64,000 bases of DNA, from positions 1 through 64,000 of the forward strand of contig NZ_JASCQP010000018.1 of assembly GCF_030010555.1 (NCBI RefSeq). Direction: 5' to 3'. Shown one piece after another: positions 1-64,000 of the stretch (positions within the stretch are counted from its first letter, which is position 1; each line of letters starts with the position of its first letter). The notes below the pieces were generated by a model. It was not told where the DNA came from and searched no databases. It saw nothing but the letters and a program-made list of their open reading frames with translations. The DNA is from Halomonas rhizosphaerae. GTDB taxonomy: Bacteria > Pseudomonadota > Gammaproteobacteria > Pseudomonadales > Halomonadaceae. Both the position numbers and the translations under genes were made by a program.

Positions 1-1808
1 GCCGTGGCGGTGTCGCCATCCGCGTCGGTGAGGGTGTAGCTGAAGCTGTCGCTGCCCTCGGCGCCGGGATTGGCGGTGTAGGTGAAGGTGCCGTCACCGT
101 TGTAGGTCACCGTACCTTGGGTAGGCGCGGTGGCCACGGCGACGCCGCTCTGCAAGTCGACGCCGTCGGCGCCCGCGGTGTCATTGGCGAAGACGTCGAT
201 GTCGACGCTGCCGTCCTCATCCACCTCGTCTGTCACGGTGTCATCGGCAGCCACCGGACCATCATCAAGGAAGGTGACCGTGAAGGTGTCCTGCGCCGGA
301 TCCCCCTCGTTGTCGGTGATGTCCGCCGTCACGGTGACCACGACCGCGTCGTTCGGATCACTGGCGTCCGGATGCGTCATCGCCTGCAGCTGGGTCACGG
401 TGTAGGTGCCGTCATCATTGACGACGATCTGCCAGTCACCGTTGTCCGCCGCCAGGGTGCTGGTGGCGGCATCCCAGGTGGCACCCGCCGCACTCAGGGC
501 CAGCGTGCCGGCACTGTCGCTGCCGTAGGTGGTGGTAAACGCCTGGGTATCGGACTCGAGACCGCCCGTCTCGTCGACCGAGGCATCCGCCACGGTCACG
601 GTCGGCGTGGAGTCCGCGGCGATGCTCAGCGTCACCGTGGCCGTGGCGGTGTCGCCATCCGCGTCGGTGAGGGTGTAGCTGAAGCTGTCGCTGCCCTCGG
701 CGCCGGGATTGGCGGTGTAGGTGAAGGTGCCGTCCTCGTTGTAGACCAGGCTGCCGTTGCCGGTGAGGCTGTCCGCCACCAGAGCCACGCCCGTTGCCAG
801 GTCCACGCCGTCGGCGCCCGCCGTGTCGTTGTCGAAGACGTCGATATCAACCGGCTGGTTCTCCGCCGCCTGGGGCACGCTGTCGTCGGTGGCGACCGGG
901 CCGTCGTCGTTGATATCGACCGTCAGCGTCGCTTCCGGAGAGACGTCGCCGTCGCTGTCGGTCGCGCGAACCTGGAAGGCGTCCTGCACCTGATCATCCG
1001 CGCCGGTCAGGTCCTCACCCTCATGGTCGAGCGTGTTGTCGCTCAGGGTGTAGGTCCAGCTGCCATCCTGGTCGACGCTCAGCAGGCCGTACTCGCCCTG
1101 CACCTCGGTGCCGTCCGCCTCGACCTTGATCCAGGCGCCGTTCGCGTCCTGCACCTCGATCAGCGCCAGCAGATCGGTGCCGGTATCGATCTGGAATGAG
1201 CCCGAGGTCGAGAGGGTGCCGCCGCCGCTGCCCTCCGGCAGGGCCGACTCCCAGACCGTGTCGCCATCCCCGTCGAGATCGATGGTGTCAACGGTCGGGA
1301 AGGAATCCGGCTCGTCCTCGAGCGCGAGTGCCTCGACTGCCTGTCCCTCGATCTCGGGCGTACCGTCGAGAGACGCCAGGCCGTACTCGAAGGCGAGCGG
1401 ATTGACGTTCTCGGTGATTCGCGCAAGACGCACGAAGTCATGACCGCCGCCTTCACCGCCGGCGCCCCCGGCACCGGCCGCGGTGGCATCCAGGTCCTCG
1501 AGCAGGTCACCCTCCCCCTCGTCGATTGCCGAGAGCAGGGCCTCCAGATCCTCGTCCTGGGCGCTTGCCTCCTCCGCCGCCACCGGCTGTTCGGCATCGA
1601 GGTCGGGGGTCATGACGACCTCCTGCCCCCCTTCGATCACCGTGGGGTCTAGGCCGTCGGCGAAGTCGAGCTCCACCCGGCCATTGTCCGAGGTGACCAG
1701 CGTCTCGCCCTCCTGCAGGGTGTCCCCCACCCGCAGTTCGCGAAGGTTGCCGGCCTCGTCACGTGCCCAGGCCTGGCCGCTGATGGAGATGATGGTTGCG
1801 ATGGTCAT
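1..1808 (-). CDS. LapA-like giant RTX/BapA-type adhesin, N-terminal part (runs off left edge)
   Basis: This is the N-terminal ~602 residues of a large type I-secreted biofilm adhesin. It opens with the retention-module signature of LapA proteins: residues 1-60 follow the pattern GxAWARDxxGNxRxLxxGDxLxxGExLxT. An acidic linker follows, then the motif TAAG at residues 109-112 (dialanine A110-A111) and a Gly-rich stretch. In Pseudomonas LapA the periplasmic protease LapG cuts at an equivalent TAAG near residue 108, which releases the adhesin. From about residue 190 the protein is Asp/Gly/Thr-rich tandem Ig/cadherin-like (VCBS-type) domains with repeated DxDGD and TFTYTANPG elements, typical of Ca-binding adhesin stalks. 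The start ATG (1808-1806) was chosen because the retention module begins right after it. It lies downstream of luxR, lapC, lapB and tolC on the same strand. LapD and LapG are not in the window. The reading is my own translation; family assignment is strong, length unknown. Confidence 0.88.
   Translation of the reverse strand, partial: MTIATIISISGQAWARDEAGNLRELRVGDTLQEGETLVTSDNGRVELDFADGLDPTVIEGGQEVVMTPDLDAEQPVAAEEASAQDEDLEALLSAIDEGEGDLLEDLDATAAGAGGAGGEGGGHDFVRLARITENVNPLAFEYGLASLDGTPEIEGQAVEALALEDEPDSFPTVDTIDLDGDGDTVWESALPEGSGGGTLSTSGSFQIDTGTDLLALIEVQDANGAWIKVEADGTEVQGEYGLLSVDQDGSWTYTLSDNTLDHEGEDLTGADDQVQDAFQVRATDSDGDVSPEATLTVDINDDGPVATDDSVPQAAENQPVDIDVFDNDTAGADGVDLATGVALVADSLTGNGSLVYNEDGTFTYTANPGAEGSDSFSYTLTDADGDTATATVTLSIAADSTPTVTVADASVDETGGLESDTQAFTTTYGSDSAGTLALSAAGATWDAATSTLAADNGDWQIVVNDDGTYTVTQLQAMTHPDASDPNDAVVVTVTADITDNEGDPAQDTFTVTFLDDGPVAADDTVTDEVDEDGSVDIDVFANDTAGADGVDLQSGVAVATAPTQGTVTYNGDGTFTYTANPGAEGSDSFSYTLTDADGDTAT
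640..734 (-). repeat. 95-bp exact repeat of positions 1-95 inside the adhesin gene
   Basis: Positions 640-734 and 1-95 are identical, at an offset of 639 bp (213 codons). Both encode the end of one Ig/VCBS-like stalk domain (core TFTYTANPGAEG...SYTLTDADGDTAT). Exact nucleotide identity between domain copies points to recent duplication or gene conversion of stalk modules. The left copy is cut by the window edge, so the repeat may be longer. Confidence 0.9.
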
Positions 1809-1931
1809 GAGATGACTCCCTGCGTACGAATCGCGTGTGATGCCGCCCACGGAAGAACGGTTGATAGCATTAAACTAGGCCAGGTTCCGGGGGAGGAATA
1901 TTGTACTGTTGGGCAGGACAGCGCCCTGCCA

Positions 1932-1945
1932 TTGACCTACGTCAA
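1932..1945. promoter_or_regulatory. FNR/CRP-family-like palindrome upstream of the adhesin
   Basis: TTGAC-CTAC-GTCAA is a perfect 5-4-5 inverted repeat, 124 bp upstream of the adhesin start and inside the luxR-adhesin gap. It matches the architecture of FNR/ANR/DNR boxes (TTGAT-N4-ATCAA), with C/G in place of T/A at the inner position. No clear -10/-35 pair was identified around it. A role in oxygen- or NO-responsive adhesin expression is inference only. Confidence 0.4.
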
Positions 1946-1975
1946 GCCAATGGCCTTCTCAGACGCGGCGGAGTC

Positions 1976-2584
1976 TCATACGGCTTCCCGCTGGGAAAGG
2001 CGAAGAATCAACTGCAGCCGGTCGCGCACACCGAGCTTGCGGAAGATGGCTCCGAGATGCGCCTTGACGGTTCGCTCGGTGATCTCGAGCCGGCGGGCCA
2101 CCTCCTTGTTGCTCTGCCCTTCCGCGACGGCCAGCGCCACCGCCCTTTCGCGATCGGTCAAACCCGAGAGGGCCTCGTCCTGTTGCTGCGACTCCCCGCC
2201 CAGGGCCCGGTAGGCGCCGCCCATTACCTGGGCCAGCAGTTCGGGCAGGACCCAGATCCCCTGGTGGCGGGTCACCAGCGCCATCTCCCTCAGCAGCTCA
2301 GGGGGCGAGAGAGCATGCGCGTAGCCCCGGGCGCCGGCGTTCAGGGCCCCCAGGGCCTCTCGCGAGCTGGGCGCATAGCTCAGCACCTTGACCATGGCCC
2401 CGCGGCCTGCGAGCAGAGTGACCAGACCCAGCCAGCCCTCGATATTGCTCATGACCCACACGCCGTCGCCTTGCCCGGCCTGGGCACGGGCCTGATGCGG
2501 CGTGACCAGGCGCGCCTCCCCGAAGGCCGCCCGCCAGCGAGGGATTTCGTCACGTCCCTGACAGACGAAGAGCTGTGCCATCAT
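1976..2584 (-). CDS. LuxR-family regulator with degenerate receiver domain
   Basis: 202-aa predicted DNA-binding regulator. The C-terminal ~60 residues are a clear LuxR/FixJ helix-turn-helix (LTDRERAVALAVAEGQSNKE, then TERTVKAHLGAIFRKLGV). The N-terminal ~120 residues resemble a receiver fold (the GARGY turn is present). However, the acidic pair, the phospho-acceptor Asp (the region reads WVMSNIEG) and the conserved Lys after GARGY are all missing, so phosphorylation control is unlikely. This resembles CsgD/VpsT-like biofilm regulators, although c-di-GMP binding cannot be judged here. Its ATG overlaps the lapC stop by 4 nt (ATGA), so it is translationally coupled to the secretion operon. It sits directly before the adhesin gene, its most likely target. 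Confidence 0.82.
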   Translation of the reverse strand: MMAQLFVCQGRDEIPRWRAAFGEARLVTPHQARAQAGQGDGVWVMSNIEGWLGLVTLLAGRGAMVKVLSYAPSSREALGALNAGARGYAHALSPPELLREMALVTRHQGIWVLPELLAQVMGGAYRALGGESQQQDEALSGLTDRERAVALAVAEGQSNKEVARRLEITERTVKAHLGAIFRKLGVRDRLQLILRLSQREAV

Positions 2585-4008
2585 CGTTCTCCCATGGAAT
2601 TGTCCCAGGCCCGCAGCACGGGCTTGAGCAGGTACTGCATCACGGTTCGCTTGCCCGTCATGATGTCCACTTGGGCGGTCATGCCCGGAATCACGTCCAG
2701 TTCCTGATGCATCTGGGCCTCTTCTGCCGTCCGCACCCGCACCAGGTAGAAGGTGTTGCCCTCGTCATCGGTGATGGTGTCGGCACTGATGTGGTCGAGC
2801 TCGGCCTCGATCCCGCCGTAGATGGCGAAGTCGTAGGCGGTGAGCTTGATGGTCGCCAGCTGTCCGGGACGCAGGAAGGCGATGTCCTGCGGGGCGATGC
2901 GCGCCTCCACCAGCATGGCATCGTCGGTGGGCACGATGTCGACCACCTCCTGGCCCGGCTGGACGACCCCACCGAGCGTCGTGATGCTCAGGCGCTGGAT
3001 CACGCCATCCACCGGCGAGCGGATCTCCGACAGCCGAACCCGGTCCTGCAGTCCGGCGCTGGACTCATTGAGGGCCGACAGCTCGCCCAGGGTTCGCGAG
3101 AGCTCGGTGCGCCACTCGTTGCGGGCTTCCAGCTCGACCTCGCGCAGCTGCGCCTGGGCTTCCTCGATCGCCGACTGCAGACGATCCACCTGAGCCGTGG
3201 CCTGGGCACGATCGCCACTGGCTCGGGAGACGTCACGCTGCAAGCGCAGCACCTCGACCTCGGACACGGCTCCGGACTGCAGCAGCGGGCGGGTGAGGTT
3301 CAGCTCCTGGCTGGCCATGCCCAGCTCCCTGGCGGCAGTGTCACGCCGCGACTGGGCCTCCTCGAGCTCGGCACGACGCTGGGAGAGCCGCTCCTGCAGG
3401 ATGCTCTTCTCTTCGGCCAACTTGTCGAGACCGTTCTCGAAGAGCTCGCGCTCCTGATCCACGATCTCGGGCGCACTATCGATCAACGCGTCCGAGGGGG
3501 TGAAGGGCGACCCGGTGGCCAGCGCCCGCAGCCGTTCCGCACGCGCCTGAAGGGACTCTGCCTTGGCCCGGTTCTCGCGGAAATTTGAGACGAAGCGGGT
3601 GGGGTCGATGCGCATCAGCAGCTCGCCGGCCTCGACCCGCTGTCCCTCGCGGACCGAGATCTCCTGGACGACACCGCCGTCGAAGGACTGCACCCGCTGC
3701 AGCTGGCTGGAGGGGATCACCCGGCCCGTCCCACGCGTCACCTCGTCGATGGAGGCGAACCAGGCCCACACCAGCAGGGCGGCAACGGCCAGCACCACCA
3801 CGTAGAGGAAGCCGCGCGCGCGGATCGGGTCCTGCTGGAGGCGGGCCCAGTCGGCGTCGCTCGCCCAGTCGCGACTGAGGTGCGCGGAACTGACCCGGCG
3901 TGCGAAGACCCGGTCGATGAAGGGCCGGAAGGGCCTTCCACCCGCCTCGGAGAAGCGGCCGATGGCCTCGAAGCCCTGCTGCTCGGCGGTCTTTTTCGAG
4001 GTGGCCAT
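2581..4008 (-). CDS. lapC: HlyD-family type I secretion periplasmic adaptor (LapC-like)
   Basis: 475 aa. This is the membrane-fusion subunit linking the inner-membrane ABC transporter to the outer-membrane channel for adhesin export. It has a cytoplasmic N-terminus, one transmembrane segment at about residues 67-85 (LYVVVLAVAALLVWAWF), a split biotinyl-lipoyl-like domain, a long coiled coil (about 150-330, rich in E/R/L/Q) and the C-terminal HlyD signature region before the end (GMTAQVDIMTGKRTVMQYLL). Length is normal for the family. The ATG overlaps the lapB stop by 1 nt (TGATG) and the stop overlaps luxR by 4 nt, so this is one operon. Confidence 0.93.
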   Translation of the reverse strand: MATSKKTAEQQGFEAIGRFSEAGGRPFRPFIDRVFARRVSSAHLSRDWASDADWARLQQDPIRARGFLYVVVLAVAALLVWAWFASIDEVTRGTGRVIPSSQLQRVQSFDGGVVQEISVREGQRVEAGELLMRIDPTRFVSNFRENRAKAESLQARAERLRALATGSPFTPSDALIDSAPEIVDQERELFENGLDKLAEEKSILQERLSQRRAELEEAQSRRDTAARELGMASQELNLTRPLLQSGAVSEVEVLRLQRDVSRASGDRAQATAQVDRLQSAIEEAQAQLREVELEARNEWRTELSRTLGELSALNESSAGLQDRVRLSEIRSPVDGVIQRLSITTLGGVVQPGQEVVDIVPTDDAMLVEARIAPQDIAFLRPGQLATIKLTAYDFAIYGGIEAELDHISADTITDDEGNTFYLVRVRTAEEAQMHQELDVIPGMTAQVDIMTGKRTVMQYLLKPVLRAWDNSMGER

Positions 4009-6185
4009 CAGCTGGCCCTCCCGATCTGGCCCTTGCGCAGGGCTTCCACCACCTTGTCCCGGGGGCCATCGGCCACCACCTTGCCGGCATCGATGACCAG
4101 GATGCGATCGACCAGCGAGAGCAACGAGGTGCGGTGGGTGACGACGATCAGGGTCTTGCCCTGGCCGTAGGCCTTGAGGTTGGCCTTGAAGGCCTCCTCG
4201 CTGGCATGGTCCATGGAGCTGGTGGGCTCGTCGAGCAGCAGGATTCGCGGGTCATGGACGAGCGCCCGGGCGATGGCCACGGCCTGGCGCTGGCCGCCGG
4301 AGAGCATCTGGCCGCGCTCGCCCACCGGCAGGTCGACGCCCTGGGGATGCGCATTGACCAGGCTGTCGAGGCCGCTCAGCTTGATGGCGCGCAGCAGCGC
4401 CTCGTCATCGACCCCGTCGCTGCCGCCACCCGCGATGATGTTGTCGCGCAGCGAGCCGAAGAACAGGCTGACATCCTGGGGCACATAGCCGATATGGCGG
4501 CGCAGCTGCACGGGGTCGAACTGGCGGATGTCGACGTCGTCGATCATCACCGCCCCGGCGGTGGGCTGGTAGAGCCCCAGCAGCAGCTTGTTGAGGGTGG
4601 TCTTGCCGCAACCGACGCGGCCCAGTAGCGCCACCCTCTCGCCCGGCTCGATGGTCACCGAGATGTCGTGCAGGGCCTCGCGCTCCGCCTCCGGGTAGCG
4701 GAAGGAGAGCTTGTCGAAGTGGATCTCGCCACGCACCACCGGGCGGTCGATGAACGTCTTGCCGTCGGGACGCTCCACCGGCCGCTCCATCACCGCATTG
4801 AGCGACTGCAGTGCCGTGGAGGACTGGTGGTACTGCGCCAGCAGCGCCGCGGCCTGGCTGATCGGGGCCATGGCTCGCGACGACAGCAGGTAGGCGGCGA
4901 TCAGGCCGCCCTGGGTCAGGTTGCCCTCGATGATCTGGTAGACCCCGATGATGATCACGCACACGGCGACGCTGTGCTGGGCCCAGAGCGCCACGCTGGA
5001 GACCGAGGAGCTCACGAGGCGTAGCTGCGCGGAGGTGCGCGACAGGAAGGCCGAGGCCTTCTCCCAGGTTCCCTGGATGCGGCTCTCGGCCCGCAGCGTC
5101 TTGACCGTCTCCAGGTTCGAGAGCGATTCGACCAGGGTGGCGTTGCGCTGTGCCCCCACCCCCCAGGTGGTCTCGGAGAGCTCGTGGAGCTTGCCCTGGG
5201 CGGCCATGGCATAAAGCAGCACGAAGACGATACCCACCAGCACCGGGATCACCAGCGGCGGGCCGATCAGCGCGATGATCCCCGCGAACATCAGCACGAA
5301 GGGCAGGTCGACCAGGGCCACCACCGTGGCCGAGCCGATGAAGGCGCGTACCGACTCGAAGGACTGCAGGGTCGCCGCGAAGGAGCCGGTGGAGGCAGGA
5401 CGCGCCTCCATGCGCAGCCCCAGCACCCGGGCCATGATCGACGACGACAGCTTGACGTCGGCGCGGCTGGCCGCCAGGTCGACGAAGGCGTTGCGCATCA
5501 GGCGCAGGGCCAGGTCGAAGCAGAGCACGATGAAGATTCCCGCCGAGAGCACCCAGAGCGTCTCGGTGGCATGGTTCGGCACTACCCGGTCGTAGACGTT
5601 GAGCACGTACAGCGGCATCGCCACCGCGAAGAGGTTGATCACCACCGAGCCGGCGATGACGTCGCGATAGAGCTTGCGATTCTCGCGGATCACGCCCCAG
5701 AACCAGTGGCGCGAACGCTGCCGATTGACCTCGGGCCCGCGGGCATCGAAACGGAATCGGGGTCGCACGTAGATCGCCTGGCCGCTGTAGCTCGCCTCCA
5801 GGCCATCCAGGCTCACCTCGGTCTCGGCATCGCCCAGTTCGGGAAAGATCACCCGGGCGCGGCGCGCCCTGAGGTCGAGGGCCACCAGCACGCAAGCGCG
5901 TCCCGGCTCGAGCAGCAGGACGGCGGGGAACAGGGCGGGATTGAGCTGCACCAGTCGGCTCTGGATGATCCGGGCGGTGAGCCCGGCGCGGGACGCGGCG
6001 CGGGTAAAGACACCAGGCGTCAGGCGACCCTCCTCCAGGGGGAGGCCAGCGGTCAGCGCCTCGGCCGTGACCGCATGGCCATGGACCTGCGCGATGGTCT
6101 GCAGGCACTCGAGCAACTCGTCATGCACGGCCGACCGGGAGGGACCCGGTCCCGGGTCCAGATCTTCTTTCTGCGACACAACCAC
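4008..6185 (-). CDS. lapB: Type I secretion ABC permease/ATPase (LapB-like)
   Basis: 725-aa inner-membrane exporter powering adhesin secretion. Domains are an N-terminal C39-like domain (about 20-145), six-helix ABC membrane domain (about 165-450) and nucleotide-binding domain (about 485-715). Walker A GRVGCGKTT is at 522-530, signature LSGGQ at 628-632 and Walker B ILLLDEP at 648-654. The C39 domain has no Cys in the catalytic position (the helix reads LLECLQTIAQVHGH), so it is a non-proteolytic C39-like domain, as in RTX/LapA exporters. The start is GTG at 6185; no in-frame ATG suits better. Two tandem hairpins lie just upstream, between tolC and this gene. Confidence 0.93.
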   Translation of the reverse strand: MVVSQKEDLDPGPGPSRSAVHDELLECLQTIAQVHGHAVTAEALTAGLPLEEGRLTPGVFTRAASRAGLTARIIQSRLVQLNPALFPAVLLLEPGRACVLVALDLRARRARVIFPELGDAETEVSLDGLEASYSGQAIYVRPRFRFDARGPEVNRQRSRHWFWGVIRENRKLYRDVIAGSVVINLFAVAMPLYVLNVYDRVVPNHATETLWVLSAGIFIVLCFDLALRLMRNAFVDLAASRADVKLSSSIMARVLGLRMEARPASTGSFAATLQSFESVRAFIGSATVVALVDLPFVLMFAGIIALIGPPLVIPVLVGIVFVLLYAMAAQGKLHELSETTWGVGAQRNATLVESLSNLETVKTLRAESRIQGTWEKASAFLSRTSAQLRLVSSSVSSVALWAQHSVAVCVIIIGVYQIIEGNLTQGGLIAAYLLSSRAMAPISQAAALLAQYHQSSTALQSLNAVMERPVERPDGKTFIDRPVVRGEIHFDKLSFRYPEAEREALHDISVTIEPGERVALLGRVGCGKTTLNKLLLGLYQPTAGAVMIDDVDIRQFDPVQLRRHIGYVPQDVSLFFGSLRDNIIAGGGSDGVDDEALLRAIKLSGLDSLVNAHPQGVDLPVGERGQMLSGGQRQAVAIARALVHDPRILLLDEPTSSMDHASEEAFKANLKAYGQGKTLIVVTHRTSLLSLVDRILVIDAGKVVADGPRDKVVEALRKGQIGRAS

Positions 6186-6199
6186 CTCGAGAATCGATA

Positions 6200-6254
6200 C
6201 GCCCCGCCGAGGTCACGGCGGGGCGAGGTATACCGGCAGGTCGCGCCTGCCGGT
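6200..6254 (-). other. Two tandem perfect hairpins between tolC-like gene and lapB
   Basis: Hairpin 1 is at 6200-6225: CGCCCCGCCG pairs with CGGCGGGGCG over a 6-nt loop. Hairpin 2 is at 6232-6254: ACCGGCAGG pairs with CCTGCCGGT over a 5-nt loop. Neither is followed by a T-run on the minus strand, so they are not classic terminators. They could set a lower lapB-to-tolC expression ratio by attenuation or RNA processing. Hairpin 1 ends only 15 nt from the GTG start of lapB, so it could also affect initiation. Confidence 0.6.
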
Positions 6255-6268
6255 GTCCGGCATCATCG

Positions 6269-6335
6269 TCAGCCGCTCACCGCATAGCTTCCGTCGTAGC
6301 CCATGGTCTCGAGCCGCTGGCGCAGGGTCCGCATC
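6269..6335 (-). other. Out-of-frame C-terminus of the SPOR-like domain
   Basis: Directly after the tolC-like stop, the frame starting at the ATG that overlaps that stop (TGATG) encodes MRTLRQRLETMGYDGSYAVS and one more residue before TGA at 6271-6269. This is the expected final helix and strand of a SPOR domain (arginine/leucine helix, then GYDGSYAV). Joining it to GPIDTL of the upstream frame would restore a normal domain end. A one-base indel near 6334-6340, or a sequencing/assembly error, explains this best. Confidence 0.6.
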
Positions 6336-8496
6336 AGCTCAGGGTGTCGATCGGGCCGAGCTGGACGCGGTGCAGGGCCCCGGCGGAGCTGAGCCTGACC
6401 GGCAGGTCGAGCTCGCTGCCCAGGCGCTCGCCCAGGCCGCTGGCCCGCGCCTCGCTCTCCAGTGCCGCGACCTGCAGGAAGGCCCCCTCATCACGCGCCA
6501 GGGTCGCCGGCTCGGCGATACGAGCGTCTACCTCGCCGTACAGTCCGGCCGGTGCAGCGCTCCAGGCGGCCAAGGCCATGTCGCTGCCCGGGACAACGGC
6601 TTCGTCGCCTGCGTCGAAGGCATGCCCGCTCAGGTCCAGGTTCTCGCCGACACGCTCCAGGGTCACCTCGACGCGACGGTTCTGGCGGCGCCCCTCCACC
6701 GAGGCATTGCTGGCCACCGGCTGGCGCGAGCCATAGCCGCGCGTCTCGACCAGCCCTCGGTCGACCCCCTGGCTCACCAGGTAGTCGGCCACGCTGTCGG
6801 CACGCGCGCGGGAGAGCGGTTCGTTGATGGCATCTGATCCCGTGATGTCGGCGTGCCCGGCGATGAACACCCGGGCGAGATTGTCCATGCCACGGATCTC
6901 GGCGGCCAGACCGTTGAGTTCGCCTTGAGCCTCCGCGGAGAGCTCAGCACTGTTGATCTCGAACAGGGCATCGGCCGAGAAGGTAACGTCCGGCGCCCGG
7001 GCCGGCGCCTCGATGCCGCCGGTGAAGTCGGCCAGGGTGAAGCCCTGGGGCCCCTGGGCCGGACAGATCACGTCCGGGTTGATCGCCACGCCGTCGCTGC
7101 CCAGTTCGGCCAGGGTCGGCAGGTCGTCGCGCCGCACCTCCAGCGTCTGCATCAGCTGCCCCATGGCGGCCAGGGTACGGGCATCCGCCAGCGCCGCGTC
7201 ATACTGGGCATTGGCGTAGGCACGGCTGGCCTCGAAGTACTCGTTCTCGCTGTCCAGGACATCGAGCAGGGTACGCTGGCCGATGTCGAACTGCTGCTGG
7301 TAGGCGCCCCGGACCCGGTCGATGGACTGGCGATGCTCGTTGAGGTACTGCAGCTGCTCGCGCAGACGCTGGGTATCGTTGTAGGCGATCTGGGTGGTCT
7401 GGCGCACATCGATGCAGGCCTTCTCGCGCAGATTGACGGCCTGCTCGACCCGGTCGCTGGCGGCGCGGAAGGAGGCCCGGTCACTGCCGCCGCGATAGAG
7501 GTTCATGCTGGCCACCAGCTCGATGCTGTGGCGATCCCGGTGCTCGCCATCGGCGATCACGTCATAGCTGCCGTCACTGTTCTCGTAGGTGCCGGTGCGG
7601 CCGCGCAGGTCGAGACGCGGCTGGAAGGCCGAGCGGGTACCGCGCTGCTCGGCGCGGGAGGCCTCGATGTTCTCGATGGCGGCATGGAACTCGGGATTGC
7701 CCTGGAACGCCAGGTCGAGTGCCCGACCGACATCCGCGGGCAGGCGGTCGTCCATCTGCGGGGCCGGGGCGAGGTTCTCCGCCGGCAGGTCGCCGACGAT
7801 GCGCTGGTAACGCGCCGTCACGTCGTGAAGGTTGGAGGCCTCCGTCATCAGGTTGGACTCGGCCAGCGCCAGGCGGCCGCTGATCTGTTCCAGGTCGACG
7901 CGACGCCCCGCCCCTGAGATCACGCGCTCCTCGATCTGGTTGAAGACGCGCAGGTGCTCACGGTAGTTGTCCTGGGCCAGGCGCACCAGTTCCCGATAGC
8001 GCTGCACGTCCATGTAGGCGCGCGTCGCCTCCAGGGCGACCTCCTCGCTGGCCCCCAGCAGCTCGTAGTAGCGCACCAGTTCGGCGCGATCGAGGCGTTC
8101 GACCTCGCTGGCCGTGGCGAAGCCGTCCCAGAGCATCTGGGTGATGGTCAATTCGGCGTAGCTGGTGTCGTAGCTGCCGCGAGTGTCGAGCTGACGATCC
8201 TCCACACCGATACCCGCCGCCACATCGACGCTGGGCAGGTAGTTGCCGCGCGCCACCCCGATGTCGTTGCCGGAGGCGCGAAAGCCGTTCCAGGCGGCCT
8301 GCACCTCTGGGTTGGTCGAGATCGCCTGCTGGACCACCTGGCGCAGGTCGGTACTCCCCGGGGTCGCCAGGCCTGCCGGCAACGACTGTGCCACGGCCGA
8401 GGCGAGTGGCAGCAGTGTCAGGGAGGACCCCACGGCCAGGGTACCGGCAAGGCGACGAACACGGGTGCTGCTCACTGGATCGGTAGTGCGTTTCAT
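6334..8496 (-). CDS. TolC-family outer-membrane channel fused to OmpA domain and SPOR-like tail
   Basis: 720 aa. Residues 1-36 contain a signal peptide (hydrophobic VGSSLTLLPLASAVAQS). About 40-470 is a TolC/OEP channel with two alpha-barrel repeats, which should be the outer-membrane exit of the adhesin secretion system (LapE role). About 505-615 is an OmpA-like peptidoglycan-binding domain (FEINSAELS, GHADITGSD, LSRARADSVADYL, RRVEVTLE). The last ~60 residues look like the start of a SPOR peptidoglycan-binding domain (FLQVAALES...HRVQLGPIDTL), which stops short. The missing SPOR C-terminus is readable in another frame immediately downstream, to 6269. The start ATG has an AAAGGGAA ribosome site 6 nt upstream. 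First gene of the export operon. Confidence 0.9.
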   Translation of the reverse strand: MKRTTDPVSSTRVRRLAGTLAVGSSLTLLPLASAVAQSLPAGLATPGSTDLRQVVQQAISTNPEVQAAWNGFRASGNDIGVARGNYLPSVDVAAGIGVEDRQLDTRGSYDTSYAELTITQMLWDGFATASEVERLDRAELVRYYELLGASEEVALEATRAYMDVQRYRELVRLAQDNYREHLRVFNQIEERVISGAGRRVDLEQISGRLALAESNLMTEASNLHDVTARYQRIVGDLPAENLAPAPQMDDRLPADVGRALDLAFQGNPEFHAAIENIEASRAEQRGTRSAFQPRLDLRGRTGTYENSDGSYDVIADGEHRDRHSIELVASMNLYRGGSDRASFRAASDRVEQAVNLREKACIDVRQTTQIAYNDTQRLREQLQYLNEHRQSIDRVRGAYQQQFDIGQRTLLDVLDSENEYFEASRAYANAQYDAALADARTLAAMGQLMQTLEVRRDDLPTLAELGSDGVAINPDVICPAQGPQGFTLADFTGGIEAPARAPDVTFSADALFEINSAELSAEAQGELNGLAAEIRGMDNLARVFIAGHADITGSDAINEPLSRARADSVADYLVSQGVDRGLVETRGYGSRQPVASNASVEGRRQNRRVEVTLERVGENLDLSGHAFDAGDEAVVPGSDMALAAWSAAPAGLYGEVDARIAEPATLARDEGAFLQVAALESEARASGLGERLGSELDLPVRLSSAGALHRVQLGPIDTLS

Positions 8497-8930
8497 GGGT
8501 GTTCCCTTTCATGATGGCAACGGCCTGGTCGCTCGGCGACCGGACCTGCCAGGAGATGAGATGATCTTCTTGTTATGGCGGGTCCCATGGGGTGACGTGA
8601 CAGACCCATGGCGCATCCCTTCCCGACTTCCTATGACGACCATCCCGAAGCGCCCCATTGGCTTGGCTCAGGATCGGTCGAAAGCGTCAGACACCTCATG
8701 CCATTTCATGATGTGTCGCTTTGTAATGCAGCGTAACTGAATAGGAAGATTTGTCCACTGCCGGGATACGCTGGACAGGCAGGAGAAGACCGACGCTTGA
8801 TGTAGGACAAGACCGACAAGGTGGCACCGCGCCTGACGCGACGGTGCGCTCGTCGGCAAGCCACGCCCGCCGGCAAACGTGGTATCGTCTGACCGGTCCC
8901 GAAACGGCATGGTCACCCAAGGAGAACGTC
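8497..8930. other. 434-bp divergent intergenic region with an inverted repeat
   Basis: No gene is supported here. It must hold the promoter of the export operon (minus) and of the small gene at 8931 (plus). The one clear structure is a dyad at 8690-8717: GACACCTCATG, 6-nt spacer, CATGATGTGTC (11-bp arms, one mismatch). This could be an operator or an RNA hairpin. No convincing sigma-70 or sigma-54 element was found by eye. Confidence 0.5.
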
Positions 8931-9212
8931 ATGGCCTCATCGGAAATCCAGAAGACCCGCGTGATCAACGAGCTGCGGGGCTTCATCAAGAAACTTCTGC
9001 AGGATCCGAAGATCCTCGAGCAGTCGCTGGACATCACCCGCCGTCAGCTCGGCGAACCGGGTGAGGGGGACGTGATGGCGCGGATCGCCAACGAGATCTC
9101 CGACACCACCAGCGTGCACATCCCCGATGACCCCCAGGAACACTCTGAGGCCGACCGGCTCTTCCTCGAGCTGCTCAAGGAAGTGGTCAAGGAGGAGCAG
9201 GCGCTCTACTGA
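8931..9212 (+). CDS. Conserved-looking small cytoplasmic protein of unknown function
   Basis: 94 aa, acidic and helical, with no signal peptide or membrane segment. The start ATG at 8931 is preceded by AAGGAG 6 nt upstream; an in-frame upstream codon at 8751 lacks such a site and would add a low-complexity Arg-rich stretch. The sequence begins MASSEIQKTRVINELRGFIK and ends with an Asp/Glu/Leu-rich helix. It is followed by a strong terminator, so it forms its own transcription unit between the adhesin-export locus and thiI. I do not recognise the family. Confidence 0.75.
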   Translation: MASSEIQKTRVINELRGFIKKLLQDPKILEQSLDITRRQLGEPGEGDVMARIANEISDTTSVHIPDDPQEHSEADRLFLELLKEVVKEEQALY

Positions 9213-9245
9213 CCTGACGCTCGGCCCGCCACGCTGTGCCCTCCC

Positions 9246-9270
9246 CTCTCCCGGCCCCATGCCGGGAGAG
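9246..9270 (+). terminator. Rho-independent terminator after the 94-aa gene
   Basis: Perfect 10-bp stem CTCTCCCGGC/GCCGGGAGAG with a 5-nt loop (CCCAT), followed by CTCTTTC. It sits 33 nt after the stop of the gene at 8931. The T-run is short. Confidence 0.7.
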
Positions 9271-9330
9271 CTCTTTCAGCGGGCGGCTCCAGCGCCGGGC
9301 GGGTCGGGCCTGCCCTTGGCAGCTTGCCCT

Positions 9331-9339
9331 TGGTAGAAT
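9331..9339 (+). promoter_or_regulatory. Putative extended -10 promoter of thiI
   Basis: TGG-TAGAAT matches an extended -10 element (TGn-TATAAT), 32 nt before the thiI ATG. A good -35 at 17-nt spacing is absent, as is usual for extended -10 promoters. It lies just downstream of the preceding terminator, which supports a start here. Confidence 0.4.
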
Positions 9340-9371
9340 GGGATGCACATTGTTGCTGCTGTTCCTGTCGA

Positions 9372-10847
9372 ATGACCTACCTGCTCAAGCTCCATCCCGA
9401 GATCACCATCAAGTCCCGCTCCGTCCGTCAGCACATGACCCGCTGCCTGGCCAGCAATGTGCGCAACACCCTGCGCCAGCTGGATGAAGGCGTGCGCGTC
9501 AAGGGCGGCTGGGACGCCCTGCTCGTGAGCCTGCCCGACACCCTTCCCGCCGGGCGGGTACAGGAGATGGAGGACGCCCTGATCCGGATTCCCGGCATCC
9601 ACGAGGTGCTGGCCACCGAGGCGGTGCCCTGCACCTCGCTCGACGAAGCCGCCGCCTGGATCGTGCCGCACTGGAAGGCAGCCATCGCCGGGCGTCGCTT
9701 CCGGGTCCGGGCCAAGCGGCGCGGCGACCACGACTTCTCCTCCATGGATCTCGAACGCCACCTGGGCAGCGCCCTGCTGACGGCCGAGCCCACGGCACGG
9801 GTCGACCTCAAGCACCCCGAGGTCGTGGTGTCGGTGGAGCTGACCCACCGTTGGCTGCAGTTGATCCGCTCGCGCCGCCCGGGCCTGGGGGGCTACCCAC
9901 TGGGGGTTCAGGGCCAGGCCCTGGCGCTGGTCTCGGGAGGCTTCGACTCGCCGGTGGCGGCCTGGCGGATGCTGCGCCGTGGCATCAAGACCCACTACCT
10001 GTTCTTCAACCTGGGCGGCCCCGCCCACGAGACCGGCGTGCGAGAGGTCACCCACCACCTCTGGCAGCGTTACAGCGCCTCCCATAACGTCGACTTCACC
10101 TCGGTGCCCTTCGAGGGTGTGGTCGCGGAGATCCTGCGCAGCATTCCCGATGGGCTGATGGGCGTGATCCTCAAGCGCATGATGGTGCGGGTGGCCAGCC
10201 GCGTGGCCGCCCGCTCGGGCATCCCGGCCCTGGTCACCGGAGACGCCATCGCCCAGGTCTCCAGCCAGACCCTCACCAACCTGGCGCTGATCGACGCGGC
10301 CAGCGAGCTGCCGATCCTGCGGCCGCTGGTCACGGAGGACAAGCAGGAGATCATCGACACGGCCCGCCGCATCGATACCGCGCGCTTCGCCGAACAGATG
10401 CCCGAATACTGCGGGGTCATCTCGCGCCGCCCCCACACCCGGGCGCCCGCCGACAAGGTGCTCGCCGCCGAGGCCGACTTCGACTTCAGGGTCCTCGATG
10501 CCGCCATCGAGGCCGCCAGCGTGACCCGCGCCAGCCGCCTGCTGGAGGGCCAGCGGCAGCCCGGCGAGGTGACCGTCGTCGACTCGCTGGCCAGCCTGGC
10601 CCGGATGCCGGCGGTCAGCGTGATCGACATCCGTCCCCCGGACGAGCGCGAGGCGGCACCGCTCGAGCTTCCCGAGGTGCCCTGCCTGGCGATTCCCTTC
10701 TACGAATTGCAGGACCAGGCACAGAGGCTGCCCGGCGACCGCGAATACCTGCTCTACTGTGACCAGGGAGTGATGAGCCGCATGCAGGCACTGCACCTCA
10801 AGGATCGCGGCATGTCCCACTTTGGCGTCCTGCGCCACGCCTCCTGA
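9372..10847 (+). CDS. thiI: tRNA uridine 4-sulfurtransferase ThiI (long form with rhodanese domain)
   Basis: 491 aa. ThiI transfers sulfur to U8 of tRNA (s4U) and, in the long form, also to ThiS for thiazole synthesis. Domains are NFLD/THUMP (about 1-165), an ATP-pyrophosphatase domain with P-loop SGGFDS near residue 190, and a C-terminal rhodanese domain (about 400-491). Both key cysteines of E. coli ThiI have counterparts: MPEYCGVIS and the catalytic YCDQGVMSRMQAL. The long form agrees with the thiS-thiG operon at 35.4-36.4 kb, since those need a sulfur donor. The start at 9372 was chosen over an upstream codon at 9324 because MTYLLKLHPEITIKSRSVR is the conserved N-terminus. Confidence 0.95.
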   Translation: MTYLLKLHPEITIKSRSVRQHMTRCLASNVRNTLRQLDEGVRVKGGWDALLVSLPDTLPAGRVQEMEDALIRIPGIHEVLATEAVPCTSLDEAAAWIVPHWKAAIAGRRFRVRAKRRGDHDFSSMDLERHLGSALLTAEPTARVDLKHPEVVVSVELTHRWLQLIRSRRPGLGGYPLGVQGQALALVSGGFDSPVAAWRMLRRGIKTHYLFFNLGGPAHETGVREVTHHLWQRYSASHNVDFTSVPFEGVVAEILRSIPDGLMGVILKRMMVRVASRVAARSGIPALVTGDAIAQVSSQTLTNLALIDAASELPILRPLVTEDKQEIIDTARRIDTARFAEQMPEYCGVISRRPHTRAPADKVLAAEADFDFRVLDAAIEAASVTRASRLLEGQRQPGEVTVVDSLASLARMPAVSVIDIRPPDEREAAPLELPEVPCLAIPFYELQDQAQRLPGDREYLLYCDQGVMSRMQALHLKDRGMSHFGVLRHAS

Positions 10848-10851
10848 ACCC

Positions 10852-10878
10852 CGCGAGCGGCGTTCGCGGAGATTTTTC
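10852..10878 (+). terminator. Rho-independent terminator after thiI
   Basis: Stem CCGCGA/TCGCGG with a 7-nt loop, followed by AGATTTTT, 5 nt after the thiI stop. The stem is short (6 bp) but the T5 tract is good. Confidence 0.6.
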
Positions 10879-10965
10879 CTGCCTGGATGATCCACTTTCC
10901 CCGGCATCCGGCTACGCTACAAAAAGATACAATCTGCAAGCGGATCTTGCCGGGGGGTGGCGCAG

Positions 10966-13900
10966 ATGGGCGGACATGACTCGTCGTCACGGGAAAGCGT
11001 CGACGCGCAGGGAGAGGGTCCCCTCCGCCGGGAGGAGCACGCGCTGGCTCAGGCTCATCGGGTCCGGCCTCGCCATCTCCTGCGTCACCGGGGACTGATC
11101 CTGCTGGCACTGCTCGCCATCACGCTCGCCACCCTGCTGGTCGCCGAGGCCAGGACCTCACACCTCCAGTCCCTGGAGCTCTCCCGCTATGCCGCCTCCC
11201 TGCGCTATACCCTCGCGCCGGGGGCGAGCCCACGCATCCAGTTCCCGCGCCATGGTCCCTTCGACCAGCGACTGGGCTATACCCGGCTTCCCGAGATCGA
11301 GGCGCGTCTGTTCGCCGAAGGCTATACCATCGACCGCCAGGTGCGCTTCTCTCAGCCCCTGCTGGAATATACGCAACGCGGCTTCTTTCCACCCTACACC
11401 GAGAAGACCCGAACAGGGCTGACCCTGGAAGAGTGCCGCGGCGACACCCTCTACCGCTTCCGTCATCCGCAACGCCACTATCCCCACTTCGACGCGGTGC
11501 CACCGCTGGTCCTGCAGGTGCTGCTCTACATCGAGAACCGACAGCTGCTGGACGCCGACACCCCCAAGGCCAATCCTGCGGTGGACTGGCCACGCTTCAT
11601 CAAGGCCGCGTTCTCCCAGGCGGGGCGCGCCCTGGACCTGACCGGCCAGGCCGCCGGAGGCAGCACGCTGGCCACCCAGGTCGAGAAGTATCGCCACTCC
11701 CCCGACGGACTGACCGCCTCGCCCATGGAGAAACTGCGCCAGATGGTCTCGGCAAGCGTGCGCGGTTACCGACACGGCCCACAGACGCTCGCCGCACGCC
11801 AGGACGTGGCGCTGGACTACCTCAACTCGGTGCCGCTCTCCGCAGCGCCCGGCTATGGCGAGGTCCACGGGCTGGGGGATGGCCTGTGGGTATGGTTCGG
11901 CGCCGATTTCGACGCGGTCAACCGACTGCTGGTGCCGACCTTCAATGCCCCGGACAGCCTCGCCGCCCAGGGCCTGGCGCTGCGCCAGGTGGTGGCCCTG
12001 ATGATCGCCCAACGTCGCCCCTCCTGGTACCTGAACAGCGGCCACCAGGCCCTGGAATCCCTGACCGACAGCCACCTGCGCCTGCTGGCCGAAGAGGGCC
12101 TGGTGACTCCGCCCCTGCGCGATGCGGCCCTGGCCAGCCGCTTGACCTTCCGCGACTTCGCCAGGGAGCCGGTACGCCTGCAGGTCGCGCACGACAAGGG
12201 CCTGCAGGTGGCCCGCCAACGGCTCGGCCGCCTGGTCGGACTGTCCTTCTACGACCTCGACCGGCTGGACCTGTCGGCGCGCACCACCCTGCACGGCGAC
12301 CTCCAGCGCCGTGTCACCGCGTATCTGCAGCGGCTGGCCGACCCGGCGTTCGCCAGCGAAGTCGGGCTGCTGGGTGAGCGTATGCTGTCGCCCGAACGGG
12401 CCGCCGACGTGCGCTACAGCTTCACGCTCCTCGAGCGCGACGCGACGGGCTTTCGGGTGCGCGTGCAGACCGACACCACCGGCCAGCCCTTCGACATCAA
12501 CGAAGGCAGCAAGCTGGAGCTAGGCTCTACCGCCAAGCTGCGGGTACTCGCCACCTACCTGGAGGTAGTCGCCGAACTGCACGACCGCCATGCGGGCATG
12601 CCGGTTGACGCCCTTCGCCGCGTCGAGGTGGACCGGCGCGACGTGCTCAGCCGCTGGGTGATCGACCGGCTCATCGCCGAGCCCGACCTGAGGCTTCGCC
12701 CCCTGCTCGAGGCCGCCATGCAGCGTCGCTACTCGGCCAGCCCCCACGAAGCCTTCTTCACCGGTGGTGGCCGTCATACCTTCGGCAACTTCCGCCGCGA
12801 GGACGACGGCCGCCAACCCGGGCTCGACGACGCCCTGCGCGAATCCCTCAATCTGCCCTTCGTGCGCCTGCTGCGCGACCTGGTGCAGTACTTCGTCCAT
12901 CAGGGCGAGAACCGCCGCCCGCTGCTCGAGGACGATCAGGACCCGCGGCGGCAGGCCTACCTGGCGCACTTCGCCGACCGGGAGGGCCAGGTCTTTCTCG
13001 AACGATTCTGGCGCAAGTACCAGGGGAGCTCGAGCGATGAACGCCTGGCCACCTTCCTGGATGGCATGCGCCCCACGGCGCCCCGGCTGGCCGCCGCGCA
13101 CCGCTACCTGCACCCCGAGGCCGACCGCGATGCCTTCGCCGCCTTCCTCGAGACCAGGATGCCGGGCGAGCCGCTGGGCGAGCGACGCCTCGAGGCGCTC
13201 TACCGCGACCACGCGCCGAGCAGACACGGCCTCATCGATCAGGGGTACATCGCCAGGGTGCACCCGCTGGAGCTGTGGCTGGTCGGCTACCTGCTGGATT
13301 ATCCCGAGGCGGGGTTGCGCGACGCCATCGCGGCGAGCCACCAGGAGCGGCAGGAAGCCTATGGCTGGCTGTTCAGGACACGTCATCGCAGTGCCCGAGA
13401 CGTGCGCATCCGCACGATGCTCGAAGTGGAGGCCTTCGAGGAGATCCACCGCCGCTGGCAGCGTCTGGGCTACCCCTTCGATCACCTGGTGCCCTCGCTT
13501 GCCACCGCCGTGGGCAGCTCCGGTGACCGTCCCGCCGCACTGGCCGAACTGATGGGGATCATCCTCAACGACGGCGTCCGCCTGCCGGTGCTGCGTATCG
13601 ACGACCTGCACTTCGCGGCGGGCACGCCCTACGAGACTCACTTCGTTCCTACCGACACTCGCGCCCGGCGAGTCATGCCCCCGGAGGTCGCCGCCGTGCT
13701 GCGCGAGGCCCTCGCCCGGGTCGTGGAGGGCGGGACGGCCCGACGCCTGCAGGGCAGCTTCACCCTCGCGGAAGACACCCCGCTGGTGATGGGCGGCAAG
13801 ACCGGCACCGGCAACAACCGCATCGAGACGGTGACCCGCAGCGGGCAGGTGATCGACTCCCGCGCCCGCAACCGGACCGCCACCTTTGTCTTCCACCTGG

Positions 13901-14106
13901 GCGAGCACCACTTCGGCACGCTCACCGCCTACGTGGCCGGCAGTCAGTCCGATGACTTCCGCTTCACCTCGGCCCTGCCCGTCCAGGTACTCAAGGGCAT
14001 GGAATCGATCCTCGGACCCTACCTGGCACCCGGCGACCACCGCCAGTGTCGTTCGCCGCCAACCCCGGAGATGCGATTGGCCGCCCGTCCGCTAGGCAAG
14101 CCCTGA
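10966..14106 (+). CDS. Large bifunctional class A penicillin-binding-like protein (GT51 + transpeptidase-like)
   Basis: About 1046 aa, larger than usual PBP1a/1b. It has a short cytoplasmic Arg/His-rich N-terminus and one transmembrane anchor near residues 45-62 (GLILLALLAITLATLLV). The glycosyltransferase-51 region follows (VLLYIENRQLLD, GGSTLATQVEKY). A penicillin-binding transpeptidase domain comes next, with SxxK-type S521-T-A-K524 (LELGSTAKLRVL) and KTG at K945 (MGGKTGTGNN). A ~400-residue helical insertion lies between the two catalytic motifs, far longer than normal. It probably acts in periplasmic peptidoglycan synthesis. The insertion and the LGSTAK motif separate it from canonical PBP1a, so it is better described as a divergent 'transglycosylase domain-containing protein'. 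The start is uncertain: ATG 10966 or GTG 10957. Confidence 0.85.
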   Translation: MGGHDSSSRESVDAQGEGPLRREEHALAQAHRVRPRHLLRHRGLILLALLAITLATLLVAEARTSHLQSLELSRYAASLRYTLAPGASPRIQFPRHGPFDQRLGYTRLPEIEARLFAEGYTIDRQVRFSQPLLEYTQRGFFPPYTEKTRTGLTLEECRGDTLYRFRHPQRHYPHFDAVPPLVLQVLLYIENRQLLDADTPKANPAVDWPRFIKAAFSQAGRALDLTGQAAGGSTLATQVEKYRHSPDGLTASPMEKLRQMVSASVRGYRHGPQTLAARQDVALDYLNSVPLSAAPGYGEVHGLGDGLWVWFGADFDAVNRLLVPTFNAPDSLAAQGLALRQVVALMIAQRRPSWYLNSGHQALESLTDSHLRLLAEEGLVTPPLRDAALASRLTFRDFAREPVRLQVAHDKGLQVARQRLGRLVGLSFYDLDRLDLSARTTLHGDLQRRVTAYLQRLADPAFASEVGLLGERMLSPERAADVRYSFTLLERDATGFRVRVQTDTTGQPFDINEGSKLELGSTAKLRVLATYLEVVAELHDRHAGMPVDALRRVEVDRRDVLSRWVIDRLIAEPDLRLRPLLEAAMQRRYSASPHEAFFTGGGRHTFGNFRREDDGRQPGLDDALRESLNLPFVRLLRDLVQYFVHQGENRRPLLEDDQDPRRQAYLAHFADREGQVFLERFWRKYQGSSSDERLATFLDGMRPTAPRLAAAHRYLHPEADRDAFAAFLETRMPGEPLGERRLEALYRDHAPSRHGLIDQGYIARVHPLELWLVGYLLDYPEAGLRDAIAASHQERQEAYGWLFRTRHRSARDVRIRTMLEVEAFEEIHRRWQRLGYPFDHLVPSLATAVGSSGDRPAALAELMGIILNDGVRLPVLRIDDLHFAAGTPYETHFVPTDTRARRVMPPEVAAVLREALARVVEGGTARRLQGSFTLAEDTPLVMGGKTGTGNNRIETVTRSGQVIDSRARNRTATFVFHLGEHHFGTLTAYVAGSQSDDFRFTSALPVQVLKGMESILGPYLAPGDHRQCRSPPTPEMRLAARPLGKP

Positions 14107-14252
14107 TTCGCCGATAAACAGTATGAAAAACGTCACCCACGGAATTGCGCCGCCCACAAAAGACGGGCGAAGAGGGCACCCCCTCTCCGCCCGCCGCTGA
14201 TCGATCATCGTGATCGACAGGCTACCCTGGCCAGGGTGCTGGCGCTCTACCG

Positions 14253-14687
14253 CTAGCAGATCTCTTCCCAGAGCCGTTGCTTGAAGTCCTCGGGGAGTTC
14301 CGCCACCTTGCCAAGACGCGCCAGATGAGCGTCGGCCATGTCCTTGGCTACCTCGTGGTAACAGCTGTGCAGGGAAGCCGAACCCGAGAGGGACCTGGCA
14401 TCGGCAAGACAGGTCCAGACCTTGGCATTCGAGATCGCGCAGACATTCAGGAAGTCGACCTCGACCTCCAGGGCTTCGAGCACGGATTCCATCCAGGCGC
14501 GCTGGAGCCTGGCCAGCGGATGCGAAGCGTCCATCCAATGAAGCATCCACCAGTCAAAGACCGGCTGAGAGGCCTGGGCGACGCCCGCCGGCAAAGCGGT
14601 GACGGCTAGATGAGGGACATCGTGAGGGATTACGGGGATCACTTCAGGAGTCGAGTGATCCATGGACACTTGTTTAGCGGTTGACAT
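14253..14687 (-). CDS. Hypothetical protein, phasin-like in layout
   Basis: 144 aa. The start ATG at 14687 is preceded by GAGGG at 9-nt spacing; a longer frame to 14744 has weaker support. There is no signal peptide. The second half is an amphipathic helical region (AWMESVLEALEVEVDFLNVC, then ANLA-type spacing and AKDMADAHLARLGKV), which resembles PHA-granule phasins in length and helix pattern. That link is tentative because no diagnostic motif is visible. The neighbours (PBP, ferritin-like pseudogene, Crp/Fnr) do not clarify function. Confidence 0.6.
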   Translation of the reverse strand: MSTAKQVSMDHSTPEVIPVIPHDVPHLAVTALPAGVAQASQPVFDWWMLHWMDASHPLARLQRAWMESVLEALEVEVDFLNVCAISNAKVWTCLADARSLSGSASLHSCYHEVAKDMADAHLARLGKVAELPEDFKQRLWEEIC

Positions 14688-15054
14688 CTTTAACACCCTC
14701 AAGAACGACGGATTTGGTGCGCTCTTGAGTGTAGCGACCATCACCCCATGCGGTGAGACAATTTTGGCACGACGTTATCTTGTCTCGAATCAGCTCGGAC
14801 TCGCCCCGGTCGGTGAGCGAGCGAAGCACGACGCTCCAGTCCCAACGACCCCTCCCTCTGACGAAAAATCGGCGATGGCCATCATCCGTGCCGCTCGCGA
14901 CGCAGCAAGGCATAAAAACCGGGGATCATTAACCCAGGTTAGCAGACCTTGTCGGCATTGCTGGCTAGCCTGAGCTAGTGCCATGGCACGCGACGCAGGA
15001 CCATCCTGGCCATCGACTCAGCACATCGACGTGAGGCGAACCGTGAACACACCA
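14688..15054. other. ~370-bp stretch without a supported gene
   Basis: Region between the phasin-like gene (minus) and the interrupted ferritin-like gene (plus); it should carry two divergent promoters. An inverted repeat CTCAAGA...TCTTGAG (14698-14704 and 14723-14729) lies just upstream of the phasin-like start. In-frame codons at 14983-15054 could extend the downstream gene, but they look non-conserved. Nothing else was seen. Confidence 0.4.
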
Positions 15055-15621
15055 ATGGTCACCAGCCGGATCGATCACCCGCGCATGAAGACAGGTCTAG
15101 AGCCGGGCGTTATCACCTCTGTCGAGGAGGTCCTGGCGCTGGCCAACGACCATGAACACCACTAGTACCATCGTTATCGCTGGCTGTCCCTGCGCTTTAT
15201 CACCTATCACACCGGCATCAGCCGACTCATGGAAGCCCTGTCCGTCCAGAGCCAGCAACGGATCCAGGCCCTGATCGTCGAGTCGGCCTCGCTGCCGATG
15301 CGCGAACCCGTGCTTCGGGACCCGGCCGCGCAGGCCTGGCAGGCCTCCTCTCAACAACGGGCTCACGCTACTCAGCAGGCCCACTTCTTCATACTCGATG
15401 AGGAGATGGCGGCCCGGGAGCTCAGCCGGGCAGTGCTCGAGGAGTGGCGATCGCGACGCTTCTACGAGCGTCTTCAGGCGCATAACGGCATCCCAGCGCT
15501 GAATGCCCTGTTGAATGCCTGCATTGGCGAGGCCCAGACTCAGCTCCAGATCCTCCAGGAAGCCGAGGACCAGTTGCCGACTCGGCCATGCCCGCTTCCG
15601 CCTCGCGGTATCCTGCGGTAG
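15055..15621 (+). pseudogene. Ferritin/rubrerythrin-like four-helix protein interrupted by an amber stop
   Basis: One reading frame continues across a TAG at 15163-15165. Before it, the frame encodes SVEEVLALANDHEHH; after it, YHRYRWLSLRFITYHTGISR and on to 15621. Both sides make a single helical protein of ~188 residues. Its four long helices (EEVLALANDHEHH-YHRYRWL, LMEALSVQSQQRIQAL, FFILDEEMAARELSRAV, LNACIGEAQTQLQILQEAE) fit a rubrerythrin/ferritin-like bundle with His/Glu metal-ligand candidates. A CAG-to-TAG change (Gln to stop) inside helix 1 is the simplest explanation. The start is uncertain: 15055, 15088 or 14983. The distal part could still be made from ATG 15229 but would lack helix 1. 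Family assignment is tentative. Confidence 0.6.
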
Positions 15622-15904
15622 GGCGACACGTCAGGCATGGCCGACGACGCGGGCCGCCGTTGGAGGAGGGTCGGCGAGGTCGCCCGGTGCCATGTCGTCG
15701 TAGGCCCCAGCCCATGGCCGTTCCTGCTCCCGACACGAGGCGTGATGGTGCTCTCGAGCGGCCACAACTAGACTCAGGAGAGACGCACCGCCATCCGGGT
15801 ACCATCAGACATGCGCGAGGCAGCTGCTCATCCGCACACTGTCATCGGCCAGCCGAGGGGGAAAGCAATCCGCACACCGCTATCAACCAGCTGGAGGACA
15901 TGGA

Positions 15905-16651
15905 ATGAGCCTCTTCCAGACCATCATGGGACGAAATGTCGACCTGAATGAATCGGAGGCACGGCTGCTGGCCAGCTTCGAGCAGACCTCGACCACCGTG
16001 AAGAAGCATGAGCTGCTCTGGCGTGCTCGCTCCAGGGTCGACGAGTTGTTCATCCTGGAGAGGGGCTGGGCCTGCACCATCCGCTACACCCCCGACGGCG
16101 AGCAGCAGATCATCGAGTTGCTGCTGCCCGGTGATATCGTCGGTCTCCGGGAGTTCACCTTCAGGCGGCATGTGACCGAGGCCAGCATGATTACCCTGGG
16201 CAGGGTCCAGCCCTTCCCTCACGAGAATGTCGTCGATATCGTCGCGGCCTCCACGCCCCTGGCGATCGCCCTGTTTGCCAATATCAACCGTCAGGAAGCC
16301 CTCCTCACCGAACGGATGCTGATCAGCCTCCATCGCAGCGCGCGCTCACAGGTACTGCATTTCATGCTCGAGACCTTCAATCGCCTCGAAAAGGTGCTGG
16401 ACGTCGAGCTGGCCTCATTCGAATTTCCCGTCTCCCAGCGGCTGCTGGGGAACATCCTGGGCCTGTCGCCGGTGCATATCAATCGCATCCTCAAGGCGCT
16501 GGAGCAGGATCGCGTGCTGAAGAAGCACCGCGACCACATCGAGGTCTATGACCCGCCGCGACTGATCGCCGAAGCCGAATTCGACGCCGACCACCTGCTG
16601 AGCGATGAAATCAACGGATTGAAGGAGCGGCTGGCGCAACTCCGGCACTAG
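15905..16651 (+). CDS. Crp/Fnr-family transcriptional regulator
   Basis: 248 aa. The N-terminal cyclic-nucleotide-binding-type beta-roll spans about 20-135 (ELFILERGWACTIRYTPDGE, LLLPGDIVGLREF). A long dimer helix follows, then a C-terminal winged HTH at about 165-215 (FEFPVSQRLLGNILGLSPVH, then INRILKALEQDRVLKKH). The FNR-type N-terminal Cys cluster is absent, so this is not an oxygen-sensing FNR; the ligand is unknown. The start has GGAGG 7 nt upstream. The 283 bp before it (15622-15904) show no other gene. Such regulators bind TTGAn-N4-nTCAA boxes, and one such palindrome occurs upstream of the adhesin. Confidence 0.9.
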   Translation: MSLFQTIMGRNVDLNESEARLLASFEQTSTTVKKHELLWRARSRVDELFILERGWACTIRYTPDGEQQIIELLLPGDIVGLREFTFRRHVTEASMITLGRVQPFPHENVVDIVAASTPLAIALFANINRQEALLTERMLISLHRSARSQVLHFMLETFNRLEKVLDVELASFEFPVSQRLLGNILGLSPVHINRILKALEQDRVLKKHRDHIEVYDPPRLIAEAEFDADHLLSDEINGLKERLAQLRH

Positions 16652-16732
16652 GAGCTGGCGGCCTCACGGTCCAAGCGCAACGCTATTGAAGGGTCCCCGG
16701 GAGGCGTTGCCGATGTCGGGAGGCACAGGGTT

Positions 16733-16757
16733 CCGGCCCATGCGGGGCATGGGCCGG
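16733..16757 (-). terminator. Hairpin downstream of the small lipoprotein gene
   Basis: Perfect 11-bp stem CCGGCCCATGC/GCATGGGCCGG with a 3-nt GGG loop, 7 nt beyond the lipoprotein stop. There is no T-run on either strand, so termination is likely but not classical. It also lies about 80 nt after the Crp/Fnr stop and could serve both converging genes. Confidence 0.5.
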
Positions 16758-16763
16758 GGCCGT

Positions 16764-17033
16764 TCAGTCGCAGGGCACGACGGTGCGTGCGGTATCCTTG
16801 GCCCAGAGACTCTTGCCGTCAGGGGTGGTGCCGTGGGCGTTCCAGCTCTCGCTGACCTCGACGCAGTAGGAACCGAGGTCCTCGACGCGCTTTTCCGGGT
16901 CGGCAGGGCGCTCGTCGCTAATCCGCATGATATCCGGGTTGGCACTGGTATAGGTCGGGGAGATGGCACTGCTGGTGCAGCCAGCGGTAAGGGCGGCGAG
17001 AACGGCCAGGGGCAGGGCATGACGTAGACGCAT
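16764..17033 (-). CDS. Small predicted lipoprotein of unknown function
   Basis: 89 aa. N-terminal signal MRLRHALPLAVLAALTAGC ends in a clear lipobox (LTAGC), so it should be lipidated at Cys19. The residue after the Cys is Thr, so outer-membrane sorting is expected. The mature part is short and polar with two further Cys that could form a disulfide (SYCVEVS, VVPCD). The start at 17033 is fixed by the signal peptide and a GGAGG site 8 nt upstream; a longer frame to 17141 would bury the signal. Divergent from metG. Confidence 0.8.
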   Translation of the reverse strand: MRLRHALPLAVLAALTAGCTSSAISPTYTSANPDIMRISDERPADPEKRVEDLGSYCVEVSESWNAHGTTPDGKSLWAKDTARTVVPCD

Positions 17034-17248
17034 GGGGAATTCCTCCGTGAGGGGGGGACAGGGATCTCCAGCGTGACTTCGGTTGCAGAGCCTTCGGCCG
17101 GCCGTCACTCCGTTTGACGCCCCGCCGAATGGCGGCATCATACCCGAGCGGTGGAGGCCGCGCCAATCGGGCGGTCAGCGCGGATGCAGCCATGCGCGAA
17201 GATGGCTACAATCGTGGCCTGATTTTCAACGGGATACCCTGAGCCGCC

Positions 17249-19291
17249 ATGTCGAACTCCGCCCGCGCCTCGCGCAAGATCCTGGTCACCAGCGCCCTGC
17301 CCTATGCCAACGGTGCCATCCACCTGGGCCACCTGCTGGAGTACATCCAGACCGACATCTGGGTGCGCTTCCAGAAGAGCCGCGGGCATGAGTGCCACTA
17401 CGTGTGTGCCGACGATGCCCACGGCACGGCCATCATGCTGCGCGCGGAGCAGGAGGGCATCACCTCCGAGGCGCTGATCGAACGGGTCTCCCGCGACCAC
17501 CAAACCGACTTCTCCCGCTTCGGGGTGGCCTTCGACAACTATCACTCGACCCACTCCCCGGAGAACCGCCACTTCAGCGAGCTGATCTACACCCGGCTGC
17601 GCGACAAGGGGCATATCGCCACCCGCGACATCGAGCAGATGTTCGACCCGGTTAAGGGGCTGTTCCTGGCCGACCGCTTCATCAAGGGCACCTGTCCGAA
17701 GTGCAAGGCCGAGGACCAGTACGGCGACAACTGCGAGGCCTGCGGGGCCACCTACACGCCGGCGGAGCTGATCGATCCGGTCTCGGCGATCTCCGGTGCC
17801 GCACCCGAGGTGCGAAGCTCCACCCACTACTTCTTCAAGCTGCCGGACTTCGCCGATTTCCTGAAGGCGTGGATCGACGATGACCATGTCCAGCCGCAGA
17901 TCCGCAACAAGCTGATGGAGTGGTTCGAGTCGGGCTTCAACGAGTGGGACATCTCCCGCGACGCCCCCTACTTCGGCTTCGAGATCCCCGATGCGCCGGG
18001 CAAGTACTTCTACGTCTGGCTCGATGCCCCGATCGGCTACCTGGCCAGCTTCCAGAACCTCTGCGACCGCCGGGGAATGGACTTCGACGCCTACTGGGCA
18101 CCCGACTCCGACGCCGAGGTCTATCACTTCATCGGCAAGGACATCGTCTACTTCCACGCCCTGTTCTGGCCGGCCATGCTGCACGGCGCCGATTTCCGCA
18201 CGCCCACGGCGGTCAACTGCCACGGCTTCGTCACGGTGAACGGCGCCAAGATGTCGAAGTCTCGCGGCACCTTCATCAAGGCCGCGACCTATGCCGACCA
18301 CCTCAACCCCGAGTACCTGCGCTACTACTTCGCCGCCAAGCTGACCTCACGGGTCGACGATCTGGACCTCAACCTCGAGGACTTCGCGGCGCGGGTGAAC
18401 AGCGACCTGGTGGGCAAGGTGGTCAACATCGCCAGCCGCTGCGCCGGCTTCGTCAAGAAGCTCGGCGGCGGTCGCCTCGCTGGCCACTGCAGCGAGCCCG
18501 AGATGGTGGCACGCTTCATCGCCGCCGGTGACGCCATCGCCGAGGAGTACGAGGCCCGCGAGTTCGGCCGCGCCATGCGCCGCGTGATGGAACTGGCCGA
18601 CGAGGCGAACACCTACATCGCCGAGGCCGAGCCTTGGGTACTGGCCAAGCAGCCCGGCCGCGAGCAGGAGGTGCTGGAGATCTGCTCGGTGGGCATCAAC
18701 CTGTTCCGCCAGCTGATGGTCTACCTGGCCCCGGTGGTACCGGCCATGGCCGAGCAGGCCCGCGCGTTCCTCGGGCTCGAGACCCTCGACTGGCACAGCC
18801 GACACACCCTGCTGGTGGACCACAAGATCGCCAAGTTCAAACCCCTGATGACCCGCGTGGAGCGGGACAAGATCGATGCCATGATGGCGGCATCGAAGGA
18901 GGACCTGGTGGAAGAACAGAAACTCAAGGAGACGGCGAAGGGCCCCCTGGCCGAGGATCCCATCGGTGACGAGATCAGCTTCGACGACTTCGCCAGGGTC
19001 GACCTGCGCATCGCCCGCATCGCCCGGGCGGAGTATGTCGAGAAGGCCGACAAGCTGCTGAAGCTGACCCTGGACCTGGGCGGCGAGACCCGCACCGTGT
19101 TCGCCGGCATCCGTGCGGCCTATGCCCCGGAGGCCCTGGAGGGACGGCTGACGGTGATGGTCGCCAACCTGGCACCGCGCAAGATGCGCTTCGGCGTGTC
19201 CGAGGGCATGGTGCTCGCCGCCGGCAATCACGACGGCATCTACCTGCTCAGCCCGGATTCCGGCGCCGAGCCGGGCCAGCGGGTGCGCTGA
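17249..19291 (+). CDS. metG: Methionine-tRNA ligase
   Basis: 680 aa, full length for the E. coli-type enzyme that charges tRNA-Met. HIGH-like motif HLGHLLEY is near residue 27, zinc-knuckle cysteines ([18 protein letters not shown]) lie near 150-167, and KMSKSRGTF sits near residue 334. A C-terminal tRNA-binding/dimerisation domain starts at about 575 ([14 protein letters not shown]) and ends in the typical [23 protein letters not shown] -10-like hexamer at 17207-17212 is a possible promoter. It is followed 9 nt later by rsxB and then nth. Confidence 0.97.
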
Positions 19292-19300
19292 GGCGCCGCC

Positions 19301-20098
19301 GTGACGGACACCGATGCCCGCTCCCGGGCCGCGCTGATCGAGGCCATCGATGCCGAGCTGCCCCAGACCCAGTGCGGCAAGTGCGGGCAGCCCGGCTGTC
19401 GACCCTATGCCGAGGCCATCGTCGACGGCGAGGCCATCAATCGCTGCCCGCCCGGCGGCGAGGCCACCGTGGCCCGGCTGGCGGCGCTGACCGGCCGCGC
19501 GCCACTGCCGCTGGCCGAGCCCGCCCAGCCGCCGCTGGTGGCCTGGATCCGCGAGGCCGAATGCATCGGCTGCACCAAGTGCATTCAGGCCTGCCCGGTG
19601 GATGCCATCCTGGGGGCGTCCAAGCGCATGCACACGGTCATCGTCGATGAATGCACCGGCTGCGAGCTCTGCGTGGCGCCCTGCCCCGTGGACTGCATCG
19701 ACCTGCTGCCCCACCCCGCCTGGGAAGCCGCCGAGACCGATGAGGCGCGCGACGCCTACCTGGCCCGCCGCGCCGAGCAAGGACGCCGTCGCCATCGCGC
19801 CCGCCAGCAGCGCCTGGCCCGAGAGGCCCGGGAGAGGCGCATGGAGCGCCAGAAGCGGCTGATTCGACAGCGCCAGCGGTCTAGCGCGAGCAACGCTGGC
19901 GGGCCCGACCCGCGGCGCCAGCGACAGATGGCCATCAACGCCGCGGAGCAGGCCCTGCGCCGGGCCAGGCAGCAGCTGGCCCATGCCGAGCGCCAGGGCG
20001 AGGCCAGCGCAATCGAGGCTGCCCAGGGACAGGTCGACAGCGCCAGTCGGCTGCTCGATGACGCTCGGGCCGCCCTCCATCACGTCTCCTCTCCATGA
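19301..20098 (+). CDS. rsxB: Orphan RnfB/RsxB-like ferredoxin without membrane anchor
   Basis: 265 aa, GTG start. It carries the RnfB four-Cys cluster region ([20 protein letters not shown]...NRCPPGGE) and two 4Fe-4S ferredoxin motifs ([12 protein letters not shown] and [12 protein letters not shown]). Two things are unlike normal RsxB: the N-terminal hydrophobic anchor is absent (only ~12 residues precede the domain), and a ~110-residue Arg/Ala/Gln-rich coiled-coil tail is added. None of rsxA, C, D, G or E is beside it, although in many gammaproteobacteria that operon lies next to nth. It is therefore either a surviving remnant or a specialised soluble electron carrier. It lies between metG (9 nt gap) and nth (7 nt gap), so co-transcription is likely. 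Confidence 0.85.
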
Positions 20099-20105
20099 GC
20101 CGAGC

Positions 20106-20741
20106 ATGAACGCCCAGAAACGCCACGAGATCTTCGCGCGGCTACGCGACCACAACCCCGAGCCGACCACCGAACTGCACTGGACCACCCCCTTCGAGCT
20201 GCTCGCCGCCGTGCTGCTCTCGGCCCAGGCCACCGACGTCGGAGTGAACAAGGCCACCGCCCGGCTCTTCCCGGTGGCCAACACGCCAGAAGCGATCCTC
20301 GCGCTGGGGATCGACGGTCTCAAGGCGCACATCAGGACCATCGGCCTCTACAACACCAAGGCCGAGAACCTGATGAAGACCTGCCGGATCCTGGTCGAGC
20401 AGCATGGCGGCGAGGTGCCCCGCACCCGGCAGGCCCTCGAGGCCCTGCCGGGCGTCGGCCGAAAGACCGCCAACGTCATCCTCAACACCGCCTTCGGCGA
20501 GCCCACCATCGCCGTGGATACCCATATCTTCCGCGTGGCCAACCGCACCGGGATCGCCAGGGGCAAGGACGTGGTCGAGGTCGAGAGGAAGCTGCTGCGC
20601 CATGTGCCCAGGGAGTTCCGCCAGGATGCCCACCACTGGCTGATCCTCCACGGGCGCTACACCTGCCTGGCCCGAAAGCCCCGCTGCGGCAGCTGCATCA
20701 TCGAGGACCTCTGCGAGTACCCGGACAAGACCGAGCTGTGA
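20106..20741 (+). CDS. nth: Endonuclease III
   Basis: 211 aa. Bifunctional DNA glycosylase/AP lyase removing oxidised pyrimidines. The helix-hairpin-helix (LEALPGVGRKTANVILN) contains the catalytic Lys, and the catalytic Asp is in IAVDTHIFRVANR. The C-terminal 4Fe-4S ligands have the expected C-x6-C-x2-C-x5-C spacing (CLARKPRCGSCIIEDLC). The start at 20106 begins the conserved MNAQKRHEIFARLR; an earlier in-frame codon at 19983 lies inside rsxB. Confidence 0.96.
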   Translation: MNAQKRHEIFARLRDHNPEPTTELHWTTPFELLAAVLLSAQATDVGVNKATARLFPVANTPEAILALGIDGLKAHIRTIGLYNTKAENLMKTCRILVEQHGGEVPRTRQALEALPGVGRKTANVILNTAFGEPTIAVDTHIFRVANRTGIARGKDVVEVERKLLRHVPREFRQDAHHWLILHGRYTCLARKPRCGSCIIEDLCEYPDKTEL

Positions 20742-20866
20742 CAGGCGCCCTCGCCGGCCCGTGACGAACCGTCCGCCTCGAGGCAGCAGGCTCCGCAGGG
20801 CCCTTGGCTGGCACAAGTGCCCGCCGGCTGGTTCACTGGCAGCATGACCGCCAACGAGACCCGCCC

Positions 20867-21622
20867 ATGGAAGCGCTGAAGTATCTCCTGCTGCCGCCCG
20901 TGGTCAATGCCCTGCTGATCCTCGGCGGCCTGGCGATGGGCGCTCGCCGGCTGGCCGGTGGCCTGCTGGTCACCCTGGGGCTGGCCAGCCTGCTGGCTCT
21001 CTCCACCCCGCTGGCGAGCCACGCCCTGCGCCAGGGGCTCGAGCCTCCCGCCCTGGCCGGCCCCGGCCAGCTGCGCCAGGCCGAGGCCATCGTCATTCTC
21101 GGCGGCGGACGCGACTACGCCTCCCCGGAATTCGGCTGGGGCGATGCCCCGTCCAATGCCAGCTGGCGTCGGCTGGCCTATGGCGCCCACCTGCACCGCG
21201 AGACCCGGCTGCCGCTACTGGTCAGCGGGGGGCGCGTGCACGACGAGCACAGCGCCGAGGCGAGCCTGATGGCAGCGGCGCTTCGCGAGGTCTTCGAGGT
21301 GCCCGTTCGCTGGATGGAGGGGCGCAGCCGCAGTACCGCCGAGAATGCCCGCTACACCGCCGAGATGCTGGGCGGTGATGGTATCGGGCATGTTGCGCTG
21401 GTCTCCCAGGCATGGCACCTGCCGAGGGCAGTGGCGGAGTTCGAGCGCGCCGGCCTGTCCGTCACGGCCGCACCGACCGAGTTCGCGAGCGCCCCACCGC
21501 CTGGCGTTCAGGTAGTGATCCCGCGCGCCTACCACCTCCACCAGAGCACCCGTGCCCTGCACGAGTGGCTGGGGCGGGCCGACCTGGCACTGCGCAACCA
21601 CCTGCTACGCCGCGGTGACTGA
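20867..21622 (+). CDS. YdcF/ElyC-like DUF218 membrane protein
   Basis: 251 aa. Two hydrophobic N-terminal segments (about 5-25 and 30-52) are followed by a DUF218 domain with its hallmarks: AIVILGGGRDYASPEF, LLVSGGRVHDEHSAEA, GRSRSTAENARYTAEML and LVSQAWHLPRAV. ElyC/YdcF-type proteins act in envelope (peptidoglycan/lipid carrier) metabolism; the substrate here is unknown. The start at 20867 was chosen because the transmembrane region begins directly after it; a longer frame from 20804 adds a charged non-conserved stretch. Confidence 0.85.
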   Translation: MEALKYLLLPPVVNALLILGGLAMGARRLAGGLLVTLGLASLLALSTPLASHALRQGLEPPALAGPGQLRQAEAIVILGGGRDYASPEFGWGDAPSNASWRRLAYGAHLHRETRLPLLVSGGRVHDEHSAEASLMAAALREVFEVPVRWMEGRSRSTAENARYTAEMLGGDGIGHVALVSQAWHLPRAVAEFERAGLSVTAAPTEFASAPPPGVQVVIPRAYHLHQSTRALHEWLGRADLALRNHLLRRGD

Positions 21623-21700
21623 CCCCAAAGTCGAAGCGCCACGCCTCTCGTTAGTCGCTAGGCTGGCCGCTTCATCCCGTCCCTCGACACGAGGCTCGAC

Positions 21701-21976
21701 ATGCTGGACCTGCTGATCCCCCTCTCCCTGGCGGCCGCCTTCGGCGCCCTTCTCGGCTCGCTCTGCCGGCTGACACGCTGGCCCGGCCGCGAACGCCCCC
21801 TGCTCTTCCCGCTGGTGGGCCTCGTCGCCGGCATCACCGCCTTCTTCATCCATCTGGTGCTCAACTGGGTGACCGGCGCGCCGGCCTGGTGGCTGCCGGT
21901 ACTGGTGGTCCTGCAGGTCTGGCTGTGGCTGGGTCCGCTGGGTCCGAGGCGCGGGCTCGGCCGGCACCGCAAGTAG
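21701..21976 (+). CDS. Small inner-membrane protein, unknown function
   Basis: 91 aa with three likely transmembrane segments (about 2-22, 35-55 and 63-80), a basic loop (RLTRWPGRER) and a basic tail (GPRRGLGRHRK). No family recognised. It converges on the GST gene, with only 10 nt between the two stop codons. Confidence 0.65.
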   Translation: MLDLLIPLSLAAAFGALLGSLCRLTRWPGRERPLLFPLVGLVAGITAFFIHLVLNWVTGAPAWWLPVLVVLQVWLWLGPLGPRRGLGRHRK

Positions 21977-21986
21977 CCACGCCCCG

Positions 21987-22664
21987 TCATGACAAGGAGA
22001 ACTCGCCCCCCCGCTCCACCGCACGGCGATAGGCCGGACGCTCGCGGCAGGCCGCCAGGAAGGCCTGAAGCCTGGGGTAGCCGGACAGGCCGCCCCCGTC
22101 CTCCAGGGCGAGCAGCGGAAAGCTCATCTGGATGTCGGCCGCACTGAACGCCTCTCCGGCGAACCAGGCGCCACGCTCGAGTTCGGCTTCCCAGTAGTTG
22201 CTCAGCTGGCGGATCTGCGGCGCCAGCAACTGCCGCTCCACCCCCCGGGCGAAAAGCCGGCCGAGGGGCCGGGCCAGCGCCGGCACCGGAGGCTTGCCGA
22301 GCGAGGCGAACACCAGCCGCATCACCAGCGGCGGCATGGCAGAACCTTCGGCATGGTGCAGCCAGAAGCGATAGCGCTCGTACGCGTCACTGCCCGCCGG
22401 CGGCACCAGCCGGCCCGGCGCATCGAAGCGTTCGACCAGGTACTCGAGGATCGCCCCCGATTCCGCCACCACCCGACCCTCCCGGGCCTCGTCGCTGATG
22501 ACCGGCGACTTGCCCAGCGGATGGACCTTGCGCAGCGACGCGGGCGCCAGCATGGTGCGGGGGTCGCGCCGATAGGTGATGACCTCGTAATCGACGCCGA
22601 GCTCCTCCAGCAGCCACAGGACACGCTGGGAGCGGGAGTTCTCCAGATGATGGACCTTGATCAT
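21987..22664 (-). CDS. Glutathione S-transferase family protein
   Basis: 225 aa. N-terminal thioredoxin-like domain MIKVHHLENSRSQRVLWLLE with the Ser-x-Ser/Arg catalytic-loop pattern of bacterial GSTs; GKSPVISDE gives the cis-Pro, followed by ESGAILEYLVERF for glutathione binding. The C-terminal all-helical domain ends with the FSAADIQMSFPLLALE N-capping motif. Specific substrate unknown. Divergent from the response regulator at 22826. Confidence 0.9.
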   Translation of the reverse strand: MIKVHHLENSRSQRVLWLLEELGVDYEVITYRRDPRTMLAPASLRKVHPLGKSPVISDEAREGRVVAESGAILEYLVERFDAPGRLVPPAGSDAYERYRFWLHHAEGSAMPPLVMRLVFASLGKPPVPALARPLGRLFARGVERQLLAPQIRQLSNYWEAELERGAWFAGEAFSAADIQMSFPLLALEDGGGLSGYPRLQAFLAACRERPAYRRAVERGGEFSLS

Positions 22665-22825
22665 GCCGTCCTCCTCGATGGCGCCCCCGGTAGCGGGGGC
22701 AATCCCCGCACCCTAGCACGCCATCCCCCTCGCCTCCTGCCAAGGTCGTCTTTGCCACCGCCCGGCCGGCCACTAGACTGATCGGCAACCATGCATAAAA
22801 GACCGCACACTCATAGGAGGGCACC

Positions 22826-23197
22826 ATGGCCAAGGTGCTGGTGGTGGACGACGAACCCAACATCGTCCTGTCCCTGGAATTCCTGATGCAGCAGGCCGGC
22901 TTCCAGGTCGACACCGCCGAGGATGGCGAGAGTGCCTTGTCGCGCATCGCCGAGTCGCCCCCGGATCTGGTCCTGCTGGACATCAGTCTGCCCGGCATCA
23001 GCGGCTTCGACGTCCTCGAGCGCCTGCGTGGCGACCCCGCCCATGCCCGGCTGCCGATCATCATGCTCACGGCCCACGGGCGCGAGGTGGAGCGCGAGAA
23101 GGGCCTGGCCCTGGGGGCCGATGACTACATCACCAAGCCCTTCTCGACCCAGGCGCTGGTCGAGAAGGTCAAGACGCTGCTCGCCGAGGTGTCCTGA
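22826..23197 (+). CDS. Single-domain response regulator (CheY-like)
   Basis: 123 aa containing only a receiver domain. Acidic pair D8-D9, phospho-acceptor D52 ([10 protein letters not shown]), T82 and K104 (DDYITKPF) are all present, so it should be phosphorylatable. It has no output domain. An AGGAGG site precedes the ATG. Its stop overlaps the next start by 1 nt (TGATG), making it the first gene of a four-gene operon with an exonuclease-sensor fusion, a small membrane protein and an SSS-type histidine kinase. The kinase is the obvious phosphodonor. Confidence 0.92.
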
Positions 23198-25266
23198 TGG
23201 CCAAGCGTGGCTCCCGCCTGCCTCGCCGCCAGCGGCTGATCGGCCTGTGGCTGCTGCTCAGCGGCATCAGTATCTTCGGCGGCGCCGTGTTCGCCCTCTG
23301 GCTGGACAGCCTTGCCGGCCTCGAAGGCATGGCGCGGCTGCTGCTGTGGCTGGGCTGCTTCTCCGGGGGTGGGACCATCTTCCTGGTCGGCCTGCTGCTC
23401 GAGCGCCAGCTGTTCACGCCCCTGCGTCACCTGCAGGTGCAGCTGGCCCGCCTGGTGGCCAACCCGGATGCCCGCCAGGACTATCCGCCCGAGGGCTGGC
23501 TGCGAGGACTCGGTCCCGACCTCATGCGCGTTCGTGAGGCCTGGCGGGCCGACCGCGAGCGGCTGGCCACCGCCCATGCCGAGGGCGCACGCAGTGCCGC
23601 CCGCATCCGCCAGGAGCTCGAGACCCTGCTCCAGGTGCTCGACACGCCGCTGCTGCTCTGCGACCACCACCGCCGGGTGCTGCTCTTCAACCAGGCTGCC
23701 GAGACGCTGTTCGAGGGCCACCCCGGCCTGGGGCTCGGCAAGCGCCTCGATGCCCTGCTGCCGATCTCCAGCCTGGAGGATGCGCTGGGCCAGTTGCCCG
23801 ATGACGGGGCGCCGCGAGAGATCCTGGTGCCCTGCGACGAGCGCTGGCTGCATGTGATACTGCGCCGCGTCCCCGACAGCAACCACGAGACACTGCTGAC
23901 CCTGACCGACACCACGGCGGCCTGGACCAGCGAGATGGGGGCCCGTGCCGACATCGCCGAGATGCTGCCGGTACTGCGCCGACATAGCGCCAGCCTGACC
24001 AGTGCCGCCGACGCCCTGGTCGGCGTGCGCGACGACGCCGAGGCCGGCGAACTCGGGAAGCGCCTGGAGGCGGTGATCGACGAGGAGAGCCGCGCCCTGG
24101 CCGCCCAGCTCGAGCGCATGGGCAGACTCATGGAGGACATGCATCGCGAGGGCGAGCGCCTGGTCCCGCTATGGTCCAATGACCTCTGGGCGGCCCTCGA
24201 CGAGCGCCAGGACAGCGCGTCCCTGCGCATAATCCCCATCGGCATGCCCGCCTGGCTGAAAGGCGACGCCCCGGCCCTGCTGGTGCTGCTCGACTCGCTG
24301 CTCGCGCGCCTGGCGGCGCATTCCGGCCAGGCCGAGCTGGAAGGCGAGGTCTGCCTGGGCAACCGTCGGGTCTACCTGGACCTGATCTGGCGAGGACGCC
24401 CGCTGGGCGAGAAGGTGCTGGACGAGTGGCGCGCCGAGCGGCTGGAGGCCCTGCCGTTGGCCCCCCGGGTCGGCGATGTACTGCGACAGCACACCAGCGA
24501 TGCCTGGAGCATCGCCGACCAGGACGGCGAGCATGCCCGGCTGCGCCTGCCGCTGCCGGCCACCGAACGGGTCGGCGCTCCACGCCCGCGCACCCCGCCG
24601 CGCCCGGAATTCCACGATTTCGGCATCGCCGACATGCCCCCGCCGGATGCCGAACTGGCGGCCCGGCCCCTGAGGACCCTGGAGGTCGTGGCCTTCGACA
24701 CCGAGACCACCGGTCTGGAGCTGCGCCGCGGCGACACCGTGGTCAGCATCGGCGCCTGCCGCATCGTCAATGCGCGACTGCTGGCCAGCGACACCTTCGA
24801 CCTGCGGGTCGACCCGGAACGGCCCATCCCGCCAGCCAGCACCGCCATCCACGGCATCACCGATGACGACGTGGCCGGGGCCCCGCCGCTCAACCTGGCC
24901 CTGCCGCGCTTTCGCGACTACATCGGCGAGGCGGTGATCCTGGCCCACAACGCCGCCTTCGACCTGCTGGCCATCCAGCCCCCCGGTGGCGGCATCGCGT
25001 TCGACATGCCGGTGCTCGACACCCTGCTGCTCTCCCGGGCACTCGACGACAGCCTCGACGGCCACGACCTGGACAGCCTGGCCGACCGCTATGACCTCAG
25101 CTTCCCGCCGGGGACCCGACACACCGCCCTGGGCGACGCCCGGGTCACCGCAGAGCTGTGGCTCTCGCTGCTGCCCCGGCTGGAGGCGCGTGGCATCGAG
25201 ACGCTGGAGCAGGCACTGGCCCTGCAGGCCAGCGCCTTCGACAAGGAGGACGCCTTCGCCTCGTGA
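23197..25266 (+). CDS. Membrane PAS/degenerate-kinase sensor fused to DEDDh 3'-5' exonuclease
   Basis: 689 aa. Two transmembrane helices (about 14-34 and 45-66) are followed by a HAMP-like/coiled linker, a PAS-like domain (about 135-235; LLQVLDTPLLLCDHHRRVLL), and a region that looks like a decayed histidine-kinase core with no H-box or G-box. The C-terminus (about 495-665) is a complete DnaQ-type exonuclease with D501, E503 (FDTETTGLE), D589 (HNAAFDLL), H642 and D647 (HTALGDARVT). Membrane-tethered exonuclease-sensor fusions of this kind are known beside SSS kinases and acetate-uptake genes in Pseudomonas and relatives; their substrate is not settled. Translationally coupled to the genes on both sides (TGATG before, GTGA after). 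Confidence 0.88.
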   Translation: MAKRGSRLPRRQRLIGLWLLLSGISIFGGAVFALWLDSLAGLEGMARLLLWLGCFSGGGTIFLVGLLLERQLFTPLRHLQVQLARLVANPDARQDYPPEGWLRGLGPDLMRVREAWRADRERLATAHAEGARSAARIRQELETLLQVLDTPLLLCDHHRRVLLFNQAAETLFEGHPGLGLGKRLDALLPISSLEDALGQLPDDGAPREILVPCDERWLHVILRRVPDSNHETLLTLTDTTAAWTSEMGARADIAEMLPVLRRHSASLTSAADALVGVRDDAEAGELGKRLEAVIDEESRALAAQLERMGRLMEDMHREGERLVPLWSNDLWAALDERQDSASLRIIPIGMPAWLKGDAPALLVLLDSLLARLAAHSGQAELEGEVCLGNRRVYLDLIWRGRPLGEKVLDEWRAERLEALPLAPRVGDVLRQHTSDAWSIADQDGEHARLRLPLPATERVGAPRPRTPPRPEFHDFGIADMPPPDAELAARPLRTLEVVAFDTETTGLELRRGDTVVSIGACRIVNARLLASDTFDLRVDPERPIPPASTAIHGITDDDVAGAPPLNLALPRFRDYIGEAVILAHNAAFDLLAIQPPGGGIAFDMPVLDTLLLSRALDDSLDGHDLDSLADRYDLSFPPGTRHTALGDARVTAELWLSLLPRLEARGIETLEQALALQASAFDKEDAFAS

Positions 25267-25457
25267 ACACGCCGCGCCTGAAGGAGCGCCTAGTCGCGCT
25301 GATCGTGCTGGCGGCCCTGCTCTTCTCCCCGCCCCTGCTGCTGATCGCCGACCGGTCCCCGCTGGCCCCGGGCTGGCTGGTGGCCTACCTGTTCCTGGCC
25401 TGGGGCGCGGTCATCGCCCTGATGGCCTGGCTGATGGAACACCGTCACGAGGAGTGA
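25263..25457 (+). CDS. Small two-helix membrane protein
   Basis: 64 aa with GTG start overlapping the exonuclease stop (GTGA). Two transmembrane helices (about 9-28 and 35-56; LVALIVLAALLFSPPLLLIA and WLVAYLFLAWGAVIALMAWL) and a charged tail (EHRHEE). It resembles the small partner subunits found before sodium:solute symporter-type proteins, which fits the SSS-domain kinase that follows 23 nt later. Start chosen by overlap and hydrophobic onset. Confidence 0.8.
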   Translation: MNTPRLKERLVALIVLAALLFSPPLLLIADRSPLAPGWLVAYLFLAWGAVIALMAWLMEHRHEE

Positions 25458-25480
25458 CCCCGGATGCAGGCTGACACGCC

Positions 25481-28219
25481 ATGAGAAGCAGTGTCGTGGT
25501 CCTGACGGTGGCCTTCGGCTACCTGGCGCTGCTCTTCGTCATCGCCGCCTGGGGGGACCGCCGCGCCGAGCAGGGACGCTCGCTGATCGGCTCGCCCACC
25601 GTCTATGCGCTCTCCATTGCCGTCTACTGCACCGCCTGGACCTTCTACGGCAGCGTCGGCCGCGCGGCCCAGTACGGCCCCAGCTTCCTGCTGATCTACC
25701 TGGGCCCGACCCTGGCGATGCTGATGGCCCCCTTCGTGATCCGCAAGATGGTGCGCATCGCCAGCGCCCAGCGCATCACCTCCATCGCCGACTTCATCAG
25801 CGCCCGCTACGGCAAGAGCTCGAGCCTGGGGGCCCTGGTGGCGCTGATCGCCCTGATCGGCATCACCCCCTACATCGCCCTTCAGCTCAAGGCCATCACC
25901 GTGAGCCACGCGGTGCTGGTCAACTATCCGCAGGCCGCCGAGCTGCGCCTGGCCGACGAGAGCTTCTGGGCCGACAAGTCCTTCTGGGTCGCCCTGGTGC
26001 TGGCGGTGTTCATCATCCTCTTCGGCACCCGCCACCTGGACGCCAGCGAGCGCCACGAGGGCATGGTGGCGGCCATCGCCTTCGAGTCGCTGGTCAAGCT
26101 GGTGGCCTTCCTCTCGGTCGGGGTCTTCACCGTCTTCGTGCTCTTCAACGGCCCGGCGGACCTCTTCGCCCGCGTCGTCGCCATACCCGAACTCACCCGG
26201 CTGATGAGCATGGAAGCGGTGCCCGGGGGCGCCCTGGGCTGGGTGGGGATGCTGGTGCTGGCGTTCCTGGCCTTTCTCACTCTGCCGCGGCAGTTCCAGG
26301 TGCTGGTGGTCGAGAACGTCGATGAGCGTCACCTCAAGCGCGCCAGCTGGCTCTTCCCGCTCTACCTGCTGGTGATCAACCTCTTCGTGATCCCCATCGC
26401 CCTGGCCGGGCTGCTGCTGGGTGACGTCAGCAGCGACCCGGACAGCTTCGTGCTCACCCTGCCCCTCTCGGCAGGGCTGGAAGGGCTGCCGCTGCTGGTC
26501 TTCATCGGCGGCCTCTCGGCCGCCACCGGCATGATGATCGTCGAGACCATCGCCCTGTCGACCATGGTCAGCAACCAGCTGGTGATGCCGCTGCTGCTGC
26601 GCTCGCGCCACCTCCACCTGAGCACCCGCGGCGAGCTCGCCGGCTGGCTGCTGCGCATCCGGCGCGTGGCCATCCTGCTCATCCTGCTGCTCGGCTACCT
26701 CTACCATGCGCTGATCGGCGACGCCTACAGCCTGGTGACCATCGGCCTGGTCTCCTTCGCCGCCGCCTGCCAGTTCGCCCCGGCGCTGCTGATCGGCATG
26801 TACTGGCGGGGTGCCAACCGCCTGGGGGCCGGACTGGGCATGAGCGCGGGCTTCCTGATCTGGGCCTGGACCCTGCTGATCCCGGGCTTCGCCCAGTCCG
26901 GCTGGCTGGATGCCGGCTTCCTCGACCAGGGCCCCTGGGGGCTCGCCTGGCTGAGGCCCTATGCGCTGTTCGGGCTCGAGGGCTGGGACATCTATACCCA
27001 CTCGCTGCTATGGAGCCTGGGCGCCAATCTCGGCCTGCTGGTAGGCATCTCGCTGTTCACCCGCCAGTCACCGCTGGAGCAGACCCAGGCGGCGCTGTTC
27101 ACCGAGGCCATGCATCCCGGCCTGGTGCAGACCTCGCTGTGGCAGGGCCAGACCACCCGGGGCGAACTGCGCGCCCTGCTCGACCGCTACCTGGGAGGGG
27201 CCGCCACCGCCCGCGTCTTCGCCACCCATCCCGACGAGGCCGCCGACGACAGCCAGCCCGCGCCGCCGGGGCTGACCGCCCGCGCCGAGCAGGCCCTGGC
27301 CGGTTCGCTGGGCAGCGCCTCGGCGCGGGTACTGATCGACTCGGTGGTGCGCGGCGAGGCCCTGAACCTCGAGTCGATCCTCAGCATTCTCGACACCACC
27401 TCCGAGACCCTGGAGGTCAACCGCCGCCTGGAGCAGAAGTCCCGGGAGCTCGCGCGCACCAGCGAGGAGCTGCGCGCGGCCAACGAACGCCTGCGCGAGC
27501 TCGACCGCCTCAAGGACGAGTTCGTGGCCATGGTCAGCCACGAGTTGCGCACGCCCCTCACCTCGATCCGGGCCTTTGCCGAGATCCTGCGTGACAGCGG
27601 CGACCTGCCCGACGAGAAGCGCCGCCACTTCCTCGACGTGGTGGTCCGCGAGAGCCAGCGGCTCTCGCGGTTGATCGAGGAGATCCTGGACCTGGCCAGG
27701 CTGGAGAGCGGCCGCCTGACCCTGGAGCCACAGCGCCTGGACCTGGTGGCCCTGGCCCGCCACAGCGTGGATGCGGTGCACCGGCTGCAGGAGAACCGCG
27801 GGGTGACCCTGGAGGTCGAGATCACGCCGGAGACCGCGACGGTCATCGGCGACCCGGACCGCCTGGAACAGGTGATCATCAACCTGCTCGACAACGCCGG
27901 CAAGTTTGCCGACGACGACGCCCCGAAGGTGCTGCTGCGCCTCGAGCGCTACAAGGACCACTACCGCCTCGCCGTGGAGGACAATGGCCCCGGCATCGCC
28001 GAGGACGAGCGCGAACGGGTCTTCGAGAAGTTCCACCAGATCCAGCGCCAGGAGGGGGGCGAGACGCGCGGCCGGCCCCGAGGCAGCGGCCTGGGGTTGC
28101 CCATCAGCCGCGGCATCGTCGCCCATCTGGGCGGGCGGCTGTGGGTCGAGGAGGCGCCGCGACTGGGCGGTGCCTGCCTGGTGATGGAGCTGCCCGAGGC
28201 ACCGCCCGAGAAGGCTTAA
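25481..28219 (+). CDS. Sensor histidine kinase with N-terminal sodium/solute symporter (SLC5) domain
   Basis: 912 aa. Residues 1-560 are a 12-13 helix SSS/SLC5 transporter-like domain (conserved TAWTFYGSVGRAAQYGPSFL). A linker and a short coiled coil (about 620-670) follow, then the HisKA domain with phospho-acceptor H687 (MVSHELRTPLTSIR). The HATPase domain has an N-box (VIINLLDNAGKF), G1 (DNGPGIAEDE) and G2 (RGSGLGLPISRG). Architecture is like CbrA-type kinases, which couple solute sensing or uptake to carbon-use regulation. No PAS domain is evident, and no DNA-binding regulator is nearby; only the single-domain receiver at 22826. The gene ends directly against an 11-copy heptamer repeat. 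Confidence 0.93.
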   Translation: MRSSVVVLTVAFGYLALLFVIAAWGDRRAEQGRSLIGSPTVYALSIAVYCTAWTFYGSVGRAAQYGPSFLLIYLGPTLAMLMAPFVIRKMVRIASAQRITSIADFISARYGKSSSLGALVALIALIGITPYIALQLKAITVSHAVLVNYPQAAELRLADESFWADKSFWVALVLAVFIILFGTRHLDASERHEGMVAAIAFESLVKLVAFLSVGVFTVFVLFNGPADLFARVVAIPELTRLMSMEAVPGGALGWVGMLVLAFLAFLTLPRQFQVLVVENVDERHLKRASWLFPLYLLVINLFVIPIALAGLLLGDVSSDPDSFVLTLPLSAGLEGLPLLVFIGGLSAATGMMIVETIALSTMVSNQLVMPLLLRSRHLHLSTRGELAGWLLRIRRVAILLILLLGYLYHALIGDAYSLVTIGLVSFAAACQFAPALLIGMYWRGANRLGAGLGMSAGFLIWAWTLLIPGFAQSGWLDAGFLDQGPWGLAWLRPYALFGLEGWDIYTHSLLWSLGANLGLLVGISLFTRQSPLEQTQAALFTEAMHPGLVQTSLWQGQTTRGELRALLDRYLGGAATARVFATHPDEAADDSQPAPPGLTARAEQALAGSLGSASARVLIDSVVRGEALNLESILSILDTTSETLEVNRRLEQKSRELARTSEELRAANERLRELDRLKDEFVAMVSHELRTPLTSIRAFAEILRDSGDLPDEKRRHFLDVVVRESQRLSRLIEEILDLARLESGRLTLEPQRLDLVALARHSVDAVHRLQENRGVTLEVEITPETATVIGDPDRLEQVIINLLDNAGKFADDDAPKVLLRLERYKDHYRLAVEDNGPGIAEDERERVFEKFHQIQRQEGGETRGRPRGSGLGLPISRGIVAHLGGRLWVEEAPRLGGACLVMELPEAPPEKA

Positions 28220-28220
28220 G

Positions 28221-28297
28221 CTGAAAGCTGAAAGCTGAAAGCTGAAAGCTGAAAGCTGAAAGCTGAAAGCTGAAAGCTGAAAGCTGAAAGCTGAAAG
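28221..28297. repeat. Heptanucleotide tandem repeat, 11 copies of CTGAAAG
   Basis: Eleven uninterrupted perfect copies of CTGAAAG start one base after the stop codon of the histidine kinase. The unit is not a multiple of three, but it lies outside the coding region. On the minus strand it reads as an artefactual Ser-Ala-Phe-Gln-Leu ORF. A candidate variable-number repeat between convergent genes. Related sequences (CTTCCAGCTT, CTTCCAGCTC) flank the hairpin at 28353-28367. Confidence 0.97.
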
Positions 28298-28352
28298 GCA
28301 GCCTGTAGCCACCCAACACGGTGTCAAGGCTTTCTTCAAGCTTCCAGCTTAA

Positions 28353-28367
28353 GCCCGCGAAGCGGGC
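28353..28367. terminator. Short GC hairpin between the kinase and DUF294 genes
   Basis: GCCCGC-GAA-GCGGGC, a 6-bp stem with a stable triloop, placed between two convergent stop codons. Flanked by CTTCCAGCT on both sides in direct orientation. No T-run; weak terminator or REP-like element. Confidence 0.4.
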
Positions 28368-28391
28368 GCTCTTCCAGCTCCCGGCGGGTTC

Positions 28392-29519
28392 TTATGGCTT
28401 CCGCGCTCTTCTCAGAAGCGCGCGGATCTGCAACAGGTCATGACGCAGCAGCTGGCGCTGGTCCTCGCCCAGGCGGGCGATGTTCACCCAGCCATCGGGG
28501 CTGCGCCCCTCGGCCAGGGCCAGGCGCTGCTCGTCGAGCATCAGCGCCTGCAACCGCTCGAGCGCCGCGGTCAGGGCCCGGGCATGCTCGGTGCCGAGCA
28601 CCTCCTGCATCACCAGTGCCACCAGCCGCGAGCGGGTATCCGGCGGGCGCACCCCGTGGCGCAGTGCCAGCAGGCGCACGGCATTCACCAGCGGCAGCAT
28701 CCCCTGGCGCTTGAGGTTGATGGCCCGCTCATGGGGAGCGCCCTCGCCGTCACCGCTGAGTCGGCCGAGACGGTCCAGGGCCAGCGGCAGCTCATCGAGC
28801 AGGCTCGCCATCTCGTCGAGGAACAGATGCGATGTCGGCAGCAGCCGGGCCACCCGATCGGCCAGGGCCTCGGCCAGCGCGGCCTCGCCATGGACAGGGT
28901 GGAAGTCGAGCAGGATGTTGGCCTGCTGGACACGCTTGACGCGACGCTCCGCGGTCCAGATCTCGAGCTGTGCGCGCCACTCCGAGAGCCGCTTGCGCCA
29001 CATCGGCCAGCGGGCCATGACATGGCCCTGGCAGAGCGGGATCCCGGCCTCATCGAGGCGCGCGGTGAAGCGCTCGCCCAGGGACTGGAAATACCCGTCG
29101 ATCTCGGTATGCCGCTCGTCGGGGTAGTCGGCGATGATCATGGCGTTGTCCTGATCCGGCGCCAGCAGGCTCTCGTGGCGTGCCCCCGACCCGAGGGTCA
29201 GCACGCAGAAGGCCGTCGGCGGAGCACCCCAGCCCAGGCCGCGCATCTCCTCCAGGGAGAGCGTGATGGCCCGCCGATAGAGCCAGTCGTTGTGGTCGCT
29301 GACCAGCTGGCTGATTCGCCAGGCGGGCAGGTCGAGCCGGTCCAGCGCCTCCACCAGCTGGCCCTGCCAGGCATGGGCCTCGGCCAGGGCGGGGGTGGGC
29401 CCCAGGTTTGCCAGGGCCTGGCCCAGCGGGGCCAGCAGCGCCGGCCAGCCGCCGGGGTCGGGCAACGCATCGGTGGCGAAGAGCGCTCGCCAGGGCGAGG
29501 GTCGATGCAGCAGGCGCAT
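28392..29519 (-). CDS. DUF294 putative nucleotidyltransferase (GlnD-like fold), no CBS domains
   Basis: 375 aa. The nucleotidyltransferase core is visible near residues 95-135 as LGSGARHESLLAPDQDNAMI, matching the GSGxRxE...DxDxA metal-binding motif of the DUF294/GlnD group. The rest is the helical substrate-binding domain of the family (DFHPVHGEAALAEALADRV, HERAINLKRQGMLPLVNAVR). Many relatives carry N-terminal cAMP-binding and CBS domains; here they are missing. Start ATG has a GGAG site 6 nt upstream. DUF294, exonuclease-sensor and SSS kinase are often neighbours, so a joint signalling role is likely, but the nucleotidylation target is unknown. Confidence 0.85.
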   Translation of the reverse strand: MRLLHRPSPWRALFATDALPDPGGWPALLAPLGQALANLGPTPALAEAHAWQGQLVEALDRLDLPAWRISQLVSDHNDWLYRRAITLSLEEMRGLGWGAPPTAFCVLTLGSGARHESLLAPDQDNAMIIADYPDERHTEIDGYFQSLGERFTARLDEAGIPLCQGHVMARWPMWRKRLSEWRAQLEIWTAERRVKRVQQANILLDFHPVHGEAALAEALADRVARLLPTSHLFLDEMASLLDELPLALDRLGRLSGDGEGAPHERAINLKRQGMLPLVNAVRLLALRHGVRPPDTRSRLVALVMQEVLGTEHARALTAALERLQALMLDEQRLALAEGRSPDGWVNIARLGEDQRQLLRHDLLQIRALLRRARKP

Positions 29520-29599
29520 GGAGACTCCGGATCACGGGACGAATCGGCATGTCCTGAAGTATAGCGAGGGCACCCGCCCGGAGCACTCGAGTGAGCGAG

Positions 29600-29908
29600 C
29601 TAGGAGAACATCTCGTCGCCGACCTCGTCGATGAAGCGCTGCGCCTTGCTGACCATCAGGGCGTCACAGGCCTCGCGACCGGGCAGCATGTCGGAGCGCT
29701 CGAAGCGATGCTCGAGCATCTCGCCCTCCTCGCCATCGGTGGCGGGCAGCGGCTTGCGGATCCAGCCGCTGACGCGGTACTGACCACCCTGGTCGGCCGG
29801 TTCGGAGATGATCAAAAAGCCCTTGTACTCCACCGGCTCGGCGGCCGAGGCGTTGCCGGACTTGCTATCGCCACCGCCGAGCAGGCCGGATAACAGTTTC
29901 TTGAACAT
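29600..29908 (-). CDS. HlyU-family protein
   Basis: 102 aa. Matches the HlyU (PF10115-type) pattern: a short lead MFKKLLSGLLGGG, then VEYKGFLIISEPADQGGQYR, EHRFERSDMLPGREAC and ALMVSKAQRFIDEVGDEMF. In Vibrio the name HlyU covers a different ArsR-type activator too, so regulator function should not be assumed here. A GAGGAG site precedes the ATG at 29908; a frame extending to 29941 is less likely. Lies 81 nt downstream of argG on the same strand, with a hairpin between. Confidence 0.85.
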   Translation of the reverse strand: MFKKLLSGLLGGGDSKSGNASAAEPVEYKGFLIISEPADQGGQYRVSGWIRKPLPATDGEEGEMLEHRFERSDMLPGREACDALMVSKAQRFIDEVGDEMFS

Positions 29909-29943
29909 GGTGCTCTCCTCACAGGTGATGGGCCTCCACACGA

Positions 29944-29968
29944 CGACGCCGGCGGCAAGCCGGCGTCG
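29944..29968 (-). terminator. Hairpin between argG and the HlyU-family gene
   Basis: 10-bp perfect stem CGACGCCGGC/GCCGGCGTCG with a 5-nt loop (GGCAA), 22 nt after the argG stop. No T-run follows on the minus strand, so it may be a partial terminator that allows some read-through. Confidence 0.5.
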
Positions 29969-29989
29969 AGGAAGGCATGACGGTCCGTC

Positions 29990-31210
<1,221 letters not shown>

Positions 31211-31354
31211 GCTGAGGCTCCTCTCGTAACAGTCGTAAAGACGGTGATTATAGCGCGACGAGCCTGCAGCGAATACCGGCGACGCGACTCGCTGATGGCA
31301 AGCTGCTAGACTTTCGCGGTTTCAAAACACGATGGCCCAGACAAGGAGAGGTGC

Positions 31355-32017
31355 ATGAGCGAAGCGATCGCCCGCGAACTCATGGCGCAGCGATTCCGCA
31401 GCTTCCTGCCCGTGGTGGTGGATCTGGAAACCGGCGGATTCAATCCCGAGGGCGATGCGATCCTCGAGATTGCCGCGGTCACCCTGACCATGGACCCGGA
31501 AGGCAACCTGATCCCCGACGCCACCTATGCCTACCATGTCACTCCCTTCGAGGGGGCCAACGTGGAGCAGTCGGCGCTGGACTTCACCGGCATCCGGCTG
31601 GATGACCCGCTGCGACGACAGGTGGCCGTCAGCGAGGCCGAGGCGCTGGGCGAGATCTTCCGCCCGGTGCGCAAGTCCATCAAGGCCCATGGCTGCACAC
31701 GGGCCGTGCTGGTCGGCCACAATGCCGCCTTCGACCACGGTTTCCTCAACGCAGCAGTGAACCGCTGCGGCATCAAGCGCAACCCCTTCCATCCCTTCTC
31801 GAGCTTCGACACGGCATCGCTCGGTGGCCTGGTCTATGGCCAGACCGTGCTGGCCCGGGCCTGCCGCGCCGCGGGCATCGAGTTCGACAACAGCGCGGCC
31901 CACTCGGCGCGCTACGACACCGAGCGCACCGCCGAGCTGTTCTGTGCCATGGTCAACCGCTACAAGGACCTGGGCGGCTGGGCCCTGGCCCAGAAGGAGC
32001 AGGGGCTGGAGGAGTAG
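31355..32017 (+). CDS. rnt: Ribonuclease T
   Basis: 220 aa. DEDDh 3'-5' exoribonuclease trimming tRNA and other stable RNA 3' ends. Catalytic set visible: D and E in [10 protein letters not shown] in [13 protein letters not shown] and D in [17 protein letters not shown]. Conserved RNase T segments such as [20 protein letters not shown] and [12 protein letters not shown] are present. It precedes grxD convergently, sharing a strong bidirectional terminator. Confidence 0.97.
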
Positions 32018-32054
32018 CACCAAGCGGCCAGAAGCGTGTGATGATCTCGTTCAA

Positions 32055-32092
32055 AAGCAACCCCCGAAGGTCTCAGCCTTCGGGGGTTGCTT
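32055..32092. terminator. Bidirectional rho-independent terminator between rnt and grxD
   Basis: Perfect 16-bp stem AAGCAACCCCCGAAGG/CCTTCGGGGGTTGCTT with a 6-nt loop TCTCAG. On the minus strand the stem is followed by TTGAACG after a terminal TTTT; on the plus strand by TTGTAG. It serves both convergent genes. Confidence 0.9.
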
Positions 32093-32145
32093 GTAGCTCG
32101 GCGCTTGTAGCTCGGCGCTTGTAGCTCGGCGCTTGTAGCTAGGCG
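32090..32145. repeat. Four tandem copies of a 14-bp unit
   Basis: CTTGTAGCTCGGCG occurs three times exactly (32090, 32104, 32118) and a fourth time with one change (C to A, 32132-32145). The array starts inside the terminator stem end and stops 1 bp before the grxD stop codon. It looks like a slipped-strand expansion in the 3' region. Confidence 0.95.
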
Positions 32146-32146
32146 C

Positions 32147-32500
32147 TTACTGCTTCTCGCCGCCCGACTCCTCGGCCTGGGCACGCGAGGCCGCGGCCTT
32201 GACCAGCTTTTCGAGCTCGCCGCTCTGGTGCATCTCGACCACGATGTCACAGCCACCGACCAACTCGCCCTCGACCCACAGCTGAGGGAAAGTCGGCCAG
32301 TTGGCCACCTTGGGCAGCTCGGCGCGGATGTCCGGGTTATCCAGGACGTTGACGAAGGCGAAGCGCTCGCCACAGGCCATCAGGGCCTGGACGGTCTGGG
32401 CGGAGAAGCCGCACTGCGGCAGCTGGGGGGTACCCTTCATGTAGATCAGGATGGGGTTCTCGCCGATCTGGCGCTGGATGTTCTCGACGGTGGTGCTCAT
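32147..32500 (-). CDS. grxD: Monothiol glutaredoxin (Grx4)
   Basis: 117 aa. CGFS active site (LPQCGFSAQTVQALM), the WPTFPQLWVEGELVGGCDIV glutathione-binding segment and the N-terminal QIGENPILIYMKGTP are diagnostic for Grx4, which binds and delivers 2Fe-2S clusters together with BolA. The C-terminal tail is Ala/Lys/Glu-rich. The 14-bp repeat array ends just after its stop. Confidence 0.96.
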   Translation of the reverse strand: MSTTVENIQRQIGENPILIYMKGTPQLPQCGFSAQTVQALMACGERFAFVNVLDNPDIRAELPKVANWPTFPQLWVEGELVGGCDIVVEMHQSGELEKLVKAAASRAQAEESGGEKQ

Positions 32501-32691
32501 GACATCTCCCTTTCTCGTGTGGCCGGATCTCGACGGACCGGGCCGCGATAGACCGTGGCCGGCAGGCGCCCGGGCAATACCCGAGCAAGCTGGTCGGCCT
32601 TGTGGATGAGGGCCATTCTACTGATGACGGGCGCGTTGCGCATCCCCCGTGGGCTGGCTAGGATGGTCGTTTTTTCCCGTGGAGCGACACC

Positions 32692-33612
32692 ATGGCCACC
32701 CGCCATTTCCTCACCCTGCTTGACCTCAGTCCGGACGAGCTGCGCTACCTGGTCCAGCGCGCCATCTCGATCAAGAACGGCCTGAAGACCCACGGGCCGA
32801 CCTACACGCCCTTCGCCAACCGCACCCTGGCGATGATCTTCGAGAAGTCCTCGACCCGCACCCGGGTCTCCTTCGAGACCGCCATGGCGCAGTTCGGGGG
32901 CCATGCGCTCTTCCTCTCGCCCCGCGACACCCAGCTCGGCCGCGGTGAGCCCATCGGCGATACCGCGCGGGTACTCTCGGAGATGGTCGACGCGGTGATG
33001 ATCCGCACCTTCTCCCACGAGGGACTGGAGGCATATGCCGCCGCCAGCACGGTGCCGGTGATCAACGCGCTCACCGACGACTACCATCCCTGCCAGCTGC
33101 TCGCCGATGTGATGACCTGGACCGAGCTGCGCGGCAGCGTCAAGGGCCGCACCGCGGTGTGGATCGGCGACGGCAACAACATGTGCCATTCCTGGATCAA
33201 CGCCGCCCGCCAGTTCGACTTCCAGCTGCGCATCTGCTGTCCGGAGGGCTACGAGCCCCGCCAGGACATTCTCGCGGCCGCCAGCGACCGGGTGACCATC
33301 CTCCGCGATCCCCAGCAGGCCGTGGCGGAAGCCGACCTGGTCACCACCGACGTCTGGGCCTCCATGGGCCAGGAAGAGGAGCAGGCCAGGCGCGAGGCGG
33401 ACTTCGCCGGCCTCCAGGTGAGCGAGGCGATGCTCGACCGGGCGAAGGAGGACGTGCTCTTCCTGCACTGCCTGCCCGCCCATCGCGGCGAGGAGATCAG
33501 CACGACCCTGCTCGATGATCCGCGGGCCGTGGTCTGGCAGGAGGCCGGCAACCGCCTGCATGCGCAGAAGGCACTGATCGAGTTCCTGCTGCTGGGGCGA
33601 GTGGAGGGGTGA
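32692..33612 (+). CDS. argF: Ornithine carbamoyltransferase
   Basis: 306 aa. Catalyses citrulline formation from ornithine and carbamoyl phosphate. Carbamoyl-phosphate motif [13 protein letters not shown], ornithine-binding DGNNMCHSW and the [11 protein letters not shown] active-site Cys loop are all present. The start follows a GGAGCGACACC ribosome site. A compound hairpin follows the stop. Confidence 0.96.
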
Positions 33613-33619
33613 GGGATGC

Positions 33620-33655
33620 TGCCCCGCCCGGCGTGGAGGCTGCCACGGCGGGGCA
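33620..33655 (+). terminator. Compound hairpin after argF
   Basis: Outer stem TGCCCCGCC/GGCGGGGCA (9 bp) encloses an inner CGTGG/CCACG stem. Located 7 nt after the argF stop and followed by TGTTAGACC, so the T-run is poor. Likely terminator, moderate confidence. Confidence 0.5.
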
Positions 33656-33734
33656 TGTTAGACCTTGGTATGACATCAACCTTCGTCGCATGTATAATGC
33701 GCTGCAGCAGAATCCCTTCAGGAGATGCGGCAGC

Positions 33735-34040
33735 ATGATAGATGACACCCCCAGCACCCACGGCATGCAGCGCAGCCTGCGTCAGTGCCTCTCCAACATG
33801 GCCGCCCTGCTCTATCGCCAGGGGCACGTCCTCGAGACGGTCACCGTCCCGCACCGCGGCCTCGACCGCAACGCCCTCAAGGCACTCGGCGAAGCCGACC
33901 GCGACTGGGCACCCTGCCAACACATCCTCGAGACCAGCCGGGCCGCCACCTGGAACGACCAGCAGCGCTTCGTGCTGACCGGCCTCGGCCGCGAACTACT
34001 GTTTGACATGTTCGGCGAAGGTGCCGCCGACTGCGCCTGA
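33735..34040 (+). CDS. Hypothetical small cytoplasmic protein
   Basis: 101 aa. Start ATG at 33735 has an AGGAG 10 nt upstream; a longer frame from 33609 would overlap the argF end and its hairpin. No signal peptide or membrane segment. Contents: a helix (MQRSLRQCLSNMAALLYRQG), a basic stretch, then WNDQQRFVLTGLGRELLFDM. I do not recognise the family. It precedes the TPP riboswitch but is separated from it by about 90 nt. Confidence 0.65.
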   Translation: MIDDTPSTHGMQRSLRQCLSNMAALLYRQGHVLETVTVPHRGLDRNALKALGEADRDWAPCQHILETSRAATWNDQQRFVLTGLGRELLFDMFGEGAADCA

Positions 34041-34126
34041 GGCGGACAGGACGCCATCCCCTCTGATGCCCGGGTACGCGACGAGATTGCGTGCCCGGGC
34101 ATCTTTGGTTAAGTTGGCAGGACTTG

Positions 34127-34230
34127 TCGGGGAGCCCCGGCACGCTCATGGAGCCGTGCACGGGGGCTGAGATCGGTACGGCCGAACCCGTTGAACCTGA
34201 TCAGGTTGATGCCTGCGGAGGGAACAAGCG
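34127..34230 (+). promoter_or_regulatory. TPP (THI-element) riboswitch
   Basis: The conserved THI-box core is clear: GGGGGCTGAGATCGG (consensus GGCTGAGA), then CCCGTTGAACCTGATCAGGT (consensus ACCCGTGAACCTGATCCGGT) and TGCCTGCGGAGGGAACAAG (consensus ATACCAGCGTAGGGAA). The 5' strand GGGGAGCCCC and a variable hairpin GGCACGCTCATGGAGCCGTGC lie before it. It ends about 60 nt before thiO, so high thiamine pyrophosphate should repress thiO-thiS-thiG. No clear terminator follows, so control is probably translational. Confidence 0.93.
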
Positions 34231-34290
34231 CGTGTCATTCCTGCCCGCCCCCTGCCGTCATCCCCCCTGGTCAGCCATGCCTGCTGCTGG

Positions 34291-35400
34291 ATGGCCGCTA
34301 TCGTGACACACACCACCGATCACATCGCCGTCGCCGGCGCCGGCCTGCTGGGGCGCCTGGTCGCCTGGCAGTTGCTCGGCGACGGCCACGCCGTCACCCT
34401 CTACGACGCCGGGGACCTGGACGCCCCGCCCGCTGCCGCCTGGACCGCCGCCGGCATGGTCGCCCCGCTCTGCGAAACGGCGATCTCCGAACGCTGCGTT
34501 TACGACATGGGCCGCTTCGCCCTGGCCCAATGGCCGAGGTGGCTCGAAGCCCTCGACGCTCAATCGCTGTGGCAGCAGAACGGCAGCCTGATGGTAGCGC
34601 ACCCCCAGGACCTGGGTGAGCTCACCCAGTTCCGCCGCGACCTCGACCATGCGCTGGGCGGCGACTCCCCCTGCCGGACGCTCGACGCCCGGGGGATCCA
34701 TCGGCTGGAGCCCGACCTGGCGCCCGGCTTCCACCAGGGCCTGTTCCTGCCGGACGAGGCCCACCTGGACAACCGGGCCCTGCTCACCCGCCTGCTGGAC
34801 GAGATTCGCGCCCTGGGCGGGGAGTGCCATGCCCACTGCCCGGTGGAGACCTTCCCCGGCGAGGTCGTCACCGCCGACGGCCCCCGGCGCTTCGACCTGG
34901 TCGTGGACTGTCGAGGCACCGGCGCCCGACCGCGCCACCCGAGCCTGCGGGGCGTGCGCGGCGAGACCCTGCACGTGCGGACGGCCGAGATCCAGCTCTC
35001 GCGGCCGGTACGGCTGATGCACCCCCGCTACCAGCTCTACGTGGTCCCCAAGCCGGAGGATCGCTTCGTCATCGGGGCCACCCAGATCGAGAGCGAGGAC
35101 CGCTCGCCCATGTCCCTGCAATCCTCGCTGGAGCTGGGCAGCGCCCTCTATACCCTGTCCCCGGCCTTCGCCGAGGCGCGCATCCTGGAGCAGGGGGTCA
35201 ACCTGCGTCCCGCCTTCCTCGACAACCTGCCACATGTCACTCAACAGCAGGAGCTGATCACCGCCAACGGCCTGTTCCGGCACGGTTACTTGCTGGCACC
35301 GGCCGTGGTCTGCCACCTGCTGGCCGGGATCCGCGGCCACGGTGACCGGCCCTTCGCCGACACACTGGCGGCACGCCCGCCGCAGGAGAACGCCGCATGA
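34291..35400 (+). CDS. thiO: Glycine oxidase ThiO
   Basis: 369 aa FAD enzyme oxidising glycine to iminoglycine (dehydroglycine) for the thiazole moiety of thiamine. N-terminal Rossmann dinucleotide motif [23 protein letters not shown] family C-terminus [12 protein letters not shown]...[15 protein letters not shown]. First gene after the TPP riboswitch. The start is not fixed: ATG 34291 has a poor ribosome site, and GTG 34303 is an alternative beginning [10 protein letters not shown]. Overlaps thiS by 4 nt (ATGA). Confidence 0.94.
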
Positions 35401-35606
35401 ACCAGATCACCCTGCGACTCAACGACGAGACCGCCCGCCTTCCCGCCGGCACACCGCTCGCCGACGCCCTGCAGGCGTGGCACTACGCCGACCGCCGGGT
35501 CGCGGTGGCGGTCAACGGCGAGTTCGTGCCCCGCTCGGCCTACGCCGGACGGGTCCTGCAGGAAAACGACCGTATCGATATCGTGGCCCCGGTAGGAGGT
35601 GGCTGA
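35397..35606 (+). CDS. thiS: Sulfur carrier protein ThiS
   Basis: 69 aa, ubiquitin-like fold, ending in the obligatory Gly-Gly (IVAPVGGG). The C-terminus is adenylylated and becomes a thiocarboxylate that donates sulfur to the thiazole ring. It begins [18 protein letters not shown] and overlaps thiO (4 nt) and thiG (TGATG, 1 nt). ThiF is not in the window; the ThiI with rhodanese domain at 9.4 kb may supply sulfur. Confidence 0.95.
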
Positions 35607-36409
35607 TGGACGCGCTGCACGACGATACCCTGACGCTGTATGACGAGGCCTTCGCCAGCCGCTTCCTGCTCGGCACCGCCCTCTACCCCTCGCCCACGGT
35701 GATGCAGCAGGCCATCCGGGCCGCCGGCTGCGAGATGGTGACCCTGGGCCTGCGCCGGCAGAACCCCGCGGCCGGCGACGGCGAGGCCTTCTGGCAGATC
35801 CTGCGCGACAGCGGCTGCCGGCTGCTGCCCAACACCGCCGGCTGCCGCTCGGCCCGGGAGGCCATCACACTGGCGCAGATGTCGCGCGAGCTCTTCGACA
35901 CGCCCTGGATCAAGCTCGAGGTGATCGGCGACGACTACAACCTGCAGCCGGACCCCTTCGGTCTGCTGGAGGCGGCCCGGGAACTGATCGACCAGGGCTT
36001 CAAGGTGCTGCCCTACTGCACGGACGATCTTGTGCTCTGCCAGCGCCTGCGCGACGCCGGCTGCCAGGCGCTGATGCCCTGGGGCTCGCCCATCGGCACC
36101 GGCCGCGGCCTGATGAACCGCTACGCCCTCCAGACCCTGCGCCAGCGCCTCGACGTGCCGCTGATCATCGATGCCGGCCTGGGCGCGCCATCCCAGGCCG
36201 CCGAGGCCATGGAGATGGGCTTCGACGGCGTGCTGCTCAACACCGCCGTGGCCCGGGCCCATCGCCCGCCGCAGATGGCCGAGGCCTTTGCCGAGGCCAT
36301 CCGCGCCGGCCGCAAGGCCTACCTGGCCGGACTCATGCAGCAGCGCCAGACTGCCAGTCCCAGCACGCCGACGGTGGGCCAGCCCTTCTGGCATCGCGAT
36401 GGCAGATAG
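35606..36409 (+). CDS. thiG: Thiazole synthase ThiG
   Basis: 267 aa TIM-barrel enzyme making the thiazole phosphate carboxylate from DXP, dehydroglycine and ThiS thiocarboxylate. The Schiff-base Lys is in [18 protein letters not shown], with [15 protein letters not shown] and [20 protein letters not shown] as phosphate-binding blocks. The start is ATG 35606 with GGAGG 7 nt upstream; a longer frame to 35342 only reads through thiO and thiS. Confidence 0.96.
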
Positions 36410-36501
36410 TCCCGGCGCAGGAGCCGCCGGGGGATGACGTCGGGACGGGGAAGTCTGCTATCGTCTGCCCGAGGCGACCCCGTAGACGAAAGGAGGCACC
36501 C

Positions 36502-37662
36502 ATGAGCAGCCAGACCCTCCCCGATACCATGGCCGCCATGCTGCTGACCGGGCATGGTGACGTCGACAAGCTGGTCTACCACGACGACGTGCCGACCCCG
36601 CGACCGGGGCCCGGCGAGGTGCTGGTGAAGGTCACGGCCACCGCCAAGAACAACACCGACCGCAAGGCCCGCGAGGGGCTCTATCCGGTGAAGAAGGGCG
36701 AGGTGACATCGTTTGCCATGGGCGGGACGACGACCCTGACCTTCCCGCGCATCCAGGGCGCCGACATCGCCGGGCGCGTGGTGTCGGTGGGCGACGGGGT
36801 CGAGGCCTCGCGGATCGGTGAGCGCGGCCTGCTCGACTTCAACCTCTATCCCGACGCCCGGCGCGACATCAACTTGACCCCGGACTACTACGGCCACGGC
36901 GCCGACGGCGGCTTCGCCGAATACGTCGCCGTGCCCTCGGACCAGTTCCACCATGTGCCCAACCCGGAGCTCAGCGACGCCGAACTCGCCGCCATGGGCA
37001 TGTGCTCCTACCAGACCGCCTACCATATGATGACATCCGCCCGAGTAAGCGCGGGTGAACGAATCCTCGTCAGCGGCGCCAGCGGCGGGGTCGGCACGGC
37101 GCTGATCCAGCTGTGCCGTATCGTCGGCGCGGTGCCCTATGCGGTGAGCCAGCAGGAGAAGGCCGAGGCCCTCAAGGCGCTCGGCGCCGAGGCGGTGATC
37201 GACCGCGGCGACCTGGCGGGCTTCGCCGAGCGGGTGCTCGAAGCCACCGGGGGCGCGCCCATCGACGCGGTGATGGACCTGGTCGGCGGCGAGATGACCG
37301 ACCGTTTCATCGACACCATGATCCAGGACATGAAGGCGCGCACCACCTACCCTCGCCTCTCCATCGCCGGCGCCAGCGGCGGCAACATCAGCGAGATCCT
37401 GTGGACGCGCATCTACCTCTATCAGGTGCAGATCTTCGGCGTCTCCCACGGTACCCGCGCGGAGGCCGAGCAGCTGATCGCCTGGATCCGTGCAGGCGAG
37501 CTCAGGCCGGTGCTGCACGCCGCCTTCCGGCTCTCCGACCTGCATCAGGCCGAGCGCTACTTCGTCAGCCGCGGCAGCAACTTCCTGGGCAAGATCGTGA
37601 TCGTCCCCGACAGCCAGTGGGACGAGCATGGCGCGCCCTTCGCCCTCGAGGGACACTCATGA
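36502..37662 (+). CDS. MDR-superfamily zinc-independent alcohol dehydrogenase/quinone oxidoreductase
   Basis: 386 aa. The GroES-like N-terminal domain (PRPGPGEVLVKVTATAKNNTD) is followed by a Rossmann domain with ILVSGASGGVGTALIQLC as the NADPH-binding turn. The Cys/His zinc ligands of classical alcohol dehydrogenases are not evident, so a quinone-oxidoreductase-like mechanism is more likely. It overlaps the next gene by 4 nt, so the two enzymes are co-translated and probably act in one pathway. AAAGGAGG precedes the ATG. Confidence 0.85.
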   Translation: MSSQTLPDTMAAMLLTGHGDVDKLVYHDDVPTPRPGPGEVLVKVTATAKNNTDRKAREGLYPVKKGEVTSFAMGGTTTLTFPRIQGADIAGRVVSVGDGVEASRIGERGLLDFNLYPDARRDINLTPDYYGHGADGGFAEYVAVPSDQFHHVPNPELSDAELAAMGMCSYQTAYHMMTSARVSAGERILVSGASGGVGTALIQLCRIVGAVPYAVSQQEKAEALKALGAEAVIDRGDLAGFAERVLEATGGAPIDAVMDLVGGEMTDRFIDTMIQDMKARTTYPRLSIAGASGGNISEILWTRIYLYQVQIFGVSHGTRAEAEQLIAWIRAGELRPVLHAAFRLSDLHQAERYFVSRGSNFLGKIVIVPDSQWDEHGAPFALEGHS

Positions 37663-38708
37663 GCCAGGCACTGACCCTGCAACTGATCGACACCCACGCC
37701 GGCGGCGATGTCAGCCGCATCGTGGTCGGTGGCATCGAGCCCCTGCCCGGCGCCACCGTCAGGGACCAGATGCACTACCTGCGCGACGACGCCGATGGCC
37801 TGCGCAAGCTGCTGCTGGAGGAGCCCTACGGCATTCCCGAGATGTCGGTCGACCTGATCGTGCCCGCCACCGACCCGGCCGCCGAGGTGGGCTACATCAT
37901 CATGGAGGTGATGGGCTATCCGATCTACTCCGGCTCCAACACCATCTGTACCGCCACGGCGGTGCTGGAAAGCGGCCTGGTGCCCAAGCAGGAGGGACGC
38001 CAGCGCTTCAAGCTGGAGTCGCCGGCAGGACTGGTGCAGATCGAGGCACTGGTCGAGAACGGCGTGGTGGAGGCGATCACCTGCGGGGGCCTGCCCAGCT
38101 ATATCGACACCTACCGCGCCAGCATCCATGTGCCTGGCATCGGCGACGTGACCTACAGCGTTGCCTACAGCGGCGGCTTCTACGCCCTGGTGGACGCCAC
38201 CGAGTTGGGCTTCCACCTCAACCGCGACGAGGAGCGGGAGCTCGCCGACTGTGCCCACCGGATCGTCGAGGCGATCCAGGCCGAACGCGGCTTCTCCCAC
38301 TACACCCTGGGCGACGTGGGTCCGCTGCCCTTCCTGCACTTCATGGGCCCCGTCGAACAGGTTGCCGACGACTTCTACCGCTCCCGCTCGACCACCTACG
38401 TGCATCCCGGCGTGATCTGCCGCAGCACCACCGGTACCGGCACCTCGGCGCGCCTGGCGCTGATGCGCCACGAGGGCACCATCGAGCCCGGTGACAAGCT
38501 GGAAACCGTCTCGCTGCGCGAGACCGGCTTCATCGGCGAGTTCACCGGCACGCGACAGGAAGGGACCCATACGGTCGTGGAGAACATCATCACCGGCAAG
38601 AGCTACGTGCTGGCCCGATCCGACATCGTGGTCAACTGCGACGACCCCCTGGTGGCGTGCGCCGGCCTGCACCATATCCTCAGCGCCGGCCAGGCCTCGT
38701 CCGACTGA
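37659..38708 (+). CDS. Proline-racemase-family protein with Ser/Thr in place of both catalytic Cys
   Basis: 349 aa. Family motifs are visible: LIDTHAGGDVSRIVVGG, AEVGYIIMEVMGYPIYSGSN and CRSTTGTGTSARLALMRHEG. Proline racemase and 4-hydroxyproline epimerase use two cysteines (MCGH and SPCGTGT); trans-3-hydroxy-L-proline dehydratases keep Cys/Thr. Here S91 aligns with the first Cys and T258 with the second, so a C/C racemase chemistry is not expected. Function may be dehydration or something different. Its overlap with the MDR reductase fits a dehydratase-plus-reductase pathway, but that is inference. The neighbouring amino-acid dehydrogenase is on the opposite strand. Confidence 0.85.
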   Translation: MSQALTLQLIDTHAGGDVSRIVVGGIEPLPGATVRDQMHYLRDDADGLRKLLLEEPYGIPEMSVDLIVPATDPAAEVGYIIMEVMGYPIYSGSNTICTATAVLESGLVPKQEGRQRFKLESPAGLVQIEALVENGVVEAITCGGLPSYIDTYRASIHVPGIGDVTYSVAYSGGFYALVDATELGFHLNRDEERELADCAHRIVEAIQAERGFSHYTLGDVGPLPFLHFMGPVEQVADDFYRSRSTTYVHPGVICRSTTGTGTSARLALMRHEGTIEPGDKLETVSLRETGFIGEFTGTRQEGTHTVVENIITGKSYVLARSDIVVNCDDPLVACAGLHHILSAGQASSD

Positions 38709-38757
38709 ACGCCGCCCGGCGGGCGACGTACTCGCCGGGCCCCGGGACGAGATCCGC

Positions 38758-39864
38758 TCACCAGGTCCGGCGAAAGCGCATCGCGGTGACCACCCGCTCC
38801 CGGGCCATCTCGACGGCCGCCTGACGGGGGAGCCCCCCGGTCGCCTCGGCCCGCTGCAGCACCTCGGTGACGTTGGCGCGGACCTTCTCCGCGATGCTGG
38901 CGAGGGCCTCCCCCTGGCTGCCGCCACGATGCTCGACGGCCGCGCAGATCACCCCGCCGGCATTGACGATGAAGTCCGGCAGCACCAGCACGCCGCGCTC
39001 GGCGAGCCGCCGCTCCGCGGCCTCGGTCACCGGGATGTTGGCCCCCTCCGCCACGACCCGGGCCCGAAGCCGATCCACGTTGCCCTCGTGGATGACGTCG
39101 GGCCGTGCCGCCGGAATCCAGATGTCGCACTCGGCGTCGATGATGGCATCGCGCCCCCCGCCCTCGCCGCCCGGGAACTCGGCCAGGCGTCCGCCCTGAC
39201 GCTTCCAGTCGACCAGCGCCGGGACATCGAGGCCCTCGGCTCGCGTCAGGCTGCCCGCGGAATCGGACGCCGCCACCAGTTGCGCGCCGCGCTCGACGAG
39301 AAAGCGCGCGGCGTTCATGCCGACCGCCCCGAAGCCCTGGATGGCGACCCGTGCGCCGGCGAGCGGGAAGGCCGCGAAGGGCTCGGCCGCCTCGAGGGCG
39401 ACGGCCAGGCCGAAACCGGTGGCACCGATCTCGTCCAGGGGAATGCCGCCGATCTCCCTCGGCAACCCCACCGAGCGCCCGATGACGTCGTGCACCCAGG
39501 CCATGGTGGTCTCGTCGGTGCCCATGTCCGGGCCGACGATGTAGTCCTTCACGTCCTTCAGCGCATGGGCGTAGGCGCGGACCAGCCGCTCCTTGTCAGC
39601 GGCCGGCATCCTGGGGTCGGCGAAGATCACCGCCTTGGCCCCGCCATGGGGCAGGCCGGCGGCCGCGTTCTTCAGGGTCATCGCGCGGGCCAGCCGCGCA
39701 CACTCCGCCAGGCTTACGTCCGGCGCCATGCGCGTCCCGCCGATGGCCGGCCCTGCCGCCACGTTGTCGACCACCAGGATGGCCCGGAGCCCCGTGGCCG
39801 GGTCATGCAGGTAGAGGATCTTCTCGGGCCCCAGGTCGTCGGCCAGATCGAAGGCATCGCGCAT
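38758..39864 (-). CDS. Glu/Leu/Phe/Val dehydrogenase family
   Basis: 368 aa NAD(P)-dependent oxidative deaminase. Substrate-binding GLPHGGAKAVIFADPR includes the catalytic Lys; the PDMGTDE Asp and the Rossmann turn AIQGFGAVGMNAARFL are present, and FIVNAGGVICAAVEH is the C-terminal family block. Length matches leucine/phenylalanine dehydrogenases rather than the longer glutamate enzymes, but substrate cannot be read. ATG 39864 has GGGGAG 8 nt upstream; GTG 39882 is an alternative. Converges on the proline-racemase-like gene. Confidence 0.88.
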   Translation of the reverse strand: MRDAFDLADDLGPEKILYLHDPATGLRAILVVDNVAAGPAIGGTRMAPDVSLAECARLARAMTLKNAAAGLPHGGAKAVIFADPRMPAADKERLVRAYAHALKDVKDYIVGPDMGTDETTMAWVHDVIGRSVGLPREIGGIPLDEIGATGFGLAVALEAAEPFAAFPLAGARVAIQGFGAVGMNAARFLVERGAQLVAASDSAGSLTRAEGLDVPALVDWKRQGGRLAEFPGGEGGGRDAIIDAECDIWIPAARPDVIHEGNVDRLRARVVAEGANIPVTEAAERRLAERGVLVLPDFIVNAGGVICAAVEHRGGSQGEALASIAEKVRANVTEVLQRAEATGGLPRQAAVEMARERVVTAMRFRRTW

Positions 39865-39967
39865 CGCCGCACTCCCCAACACGTCTCCCTGAGGTCAAGC
39901 TAGCAGGCTTCGCCCGGAATGGCGCCATGACGGACGGGACTCCCTGGGGCAGGACGTCAGGCCGGCG

Positions 39968-41071
39968 TCACCGCCAGCGCCAGTCCAGCTCGAAGGGCGT
40001 GATGTCGCGGAAGGTGCCGGCCCGGCTCATCTCGCGCCGCAGGGGGAAGGCCGCCAGGGCCTCGGCCGGGTCGAGTCGCGCCAGTCGGTCGAAGTCGATA
40101 CCCTCCCACGACTCGCGGGTGACCTTGGCGCTGAAGAGGTAGCGGGTCCGGAACTCGCCGCTGTCCGGGACCTTGACCCGGTGATGGCCGGAGACCAGCA
40201 CACGCTCGATGCCCGGCAGCCGCGCGAAGACCGTGCCCAGCACGCGGAAGGCCACGCCATGCACGTGGCGCCGATAGAGCTCGCGCTGTCGCGTGGCGCC
40301 GAGCTTGCGCGGCGAGAGCTTGAGGCGCTTGGCCGGCATGGTCCAATAGCGGTCGGGCAGCTCCTCCTCGCCGGGCAGGTCGATGTCCAGGGCGATGGTG
40401 CGACAGTCGTCACTCAGTTCGAAGTCGACCAGCGTCTCGCGCGGCCAGCCCAGCTCCTCCAGCCGCTCAGCCAGCGTCTGCTGCATGGCCTCCGGGTCGT
40501 CCCAGGCCGCGACCTCCTCGCGCTGCTGACGCTCGAACTCGCGGGCATCGAACTCGGCCTTCTCCCATTCCCAGGCACGATAGGCCTGCGCATGCGACGC
40601 CTCGCGGCGCGCGTTCTCCCGCTCGAGCCGTGCCCGGGCAGCCGGCCAGAGGGCATGCCGCCAGTCGGGCTGTTCCGGGGTCACCGGCGAGGGAGGAGAC
40701 ACCGGGTAGCTGCGCGGCTGATAGCCGGCGGCCCCTGGTGGCGGCGTCTGCTCGTGCAGGCACTCGAGAGAGTCGAGATCGGCGTTGAGTTGCTCGCAGT
40801 GCGAGGCGAGTGCTGCGCGTATCGCCGCCTCGCCCTGGCGCCGCAGCGCCCGGGCCTCGGCATCGGGAAGGCGGCGCCCATCGGGATGCCGGTAGCGGAT
40901 CTCCCCGTTGGCGGCGATATCCAGATACACCGGCAGGCCCTCGCCTCCCTCACCGGATGCCAGCTGCAGACGGATACCGGGCGGTCCGACCGAGAGCCCG
41001 GGACGCAGCCTGCAGGTAATGAGTCGCGCACCGGGTGCGAGACGAATGCGACGCTGGAAGCGAAATCCCAC
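39968..41071 (-). CDS. DUF4236-like N-terminus protein, last chromosomal gene before prophage
   Basis: 367 aa. The first ~50 residues (MGFRFQRRIRLAPGARLITC) match the short DUF4236 pattern. The middle (about 160-220) is a charged coiled coil (ENARREASHAQAYRAWEWEK), and the C-terminal ~150 residues form a separate domain (IALDIDLPGEEELPDRYWTM, HVHGVAFRVLGTVFARLPGI, HHRVKVPDSGEFRTRYLFSA). No catalytic motif is recognised. A small frame at 41086-41215 upstream is not called. Function unknown. Confidence 0.7.
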   Translation of the reverse strand: MGFRFQRRIRLAPGARLITCRLRPGLSVGPPGIRLQLASGEGGEGLPVYLDIAANGEIRYRHPDGRRLPDAEARALRRQGEAAIRAALASHCEQLNADLDSLECLHEQTPPPGAAGYQPRSYPVSPPSPVTPEQPDWRHALWPAARARLERENARREASHAQAYRAWEWEKAEFDAREFERQQREEVAAWDDPEAMQQTLAERLEELGWPRETLVDFELSDDCRTIALDIDLPGEEELPDRYWTMPAKRLKLSPRKLGATRQRELYRRHVHGVAFRVLGTVFARLPGIERVLVSGHHRVKVPDSGEFRTRYLFSAKVTRESWEGIDFDRLARLDPAEALAAFPLRREMSRAGTFRDITPFELDWRWR

Positions 41072-41256
41072 GATGGCCTCTCCCTGATGACCGGACCCGA
41101 GCTACAGGGTACTGCACTGTTCGTCATTCGTAACGAAGGATATCGGGCCGCCATGCGAGCACTGGCATTCGCCAAGCTGGGCGAGGAAATCGACCTGCCG
41201 GAAGGACTTCAATAGCCACCAACCGTGGCGAATTTTTCGGGAGTTTTACGGGCGCA

Positions 41257-41290
41257 CAAAAAAGCCGCCTAGCGGGGTGCGCTAAGCGGC
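41257..41290 (-). terminator. Rho-independent terminator of the split tRNA-Ala gene
   Basis: On the minus strand: stem AGCCGCTTAGCG/CGCTAGGCGGCT (12 bp, one mismatch), 5-nt loop CACCC, then TTTTTT. It lies 18 nt beyond the 3' end of the tRNA fragment. It belongs to the chromosomal tRNA transcript and stayed on the left when the prophage split the gene. Confidence 0.9.
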
Positions 41291-41307
41291 TGATTCGATG
41301 TGTCTTG

Positions 41308-41357
41308 TTGGTGGAGCCTAGCGGGATCGAACCGCTGACCTCAACACTGCCAGTGTT
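41308..41357 (-). tRNA. 3' half of tRNA-Ala(GGC): prophage attachment-site remnant
   Basis: The minus strand carries anticodon stem-loop AACACTGGCAGTGTT (anticodon GGC), variable loop GAGGTC, T-arm AGCGGTTCGATCCCGCT, acceptor strand GGCTCCA and CCA. The 5' half is missing: upstream bases (TAGGGCAGGGCAGAGGT) do not form a D-arm or acceptor strand. This is the duplicated att core left at one phage end. By orientation, the complete tRNA should be rebuilt at the other end, beyond 64,000. It is a fragment, not a functional tRNA. Confidence 0.9.
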
Positions 41358-41510
41358 ACCTCTGCCCTGCCCTAACTCCATGCCCTCATTGATGTTTCAC
41401 CTCATAGAGGTGTCGATATATACAGCACATGCGACGACGGTGGTTCGCGGCGAGCCAGGGAGGTTTTACGAGGGAATCTTGCCCGCCATGTCGCCCCGCC
41501 CGACACCTCG

Positions 41511-42581
41511 CTAATCCGCATAGGCCAGATAGGTCACGACGATAATGATGCCCAGCACGATCAGCCAGGTCGGCCAGCCCTCGCTAACCTCCCAGCCGGC
41601 GCCGCTGGATTGCCGCTGAGCGACCGATGCCGTTTCGCGATTGACGTACGGAGAGTCCTGATGGCTGGGCCACTGCGCCATCGCCTGGATCACACCGAGG
41701 GTGGTCTGGCAGTCGGTCATTGCTCGGTGCGGGGTGCCGGTAACGCGCACGCCGGTCTGTCTCGCGGCATTGCCCAGCTTCTGCCAGCGCCCGCCGGGGC
41801 AATACCACTCGGCGTAGGCGTGCATCGCACAATCGAAAGTTACCCCGCGCGGCATCTCCACCCCATGCGCCTCGAGGGAATGGCGCAGCAGGCGCTCGTC
41901 GAACTCAGCGTTGTAGGTGACCACGCGCCGATCCTGGAGGATGGCCCGCAGGTGTATGGCCAGATCGGCCACAGTGGGGGCGCCGCGCAAGTGCTCACGG
42001 CTGATGCCGTGGATCTCATGGGCCTTCGGGCCGATGGGGGCAGAGGGCTTGACCAGTGTGTTGAGCAGCTCCCGGCCCTGCATGTCGATGATGGCCAGCT
42101 CGAGCACCTGGGCGTTCTCGCTGAGGCCGGTGGTCTCGGTGTCGAGGATCACGGTCTCGGGGTCGTCGAGCCACTCCTGTGCCAGCTGCTGCTCCGGCGT
42201 CGACAGGGGGCGGCTTTCGGCCTTCAGCTGCACCAGCTGGTCGGCCTGGCGGCGGGTTGTCTCAAGGGTAAGCTGCTCGCCGTCCTTGAACTGCATCTCC
42301 ACCAGATAGCGGGTCTTGCCGTAGAACGAGCCGACGATGCACAACACCAAGGCAACGATAAACCCGAGCGGGCCGAAGAGCGCGCCGAACAGGATACCCA
42401 GAAACAGCAGGCCGAGCAGAAAGGTGAACCAGGCGAAGCGTCGCTCCTTCTCCTGGCGGGTAGCAACACTGGCCAGTGCACCGGGAGGATAGAGGGCCCC
42501 GCGGCTGGCGTTGATGCGCACGCCTTGAGAGCCGACCTGGATCCTGCCGCGGGTACCGAATGAACCGCCGATGATGCGCAT
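41511..42581 (-). CDS. Membrane-anchored DEDDh 3'-5' exonuclease, prophage edge gene
   Basis: 356 aa. A short N-terminal domain is followed by two transmembrane helices at about 51-69 and 72-88 (WFTFLLGLLFLGILFGALFG, LGFIVALVLCIVGSFYG). A full DnaQ-type nuclease follows with D147, E149 (ILDTETTGL), D228 (TYNAEFDERLL), H285 and D290 (PHRAMTDCQ). A C-terminal transmembrane helix lies near 338-353. It is the leftmost phage gene, beside the attachment site, where phages usually carry accessory cargo. A role in superinfection exclusion or defence is plausible but unproven; alternatively it is a lysogenic-conversion gene. Similar chemistry occurs in the chromosomal exonuclease-sensor at 23.2 kb. 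Confidence 0.87.
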   Translation of the reverse strand: MRIIGGSFGTRGRIQVGSQGVRINASRGALYPPGALASVATRQEKERRFAWFTFLLGLLFLGILFGALFGPLGFIVALVLCIVGSFYGKTRYLVEMQFKDGEQLTLETTRRQADQLVQLKAESRPLSTPEQQLAQEWLDDPETVILDTETTGLSENAQVLELAIIDMQGRELLNTLVKPSAPIGPKAHEIHGISREHLRGAPTVADLAIHLRAILQDRRVVTYNAEFDERLLRHSLEAHGVEMPRGVTFDCAMHAYAEWYCPGGRWQKLGNAARQTGVRVTGTPHRAMTDCQTTLGVIQAMAQWPSHQDSPYVNRETASVAQRQSSGAGWEVSEGWPTWLIVLGIIIVVTYLAYAD

Positions 42582-42679
42582 GTTGCCTCCTGCTGCGATG
42601 TGACGTCCTTGTCAGCCCGCACGCTGGCGGGTTTAGGCTGTCAGCATAGCACCAGGCGAGATCGATAAAGAGAAAGCTC

Positions 42680-42982
42680 ATGGACGACCCCACCCGCTAC
42701 CGCCTCACCACCTGGCGCAAGCGCCTCGAGCGGCAGGGCTGGGTGAGCCTGCGCCGGAGACGGCCGCCGGGCAATCGGCTGGTTGAGTATCACGTGATCT
42801 GGCAGGGCCGGCTGATCAGCGGGCGGGTGCGTCTGAGTGAGCTGGATCGCGATGCGGGGTTCTGGCAACCGGGCTCGCCGGTGTACCTGCTGGAGCGGGG
42901 CCAGGATGTCGTGGAGGGAGTGTGGCGGGTGGCGAAGGATCAAGCGGCCGTCCCTGGCCAGATGGTGCGATCGATGCCCTGA
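42680..42982 (+). CDS. Hypothetical phage-edge protein
   Basis: 100 aa, basic, starting MDDPTRYRLTTWRKRLERQG; contains R-rich and W-rich stretches and no signal or membrane segment. Divergent from the exonuclease with a 98-bp gap holding both promoters. AGAAAG precedes the ATG weakly. Unknown function. Confidence 0.6.
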   Translation: MDDPTRYRLTTWRKRLERQGWVSLRRRRPPGNRLVEYHVIWQGRLISGRVRLSELDRDAGFWQPGSPVYLLERGQDVVEGVWRVAKDQAAVPGQMVRSMP

Positions 42983-43049
42983 CGCATGGAGGGACCTTGT
43001 CTGGCTGGGCTGTCATCATGGTGACCTTTCCTCAAGGGAGTTCCTCACC

Positions 43050-43280
43050 ATGTTGACGACTATCGGTCTTCTGCTGGATATGACAGGTGTCGCCCTGCTC
43101 TTCTTCTTCCCGCCGAGCTTGCCAGCGCACGAGAAGCCGGTGGGCAACCGGGTCACGACCTCGCCCGCGCTGGAAGCAGAGCGGGCGAGGCTCGCCGGTA
43201 AGCGCAAGACGTCCAACCGGATCGCACGGCTTGCGCTGGCCTTGCTCTTCATTGGCTTCGGGCTGCAGATCTTAGGGTAG
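43050..43280 (+). CDS. Small two-TM phage membrane protein
   Basis: 76 aa with transmembrane helices at about 3-22 (TTIGLLLDMTGVALLFFFPP) and 58-75 (IARLALALLFIGFGLQIL) and a charged loop between. Start ATG 43050 has AAGGGAG upstream. With the flanking membrane exonuclease it makes a small membrane-associated accessory cluster at the phage end. Function unknown. Confidence 0.65.
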   Translation: MLTTIGLLLDMTGVALLFFFPPSLPAHEKPVGNRVTTSPALEAERARLAGKRKTSNRIARLALALLFIGFGLQILG

Positions 43281-43287
43281 TGATCCA

Positions 43288-44217
43288 TCACACGTTCGGG
43301 TCGGTGAACTCATCACCGCTGACGCGCGCGATCTGCTTGCCCCCGCTGTAGAGATACCCGTCGCCACCATTGATGGCATCAATCGTTTTCCAGTTCGACT
43401 GACCCGAGGCCCTGAGCGTAATTCTGGCGCCGTTCTCCGGATCGCAAAGATCGATGGAGTCACGTGGGGCGGAGTAGCTGCCGTCCTGGTCCGGGTCGTA
43501 CTTCGAGCCGACGATCTGGCCGTTGACGATGGCGAGGTTGGTGCAGCCGTCGGAGGGCCAGGAATCGGCGCGAGGGATCTCATCCTCTGGCGTCACGCCG
43601 GCTACTGATCTCGCCACACCGGCGCCCACCACACACCCATTCTCATTGGATGTTCGGTAGGTGTAGCTGACCCCGGCACAACTTGAACTGTCTCCGTCCT
43701 TCCGTTTGTAGCAGTAGTCGCCTTGAGAGGCGAAAACATCAGAGGCATAGAACGCCTGGTCAGGGGTGGCATAATTATCTTCCTCTGTTGTGCTGCTGTG
43801 ATACCACCTGCATCCCTGCACAAAATCTGGATCAGTAGGCGGCTGACTAGGCCCATCCCACTCGTCAGGCGGAATAAAGCCGGCCCCATCAAAACAGATA
43901 GGCTCTCCCGTCGCACAATCGGTCACCCCGGACAAGGTGCCGTCGCCGCTGGAGAGTTTCGCGGGGTCGCTTGAGTCGAGCCCGCCCTGGCCCGCTTCAT
44001 CGGCATCTGGGTCGCGCTCCGCTGTGCCCGGGTTCGCGCTGCTGGACGTCGAGCCGTCGCAGCACAGTCGAGACTCCTCCGCCTCCGACGTGCCGACGCC
44101 TGCTGATGACGCCTTGCCGCCTTTGTTCTGGCCTTCACCCAGCAGGGCGCGGCGCTCTTCGGGCGTTAGCGCCAGGCTGCGGACAGCGCTGGCGATGCGT
44201 TGACGGTTGGCGCTCAT
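43288..44217 (-). CDS. Phage virion-associated protein, Cys-containing, tail-end region
   Basis: 309 aa. N-terminal helix MSANRQRIASAVRSLALTPE, a Ser/Gly/Asp-rich linker (about 35-95), then a Cys- and aromatic-rich domain (CATGEPICFDGAGFIPPDEW, QGCRWYHSS, GDYCYKRKDGDSSSCAG). Last gene of the tail module, in the position of a tail fibre or receptor-binding accessory protein. Start overlaps the upstream stop by 4 nt (ATGA). Family not recognised. Confidence 0.75.
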   Translation of the reverse strand: MSANRQRIASAVRSLALTPEERRALLGEGQNKGGKASSAGVGTSEAEESRLCCDGSTSSSANPGTAERDPDADEAGQGGLDSSDPAKLSSGDGTLSGVTDCATGEPICFDGAGFIPPDEWDGPSQPPTDPDFVQGCRWYHSSTTEEDNYATPDQAFYASDVFASQGDYCYKRKDGDSSSCAGVSYTYRTSNENGCVVGAGVARSVAGVTPEDEIPRADSWPSDGCTNLAIVNGQIVGSKYDPDQDGSYSAPRDSIDLCDPENGARITLRASGQSNWKTIDAINGGDGYLYSGGKQIARVSGDEFTDPNV

Positions 44218-44942
44218 ACAGCCACCCGGCGGACAGGCCGAGTGAAATAGGTTGTTGTTTTCTTACCTAATGCCGTAGCAACGTTATTGTGCAATCCGTA
44301 TGCGATAGCGCTAGTTGCGCTGCTTTCCGTTGAGGTCCATGTGTATTCGGCGGAGCTTACGTTAGTAGCAAATTCGGGATGGCCGCGCAGGTTGTTGTAC
44401 ATCAAGGCCAGCTGGCTTTGCGCGGGAAGGTGCCAGTCGTTATACCCGCCGCCAGCATAGTTGACGCAGTGCTCGGCAGCGGGATGGCTGGATAGGCCAG
44501 CAGCTTCCATGTCCTGCGTGTTTGCAAGCCCATCTGTCATGCTTTCCGCACCGGGTGTGTCTGTGTATGACGGCTTCCAGACCAAGCCTTGCACTTCAGA
44601 CGATTCTAGTCCCGCTATGATGTGGTAGTCGGTGCCGTCGATGGTGTCGATGCCAGCATAGATTCCGCCCTCTACTTCATCGCCCACCTGAACACCGGCC
44701 CACGGGTCAGTAATACATACCTCGGCACTCAGTGCGCCCACTCCCTGCCCGTCAAAATCTTGGACGGCATAGCACTCATATCCGGTGAAATCATCGATCC
44801 ACTCCCCCGTTTCGCCCTGCCCTACCGGGTCGACCGTCGCCACCGGTGCTGGCAGGTTCTGCGGGTCCAGCGTTGGCGCCCGATACACATAGGTGCCGCT
44901 GTGGCCGGAACTGTTATTGGTCCATGAGACGCGACGAGCCAT
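44214..44942 (-). CDS. DUF1566 (Lcl-like) domain tail protein, probable receptor-binding protein
   Basis: 242 aa. The C-terminal half shows the DUF1566 pattern: NDWHLPAQSQLALMYNNLRG, EYTWTSTESSATSAIAYGLH, TYFTRPVRRVAV. This lectin/FGE-like fold is common in phage tail fibre tips and surface-binding proteins. The N-terminal ~80 residues look like a beta-rich attachment domain. Directly downstream of the tail-tip protein with a 1-nt overlap (TAATG), so it probably forms part of the tip. Confidence 0.8.
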   Translation of the reverse strand: MARRVSWTNNSSGHSGTYVYRAPTLDPQNLPAPVATVDPVGQGETGEWIDDFTGYECYAVQDFDGQGVGALSAEVCITDPWAGVQVGDEVEGGIYAGIDTIDGTDYHIIAGLESSEVQGLVWKPSYTDTPGAESMTDGLANTQDMEAAGLSSHPAAEHCVNYAGGGYNDWHLPAQSQLALMYNNLRGHPEFATNVSSAEYTWTSTESSATSAIAYGLHNNVATALGKKTTTYFTRPVRRVAV

Positions 44943-46978
44943 TAGATGACCTCCACGGAAAGCTGATCTTTGGGTATCTGGACGCTGTAGGTGTGCTCGC
45001 GGGTGCCGCTGATCTCGTCGACCTTCGAGCGATCCACGGCGGGCGCGACGATGATCACCGTGCCGTCGGGCTCGATGCGGCTGTCGCCCTCGATCTCGAC
45101 TTCGCCCACCGGGGCGGGGCAGTCCGGCGTCTCAAGCTGGCCGGGCTCGGGGGGCGTGAGCTTGTAGCTGCCCGGGGCGGCCGGCAGGGTCCAGTCCTCT
45201 GTGACGCTGAGGCTGGAATCCACGCGACTGACGGCGAGCTTGAGGTCGGTCCAGATGTCGCCCTTGTCGTCGGTGCGGTGGGCGAACTCGGTCACGAAGC
45301 CCGTGCCGTTGACCTCGGTGGCGCTGATCTGGACCACGTCGCCGATCTCCACCGGCAGCACCTGGCCCACGCCCGGCCGCCCTGTCTGGGGGTGGTAGCG
45401 GTAGGCGAGATGGTTGCCGCGGTGGCGCTCGCGGATCTTCTTTGCCGCCATGCGCTGGATGGCCTGGATGGCCAACTCCAGGTCGGCGCGGCGGTCGTCC
45501 GCCGGGCCCGTGGAGCAACCGCGCTCCTCGAAGATCTCGGGCGGGATGCGCGACTCGACGGCGAAGCGCAAGTCGTTGTCGACGATCTCGCCGTGCTGCT
45601 CGATGCTCTCCGGGGCCTCGACGGTCAGCGCGTAGGTCTCGCGCTGGGGTTGGCTGATGTAGCGCTCGAGTTCGATGTCGGCGCCCAGGGCGCGGGTCTC
45701 GCGCAGCAGTGGCGGTACCCACCAACCGAACTTGCGCGTCACATCGGACCTGAGCCGGTACCAGCCATCCGGCGGCAGCGGGAGGTACTCCAGCGCGGCG
45801 ACCGACCAGCCCGATACCGATTGCGCGGCCTGGCGTAGCGCGGACCGGCTGGGCCAAACCTGCTCGACCAGGTTGCCCTCGGCATCCTCGACCAGGGGCG
45901 CCGGGACGCAGCCTGCCGACTTACAAAAACCAGATTTCTGGATGCTCAGGCGCACGGCGTGAGCGATGGTATTGCGCTTAAACCAGCGGTACTCGAGGGT
46001 CGCGCGGATCTTGTTGCGGATGTCGCTTCGGGTGGCGAACTCGGTCTCCAGCTCGCGGTAGTAGACATCGCGCCCGGTGAGGCTGTAGCGCGGTGCGCCC
46101 AGCGCCCACGGGCGAAAGCGCAGCGCCCCGGCGCCGGTGTAGTCGAGCGAGCCCTCGACGGTGCGCATCAGCTCGCCGACCCACTGCTGGCCCGTGGCGT
46201 CATCGCGCTGGGTGATCGGCGAGAACAGCCCGCCGGTCATCTGCTGGAGCGCCTGGCGGTCGTGCTTGCCGACGCGCTCGTTGCGCAGGTCCGAGCAGGT
46301 CAGGCTGATGCGCGAGGGCAGCCGGGAGTAGCGCGGCACATCGACCACGCCGGTGAACAGCGGCTCGAGCACGCCATCCTGCAGGCGGCTGATGGTGACC
46401 TCGCGGCCTTCGTAGCTGGTGATGTCCAGCGGGCCCTTGGGCACGTCGATGATCGTGATGTTGGCGGTGCGGTTGGCGCCCTCGCTGCCGGTGACGCTCC
46501 ACTTGATGTCGCACCTGGCGGTGATGTCCTCGCCGTCCAGGGTGATGCGCGTTGGGCTGGTGGCGATCTGCGCGGGCGAGAGCACCGACTGGCGGAAGCG
46601 GATCAATGTCCGCGCTGGCAGGTGCTCTTCTACCTCCTGACGGAAGGTGATCAGCGTCTGCGCCGGTATCACCGTCAGCACCCGCACGCGCTGCTCGAAG
46701 GTGATCAGCGTCTGAGCGGGCACCAGGGTCGCGCTGTCGTCCACCACCTGAGTGAATCCGATCAGCTCGCGCGCCGGCACCAGGGTCGCGATGTCGTCCA
46801 CCACCTGGGTGAAGCCGATCAGCTCGCGCGCCGGCACCAGGGTCGCGCTGTCGTCCACGACCTGATTAAAGGTGATCAGCGTCTGTGCCGGGATCACCTC
46901 CTCTACCTGCTGCTCGAAGACGATCAGCGGCTCCTGCAGCGTCTGGACGTTGAGCCCGGTGGGCTGTGCCAGTGCCAT
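44942..46978 (-). CDS. Phage tail-tip protein with N-terminal LIxFxQ repeats
   Basis: 678 aa. Residues 18-137 consist of seven 16-19-residue repeats of the form LIxFxQxVxx...xxPAxx, three of them almost identical. After that comes a domain with RITLDGEDITARCDIKWSVT, typical of tail-tip/attachment proteins, and a C-terminal part (TGRPGVGQVLPVEIGDVVQI, TDLKLAVSRVDSS) that fits gpJ/gp27-like hub domains. It lies where lambda has gpJ, though shorter; intermediate lambda genes (H-M-L-K-I) are reduced here. Likely the tail hub. Confidence 0.78.
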   Translation of the reverse strand: MALAQPTGLNVQTLQEPLIVFEQQVEEVIPAQTLITFNQVVDDSATLVPARELIGFTQVVDDIATLVPARELIGFTQVVDDSATLVPAQTLITFEQRVRVLTVIPAQTLITFRQEVEEHLPARTLIRFRQSVLSPAQIATSPTRITLDGEDITARCDIKWSVTGSEGANRTANITIIDVPKGPLDITSYEGREVTISRLQDGVLEPLFTGVVDVPRYSRLPSRISLTCSDLRNERVGKHDRQALQQMTGGLFSPITQRDDATGQQWVGELMRTVEGSLDYTGAGALRFRPWALGAPRYSLTGRDVYYRELETEFATRSDIRNKIRATLEYRWFKRNTIAHAVRLSIQKSGFCKSAGCVPAPLVEDAEGNLVEQVWPSRSALRQAAQSVSGWSVAALEYLPLPPDGWYRLRSDVTRKFGWWVPPLLRETRALGADIELERYISQPQRETYALTVEAPESIEQHGEIVDNDLRFAVESRIPPEIFEERGCSTGPADDRRADLELAIQAIQRMAAKKIRERHRGNHLAYRYHPQTGRPGVGQVLPVEIGDVVQISATEVNGTGFVTEFAHRTDDKGDIWTDLKLAVSRVDSSLSVTEDWTLPAAPGSYKLTPPEPGQLETPDCPAPVGEVEIEGDSRIEPDGTVIIVAPAVDRSKVDEISGTREHTYSVQIPKDQLSVEVI
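46568..46927 (-). repeat. Seven coding repeats of 16-19 residues in the tail-tip gene
   Basis: Units begin LIVFEQ, LITFNQ, LIGFTQ, LIGFTQ, LITFEQ, LITFRQ, LIRFRQ. The central three (46709-46879) are 19 residues each and almost identical (VVDDSATLVPARE type), with 57-bp nucleotide repeats. The pattern of a beta strand plus a PA-containing turn suggests a fibrous or beta-solenoid-like extension. Copy number could vary by recombination. Confidence 0.9.
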
Positions 46979-46987
46979 GGGTGCCCC

Positions 46988-47461
46988 TTACGCGGTGGAC
47001 TTGGTGCGGCTGATGGCCTCGACCATGGCGGACGAGAGCTCGGTGGAGGTGCCCTCGTTGGGCACGGCGTTCTCCACGCGCACGTGGATCTCCTGCGCCG
47101 CGCTCACGCCGGAGAGCAGTCGGATCACGCCGATCGAGTCATCATCCTGACCCAGATCCAGCGAAGCACCGGCGATGGCGGTATCCAGCCCGGCGGCGGT
47201 GGTGGCCAGGGTGATCTCGTCGGCCTCGTGACCGCTGCCCACGTTGGCATCGACGATGCTCATGGTTAGGTAGTTAGTGCCGGGCTGGGTGGCCTCCACA
47301 AGCTCCAACACCTGGTTATCCCCCGGGTCGCCCGCCACGTTGGCGAAGTACAAGACGAAGTCCTGCGGATTATCCGAGAAATTCGTCTTGTGCACGGTGG
47401 TCAGCGTGCCGCCGAATTCCTCAGTGCAGGCGGCATCTGTGAACAGCTTCCAATCAGACAT
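46988..47461 (-). CDS. Hypothetical phage tail protein
   Basis: 157 aa, acidic, beta-rich, starting MSDWKLFTDAACTEEFGGTL. Start fixed at 47461, because the longer frame to 47506 would run into the terminator stem. Contains WKLFTDAACTEEFGG and DFVLYFANVAGDPGD, patterns seen in small phage tail-tip proteins, but no family is recognised. Just downstream of two minus-strand hairpins, so it may have its own promoter or depend on antitermination. Confidence 0.7.
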   Translation of the reverse strand: MSDWKLFTDAACTEEFGGTLTTVHKTNFSDNPQDFVLYFANVAGDPGDNQVLELVEATQPGTNYLTMSIVDANVGSGHEADEITLATTAAGLDTAIAGASLDLGQDDDSIGVIRLLSGVSAAQEIHVRVENAVPNEGTSTELSSAMVEAISRTKSTA

Positions 47462-47482
47462 GGGAGGAGATCTCCAGACAGC

Positions 47483-47520
47483 AAAAAGCCCAGCCCGATC
47501 GATCACGATCAGCGCTGGGC
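47483..47520 (-). terminator. Rho-independent terminator in the tail operon
   Basis: On the minus strand: GCCCAGC (47520-47514), 19-nt loop that itself contains a GATC-rich palindrome, GCTGGGC (47494-47488), then TTTTT. The stem can extend through the GATCGTGATC region. Placed between the 174-aa gene and the 157-aa tail gene. Confidence 0.75.
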
Positions 47521-47531
47521 CTGGAATGAAA

Positions 47532-47553
47532 CGCCCCGCTCAATAGCGGGGCG
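47532..47553 (-). terminator. Second hairpin in tandem
   Basis: CGCCCCGCT/AGCGGGGCG, 9-bp perfect stem with a 4-nt loop, followed by TTTC on the minus strand. Together with the hairpin at 47483-47520 it forms a double stop, insulating the downstream tail genes from the moron-like gene. Confidence 0.65.
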
Positions 47554-47571
47554 GTGTTCGGTGCGTTGGGG

Positions 47572-48096
47572 TCAGCTTCTTCCCTGGCGGATGTGGTCCA
47601 CCCGGCCGTTGCACAGGCGGATGTAGTGGACCCATTCGAATTCCGCCTCGCTCCACCAGTGCATGTGCTCGCACCGCTGACCGCCGAGGGTCTGTTTATC
47701 CACTTGGGTCGGGTTGCCGAGGATCCGAACCACGTCCTGGCGGTGCATGCCGTTCAGCACTGTGCCACGGCTGACCGCCTTCACGAGCTCGTTCCTCGAG
47801 ATGCCCATGTCTCTGGCGCGTGCGGCGGTGGACATCGGGCTGTCGGGCGGCGGCTTCGGCCCGCTGCGCGTGGCTTGCCGGGATGACGATTGCCGCTTCT
47901 GCTGCTTCTCCTGCCCCTGCCACGACGAGACCGAGCGCTTGTGATCCTCTGATGCCCGGTACGTGGACATGCTCGGTGCCTCGAACTCCTGGCCCTGGCC
48001 ACCGGCGCAGCGGTCACGGTAGGAGCCGTCCGGGCATTTCATCTGGGCCGTGGCCACCAGGGGCAGCGCGAGTAACACGATAGCGATGAGCTTCAT
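47572..48096 (-). CDS. Secreted accessory protein with SmpA/OmlA (BamE)-like C-terminus
   Basis: 174 aa. Signal peptide MKLIAIVLLALPLVATAQ (start 48096, AAGGAGG site 4-5 nt upstream; longer frame to 48180 rejected). A short Cys pair (MKCPDGSYRDRCAGG) and a low-complexity Gln/Ser/Pro/Arg region follow. The C-terminal ~70 residues (LNGMHRQDVVRILGNPTQVD, WWSEAEFEWVHYIRLCNGRV) fit the SmpA/BamE fold. Not a tail component by composition; it looks like a lysogenic-conversion (moron) gene, followed by a double terminator. Confidence 0.7.
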   Translation of the reverse strand: MKLIAIVLLALPLVATAQMKCPDGSYRDRCAGGQGQEFEAPSMSTYRASEDHKRSVSSWQGQEKQQKRQSSSRQATRSGPKPPPDSPMSTAARARDMGISRNELVKAVSRGTVLNGMHRQDVVRILGNPTQVDKQTLGGQRCEHMHWWSEAEFEWVHYIRLCNGRVDHIRQGRS

Positions 48097-48217
48097 CCTA
48101 ACCTCCTTGTTGGGTTGCCTGAGGCAGGATAGCGCGTCCTCAGGCCGCTGAGTCCCAAGAGGCAGGAGATGGAACGGCATGTGCTACGCTCGCCCCAATA
48201 ACAGGGAGGAGCAGGGA

Positions 48218-48520
48218 ATGCGGAAATGGATCGCGGTGCTGGCCTTCGTGCCGGCCATCTCATGGGGCAGCGACTGCTACAGCGTAACGGCATGGGACTG
48301 GTTCGCCGATATGGCAGATACCGCCGAGAGAGCGAAGGAAAGCGGTCTCGAGGAGAGCGAAGCGCTGCAAGGCTTCAGCGACTCCCCCACCCCTATCCGC
48401 GCCGCCTGGATCAGGGCAGTGGGCCTCTACTACAACGAGACCGCCATGGGCCTTTCCAGCGTGGTCGCGGCGATGCAGAACGCCTGTGCCCGGGAAGACA
48501 AGGCGAACATGCCTCGGTGA
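48218..48520 (+). CDS. Small secreted moron protein on the opposite strand
   Basis: 100 aa, the only plus-strand gene within the tail block. Signal peptide MRKWIAVLAFVPAISWG ends near residue 17, the mature part is short (DCYSVTAWDWFADMADTAER) with two Cys, probably disulfide-linked. GGAGG lies upstream. It is divergent from the 174-aa secreted protein with a 121-bp gap, making an inserted pair. Function unknown; possibly expressed from the prophage. Confidence 0.7.
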   Translation: MRKWIAVLAFVPAISWGSDCYSVTAWDWFADMADTAERAKESGLEESEALQGFSDSPTPIRAAWIRAVGLYYNETAMGLSSVVAAMQNACAREDKANMPR

Positions 48521-48811
48521 TCACCACTTGCCCTCTGGACACCAGGCATAGACCCGCGTCGCAAGCGGACAGCCACACCCGGGCTCATCGCGGCGGGAGG
48601 TGCCGCAGCGTGCGTACTCCTTGAGCACGCGAATCTCGCCGCCACAGCGGCAGACCACCTTGGCGACATAGTCGTCGTCATCCCGTGTGTTTGCGTCAAA
48701 GGGGCGAAGGCACCGGCGACAGACACCGATCACCCGCAGGCGGACAGTCGGGCAGGTCTCGCAGATCGCCAGGCGCCGGTCATGCTCCAACTTGTTCGTG
48801 GTCCAGCCCAT
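48521..48811 (-). CDS. Cys-rich zinc-ribbon-like phage protein
   Basis: 96 aa starting MGWTTNKLEHDRRLAICETC. Eleven Cys, with paired CxxC knuckles (CETC, CRRC, CRCGG) and a C-terminal CGTS...CGCP segment, suggesting two zinc sites. Start at 48811 follows GGAGGCGAG. It lies between the tape measure and the tail tip, in the place of a small tail assembly protein (lambda gpL binds Fe-S/metal there), but similarity is only in position and Cys content. Confidence 0.75.
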   Translation of the reverse strand: MGWTTNKLEHDRRLAICETCPTVRLRVIGVCRRCLRPFDANTRDDDDYVAKVVCRCGGEIRVLKEYARCGTSRRDEPGCGCPLATRVYAWCPEGKW

Positions 48812-48819
48812 CTCGCCTC

Positions 48820-50601
48820 CTATCGACTGCCGGCGACGACGCCAGCCAGGGTATCGGCCAGCCACTTCTCGGCGGCTTCCGCGTTCTCGGTGAAGACGTC
48901 GAGATTGCCCGCCTCGCTCTTCAGCGTCAGGGTGCCCAGCTGCTTGATGCCGCCCCCGCCACTCGCTCGGCCGGATACCTGGCTGGCCGCCTGGCTTACC
49001 TTTTCGGCGCCCAGGTCGGTGCTCCAGCGGATGGTGCTGGTGCCATTGGCCGCCTGCTCGGCAGTGGGCACCACACCGCCCGCCGCATCCTCGCCGTTGG
49101 CGGGCTGGATGCTGTTCCATGCCGCCTTGGCCGCCACGCTTGCGCCATCCACGAAGGCCTGGGCGGCAGCCTCGAGCCCGGCCTGCAGGTTCTGGGCGCT
49201 CCTGAAGTCGGCGACCTGCTGCTCGAGGGCGGCATCGAGCTCGCGCTGCAGGGTGGGCAGGGTGTTGCCCCAGGCGTCGCGGATCTGCCCCGAGGCATCG
49301 ATGCTAGAGCCCTCCCCGGCACGATCGAGGATGTCCTCTACCTCGTCGTTCGCCGCCGGACTGAAGCCGTCCAGGGCATCGGCTGCACCATCGGCGGCCT
49401 GTCCTACCCGCGCCAGGCCGGTGGAAGCCAGTTCCATGCCCTCGCCGATGAAGACCTCCATCATCGACCGGCCATCGCCGGGGTCGGCATCGCCGGCACC
49501 ACGATCACCGAACGAGATGGCCATGCCCTCGGCACGTTGCTTTATCTGTGCATCGATGTCGTCGAGGGCTGCTTTCAGCTCGGCTTCGCTGTGGTACTTG
49601 ATGATCCCTTCAGGTCCGAATAGGCGGACTCGCTCACTGGGGTTCTCCAGGGCGCTCATGATCCGGGCGCGCTGTTCTTCCAGCTCCAGCCCACCGATAC
49701 CGACGGCAATCACCCCCAGCTCGGTGCCAAGATTCTGAGCGAAGCTGATGGTGGACTGGAGGGCCTCGATCGCCCACTCCATGGAGGTGACGATGGCCTC
49801 GCCCAGGGCCTGGGCGTTCTTGAGCGTTTCGGGATCGCTGAGCAGCTCCACCATGTCCTCGATGGCGGGCAAGGCGCCCAGCACCATCTCGTTCTTCATG
49901 CCGGTGGCAGCGCCGGTCAGCTCGTCCATGCCGTCCTTGATGGCAATGAGCTGCTGCATCTCCATATCGGAGAAGACGTTGCCGGTGCGCTCGGCCTCGT
50001 CGCCCAGCCGGCGCATCTCCTTGCCGCCATCAGCCAGAAGCGGAATCAGCGCCGTGGCATCGGAGGCGATCGCCTCCATGTAGAAGGTCATGTCCTTCTG
50101 GCTGAGCCCCGCCGCCTCCAGGCTGGCGACGTAGAGCTGCAGCGCATCGGGGCCGGAGAGCCGCGCGAACTCATCGGCCGTAACCCCCACCTTGGGGGCG
50201 ATGTTCTCGAAGAAGTCGGCCATCGGCCCGCCACCGGTGGCCAGGAAGTCGCCGATGCGGTCGTTGGTGTCCTTGAGGATGTCGGCGAGCTTTTCCTGGT
50301 CGATGCCGAACCGGGAGGAGCCGTAGGCCAGGCGCTGGAAACTCTGGGTGCTGGTGTCGGAGATCTGCGCGAAGCGCTCCAGCTCCCGTGCGCCGTTCAC
50401 GGTCTGCACCACCATGGCGGAGAAGGCGCCGGCAGCAATGGTGCCCAGGCCGGCCATGGCCGTGCCCACGCGCTTGAGGTCGCGCTCGACACCCTTGCGC
50501 CACTTCTGGGCGCTGCGCTGGCTCTTGGTCATGCCCTGCACGAAGCTGCCGGTCTTGGCGACCAGGTCCAGCGTCAGCGTGCCCAGTGACTTCGTGCTCA
50601 T
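48820..50601 (-). CDS. Phage tail tape-measure protein
   Basis: 593 aa. N-terminal MSTKSLGTLTLDLVAKTGSF is the standard start of lambda-family tape-measure proteins (GTLTLDLVAKTGSFVQGM). A Gly/Ala-rich hydrophobic segment (AMAGLGTIAAGAFSAMV, about 47-63) and long helical stretches follow. The length is short for a tape measure (about 85-90 nm tail by the usual 1.5 A per residue rule). Starts 4 nt after the gpGT stop. Confidence 0.88.
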   Translation of the reverse strand: MSTKSLGTLTLDLVAKTGSFVQGMTKSQRSAQKWRKGVERDLKRVGTAMAGLGTIAAGAFSAMVVQTVNGARELERFAQISDTSTQSFQRLAYGSSRFGIDQEKLADILKDTNDRIGDFLATGGGPMADFFENIAPKVGVTADEFARLSGPDALQLYVASLEAAGLSQKDMTFYMEAIASDATALIPLLADGGKEMRRLGDEAERTGNVFSDMEMQQLIAIKDGMDELTGAATGMKNEMVLGALPAIEDMVELLSDPETLKNAQALGEAIVTSMEWAIEALQSTISFAQNLGTELGVIAVGIGGLELEEQRARIMSALENPSERVRLFGPEGIIKYHSEAELKAALDDIDAQIKQRAEGMAISFGDRGAGDADPGDGRSMMEVFIGEGMELASTGLARVGQAADGAADALDGFSPAANDEVEDILDRAGEGSSIDASGQIRDAWGNTLPTLQRELDAALEQQVADFRSAQNLQAGLEAAAQAFVDGASVAAKAAWNSIQPANGEDAAGGVVPTAEQAANGTSTIRWSTDLGAEKVSQAASQVSGRASGGGGIKQLGTLTLKSEAGNLDVFTENAEAAEKWLADTLAGVVAGSR

Positions 50602-50604
50602 CGG

Positions 50605-51257
50605 CTACCTCCAGGCTTCCATCGCCTGTTCCATCGAGATCGGCGGCTCTTCCTCATAGGGCAGGAAGTCCCAGAACGTGGGTGCCGGGGCGCCCTTCTT
50701 CTTGTGCGCACTGGCGTACATCAGCGCCAGCTTCCCGGCGGCTCGGTCGGCGCGCAGCCCGGGGTGCAGGCTGCCGCGCTTGCGGCGGTAGGCCGCCCAG
50801 CGCAGGAATTCGACGTAGCTCAGGCGCGCTTGCGCTTCGGCGACCGTGCGCCCGCCGATGCCATTGAGGACGAGCTCGTGCCAGATTTCCTCTTCGTCGC
50901 TGAGCGGCTCGGCGTCTTTCCCGGCGAGTTCACCTCGCCGATCGCACCGAGCAGCGCCAGCGTCAGGTTGCGATGCAGGGCGCCACGCTCGGGGTCGGCC
51001 TCGCCGGTGATGTCCTCGGGGCGGAAGACGGGTTTGCCGGCCTCATCGCAGATGGTGGCGGCGATGCGCCCGGCGATGCCGTCCACCTGGCCCTGGCTGG
51101 CCCGCACGTCGTTGACCGCGGCGAGATATGAAAGCCGGCGGACGTAAACCGTGGCGTTGTACTCCTCGCCGTCGATCTTCCAGGTGATCTCCTTACGCAC
51201 CGGGGCGCCGGTGAAGGCGCCCTGCTGCTGGAGGGATTCAAGCGAAAGGGTGCTCAT
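50605..51257 (-). CDS. Tail assembly chaperone gpG and -1 frameshift product gpGT
   Basis: The zero frame from ATG 51257 gives gpG (145 aa, stop at 50820). At 50922-50916 the minus strand reads G-GGA-AAG, the lambda GGGAAAG slippery heptamer. A -1 slip switches from G-K to DAEPLSDEEEIWHELVLNGI and continues to TAG at 50605, giving a ~217-aa gpGT with a T domain starting IGGRTVAEAQARLSYVEFLR and ending near the tape measure. In lambda, G and GT chaperone tail-tube assembly around the tape measure. Two conserved-looking frames joined exactly at the heptamer make this robust. N-terminus is the phage tail assembly chaperone family (MSTLSLESLQQQGAFTGAPV). Confidence 0.9.
50916..50922 (-). promoter_or_regulatory. 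GGGAAAG slippery site for programmed -1 frameshift
   Basis: X-XXY-YYZ heptamer G-GGA-AAG in the gpG zero frame, identical to the lambda G/T site. Followed by GC-rich sequence (ACGCCGAGCCGCTC) that may add a stimulatory structure. Same position relative to gpG end as in lambda-like phages. Confidence 0.9.
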
Positions 51258-51976
51258 GACTGCGCCTTCTTCTGCCACTTGAGGCCGCCGGAGCGCTGCA
51301 CACTCACGTCGGTGTTGACGATGGAATCGGTGGCGAAGTTGAAGGGGAAGTCCGCCACATAGCCTTCGTACTGGAGCCAACTGCGGGTGGTCGGCAGGAC
51401 AAACACGGTGTCGCCCAGGGTGGCGGTGGCCGTGGCGCCGGTGCCCGAGCCGGAGTCGCTGATGGTAACGGTGGGCGCGGTCTCGTAGCCGGAGCCCGGC
51501 TCGGTCACGGAGATGCTGACGATCTCACCGCCACTCACCACCGCCGAGGCGGTGGCCTGCTTGCCATCGGGGTCATCCGGGGCGCCAAGGGTCACGGTCG
51601 CGTCGGTGTAGCCAGAGCCGCCGGAGTCGACGTTGACCTCCCCCACGCTTCCACCGGTACGCGGGGCCTCGGTGCCGTTGCTCCAGCCAACGGCCCACAG
51701 CACGTTGGGCGACTGCGGCATCTCGCTGAGCTCGTACACCCGGTAGTGGCCGCTGGTCACCTCGTCGGTGTTGATGGTCATGGTGGCCGCCCCCGGCACG
51801 CGCAGGCCGGAACGGGACTGCTCATAAACCAGGTCTTCGAGGGTGGTCTCGTTGATCTGGTTGGCCGGGGCCCCGCCGGGGTTGAAGTCGGTCACCCCCT
51901 TCAGCTGTTTGACGGTGGGCGCCCCATCGTTGGGATCCAGGAAGAAAATGTGGGTGCCTTGAGCGAGCTTACTCAT
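51254..51976 (-). CDS. Major tail tube protein with Ig-like/GSGY repeat insert
   Basis: 240 aa. MSKLAQGTHIFFLDPNDGAP start, tube-protein core (INETTLEDLVYEQSRSGLRV; LPTTRSWLQYEGYVADFPFN). A central insert of ~70 residues carries two repeats (DSGGSGYTDATVTLG and EPGSGYETAPTVTISD), similar to Ig-like decorations found on marine phage tail tubes. Overlaps the chaperone start by 4 nt. A terminator lies 28 nt upstream of its start, so it may also have its own promoter. Confidence 0.87.
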   Translation of the reverse strand: MSKLAQGTHIFFLDPNDGAPTVKQLKGVTDFNPGGAPANQINETTLEDLVYEQSRSGLRVPGAATMTINTDEVTSGHYRVYELSEMPQSPNVLWAVGWSNGTEAPRTGGSVGEVNVDSGGSGYTDATVTLGAPDDPDGKQATASAVVSGGEIVSISVTEPGSGYETAPTVTISDSGSGTGATATATLGDTVFVLPTTRSWLQYEGYVADFPFNFATDSIVNTDVSVQRSGGLKWQKKAQS

Positions 51977-52003
51977 AGGGTGTGGCTCCTACTTGCGGGC
52001 GTG

Positions 52004-52025
52004 AAAAAGCCCGCACGAGGCGGGC
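52004..52025 (-). terminator. Rho-independent terminator upstream of the tail tube gene
   Basis: On the minus strand: GCCCGC, CTCGT loop, GCGGGC, then TTTTTC. Perfect 6-bp stem plus T5. It separates the head/connector block from the tail tube gene and could limit or attenuate transcription into the tail genes. Confidence 0.75.
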
Positions 52026-52051
52026 GGAGGGGTTCAGGGTGTGGCCGGGCG

Positions 52052-52417
52052 TCAGCGGGAGACGTACCAGCTCACGTCGAAGCCGATGTGTTTGTTGCCG
52101 GTGGCGGGGTCGGTGTCCTGGTCGCCCCAGCGCACGATGTGGGCATGGGGCTCGATGGCATCGCGTAGCGCCTCGGTGACGTCGGTGGCGCTGCTGCCGG
52201 TGGCGGCGTAGACGTCGACCTGCAGCGTCCAGCTGTCGATGTCCGGCGGATCGCCGAGGTGGTTCTCCGGGGCGCCGGTGATGACGCGCCACACTGCATA
52301 GGGCAGCGCAACGCCCTGGGGCGCCTCGCCGAACGGCCACAGGCGCGTCGGTCCGGCGCCAAGCACTGCAGTCACCGCAGGGTCGGCGGCGCAGACGGGA
52401 AAGATCGGGGGCTGCAT
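52052..52417 (-). CDS. Tail terminator/completion protein (DUF3168)
   Basis: 121 aa. DUF3168 pattern: MQPPIFPVCAADPAVTAVLG, GVALPYAVWRVITGAPENHL, SWTLQVDVYAATGSSATDVT. DUF3168 proteins (gpU-like) cap and fix tail length at the head-tail joint. Starts with a 1-nt overlap on the 74-aa gene. Confidence 0.85.
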   Translation of the reverse strand: MQPPIFPVCAADPAVTAVLGAGPTRLWPFGEAPQGVALPYAVWRVITGAPENHLGDPPDIDSWTLQVDVYAATGSSATDVTEALRDAIEPHAHIVRWGDQDTDPATGNKHIGFDVSWYVSR

Positions 52418-52641
52418 CAGTGGATAGCCTCCACTCTCACCTTGCCGCTAAGAGTGATCACCGGCAGCTCGTGCTTGACGGCGATCAGGTAGCGCTCGCG
52501 CTGAGTCGCGCCAACCTTCCTGTATGCGCGCACGATGCCGCGGCTGGTGTCGGCATAGAAGGCATGAGGCACCTCGCGGCCATTCACGAACGCACGCACC
52601 GGGCGGCCTGCTTCGCAGGTGTTGCGGACGGTGTAGATCAT
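52417..52641 (-). CDS. Hypothetical phage protein in the neck region
   Basis: 74 aa. Starts MIYTVRNTCEAGRPVRAFVN; beta-rich. Position between gp10-type and DUF3168 genes suggests a neck or accessory protein; no family recognised. Confidence 0.7.
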   Translation of the reverse strand: MIYTVRNTCEAGRPVRAFVNGREVPHAFYADTSRGIVRAYRKVGATQRERYLIAVKHELPVITLSGKVRVEAIH

Positions 52642-52644
52642 TAA

Positions 52645-53130
52645 CTACCTCGTGGCCTTGGCCTTATTGGCGCGGCGGATGGCGCGGACGATGGCCTTGT
52701 CGAACTGCTTGACGAACTCAGCGGTGGCCGGGGCGATGCTCTCCTCCATCGCCGGGCGCATGAAGGGCTGGGCGGCCATGTGCTCGGTGCCGAACTCCAG
52801 GAAGCGCCAGTAGTAGGTGTCGCCCCCAGGGTTGCTGGAGTTCTTGCGCTTGGAGGTGGAACCGCCGCGCACGCCGACGCTGAACTTCAGCTCCCCAGTG
52901 GTGCGCAGGTGCCGGGTGTCGGCACGGACCACCACGTTCTCGGCGATACTGTTGGCGGTGGCCGGGTCATCGATGCGGCTCGCGCCGGCCTTGGCCGCAT
53001 CGCGCACCACATTGGCCGCCTTGCGCAACGCGAAGCGGGTGGTCTTCTGGCGCGGGGTATTCTCCAGCGCCTTGAGCTTGCCGAGCACCTCACCAAGGCC
53101 CTGGATCTCGCCGCCCATGGTGTCCGCCAT
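52645..53130 (-). CDS. HK97 gp10-family tail/neck protein
   Basis: 161 aa. HK97-gp10 pattern: KTTRFALRKAANVVRDAAKA, GDTYYWRFLEFGTEHMAAQP, FMRPAMEESIAPATAEF. Members act at the head-tail interface. Start 53130 has GAGG at 7-nt spacing; ATG 53136 is too close to the site. Confidence 0.87.
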   Translation of the reverse strand: MADTMGGEIQGLGEVLGKLKALENTPRQKTTRFALRKAANVVRDAAKAGASRIDDPATANSIAENVVVRADTRHLRTTGELKFSVGVRGGSTSKRKNSSNPGGDTYYWRFLEFGTEHMAAQPFMRPAMEESIAPATAEFVKQFDKAIVRAIRRANKAKATR

Positions 53131-53132
53131 GA

Positions 53133-53273
53133 TCATACCTCGGTGACGGTCAGGTTCGTCGGCTGCGCCAGCACCACGCTCGGCGCCGGGGTGCCGCCCT
53201 TGCGCGGTAGCTGCGAGGGCCGGCGGGTCGGCCGCTGGGCGGCCCTTCGGGTGGCGCGCTTGGTCATGGCCAT
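53133..53273 (-). CDS. 46-aa basic peptide
   Basis: Reads MAMTKRATRRAAQRPTRRPS, a strongly Arg/Lys/Pro-rich N-terminus, then VVLAQPTNLTVTEV and TGA. GGAG precedes the ATG by 8 nt. The stop overlaps the upstream end of the gp10 gene region by a few bases, as in a packed operon. Small phage peptide, function unknown. Confidence 0.6.
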   Translation of the reverse strand: MAMTKRATRRAAQRPTRRPSQLPRKGGTPAPSVVLAQPTNLTVTEV

Positions 53274-53275
53274 GG

Positions 53276-53560
53276 TCAGGTCTCCGTGAAGACACCGAAG
53301 GCATCGCCGCTATAGGCCGGGCGGGTGACGCGATAGGTGCCCGGGGCGGCCAGCACGGTGGAGAGCTCGGTGGCACTCAGCCGGGCGATGGTGTTGTCTG
53401 CGCCGGGGGTGTCCTGGGCGACCAGGAACTGCACGCCGGCCGGCAGGCGCCCGGCGGTGGCGGCGAACAGGCCCACGGTGACGGATTCCCCCGCGGCGAC
53501 GACGATGTCGGTGGAGGTGGCGCCGGTGTTGCCCGGGGCCAGAACTTCGGCTTGTGCCAT
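53276..53560 (-). CDS. Hypothetical phage structural protein
   Basis: 94 aa, beta-rich and Thr/Ala/Gly-rich (MAQAEVLAPGNTGATSTDIV, ESVTVGLFAATAGRLPAG), like a decoration or Ig-like protein. 2-nt gap from the 46-aa peptide. Family not recognised. Confidence 0.7.
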   Translation of the reverse strand: MAQAEVLAPGNTGATSTDIVVAAGESVTVGLFAATAGRLPAGVQFLVAQDTPGADNTIARLSATELSTVLAAPGTYRVTRPAYSGDAFGVFTET

Positions 53561-53578
53561 GGGGTGCTCCTGTCAATG

Positions 53579-53917
53579 TCAGCTGCCGTCTGTCAGGCCT
53601 TCGGAGACGGGCAGGGTCAGGTAGTGGCGGCCGCTTTCGGGATCGGCCAGCACGCCCTCGATGTTGTAGACCCGGCCGCGGTGTTGGACGCGCATGGTGG
53701 CGTCGATGCCCTCGCGGTAGCGGATCTTGATGCGGGCGCTGATCTCGCTCTGGCCCGCCTGGGCGGCGATGAACTCGTGGGCGCTGAGCGGCTCGACGCT
53801 GGCCCACACGGTGGCCACGTCCTGCCAGCCGGTGATCATCTCGCCGGTGGCCTGGTCCTGGGTCTGGCCGCCGGGCTTTTGAATGGTGACCCTGTGGCGA
53901 AGTTGGCCGGCGCGCAT
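53579..53917 (-). CDS. Phage head closure protein
   Basis: 112 aa. Pattern of the SPP1 gp16/head-closure family: MRAGQLRHRVTIQKPGG, WASVEPLSAHEFIAAQAGQS, HRGRVYNIEGVLADPESGRH. Binds the portal-connector assembly and seals packaged DNA. Confidence 0.88.
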   Translation of the reverse strand: MRAGQLRHRVTIQKPGGQTQDQATGEMITGWQDVATVWASVEPLSAHEFIAAQAGQSEISARIKIRYREGIDATMRVQHRGRVYNIEGVLADPESGRHYLTLPVSEGLTDGS

Positions 53918-53918
53918 G

Positions 53919-54110
53919 TCAGCTCTCCATCGGGGTGCCGTCGAGGTAGGTGCGAGGGTTCGGGCCCTCGTCCTCCTGCGTCTCGGCCTGCTGGGCGATG
54001 ACGAGATCCACCACCTGACGGTTGCTCTCGGCGAGCTCGCGCATCGCGGCGGTCTGGTCGTGCAGGGCCGCGGTCAGGGCATCGAGGTGCTCGAGCAGGG
54101 CCGGGTCCAT
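53919..54110 (-). CDS. 63-aa helical phage protein
   Basis: Starts MDPALLEHLDALTAALHDQT; coiled-coil heptads (LTAALHDQTAAMRELAESNR). Start 54110 has a GGAG site and overlaps the upstream stop (TGATG); a frame extending to 54203 is rejected as part of the neighbour. Unknown function. Confidence 0.65.
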   Translation of the reverse strand: MDPALLEHLDALTAALHDQTAAMRELAESNRQVVDLVIAQQAETQEDEGPNPRTYLDGTPMES

Positions 54111-54496
54111 CACTCCACCCGCCCGTACTGCTTCAGGCGCTCGTACTCGCCCTGGGTCATGGGCATGGTCTGGCCCTTCTCCTTGCAGATGCCGCCGCGG
54201 CAATGCCGGGTGCGCAGCTTGGCCTCGACCATCCGCGCGGTGGTTGCCGGGGTGGCCTTGTCCCTTGGCCGGACCGGTTTTCCGTCTTCTTCCGGCGAGT
54301 CATCCTCCGGATTGTCACCACCCTCTTCTTCGGAATCCTGCGGCGTCGGGTTTTCCTCGGAGGTCTCGGCAGCCTCGGGCGATTGCTCGGCGGCGGCCTT
54401 CACCTCTTCCGTCGGTGCCTCGGGAGCTTCCGCCTCGGCGCCAGCCGCGGCCTCGACCTTGGGGTCGTCCTTAGTGGGTTGGGCTTTACGGGCCAT
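54110..54496 (-). CDS. Acidic low-complexity phage protein
   Basis: 128 aa. Residues 10-75 are almost all Glu/Ala/Pro/Asp (EAEAPEAPTEEVKAAAEQSP). The last ~50 are basic with two Cys (RTRHCRGGICKEKG) and end MTQGEYERLKQYGRVE. Gene between connector genes; no family recognised. The charged tail suggests a scaffold or chaperone role, speculative. Confidence 0.6.
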   Translation of the reverse strand: MARKAQPTKDDPKVEAAAGAEAEAPEAPTEEVKAAAEQSPEAAETSEENPTPQDSEEEGGDNPEDDSPEEDGKPVRPRDKATPATTARMVEAKLRTRHCRGGICKEKGQTMPMTQGEYERLKQYGRVE

Positions 54497-54506
54497 GGCG
54501 GCCTCC

Positions 54507-54854
54507 TTAGTAGATCTGGTAGTGACGGTAGGGGCTGATCAAGGCCTCCACCGCCATCGGCAATTCGGCGGGGCTGCTGCCGATGACCACGGCCTCGCGG
54601 TTCTCGAACCAGTGGCCGATCAGCAGCAGCATCGCGGTGGTCAGGTCGTCGTCCAGCACCAGGGCACTGTCGTCGGTGGGCTCGCCGGTCTCGCTGTCGG
54701 TGGGGATCTCCCCATCGGTGGCGTAGAGCGTGCGGCCGGTGCGGTTCTCCACCAGGCGCTGGGCGGCGGTGGCGTAGGTCTCGAGCAGCACGTCCTCGTC
54801 GGTCTCGTCCAGCTCCAGGCGAACGTGCGGCTTGATGATGGACAGGTCGAGCAT
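54507..54854 (-). CDS. Head-tail connector protein (gp6/phiE125 gp8-like)
   Basis: 115 aa. MLDLSIIKPHVRLELDETDE, TYATAAQRLVENRTGRTL, LTTAMLLLIGHWFENREAVV and the C-terminal PMAVEALISPYRHY match the gp6-type connector family, which forms a ring below the portal. Confidence 0.88.
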   Translation of the reverse strand: MLDLSIIKPHVRLELDETDEDVLLETYATAAQRLVENRTGRTLYATDGEIPTDSETGEPTDDSALVLDDDLTTAMLLLIGHWFENREAVVIGSSPAELPMAVEALISPYRHYQIY

Positions 54855-54871
54855 GGTGCTGCCTCAGTGAG

Positions 54872-54911
54872 GCCGGCGCTGTCTCCGGGGTTGGCCGAAG
54901 GCAGCGCCGGC
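54872..54911 (-). other. Hairpin between the connector and major capsid genes
   Basis: 10-bp perfect stem GCCGGCGCTG/CAGCGCCGGC with a 20-nt loop, no T-run. Placed 31 nt past the capsid stop. It could partially attenuate transcription and so raise capsid over connector expression; this is inference. Confidence 0.5.
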
Positions 54912-54942
54912 GGTGGTGCTACGCGGCGTTCACCCGATCAGA

Positions 54943-56169
54943 TCAGGTGGCGGCACCCTGCAGGGCCTTGATGGCCGCGGCGTCCTGCAGCACGCAGTCG
55001 AAGCGGTGGAAGGCCAGGAAGCCGGTCTGGTCGAACTCGGCGTAACGCTCGACCAGGCGCTTCAGCACCATGTAGCGCACGCGGCGGATGATGAACTGGT
55101 CGAAGTCGCCGGCGTACATGAACTTGGCGTCCACGCCGATGTTGGCGATGCCCTGGTCCACGAAATACTGCTGACCCAGCACACTGGAGGGCGCGGCACC
55201 AGCGACGGCCGGCAGCCACAGCGGGCGACCCTGAAGGTCTTCCATCTCGGTGAGCAGCTTCAGGGTGTTGTCGTTGAAGCCGAGCCGGAACTGGGCGGCG
55301 CGGCGGTAGGCCGGGTCGACCGAATGCACCAGGGCGTTGATCTCCTGCCAGGTGAACTCGCTGGAGCTGGCCGCGGTGGTGACGGCGGTCACCGCAGTCT
55401 GCAGGCCAGTGGGCTGCTCCGGAGTGCCAGTGCCGGTGCCCTGCACCAGGTACTTGGCCTCGCCGCGGCCCAGGCGCTGGCCGATGCGGCTGGCCAGGAA
55501 ACCCTGGATGTCGATGCCGCTGTCGTTGAGCAGCTCGTTGGAGACGCGGATCACCTTGGAGCTGAGCTTCTTGGCGCCCAGACTCTCCATGCCGAAGCCG
55601 ACATCGCCTTCGGTGGCCTCGCCGTTCTCGCCGAGCAGCTCGCCTTCCTCGGCGGTGCCGTCGCTGGTCGGCCATTCGATAGAGTGGCCGCTGTCGGTGG
55701 TGAGGATCTGCGCGACGCTGGCCAGCCCGCCGTAGTCCTTCATGGCCTCGTGGATGCGGTTGAGCATCTCGGTGGGCACGGTGTAGCCGCCCTTCTCGTC
55801 GGTGCCGACGGCCTGGGCGCGCATCTCGCGAAGCACCTGGCGCTGCTCGGCACTCATGTCTTGCATGCCCTGGCGCAGGAAGGCGTCGAAGGCCTGGGCG
55901 CGCTGCTCGTCGACCGGGGGCGCGCCGCGCTCCTCGCCCTCGAGGTTCTGGCGGGTCTCTTCCTCGTGCTCCTGGACGAAGCGCTCATCGGCCTCGCGCA
56001 GCTGCTCCTCGCGCTCGATCTTGGCGTTCAGCGCGTCCAGGTCGTGCTTCATGGTCTTCCACTGGCCGCGCTGTTCGTCGGACCATTCGGTGTCGCCGAT
56101 GGATTCATGCAGCGCCCGCATGTCCTTGGCGACGGCGTTGTACTTCTGCTTCAGCTCGTGAAGTTTCAT
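54943..56169 (-). CDS. HK97-fold major capsid protein
   Basis: 408 aa. The first ~100 residues are the coiled-coil scaffolding delta domain (MKLHELKQKYNAVAKDMRAL), which the prohead protease removes. The capsid fold follows (GGYTVPTEMLNRIHEAMKDY, VIRVSNELLNDSGIDIQGFL, GTGTGTPEQPTGL, FDQFIIRRVRYMVLKRLVER). Order protease-capsid is normal for HK97 phages. Confidence 0.95.
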   Translation of the reverse strand: MKLHELKQKYNAVAKDMRALHESIGDTEWSDEQRGQWKTMKHDLDALNAKIEREEQLREADERFVQEHEEETRQNLEGEERGAPPVDEQRAQAFDAFLRQGMQDMSAEQRQVLREMRAQAVGTDEKGGYTVPTEMLNRIHEAMKDYGGLASVAQILTTDSGHSIEWPTSDGTAEEGELLGENGEATEGDVGFGMESLGAKKLSSKVIRVSNELLNDSGIDIQGFLASRIGQRLGRGEAKYLVQGTGTGTPEQPTGLQTAVTAVTTAASSSEFTWQEINALVHSVDPAYRRAAQFRLGFNDNTLKLLTEMEDLQGRPLWLPAVAGAAPSSVLGQQYFVDQGIANIGVDAKFMYAGDFDQFIIRRVRYMVLKRLVERYAEFDQTGFLAFHRFDCVLQDAAAIKALQGAAT

Positions 56170-56206
56170 GCTGGTGCCCTCCGGGGCGAGGTGGTGCGGT
56201 GGTCGA

Positions 56207-56809
56207 TCAGGCTTGGATCAGCTCAAGGAAGCGCTCGCGGGCGCGGCGCTGGTTGATCGCCTTCTGCGCGAGACCCTTGATCTCGGCGCATCGGGCTTCG
56301 AGGGAGCGCGCGGCGGCGCCCGCATCCGGGTAGGCCGGGTAGGTCACCGGCGAGACATCGAGCAGGCGGCTGAAGCGCGTGATGGTGCGCACAATCAGGC
56401 CGTCCTCCTCTTCGCGCCACTCGTCACCATCGGGGGCGACGCGGAAGGCGAAGCTGGAGCCGGTGATGTCGCCGCGGGTCAGCGGCGCCAGCACCTGGTC
56501 GCGGACGGTCTGGGTGTCCGGCGGGTCGATGTCGTAGCGCAGCCCCTCGGCATCGATGGAGAGCTCGAGGGTGCCGCTGGTGGTGCGCCCCAGCACGAAG
56601 TTGGGGTCGTGGTTGAACAGGGCGCGCACGTCGTCGCCGAGCACGTCGTCGAAGGCGCCGGGGGCGATTTCCTCCTTGAACATGCCCATGATCATCTCGC
56701 TGCGTTTTCCGAAGACGGCGCCGTGCCCGACGATCCGCACCGGCCGGCCCTCGTCGTCCAGTTCGGCGCGGACCTCGCAGGCCAGCGCGCGCTTTTCGGT
56801 CTCGCTCAT
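56207..56809 (-). CDS. HK97-family prohead protease
   Basis: 200 aa. Characteristic GHGAVFGKRSEMIM, APGAFDDVLGDDVRALFNHD (catalytic His) and DITGSSFAFRV (catalytic Ser) with TYPAYPDAGAAARS near the end. Cleaves the capsid delta domain during maturation. Confidence 0.94.
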   Translation of the reverse strand: MSETEKRALACEVRAELDDEGRPVRIVGHGAVFGKRSEMIMGMFKEEIAPGAFDDVLGDDVRALFNHDPNFVLGRTTSGTLELSIDAEGLRYDIDPPDTQTVRDQVLAPLTRGDITGSSFAFRVAPDGDEWREEEDGLIVRTITRFSRLLDVSPVTYPAYPDAGAAARSLEARCAEIKGLAQKAINQRRARERFLELIQA

Positions 56810-56813
56810 GAGG

Positions 56814-58034
56814 TCACTCCTGGTTGTCGGGCTGGCCGAGCTGGCTGGCCGGCTGGGCGTTGACGCTGATCAGCATCTCGTCGAGGCCGTCGCGGGGGTT
56901 CAAGTCCTCGAGCAGGCGGGCCTCGTTGCGGTCCATCCAGCCGTCGGTGATGGCGGCGTGGTAGAACTCGGCGCGCTCCTTGGCGGTGCCGCGCAGCAGG
57001 CCGGCGAGGTTGAACTTGCAGTAGTAGCCGGCGGCGCGCTCGGCACGGGTGAACACGCGCCTGTTGATCTCCTGCTCCCAGTTGACGACCCACGGCATGA
57101 TGGTGTGGCGGACGAACTGGATGGCCTGCTCGCTGATGTTGGAGAAGGTCGCCTTCTCCAGGTCGTTGATCATGTGAGCCGGAACGTTGTAGATGCCGGC
57201 GATCTCGGAGCGGGTGAACTTGCGCGTCTCGAGGAACTGGGCCTCTTCCGGCGGGATGGTCAGCGACTTGTAGTCGAGGTCCGCCGGCAGCATCAGCGTC
57301 TTGTTCTCGCTGGTCTTGAGGCGCGCCACGGCGGCCTGCCAGGCAGTCTTGAGCCGTTCCCAGCTGTCCTTCTGCAGGGTGTTCTTTACGGTGACCAGCC
57401 CCGTGGCCCGGCCGCCGCCCATGAAGAAGTCCTTGCCGTAGCGCTGGGCGGCGAGCCCCAGGCCGATGGTCTCGGCGTGCTGGCGGATCAGGCTCTTGCC
57501 GGTGCGGCCGTCACTGCCCAGGGCGCGGACGTGGATCATGTCCTCCATCTGCACGGCGCGGCTGCCCTCGTCCTCGTCGATGACGGCGTAGAGCCAGCGG
57601 TTGCCATTCCGGACGAGCGAGGTCTCCCAGGGGCGGCGGGTCACCAGCTCGCGCAGTTCCCCGCGGGGCGAGCGGATCGCCTGGGTGTAGCCGTTGCCCC
57701 AGCCCACCACGTGGGCCTGCTTGGTCTCGCGCCACTTGTAGCTGGTCTGCCAGCTGTTGGGCTCGTCGTGCAGCAGCCAGTAGGCCGGGTGGTCCTTGGC
57801 CGCCTCGATGCGGTCGCCCTGCTTGCGCATGACGTGCAGCGGCAGTTGGGCGATGGAGGACGAGAGCACATAGGTGCAGGCGTAGACGGCGGAGAGCGTC
57901 ATGGCCGACTGGTTGTCGACCGTGATGCCGATGTCGCCATCGAAGTATTCGGCCAGGTTCTGCCCGGTCAGCGGGGTGTCCGGGTCTTCGATGTTGCGCT
58001 CCTCGGGCGGCGAGAACAGGGAATCGAGGATCAT
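56814..58034 (-). CDS. HK97-family portal protein
   Basis: 406 aa. Conserved portal blocks: MTLSAVYACTYVLSSSIAQL, YWLLHDEPNSWQTSYKWRET, SEIAGIYNVPAHMINDLEKA, AIQFVRHTIMPWVVNWEQEI. Forms the dodecameric DNA-entry ring. Confidence 0.95.
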   Translation of the reverse strand: MILDSLFSPPEERNIEDPDTPLTGQNLAEYFDGDIGITVDNQSAMTLSAVYACTYVLSSSIAQLPLHVMRKQGDRIEAAKDHPAYWLLHDEPNSWQTSYKWRETKQAHVVGWGNGYTQAIRSPRGELRELVTRRPWETSLVRNGNRWLYAVIDEDEGSRAVQMEDMIHVRALGSDGRTGKSLIRQHAETIGLGLAAQRYGKDFFMGGGRATGLVTVKNTLQKDSWERLKTAWQAAVARLKTSENKTLMLPADLDYKSLTIPPEEAQFLETRKFTRSEIAGIYNVPAHMINDLEKATFSNISEQAIQFVRHTIMPWVVNWEQEINRRVFTRAERAAGYYCKFNLAGLLRGTAKERAEFYHAAITDGWMDRNEARLLEDLNPRDGLDEMLISVNAQPASQLGQPDNQE

Positions 58035-58043
58035 GTTCTCTCC

Positions 58044-58253
58044 TTACCGTTTCCGGGGCGGCTGGACGGGGGTCTTCTTCTGCGGCTCGGGCGGCGATGC
58101 GCGCTTTGCCGCCCGGGCGCCAGCCAGCGCCAGCACCAGCAGCAGGCCGCCGGAGCTGATCAGGGCGTCCGCCAGGCCGAAGCGCAGGTAGAGGCCATAG
58201 GTCAGCGCCCCGAAGCCGGCGATGCCCAGGGTGTCGAACAGGAAGTGGCGCAT
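58044..58253 (-). CDS. Small membrane protein between terminase and portal
   Basis: 69 aa with two hydrophobic helices (about 7-25 and 30-47: FGLADALISSGGLLLVLALA) and a basic Pro-rich tail (QKKTPVQPPRKR). Start 58253 has weak support. A similar small gene often sits here in HK97-like phages; function unknown. Confidence 0.7.
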   Translation of the reverse strand: MRHFLFDTLGIAGFGALTYGLYLRFGLADALISSGGLLLVLALAGARAAKRASPPEPQKKTPVQPPRKR

Positions 58254-58255
58254 GG

Positions 58256-59974
58256 TTACATCACCAGGATGTCGTCGTCGGAAAGGGTATCGAGCACGCT
58301 GCCACCCTCCTGGGCGGCAGCCATGGCGCGGCCGATGGCCATGATCAGGGCCACCGCGCCGTCGATCTTGTTGTGGGCGCCCTGCTTGATGGGCCGCATC
58401 ACGTCGTCGTTGCCCGGAAGGTAGCGGGCCACCACGTTGCCGACGCACCAGGTCATGATCGGGTTGCCGTCGTGATGCATCCGGCCGGAGATGATGGCTG
58501 CCTCCATCTCCTTCATCGGGTCGGACATGTTCGTGTAGTTCTGCACCGTCGTGACGGGACACAAACCTTCATCGTCCAGCTGGTGCGAGAGGTTGGCGGC
58601 GCCGTGCGGGTCGATGGGCGACTCGCGGGCCGGCGTTTCCAGGTTCGCCTCCTTGGCGCACTCCAGGATCTCGCGGTAATCGACCTCGCTGCCGTCGGTG
58701 GCATCGAGGTGCTTGGACTCGATCCAGCCCTGGAAGCGCTCGGCCAGGCGGCGATCATCGTTGCCGAAGGCGGTATCCTCCGGCACCCAGAAGCGCGGGC
58801 CGACGCAGTAGTAGTGCACGCGGCCATCGATCACCCGGGTGAAGAGCCGGGCCATGCTGTTCATGTCGATCTTGCGCGCCAGGTCGAAGGCCAGGATGCA
58901 GTCCTCGCCGCGGAACTCGTCGATGGTGAGCGACGTGTCCTCGCAGGCCTTCCAGTCCTCCATGTTGAAGAACCCCTCTTTCGAGGAGACCCACACATTG
59001 AGGTGCTTGGTCTTGAACTTGTTGGCCAACCGGGCCCGGCTGACCGCCTTGTCGCGCTGGCTGCGCAGGTAGTCGAGCGAGACCGAGACGCCGGCATTGG
59101 GGTTGGCCTTGAGGATCGCCTCGTCGGTGGTCCAGTCGTCGCCCTGATCGATCGTGTAGATGATCGCGAAGAGCTCGTCGTCGCGACTGGTGCCCTCGAG
59201 CATCTCCACCGCGCGCTCGCGCATCTCGTAGCAGGGCCCGGCGATGTCGAAGCCGGCGGTGGTGATCACCCACACCAGCGGCTGGGAGCGCGCCCCCATG
59301 CCGGTGATCATGGTGTCGTAGAGCCGCGAGTCGGGGTGCTCGTGGTACTCGTCGATGACCGCGAACGAGGGGCTGGAGCCGTCACCGGGGTCGCCGATCA
59401 CCGGCTCGAAGACGCTGCCGTCGGTGCGTTCGAGCTTCTTGGCCCAGGGCACGATGCCGAAGCGCTTGCGCAGGTTGGGCAGGCGGCGCGCCATCTTCAG
59501 CGCCGGCCGGAACACCTCCCAGGCCTGCTTCTCGCTGGTCGCCCCGCAGTAGACCTCGGCGCCGTATTCCTTGTCGGCGCAGAAGGCGTAGAGCCCGGCC
59601 CCGGCCACCTTGATCGACTTGCCGTTCTTGCGCGGTACCTCCTCGTAGACCTCACGGAAGCGCCGGGTCTTGTCCTTCTTGCGGATCCAGCCGAACACCA
59701 CGGCATAGCTGAACAGCTGCCAGGGCTCGAGGATGATGCGCTGATTGCCGCGGGCCCACTCGCCCTTGGTGTGGGGCAGCAGCTGGACGAACTTGCAGGC
59801 GCGCTCGGCCAGGTCGCGGTCGAAGCGGTACGGGAACGACTTCGCCTTCGAGGCCTTGCAGTCGTTCAGGTGGCGAGCACAGGCCGCCTTCACGTAGCTG
59901 CAGGCGACGATCCGGCCGGCTACCACGTCGCGCGCGTACTTCTGCGCCGCGTTGACGTTCGGGTAAGCGGCCAT
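58256..59974 (-). CDS. Terminase large subunit
   Basis: 572 aa, packaging motor. ATPase: Walker A-like VPRKNGKS (113-120) and Walker B FAVIDE (about 204-209). C-terminal nuclease domain with acidic residues ([19 protein letters not shown]). Also HK97-like signatures [15 protein letters not shown] and [18 protein letters not shown]. Starts 3 nt after the small subunit. Confidence 0.95.
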
Positions 59975-59977
59975 GGA

Positions 59978-60424
59978 TCAGAACTCGTCGAATTCGTTGC
60001 CCTCGCTGTTCTCGCCGCCGTCACTTCCACCGCCGAGCATGCGCAGCCGGGTCAGCGGGTCGAGCCCCAGCAGCGAGCCGGTGCGAGTGAGCTGGGCGAT
60101 GCAATCGTTGCGCACCCCCACGAAGGGGCTCTTCTTGATGCTCCCGTCGGCAGTGGGCACGACCATCCCCTGGGCGCCGATCTCCTGCTCGGCCTGCAGC
60201 ATGTAGGCGAAGCTATTGCAGTAGGCGATCAGCAACGGGGCGTCCTCGAGCTCGAAGGTGCCGCGCTCGATCAGGATCTTCGACTGGGTCTTCCAGATGC
60301 GGATGGCAACCTCGTCCACCAGGTCATCCGGTGGCGCGATGCGCGTGAGCGAGCTCTTGTGCTGATCCGAGCCCTTGCGTTTACGGCCCGCGCCGGAGGC
60401 CCGAACCGGTGCGGCGTTGGTCAT
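59978..60424 (-). CDS. Terminase small subunit (P27 family)
   Basis: 148 aa. P27-type features: a basic N-terminus, APPDDLVDEVAIRIWKTQSK and RGTFELEDAPLLIAYCNSFA. Recognises packaging sites and regulates the large subunit. Confidence 0.9.
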   Translation of the reverse strand: MTNAAPVRASGAGRKRKGSDQHKSSLTRIAPPDDLVDEVAIRIWKTQSKILIERGTFELEDAPLLIAYCNSFAYMLQAEQEIGAQGMVVPTADGSIKKSPFVGVRNDCIAQLTRTGSLLGLDPLTRLRMLGGGSDGGENSEGNEFDEF

Positions 60425-60529
60425 CGGGCCCCTCCAGAAAACTTCCGTTATTTCTCATGCATAAAAAACTGACTGGGACGGCGGTGTCCGCGGGCGAGGG
60501 CTGTAGAGATTCGACCACCCCCCTCCCCC

Positions 60530-60892
60530 TCAGGTGGCCCGCTCCCGGGCCCGCCTTGCTTCGTCCAGCGTCTTCGCCGTGTGGCACGGCTCGCATATGG
60601 CTTCGAGGTTGCTGGCCACTGTGGGGCCGCCCTCGGCCTCTGGCACGATGTGGTCAACGGCGGTGGCCGGTTTCGCTCGTGCCTTGCGCTGGCAGGGCTG
60701 ACACAGGTAGCGATCACGCTGCAGCACCTGGGCACGCAGCCGGCGCCATGGCCGGCCGCCACGCCCGCGCCCTGCCCTGCCTCGTGTCCAGGCCTTGGCC
60801 AGGTCGGCGTGATCCTCGCAGTAGCCGTGCTTCTCGCGTGTCAGGTTGCGGCACAGCTTGGCTCGGCATGGGCTGGAGGGCCTTGCAGGCAT
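60530..60892 (-). CDS. HNH endonuclease of the packaging module
   Basis: 120 aa. HNH core: RDRYLCQPCQRKARAKPATA, VDHIVPEAEGGPTVASNLEA, ICEPCHTAKT with two CxxC zinc knuckles. In HK97-like phages a HNH protein beside terminase is needed for cos cleavage and packaging. Confidence 0.93.
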   Translation of the reverse strand: MPARPSSPCRAKLCRNLTREKHGYCEDHADLAKAWTRGRAGRGRGGRPWRRLRAQVLQRDRYLCQPCQRKARAKPATAVDHIVPEAEGGPTVASNLEAICEPCHTAKTLDEARRARERAT

Positions 60893-60894
60893 GA

Positions 60895-61167
60895 CTAGCC
60901 TTTCGGTTGTGGCTGGGCGATGGAGCGCACCAGGGCCATGAAGCCGGTTTCGATGTCGGTGCGGGCGATAGCGTGCCAGCGGAACGCCTGAGCCATCACC
61001 ATGCGGTCGCGATCGTTCTGATCGGAAGACTGTCGAGCCAGGCGCTCCTCGACCTCACGGTGAAACGCCAGACACTCGGCCTCGAGTTTCTTGGCCCGGT
61101 TCATCAGGTCGATCTCTTCCTGGGATAGGTCGCGATACCCGCTGATCTTCTGGTGCTGGTTGTCCAT
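60895..61167 (-). CDS. acb2: Acb2/Tad1-like cyclic-nucleotide sponge (anti-CBASS/anti-Thoeris)
   Basis: 90 aa. Strong match to the Acb2/Tad1 hairpin domain (formerly a DUF): HQKISGYRDLSQEEIDLMNR, then a charged helix and the terminal FMALVRSIAQPQ. The hallmark elements are GYRxLxxEEIxLMNxxK and GFMALxRxIAxP. Such proteins form hexamers that bind cyclic di- and trinucleotides (and some bind gcADPR) and block CBASS and Thoeris signalling. Start at 61167 with AAAGGAG 7 nt upstream; the frame to 61239 has none. Located between lysis and HNH genes, a typical early-accessory spot. Confidence 0.85.
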   Translation of the reverse strand: MDNQHQKISGYRDLSQEEIDLMNRAKKLEAECLAFHREVEERLARQSSDQNDRDRMVMAQAFRWHAIARTDIETGFMALVRSIAQPQPKG

Positions 61168-61306
61168 CTTGATCTCCTTTCGCATTGGTTGAGCGCCCCT
61201 CATTGACTCGGGGTGATTGAAGCGACCCGACAGAGACACCCATGCCAGGGACGCTCACCGATGCGTCAGCGCTTTCGGTGGTAGAGCAGGCCGGCCAGGA
61301 AGTGCA

Positions 61307-61594
61307 TCACGTACCAGCGGGCAAGCCATCGGCCGGCGATGTCTCGCACAAGCTGTCGAGCATGGCGGCTTGCTCGTCGGCATAACCCCATAGCGTGTTG
61401 AGGTAGCGCTCCAACTCGCGGTAGCGATCGTCGCCCAGGGCATCCCACAGCTCGCCGCGATCGATCAGCGGGAGGGCGGGCTCGCTGGGCGGGGTGCATT
61501 GCGGGCGAACCTCACGGAACTCGGTGGTGGCGCAGCCGCTAACGGCGAAGGTGACCGCTAGGGCGCTGGCCTTCAGGACGATCATCAGCTTCAC
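61307..61594 (-). CDS. Rz1-like outer-membrane spanin lipoprotein
   Basis: 95 aa. Signal ending in a lipobox, VSGC (KLMIVLKASALAVTFAVSGC), so it is lipidated at Cys20. Its start lies within the Rz-like gene in another frame (56-nt overlap), a nested arrangement typical of Rz/Rz1. The mature part is longer than usual for Rz1, though spanin lengths vary. Confidence 0.8.
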   Translation of the reverse strand: MKLMIVLKASALAVTFAVSGCATTEFREVRPQCTPPSEPALPLIDRGELWDALGDDRYRELERYLNTLWGYADEQAAMLDSLCETSPADGLPAGT

Positions 61595-61799
61595 GCTGCA
61601 CCTCGGCGGATTCTGTGCGGGCCTGCTCTTGCGCCTTGCGGGCGGCGGCGTCGACCTCGCGGGATGCCTGACTAGCCTGAAGGCTCACTCGTGCCTGCTT
61701 GGCCTGCTCGCGGGCCTTGTCCCGCTGCCCTGTCATGTAGAGCAGGCCGGCGGCGAGGATGGCGAAGCCGGCGGCTATCCAGCCCCAGAGGCGGCTCAT
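61539..61799 (-). CDS. Rz-like inner-membrane spanin (i-spanin)
   Basis: 86 aa. N-terminal transmembrane helix MSRLWGWIAAGFAILAAGLL, then coiled-coil helix (QAKQARVSLQASQASREVDA). With the Rz1-like partner it should fuse inner and outer membranes at lysis. Short for the class. Its ATG overlaps the upstream holin stop by 4 nt. Confidence 0.8.
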   Translation of the reverse strand: MSRLWGWIAAGFAILAAGLLYMTGQRDKAREQAKQARVSLQASQASREVDAAARKAQEQARTESAEVQREADDRPEGQRPSGHLRR

Positions 61800-61999
61800 G
61801 CGAAGCCTTCCTGGCGGATGACCCGCGCAACGGCTGCGGCAATGCCGACCAGGGAGGACAGGGTGGCGAAGGCACCGTCAGGGATCATGCCTTCCCATAG
61901 CGGCAGCGATGCCTCGGCGGCGGCCAGCCCGGCGGCGATGGCAGCCAGACGCACGGACCAGAGCTTGCCGGCCCTCTTGGCTTCGGGGATCAACTTCAT
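61796..61999 (-). CDS. Putative phage holin
   Basis: 67 aa with two hydrophobic stretches (about 17-32 and 42-62: LAAIAAGLAAAEASLP; FATLSSLVGIAAAVARVI). Position after the M15 endolysin and before spanins supports a holin. Start 61999 from the conserved MKLIPEAKRAGKLW; a frame to 62125 rejected. Confidence 0.7.
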   Translation of the reverse strand: MKLIPEAKRAGKLWSVRLAAIAAGLAAAEASLPLWEGMIPDGAFATLSSLVGIAAAVARVIRQEGFA

Positions 62000-62247
62000 T
62001 TCTCCCTCCCGGTGTTCTGCACGATCTGGAAGAGCAGCCGGTTCGTCTCCTGGTGGCGCTCGTCCATCACGTGCTCGAGGCGGTCTACCCGGTCGTGCAC
62101 TTCCTTGAGGTCGTCCCGGTGCCATCGGTAGAGCACACCGGCCAGGGTGAAGATGCCCAGCGTCAGCAGGCCCAGCACCGCACGGATGATCACCGGGGTC
62201 TGGTCGAACAGGAGCGTCCAGATGTCGGGGGTCTTCGGGTCAACCAT
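61996..62247 (-). CDS. Small membrane protein with coiled tail, lysis cassette
   Basis: 83 aa. One transmembrane helix (about 22-42: VIIRAVLGLLTLGIFTLAG) followed by a charged helix (WHRDDLKEVHDRVDRLEHVM). Resembles accessory lysis or holin-partner proteins with an N-in topology. Start 62247 with GGGGAAAG upstream. Overlaps the holin by 4 nt. Could be an antiholin; uncertain. Confidence 0.7.
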   Translation of the reverse strand: MVDPKTPDIWTLLFDQTPVIIRAVLGLLTLGIFTLAGVLYRWHRDDLKEVHDRVDRLEHVMDERHQETNRLLFQIVQNTGREK

Positions 62248-62599
62248 CTTTCCCCCAGCGGGCCGGTCCATCGGTGCGCGTGTCGACATGGGTGAACGTG
62301 AGGTAGCGCCCGATGCTCGCATGCGGAAAGTTCTCTTCGATGAAGTCGGCGACGATCATGGCGGGGTGGCCTTGGATCTTGATGTCGGCGGCACGGCCGA
62401 AGAGGTGCTGGCTCTGACTGGCACCGCCCACGCTCGCGTTGTAGTCACGGCAGCGGGCGCCGCTGGTGACGGTCACCGGGCGGCCGAAGTGCTGGCGCAC
62501 CGTCTCGAGGATCTCCAAGGTGGCGGCGTCGATCGTGTCGAAGCCGCACCCACACGAGCAGGCGAACTCATGCCGCGCGAAGTTGACGGACAGCTTCAT
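62240..62599 (-). CDS. Endolysin, M15-family D-alanyl-D-alanine (L-Ala-D-Glu) peptidase
   Basis: 119 aa. M15 motif SQHLFGRAADIKI (HxxGxAxD zinc ligands) and a C-terminal HVD (FTHVDTRTDGP). The N-terminus carries a Cys-rich motif (HEFACSCGCGFDTIDAATLE) typical of phage M15 lysins. Cleaves peptidoglycan peptides. ATG 62599 with GAGG 6 nt upstream; it overlaps the next gene by 8 nt. Confidence 0.9.
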   Translation of the reverse strand: MKLSVNFARHEFACSCGCGFDTIDAATLEILETVRQHFGRPVTVTSGARCRDYNASVGGASQSQHLFGRAADIKIQGHPAMIVADFIEENFPHASIGRYLTFTHVDTRTDGPARWGKDG

Positions 62600-62713
62600 G
62601 AGCACCTCAGGGAGAAAAGGCCCGGCTAGTCAGCGGGCAAGGGCGCCAGCGGCGCCATCACGAAAGAGGGCCATCCTTGGCAGGCAGACACGCAGGAGGG
62701 GCGTGCAACGCAA

Positions 62714-62744
62714 ACGCCCCGCCGGATAGGATCCGACGGGGCGT
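62714..62744 (-). terminator. Rho-independent terminator between early and lysis genes
   Basis: On the minus strand: ACGCCCCG-T-CGGAT / ATCCG-G-CGGGGCGT stem (8+5 bp with one mismatch, triloop), then TTTGC. The 200 bp between 62600 and 62799 hold no gene, so this is the probable site of Q-type antitermination control upstream of the late operon. A regulator is not in the window. Confidence 0.7.
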
Positions 62745-62799
62745 CAATAGGGGGTGGCTTTCAGCGCGAAGCGCGAGCAGCCTACTGCATAAGGTAGTG

Positions 62800-63393
62800 C
62801 TAACCCCTCACCGAGTCAACATGTGGTGTTATGGACTCATCCGCCAGCCATTCTCGCAGCTTGCCTCGCGCCCTGGCCGCACACTCTTGCATGGCGCGCA
62901 CCGAGTCGAACGGTTGTGGCACATACCCCGCCATCCCGAGATCGCGCAGCAAGGCCCCCTGGCGCTCCACCATCTGCGATGCGGTCACTGCCCACATGGA
63001 TGATCCCAGCTTGTCCGGGCGAACCCGGGCGGCCTGCATCATCATCGCCGCCGCCTGCCGCTTGGGCAGCTGGTCGAGCAGCCAGGCGCAGGCGCTGTGC
63101 CACTCGCTCTCGGGACGATAGCGCTCGGCGGCGAGCATGGCCTGGTCGATGTTGCGACCGGATCCCGGCATGGGCACGTTGCCGGTCACCGAGAAAGGTT
63201 GGTAGCCCACAGAGTCATGCCGGCGGATAAGCTGCAGCTCGAGCATGGTGTCGATGATGCGGATCACCGCCGCGTCCCGGGCTGCCTCTTCGGTCGCCGC
63301 CGCTTCCACCACCCGCCAAGGGCTGGCCACCCGCTGCCACTGGTCACGCGTCATCGTCACCGCCCTTGTCGTCGCCAGTGCTTCCATCGCCAT
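62800..63393 (-). CDS. Hypothetical phage protein, candidate antitermination-region gene
   Basis: 197 aa, helical. MTRDQWQRVASPWRVVEAAA and VIRIIDTMLELQLIRRHDSV; no recognised domain. Start at 63393 has GGGGGAG upstream but overlaps RusA by 50 nt; ATG 63354 would reduce this to 11 nt. Position immediately before the terminator/late region is where lambdoid phages carry Q or antitermination-like genes. Confidence 0.65.
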   Translation of the reverse strand: MAMEALATTRAVTMTRDQWQRVASPWRVVEAAATEEAARDAAVIRIIDTMLELQLIRRHDSVGYQPFSVTGNVPMPGSGRNIDQAMLAAERYRPESEWHSACAWLLDQLPKRQAAAMMMQAARVRPDKLGSSMWAVTASQMVERQGALLRDLGMAGYVPQPFDSVRAMQECAARARGKLREWLADESITPHVDSVRG

Positions 63394-63763
63394 GCGCGTC
63401 TCCCCCGATTGTCTTGATGGTTACCACCGCCTGGCCGCCGTCTCGATGTTCCTCGGCGCGGCGCACCAGGATCTCGTCCACCTGCCCGTCATCCAGCCAC
63501 ACCCGGCTGTAGGTCAGCGCATCCAGCAGCGACTTAAGCTTGTTGTCGATGTCGAAGGCCCGGGCGTTGTGCGGGTAGAGCATCACCTCCACCGCCACCC
63601 GGCCCGCCAGCTTGGTATTGCAGGCTCCCTGCGCCAGCAGCTCTCCCCTCGCCCGGTTGCGGTAGACCCGGGCCTCCTTGCTCAGCAGGGTGCGCTTGCC
63701 GACATTGCGCCAGATGCTGTTGGTGCTGGGCGGCCAGGGCATCATCACTTCCATGCGTTCCAT
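63344..63763 (-). CDS. RusA-family Holliday-junction resolvase
   Basis: 139 aa. RusA pattern: MPWPPSTNSIWRNVGKRTLL, then ARAFDIDNKLKSLLDALTYS (the Asp cluster DIDN..K) and VWLDDGQVDEILVRRAE. Resolves recombination or replication intermediates before packaging. Start at 63763 chosen from the conserved motif; the upstream frame to 63910 is partly the neighbouring small gene. Confidence 0.93.
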   Translation of the reverse strand: MERMEVMMPWPPSTNSIWRNVGKRTLLSKEARVYRNRARGELLAQGACNTKLAGRVAVEVMLYPHNARAFDIDNKLKSLLDALTYSRVWLDDGQVDEILVRRAEEHRDGGQAVVTIKTIGGDAHGDGSTGDDKGGDDDA

Positions 63764-63894
63764 CAGCGCCTCCCCTGCCTGGCTGGTTTGCGCTTCCCCT
63801 TCTCGTCCGGGCGTCGATACCCCTTGGCCCCGGGCGGAGGATTGCGCTTGATCTGCGCCAGCGTGGGCACCTTCTTCCTGCGTGGCGTCGTCAT
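63763..63894 (-). CDS. 43-aa basic phage peptide
   Basis: Reads MTTPRRKKVPTLAQIKRNPP, then Gly/Arg/Lys-rich to TGA. ATG overlaps the preceding stop (ATGA), and its own stop overlaps the RusA start (TGATG), so it is coupled on both sides. Very basic; maybe DNA-binding. Function unknown. Confidence 0.6.
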   Translation of the reverse strand: MTTPRRKKVPTLAQIKRNPPPGAKGYRRPDEKGKRKPARQGRR

Positions 63895-64000
63895 ATCTCC
63901 AGCTCCCCATTGCGGTCCCAGGCGGCGAAACGCCGGGAGATCTCGTCGAAGGCAGCTGCCGCCGCCGGGTCGGTGGCGAGATAGCCCAGGCTCTCGATCT
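63891..64000 (-). CDS. C-terminal end of a phage gene cut by the window edge
   Basis: 36 residues visible: IESLGYLATDPAAAAAFDEI, then SRRFAAWDRNGELEI and TGA. Overlaps the 43-aa gene by 4 nt. Too little to name the product. Confidence 0.55.
   Translation of the reverse strand, partial: IESLGYLATDPAAAAAFDEISRRFAAWDRNGELEI

What the first reader, a model, noticed from the sequence alone, without database searches (positions are those of the whole stretch)
41511..43280. Membrane-anchored DEDDh exonuclease with two small genes at the phage edge
A three-helix-anchored nuclease with all five catalytic residues lies in the classic cargo position next to the attachment site, beside a divergent basic protein and a small two-helix membrane protein. 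A candidate superinfection-exclusion or defence system acting on incoming DNA at the membrane.
Basis: inference. Interest (0 to 1): 0.75.

Follow-up and report, generated by a model that had tools for sequence, protein, structure and literature searches.

The report
Prophage membrane-anchored DNA-chewing exonuclease fusion
A dormant virus in a salt-loving bacterium carries a gene that fuses a small membrane protein, which other phages keep next to their DNA-injection gene, to a DNA-degrading enzyme; it probably protects the host by attacking the DNA of rival viruses as it enters the cell.

Summary
In detail: a 356-aa DEDDh exonuclease with three predicted membrane helices lies at the attR edge of a complete-looking 37-kb Halomonas prophage, beside a divergent basic gene (B) and a two-helix gene (C). 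Residues 1-122 belong to a separate phage protein family (PH-like model, inserted helix hairpin). In 19 of 26 viral contigs its free-standing members lie just upstream of the tape measure gene, the position of HK97 gp15. Tail-module copies look like morons: a terminator follows 14 of 14, an extended -10 precedes 11 of 14 (neighbouring ORFs 18 and 4 of 156; patterns chosen after reading the sequences). The window gene joins this domain to a phage-type exonuclease plus a C-terminal helix. A 76%-identical fusion under purifying selection occurs in H. shengliensis; a free-standing form sits at the apparent same edge of another contig. Best reading: superinfection exclusion by an exonuclease held where siphophage DNA enters. 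It would work like SNIPE but lacks SNIPE's domains. No activity is shown; only two fusions were found. The three genes are not a conserved system; B accompanies varying neighbours.

The parts
41511..42581 (-). Fusion gene, 356 aa: N-terminal membrane domain + DEDDh exonuclease + C-terminal helix
42216..42581 (-). N-terminal domain (residues 1-122): PH-like model with inserted helix hairpin; relative of a free-standing phage protein found upstream of tape measure genes
41646..42206 (-). Exonuclease part (residues 126-312), D147 E149 D228 H285 D290
41514..41585 (-). C-terminal hydrophobic helix (residues 333-356)
   Evidence: also predicted in the H. shengliensis orthologue
42643..42651 (-). Extended -10-like element TGCTATGCT, ending 61 bp before the fusion gene; TGCTAYGCT also upstream of three other edge copies (weak evidence alone)
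42680..42982 (+). Gene B, 100 aa basic protein, recurrent in Halomonas beside differing neighbours, several at prophage edges
43050..43280 (+). Gene C, 76 aa, two hydrophobic segments; one relative found, in G454
41310..41369 (.). attR: 3' part of tRNA-Ala, repeated at contig position 78289-78346
48820..50601 (-). Tape measure gene of the prophage; the slot before it holds no free-standing copy of the N-terminal domain

Best explanation
The gene is a lysogeny-expressed cargo gene (moron) that makes an inner-membrane exonuclease for superinfection exclusion. Shown from sequence: its N-terminal 122 residues are a phage membrane domain whose free-standing relatives mostly lie next to tape measure genes and carry their own terminator-like and promoter-like elements; this domain is fused to a DEDDh exonuclease with an intact active-site motif set and to a C-terminal helix. 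[quoted passage not shown] The 3'-5' exonuclease then attacks the leading free 3' end of the entering linear genome before it can circularise. The circular chromosome with the integrated prophage has no ends and is spared.
For: (1) Domain origin: the N-terminal domain aligns along its length with free-standing phage proteins of about 120-126 aa. (2) Their location: 19 of 26 distinct viral contigs have a large ORF downstream within 2.5 kb. I gave 15 of those 19, plus the G021 copy's neighbour, to a family scan and 16 of 16 match a tape measure family; the other four begin with the same 40 residues as scanned ones. (3) Moron anatomy of 14 non-redundant tail-module copies: terminator after 14 of 14, against 18 of 156 other forward ORFs and 0.5% of shuffles; extended -10 before 11 of 14, against 4 of 156 and 5.4%. 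Held out of that test, the G021 slot copy also has a terminator but no -10. (4) HK97 gp15, an exclusion protein (PMC10883804, passages), has the same slot and an annotated putative terminator. (5) Edge copies in 4 of 4 loci carry TGCTAYGCT upstream. (6) Modular swap: a 120-aa free-standing copy, 77% identical, lies behind the tail genes in L067, where H. shengliensis has the fusion. (7) One copy per genome: window and H. shengliensis have only the edge fusion, G021 only the slot copy. (8) Active-site residues kept; dN/dS 0.16 in the exonuclease domain. (9) Precedent: SNIPE, a membrane nuclease that associates with tape measure protein and cuts DNA during injection (PMC13190303; abstract, discussion section, passages).
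Against: No activity has been shown for either domain. Only two fusions were found, both in Halomonas. The terminator and -10 patterns were defined after I had read the same sequences, the 14 loci fall into about six lineages judged by eye, and the 156 controls are mechanically tiled ORFs. Outside the tail slot the terminator pattern follows only L067 of six copies: not L083, G444, G650, H. shengliensis or the window gene. The edge -10-like element ends 59-106 bp upstream, farther than in slot copies, and represents two families of upstream sequence at most; it occurs twice in the window, and 8 of 100 shuffles have at least two. The window gene is not itself in the tape measure slot. I know of no tested member of the slot family: no match in 50,697 phage records for three queries and no PHROG below E=0.05. 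No convincing similarity to gp15, so that analogy rests on position and anatomy. Copies in G444 and G650 have no tail genes in the stretch read; L083's context is unclear. PADLOC finds only generic exonuclease models. Related phage exonucleases lie in early or partition regions (by eye).
Confidence: 0.5

Rival explanations
1. The N-terminal domain alone is the exclusion factor (a plug on tape measure proteins, like gp15) and the exonuclease is an accessory or a chance fusion of little consequence.
For: Free-standing copies without nuclease are the rule: of 26 viral contigs only L035 carries the fusion. A free-standing copy fills the corresponding edge position in L067.
Against: The exonuclease domain is the best-conserved large part (87% identity, dN/dS 0.16 against 0.35 for the N-terminal domain), so it appears to be under selection, and the active-site residues are kept.
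Confidence: 0.15
2. A membrane-tethered replication or recombination exonuclease of the prophage's own lytic cycle.
For: The exonuclease domain is related to small exonucleases of temperate phages such as VP882 and MAR, annotated 'DNA polymerase exonuclease subunit' in some records. The fusion gene runs in the late-gene direction.
Against: It lies at the far edge behind the tail genes, not in the O/P-like replication module, and carries a membrane domain related to moron-like genes.
Confidence: 0.15
3. A tail-associated or lytic-phase protein: the N-terminal domain helps tape measure assembly or DNA ejection, and the nuclease trims DNA in that setting.
For: The slot next to the tape measure gene is strikingly constant.
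Against: Tail-module copies have their own terminator in 14 of 14 and a promoter-like element in 11 of 14, which would uncouple them from the late operon. The window and H. shengliensis phages lack a slot copy.
Confidence: 0.1
4. A cargo gene that degrades free DNA at the membrane for another end, such as blocking conjugation or transformation, or scavenging nucleotides.
For: Any incoming DNA with an end would be a substrate. Another member of the exonuclease family with one N-terminal helix (L188) lies beside an integrase, a RES-domain protein and HNH genes.
Against: The tape measure association of the N-terminal family points to phage entry.
Confidence: 0.1

Closest known systems
SNIPE (DUF4041 + GIY-YIG membrane nuclease; PMC13190303)
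   Same: Nuclease with a membrane anchor; proposed to act on DNA during injection; proposed link to tape measure proteins; some SNIPE homologues carry N-terminal PH-like domains (passages).
   Different: No DUF4041 and no GIY-YIG match here; the nuclease is a DEDDh exonuclease, which needs an end; the membrane part belongs to a phage family of moron-like genes; the gene lies at a prophage edge; function untested.
HK97 gp15 superinfection exclusion moron
   Same: Free-standing relatives of the N-terminal domain occupy the same slot between tail chaperone and tape measure gene, with a terminator; small predicted membrane protein.
   Different: No convincing sequence similarity; gp15 is 62 aa and has no nuclease; the window gene is at the phage edge.
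Phage DnaQ-like exonucleases (phrog_192; VP882, MAR, 186, N15)
   Same: Homologous exonuclease domain: tblastn identity 47, 43, 40 and 33%; active-site residues aligned for MAR, VP882 and a P. aeruginosa phage-plasmid.
   Different: Of 79 viral relatives read (from the best 80 of 237 kept), 70 are 184-290 aa long, and only the H. shengliensis copy and L188 have a strong hydrophobic segment before the catalytic motif.
Mammalian TREX1
   Same: Same nuclease fold (Foldseek match to mouse TREX1); a DEDDh 3'-5' DNA exonuclease held in a membrane by a C-terminal helix (recalled).
   Different: No evidence of descent beyond the superfamily; the window protein adds an N-terminal membrane domain.
Pfam DUF6232 (PF19744)
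   Same: Weak profile match to residues 15-117, E=5.7e-5 with the domain alone.
   Different: 24.0 bits against a cut-off of 27.4; the free-standing G021 relative gives no match.

Membership tests
DEDDh exonuclease (RNase_T, PF00929) | Profile match and the five active-site residues | tested here: met
   E=5.5e-20, 73 bits against cut-off 24; D147 E149 D228 H285 D290
SNIPE | GIY-YIG nuclease domain | tested here: not met
   No GIY-YIG family among Pfam matches up to E=1
SNIPE | DUF4041 domain | tested here: not met
   Not among Pfam matches up to E=1
SNIPE | Inner-membrane anchor with cytoplasmic nuclease | tested here: inconclusive
   Membrane helices predicted; orientation inferred from positive residues beside the hairpin, not measured
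SNIPE | Association with tape measure protein and cleavage during injection | not testable with these tools
   Needs crosslinking and injection assays
HK97 gp15-type exclusion moron | Own terminator, placed between tail chaperone and tape measure gene | tested here: not met
   Not met by the window gene, which lies at the att edge with no terminator within 80 bp; met by most free-standing relatives
HK97 gp15-type exclusion moron | Sequence homology to gp15 | tested here: inconclusive
   BLASTP E=0.14 in a single comparison; hhalign probability 14% over 24 hydrophobic columns
HK97 gp15-type exclusion moron | Blocks DNA injection by other phages | not testable with these tools
   Needs plaque and injection assays
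DUF6232 | Score above Pfam's gathering cut-off | tested here: not met
   24.0 against 27.4 bits
Known defence system in PADLOC | Specific match to a system model | tested here: not met
   Only DEDDh and PDC-S48 models match, over the exonuclease region
PH-like fold (N-terminal domain) | Structural match of the barrel and C-terminal helix | tested here: inconclusive
   VIA best Z 9.4, rmsd 2.3, 77 aligned (Rtt106), top rows mostly PH/PTB/FERM-type (the tool warns that best Z 7-8 is usual without a clear match); Foldseek none at E 0.001 or below

The most novel reading that the evidence does not exclude
A prophage exclusion enzyme that tells invader from self by place and by DNA ends: a domain from tape-measure-slot morons holds a 3'-5' exonuclease at the siphophage entry channel, where it eats the leading end of the incoming linear genome. 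The circular chromosome has no ends to attack. The free-standing domain would be an undescribed family of tape-measure-directed exclusion proteins.
Probability: 0.3. Interest if true: 0.82.

Novelty: new variant of a known kind. Interest (0 to 1): 0.62.

Why it matters
It offers a testable second case of nuclease defence at the point of DNA entry, built from different parts than SNIPE. It also points to a phage membrane protein family with no match among 50,697 named phage records, whose position and moron-like control elements suggest exclusion through the tape measure protein. If right, the self/non-self rule (location plus free ends) would be new, and gene B might serve as an anchor for finding further cargo genes in Halomonas prophages.

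Tried and rejected
Three-gene system: rejected, because gene order and content differ between phages.

Widespread membrane form in plasmid exonucleases: of 3831 plasmid records with a match, 30 were listed. Some align from residue 76-84 on, but the two such proteins I read in full show no long hydrophobic N-terminal stretch by eye.

C-terminal helix as an old part of the exonuclease: relatives of about 285 aa have a hydrophobic stretch near residue 242-265, but it lies inside a further stretch that ends in charged residues, so I claim neither homology nor a membrane helix there.

phrog_192 as a specific marker: rejected, since it matches 271 of 274 Gammaproteobacteria genomes at E 1e-20 and 10 of 14 control genomes.

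Known defence genes next to B: of ten neighbouring proteins that I picked, PADLOC gave one weak match, E=0.0039. Pfam gave matches above its cut-off for five of ten: DUF6731, HSDR_N, HicB-like antitoxin, SRAP, and Exo_endo_phos with HHH.

Sigma-70 scan: found no promoter before the fusion gene; the extended -10 came from comparing upstream regions by eye. Fold search of the N-terminal domain in the viral library gave nothing at E 0.001 or below. Gene C: no relatives in viral contigs.

Rows dropped: I used 14 of 26 viral loci, leaving out nine near-identical ones and three not in a tail slot (L035, L067, L083). One of the 14, L050, has no tape measure ORF in its short contig. applies the same patterns to the nine left out (terminator 9 of 9, -10 in 7 of 9) and to seven other copies including H. 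shengliensis (the source of L035) and the window (terminator 2 of 7, -10 at 15-60 bp 0 of 7). In one search I fetched 11 regions from 10 of the 28 genomes with a B match. In one search, 79 of 80 loci had a readable motif (L205 not), and one search had kept the best 80 of 237.

Full report
WHAT IS THERE. Window 41511-42581 (-) encodes a 356-aa protein with a Pfam RNase_T exonuclease domain at residues 144-296, E=5.5e-20. The DEDDh residues D147, E149, D228, H285 and D290 are present. Hydrophobic stretches lie at 47-90 and 332-356. Gene B (42680-42982, +, net charge +8) and gene C (43050-43280, +, two hydrophobic segments) are as described. The tRNA-Ala 3' segment at 41310-41369 recurs at contig position 78289-78346 inside an intact tRNA-Ala(GGC), so the prophage spans about 37 kb. 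Its integrase is at the other end (contig 76436-77752). Repressor, O/P-like replication proteins, terminase, portal, protease, major head, major tail and tail chaperone proteins match PHROGs; the tape measure gene is at 48820-50601.

THE FUSION AND ITS ORTHOLOGUE. A scan of genome contigs found one close relative, in Halomonas shengliensis. It has the same architecture, including a C-terminal hydrophobic helix, and the same attachment sequence beyond it. Identity is 76%; dN/dS (Nei-Gojobori) is 0.29 overall, 0.16 in the exonuclease domain, 0.35 in the N-terminal domain and 0.67 in the C-terminal part.

THE N-TERMINAL DOMAIN IS A PHAGE PROTEIN FAMILY. The first hint was a 125-aa protein in the genome G021, 41% identical to the window's domain, lying between the tail chaperone and the tape measure gene. 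Two scans of viral contigs gave 26 distinct contigs (several were fetched twice under different ids). All but L035 encode free-standing ORFs of 120-161 aa containing M(K/R)I(I/V)GGSFG. In 19 of 26 a large ORF follows within 2.5 kb; in L054 another ORF comes between, and in four related contigs the gap is about 460 bp. The other seven are L050, L056, L060 and L066 (no ORF of 300 aa or more completed before the contig or locus ends), L083 (unclear context), and the edge copies L035 and L067. I submitted 15 of the 19 tape measure candidates plus that of G021 to PHROGs: 16 of 16 match a tape measure family. No match was found in 50,697 named phage records for three different queries, and no PHROG below E=0.05. 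In sampled genomes the domain is rare: 4 of 90 in the genus, 2 of 369 in the class (one a weak, partial hit), 2 of 398 in the phylum, each count including the window's own genome.

THE TAIL-MODULE COPIES ARE BUILT LIKE MORONS. In 14 non-redundant loci an intrinsic terminator follows the gene in 14 of 14, against 18 of 156 other forward ORFs in the same loci and 0.5% of shuffles. An extended -10 (TGnTAnnnT) lies 15-60 bp upstream in 11 of 14, against 4 of 156 and 5.4%. Three cautions: I had read these sequences before fixing the patterns; the loci represent about six lineages by eye; the controls are mechanically tiled ORFs. Applied afterwards to copies left out of the test, the terminator pattern holds for the G021 slot copy and for L067, but not for L083, G444, G650, H. 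shengliensis or the window gene, and the 15-60 bp -10 for none of these seven. So the moron signature belongs to the tail-slot form. HK97 gp15, an exclusion protein predicted to be in the inner membrane, occupies the same slot with an annotated putative terminator ([quoted passage not shown] The two are not demonstrably homologous.

SHAPE. AlphaFold2 on the N-terminal domain (20 sequences) gives pLDDT 81.2. The full-length model (37 sequences) gives 88.8, with the N-terminal domain mostly above 90 and residues 314-335 under 50. The domain is a set of beta strands interrupted by a helix hairpin (51-69, 71-84), followed by two more strands and a helix. VIA places PH, PTB and FERM-type domains at the top (Z 9.4, rmsd 2.3, 77 residues for Rtt106), only a little above what the tool calls usual; Foldseek is weak. 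I read it as a PH-like fold with an inserted membrane hairpin, not proven. The nuclease matches Pol III epsilon, ExoX and TREX1 among others.

MODULARITY. Three arrangements occur. Window and H. shengliensis: fusion at the att edge, no copy in the tape measure slot. G021: slot copy, B at the end of the tail genes, no edge fusion. L067: a free-standing copy 77% identical to the window's domain behind a last tail gene like that of H. shengliensis (by eye), followed by a strong terminator and, by eye, a tRNA-like sequence. G444 holds a free-standing copy with a match to the first 29 residues of B diverging from it, as B does in the window. All four edge copies have TGCTAYGCT upstream, at 61, 104, 106 and 59 bp; the upstream sequences pair into two families, so this is two independent cases at most. 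In the window the 9-mer occurs twice, and 8 of 100 shuffles have as many, so alone it is weak evidence.

THE EXONUCLEASE PART. Named relatives are small temperate-phage exonucleases such as those of VP882 and MAR, 46 and 45% identical in the alignment, which lie near partition genes. Of 79 viral relatives with a readable motif (best 80 of 237 kept), only the H. shengliensis copy (L157) and L188 have a strong hydrophobic segment before the catalytic motif. L188 is a separate case: one N-terminal helix, with an integrase, a RES-domain protein and two HNH genes around it.

GENES B AND C. B has matches in 28 of 90 Halomonas genomes (the weakest, near 30% identity, may be another family). In the 11 regions I fetched (10 genomes) it has differing neighbours. 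Of ten that I scanned, Pfam recognised a DUF6731 protein, an HSDR_N nuclease, a SRAP protein, an Exo_endo_phos/HHH protein and a HicB-like protein; several others are small hydrophobic proteins by eye, and some regions hold tail genes by eye, a tRNA-Leu or a tmRNA. This resembles the defence hotspots beside conserved anchor genes described for other prophages (PMC9122126, passages), but PADLOC recognised none of the ten with confidence. C has one relative, in G454, in a locus with B and the HSDR_N nuclease.

MECHANISM. Shown: architecture, conservation, att-edge position, and moron-like anatomy of the tail-module family. Inferred: lysogenic expression, inner-membrane topology with a cytoplasmic nuclease, targeting to the tape measure channel, and attack on the leading 3' end. 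SNIPE shows that a membrane nuclease can cut DNA during injection and associates with tape measure protein (PMC13190303: abstract, discussion section, passages). The window protein lacks SNIPE's two defining domains, so it would work like SNIPE without being one.

NOVELTY. Searches of the held papers listed no title or abstract start that describes this fusion or the free-standing family: DUF6232 (none held), HK97 gp15 with tape measure (15 of 18 listed), exclusion and tape measure (10 of 14), DEDDh with prophage and anti-phage (15 of 67), exclusion with nuclease (15 of 27), PH with tape measure (8 of 166), membrane-anchored exonuclease with exclusion (3 of 3). I saw listings, and passages of PMC13190303, PMC10883804, PMC9122126 and PMC11436027. 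Papers of subscription journals are mostly not held.

VERDICT. Observation confirmed, interpretation partly supported: probably an exclusion nuclease, with a traceable membrane domain, but untested and found in two phages only.

Noticed in passing
window 42680-42982 (gene B) and L146-L156: B matches occur in 28 of 90 Halomonas genomes; in the 11 regions read it has differing neighbours, several at prophage edges, so it could be used as an anchor to find new cargo or defence genes.
   Followed up: partly
L188:3788-4534: An independent DEDDh exonuclease with one N-terminal hydrophobic helix, with an integrase, a RES-domain protein and HNH genes around it in a viral contig.
   Followed up: partly
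L149 (G454) 4598-6823: A relative of gene C, an HSDR_N nuclease and B lie together, beside what look like tail genes.
   Followed up: no
L147:4700-5599 and L148:4866-5831: DUF6731-type proteins (profile match for L147; L148 similar by eye) next to B, in loci with a tmRNA and a tRNA-Leu.
   Followed up: no
window 34118-34240: TPP riboswitch (72.6 bits) in the chromosomal part of the window.
   Followed up: no
L158, L161-L168, L179, L190: A subgroup of phage exonucleases of about 285 aa carries a similar C-terminal extra stretch with a hydrophobic segment, in several cases directly before a DNA adenine methylase-like gene (by eye).
   Followed up: no
G650:C32:142789-143145 (L097): A free-standing copy of the N-terminal domain in another family of the order, without tail genes in the short stretch read.
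   Followed up: no
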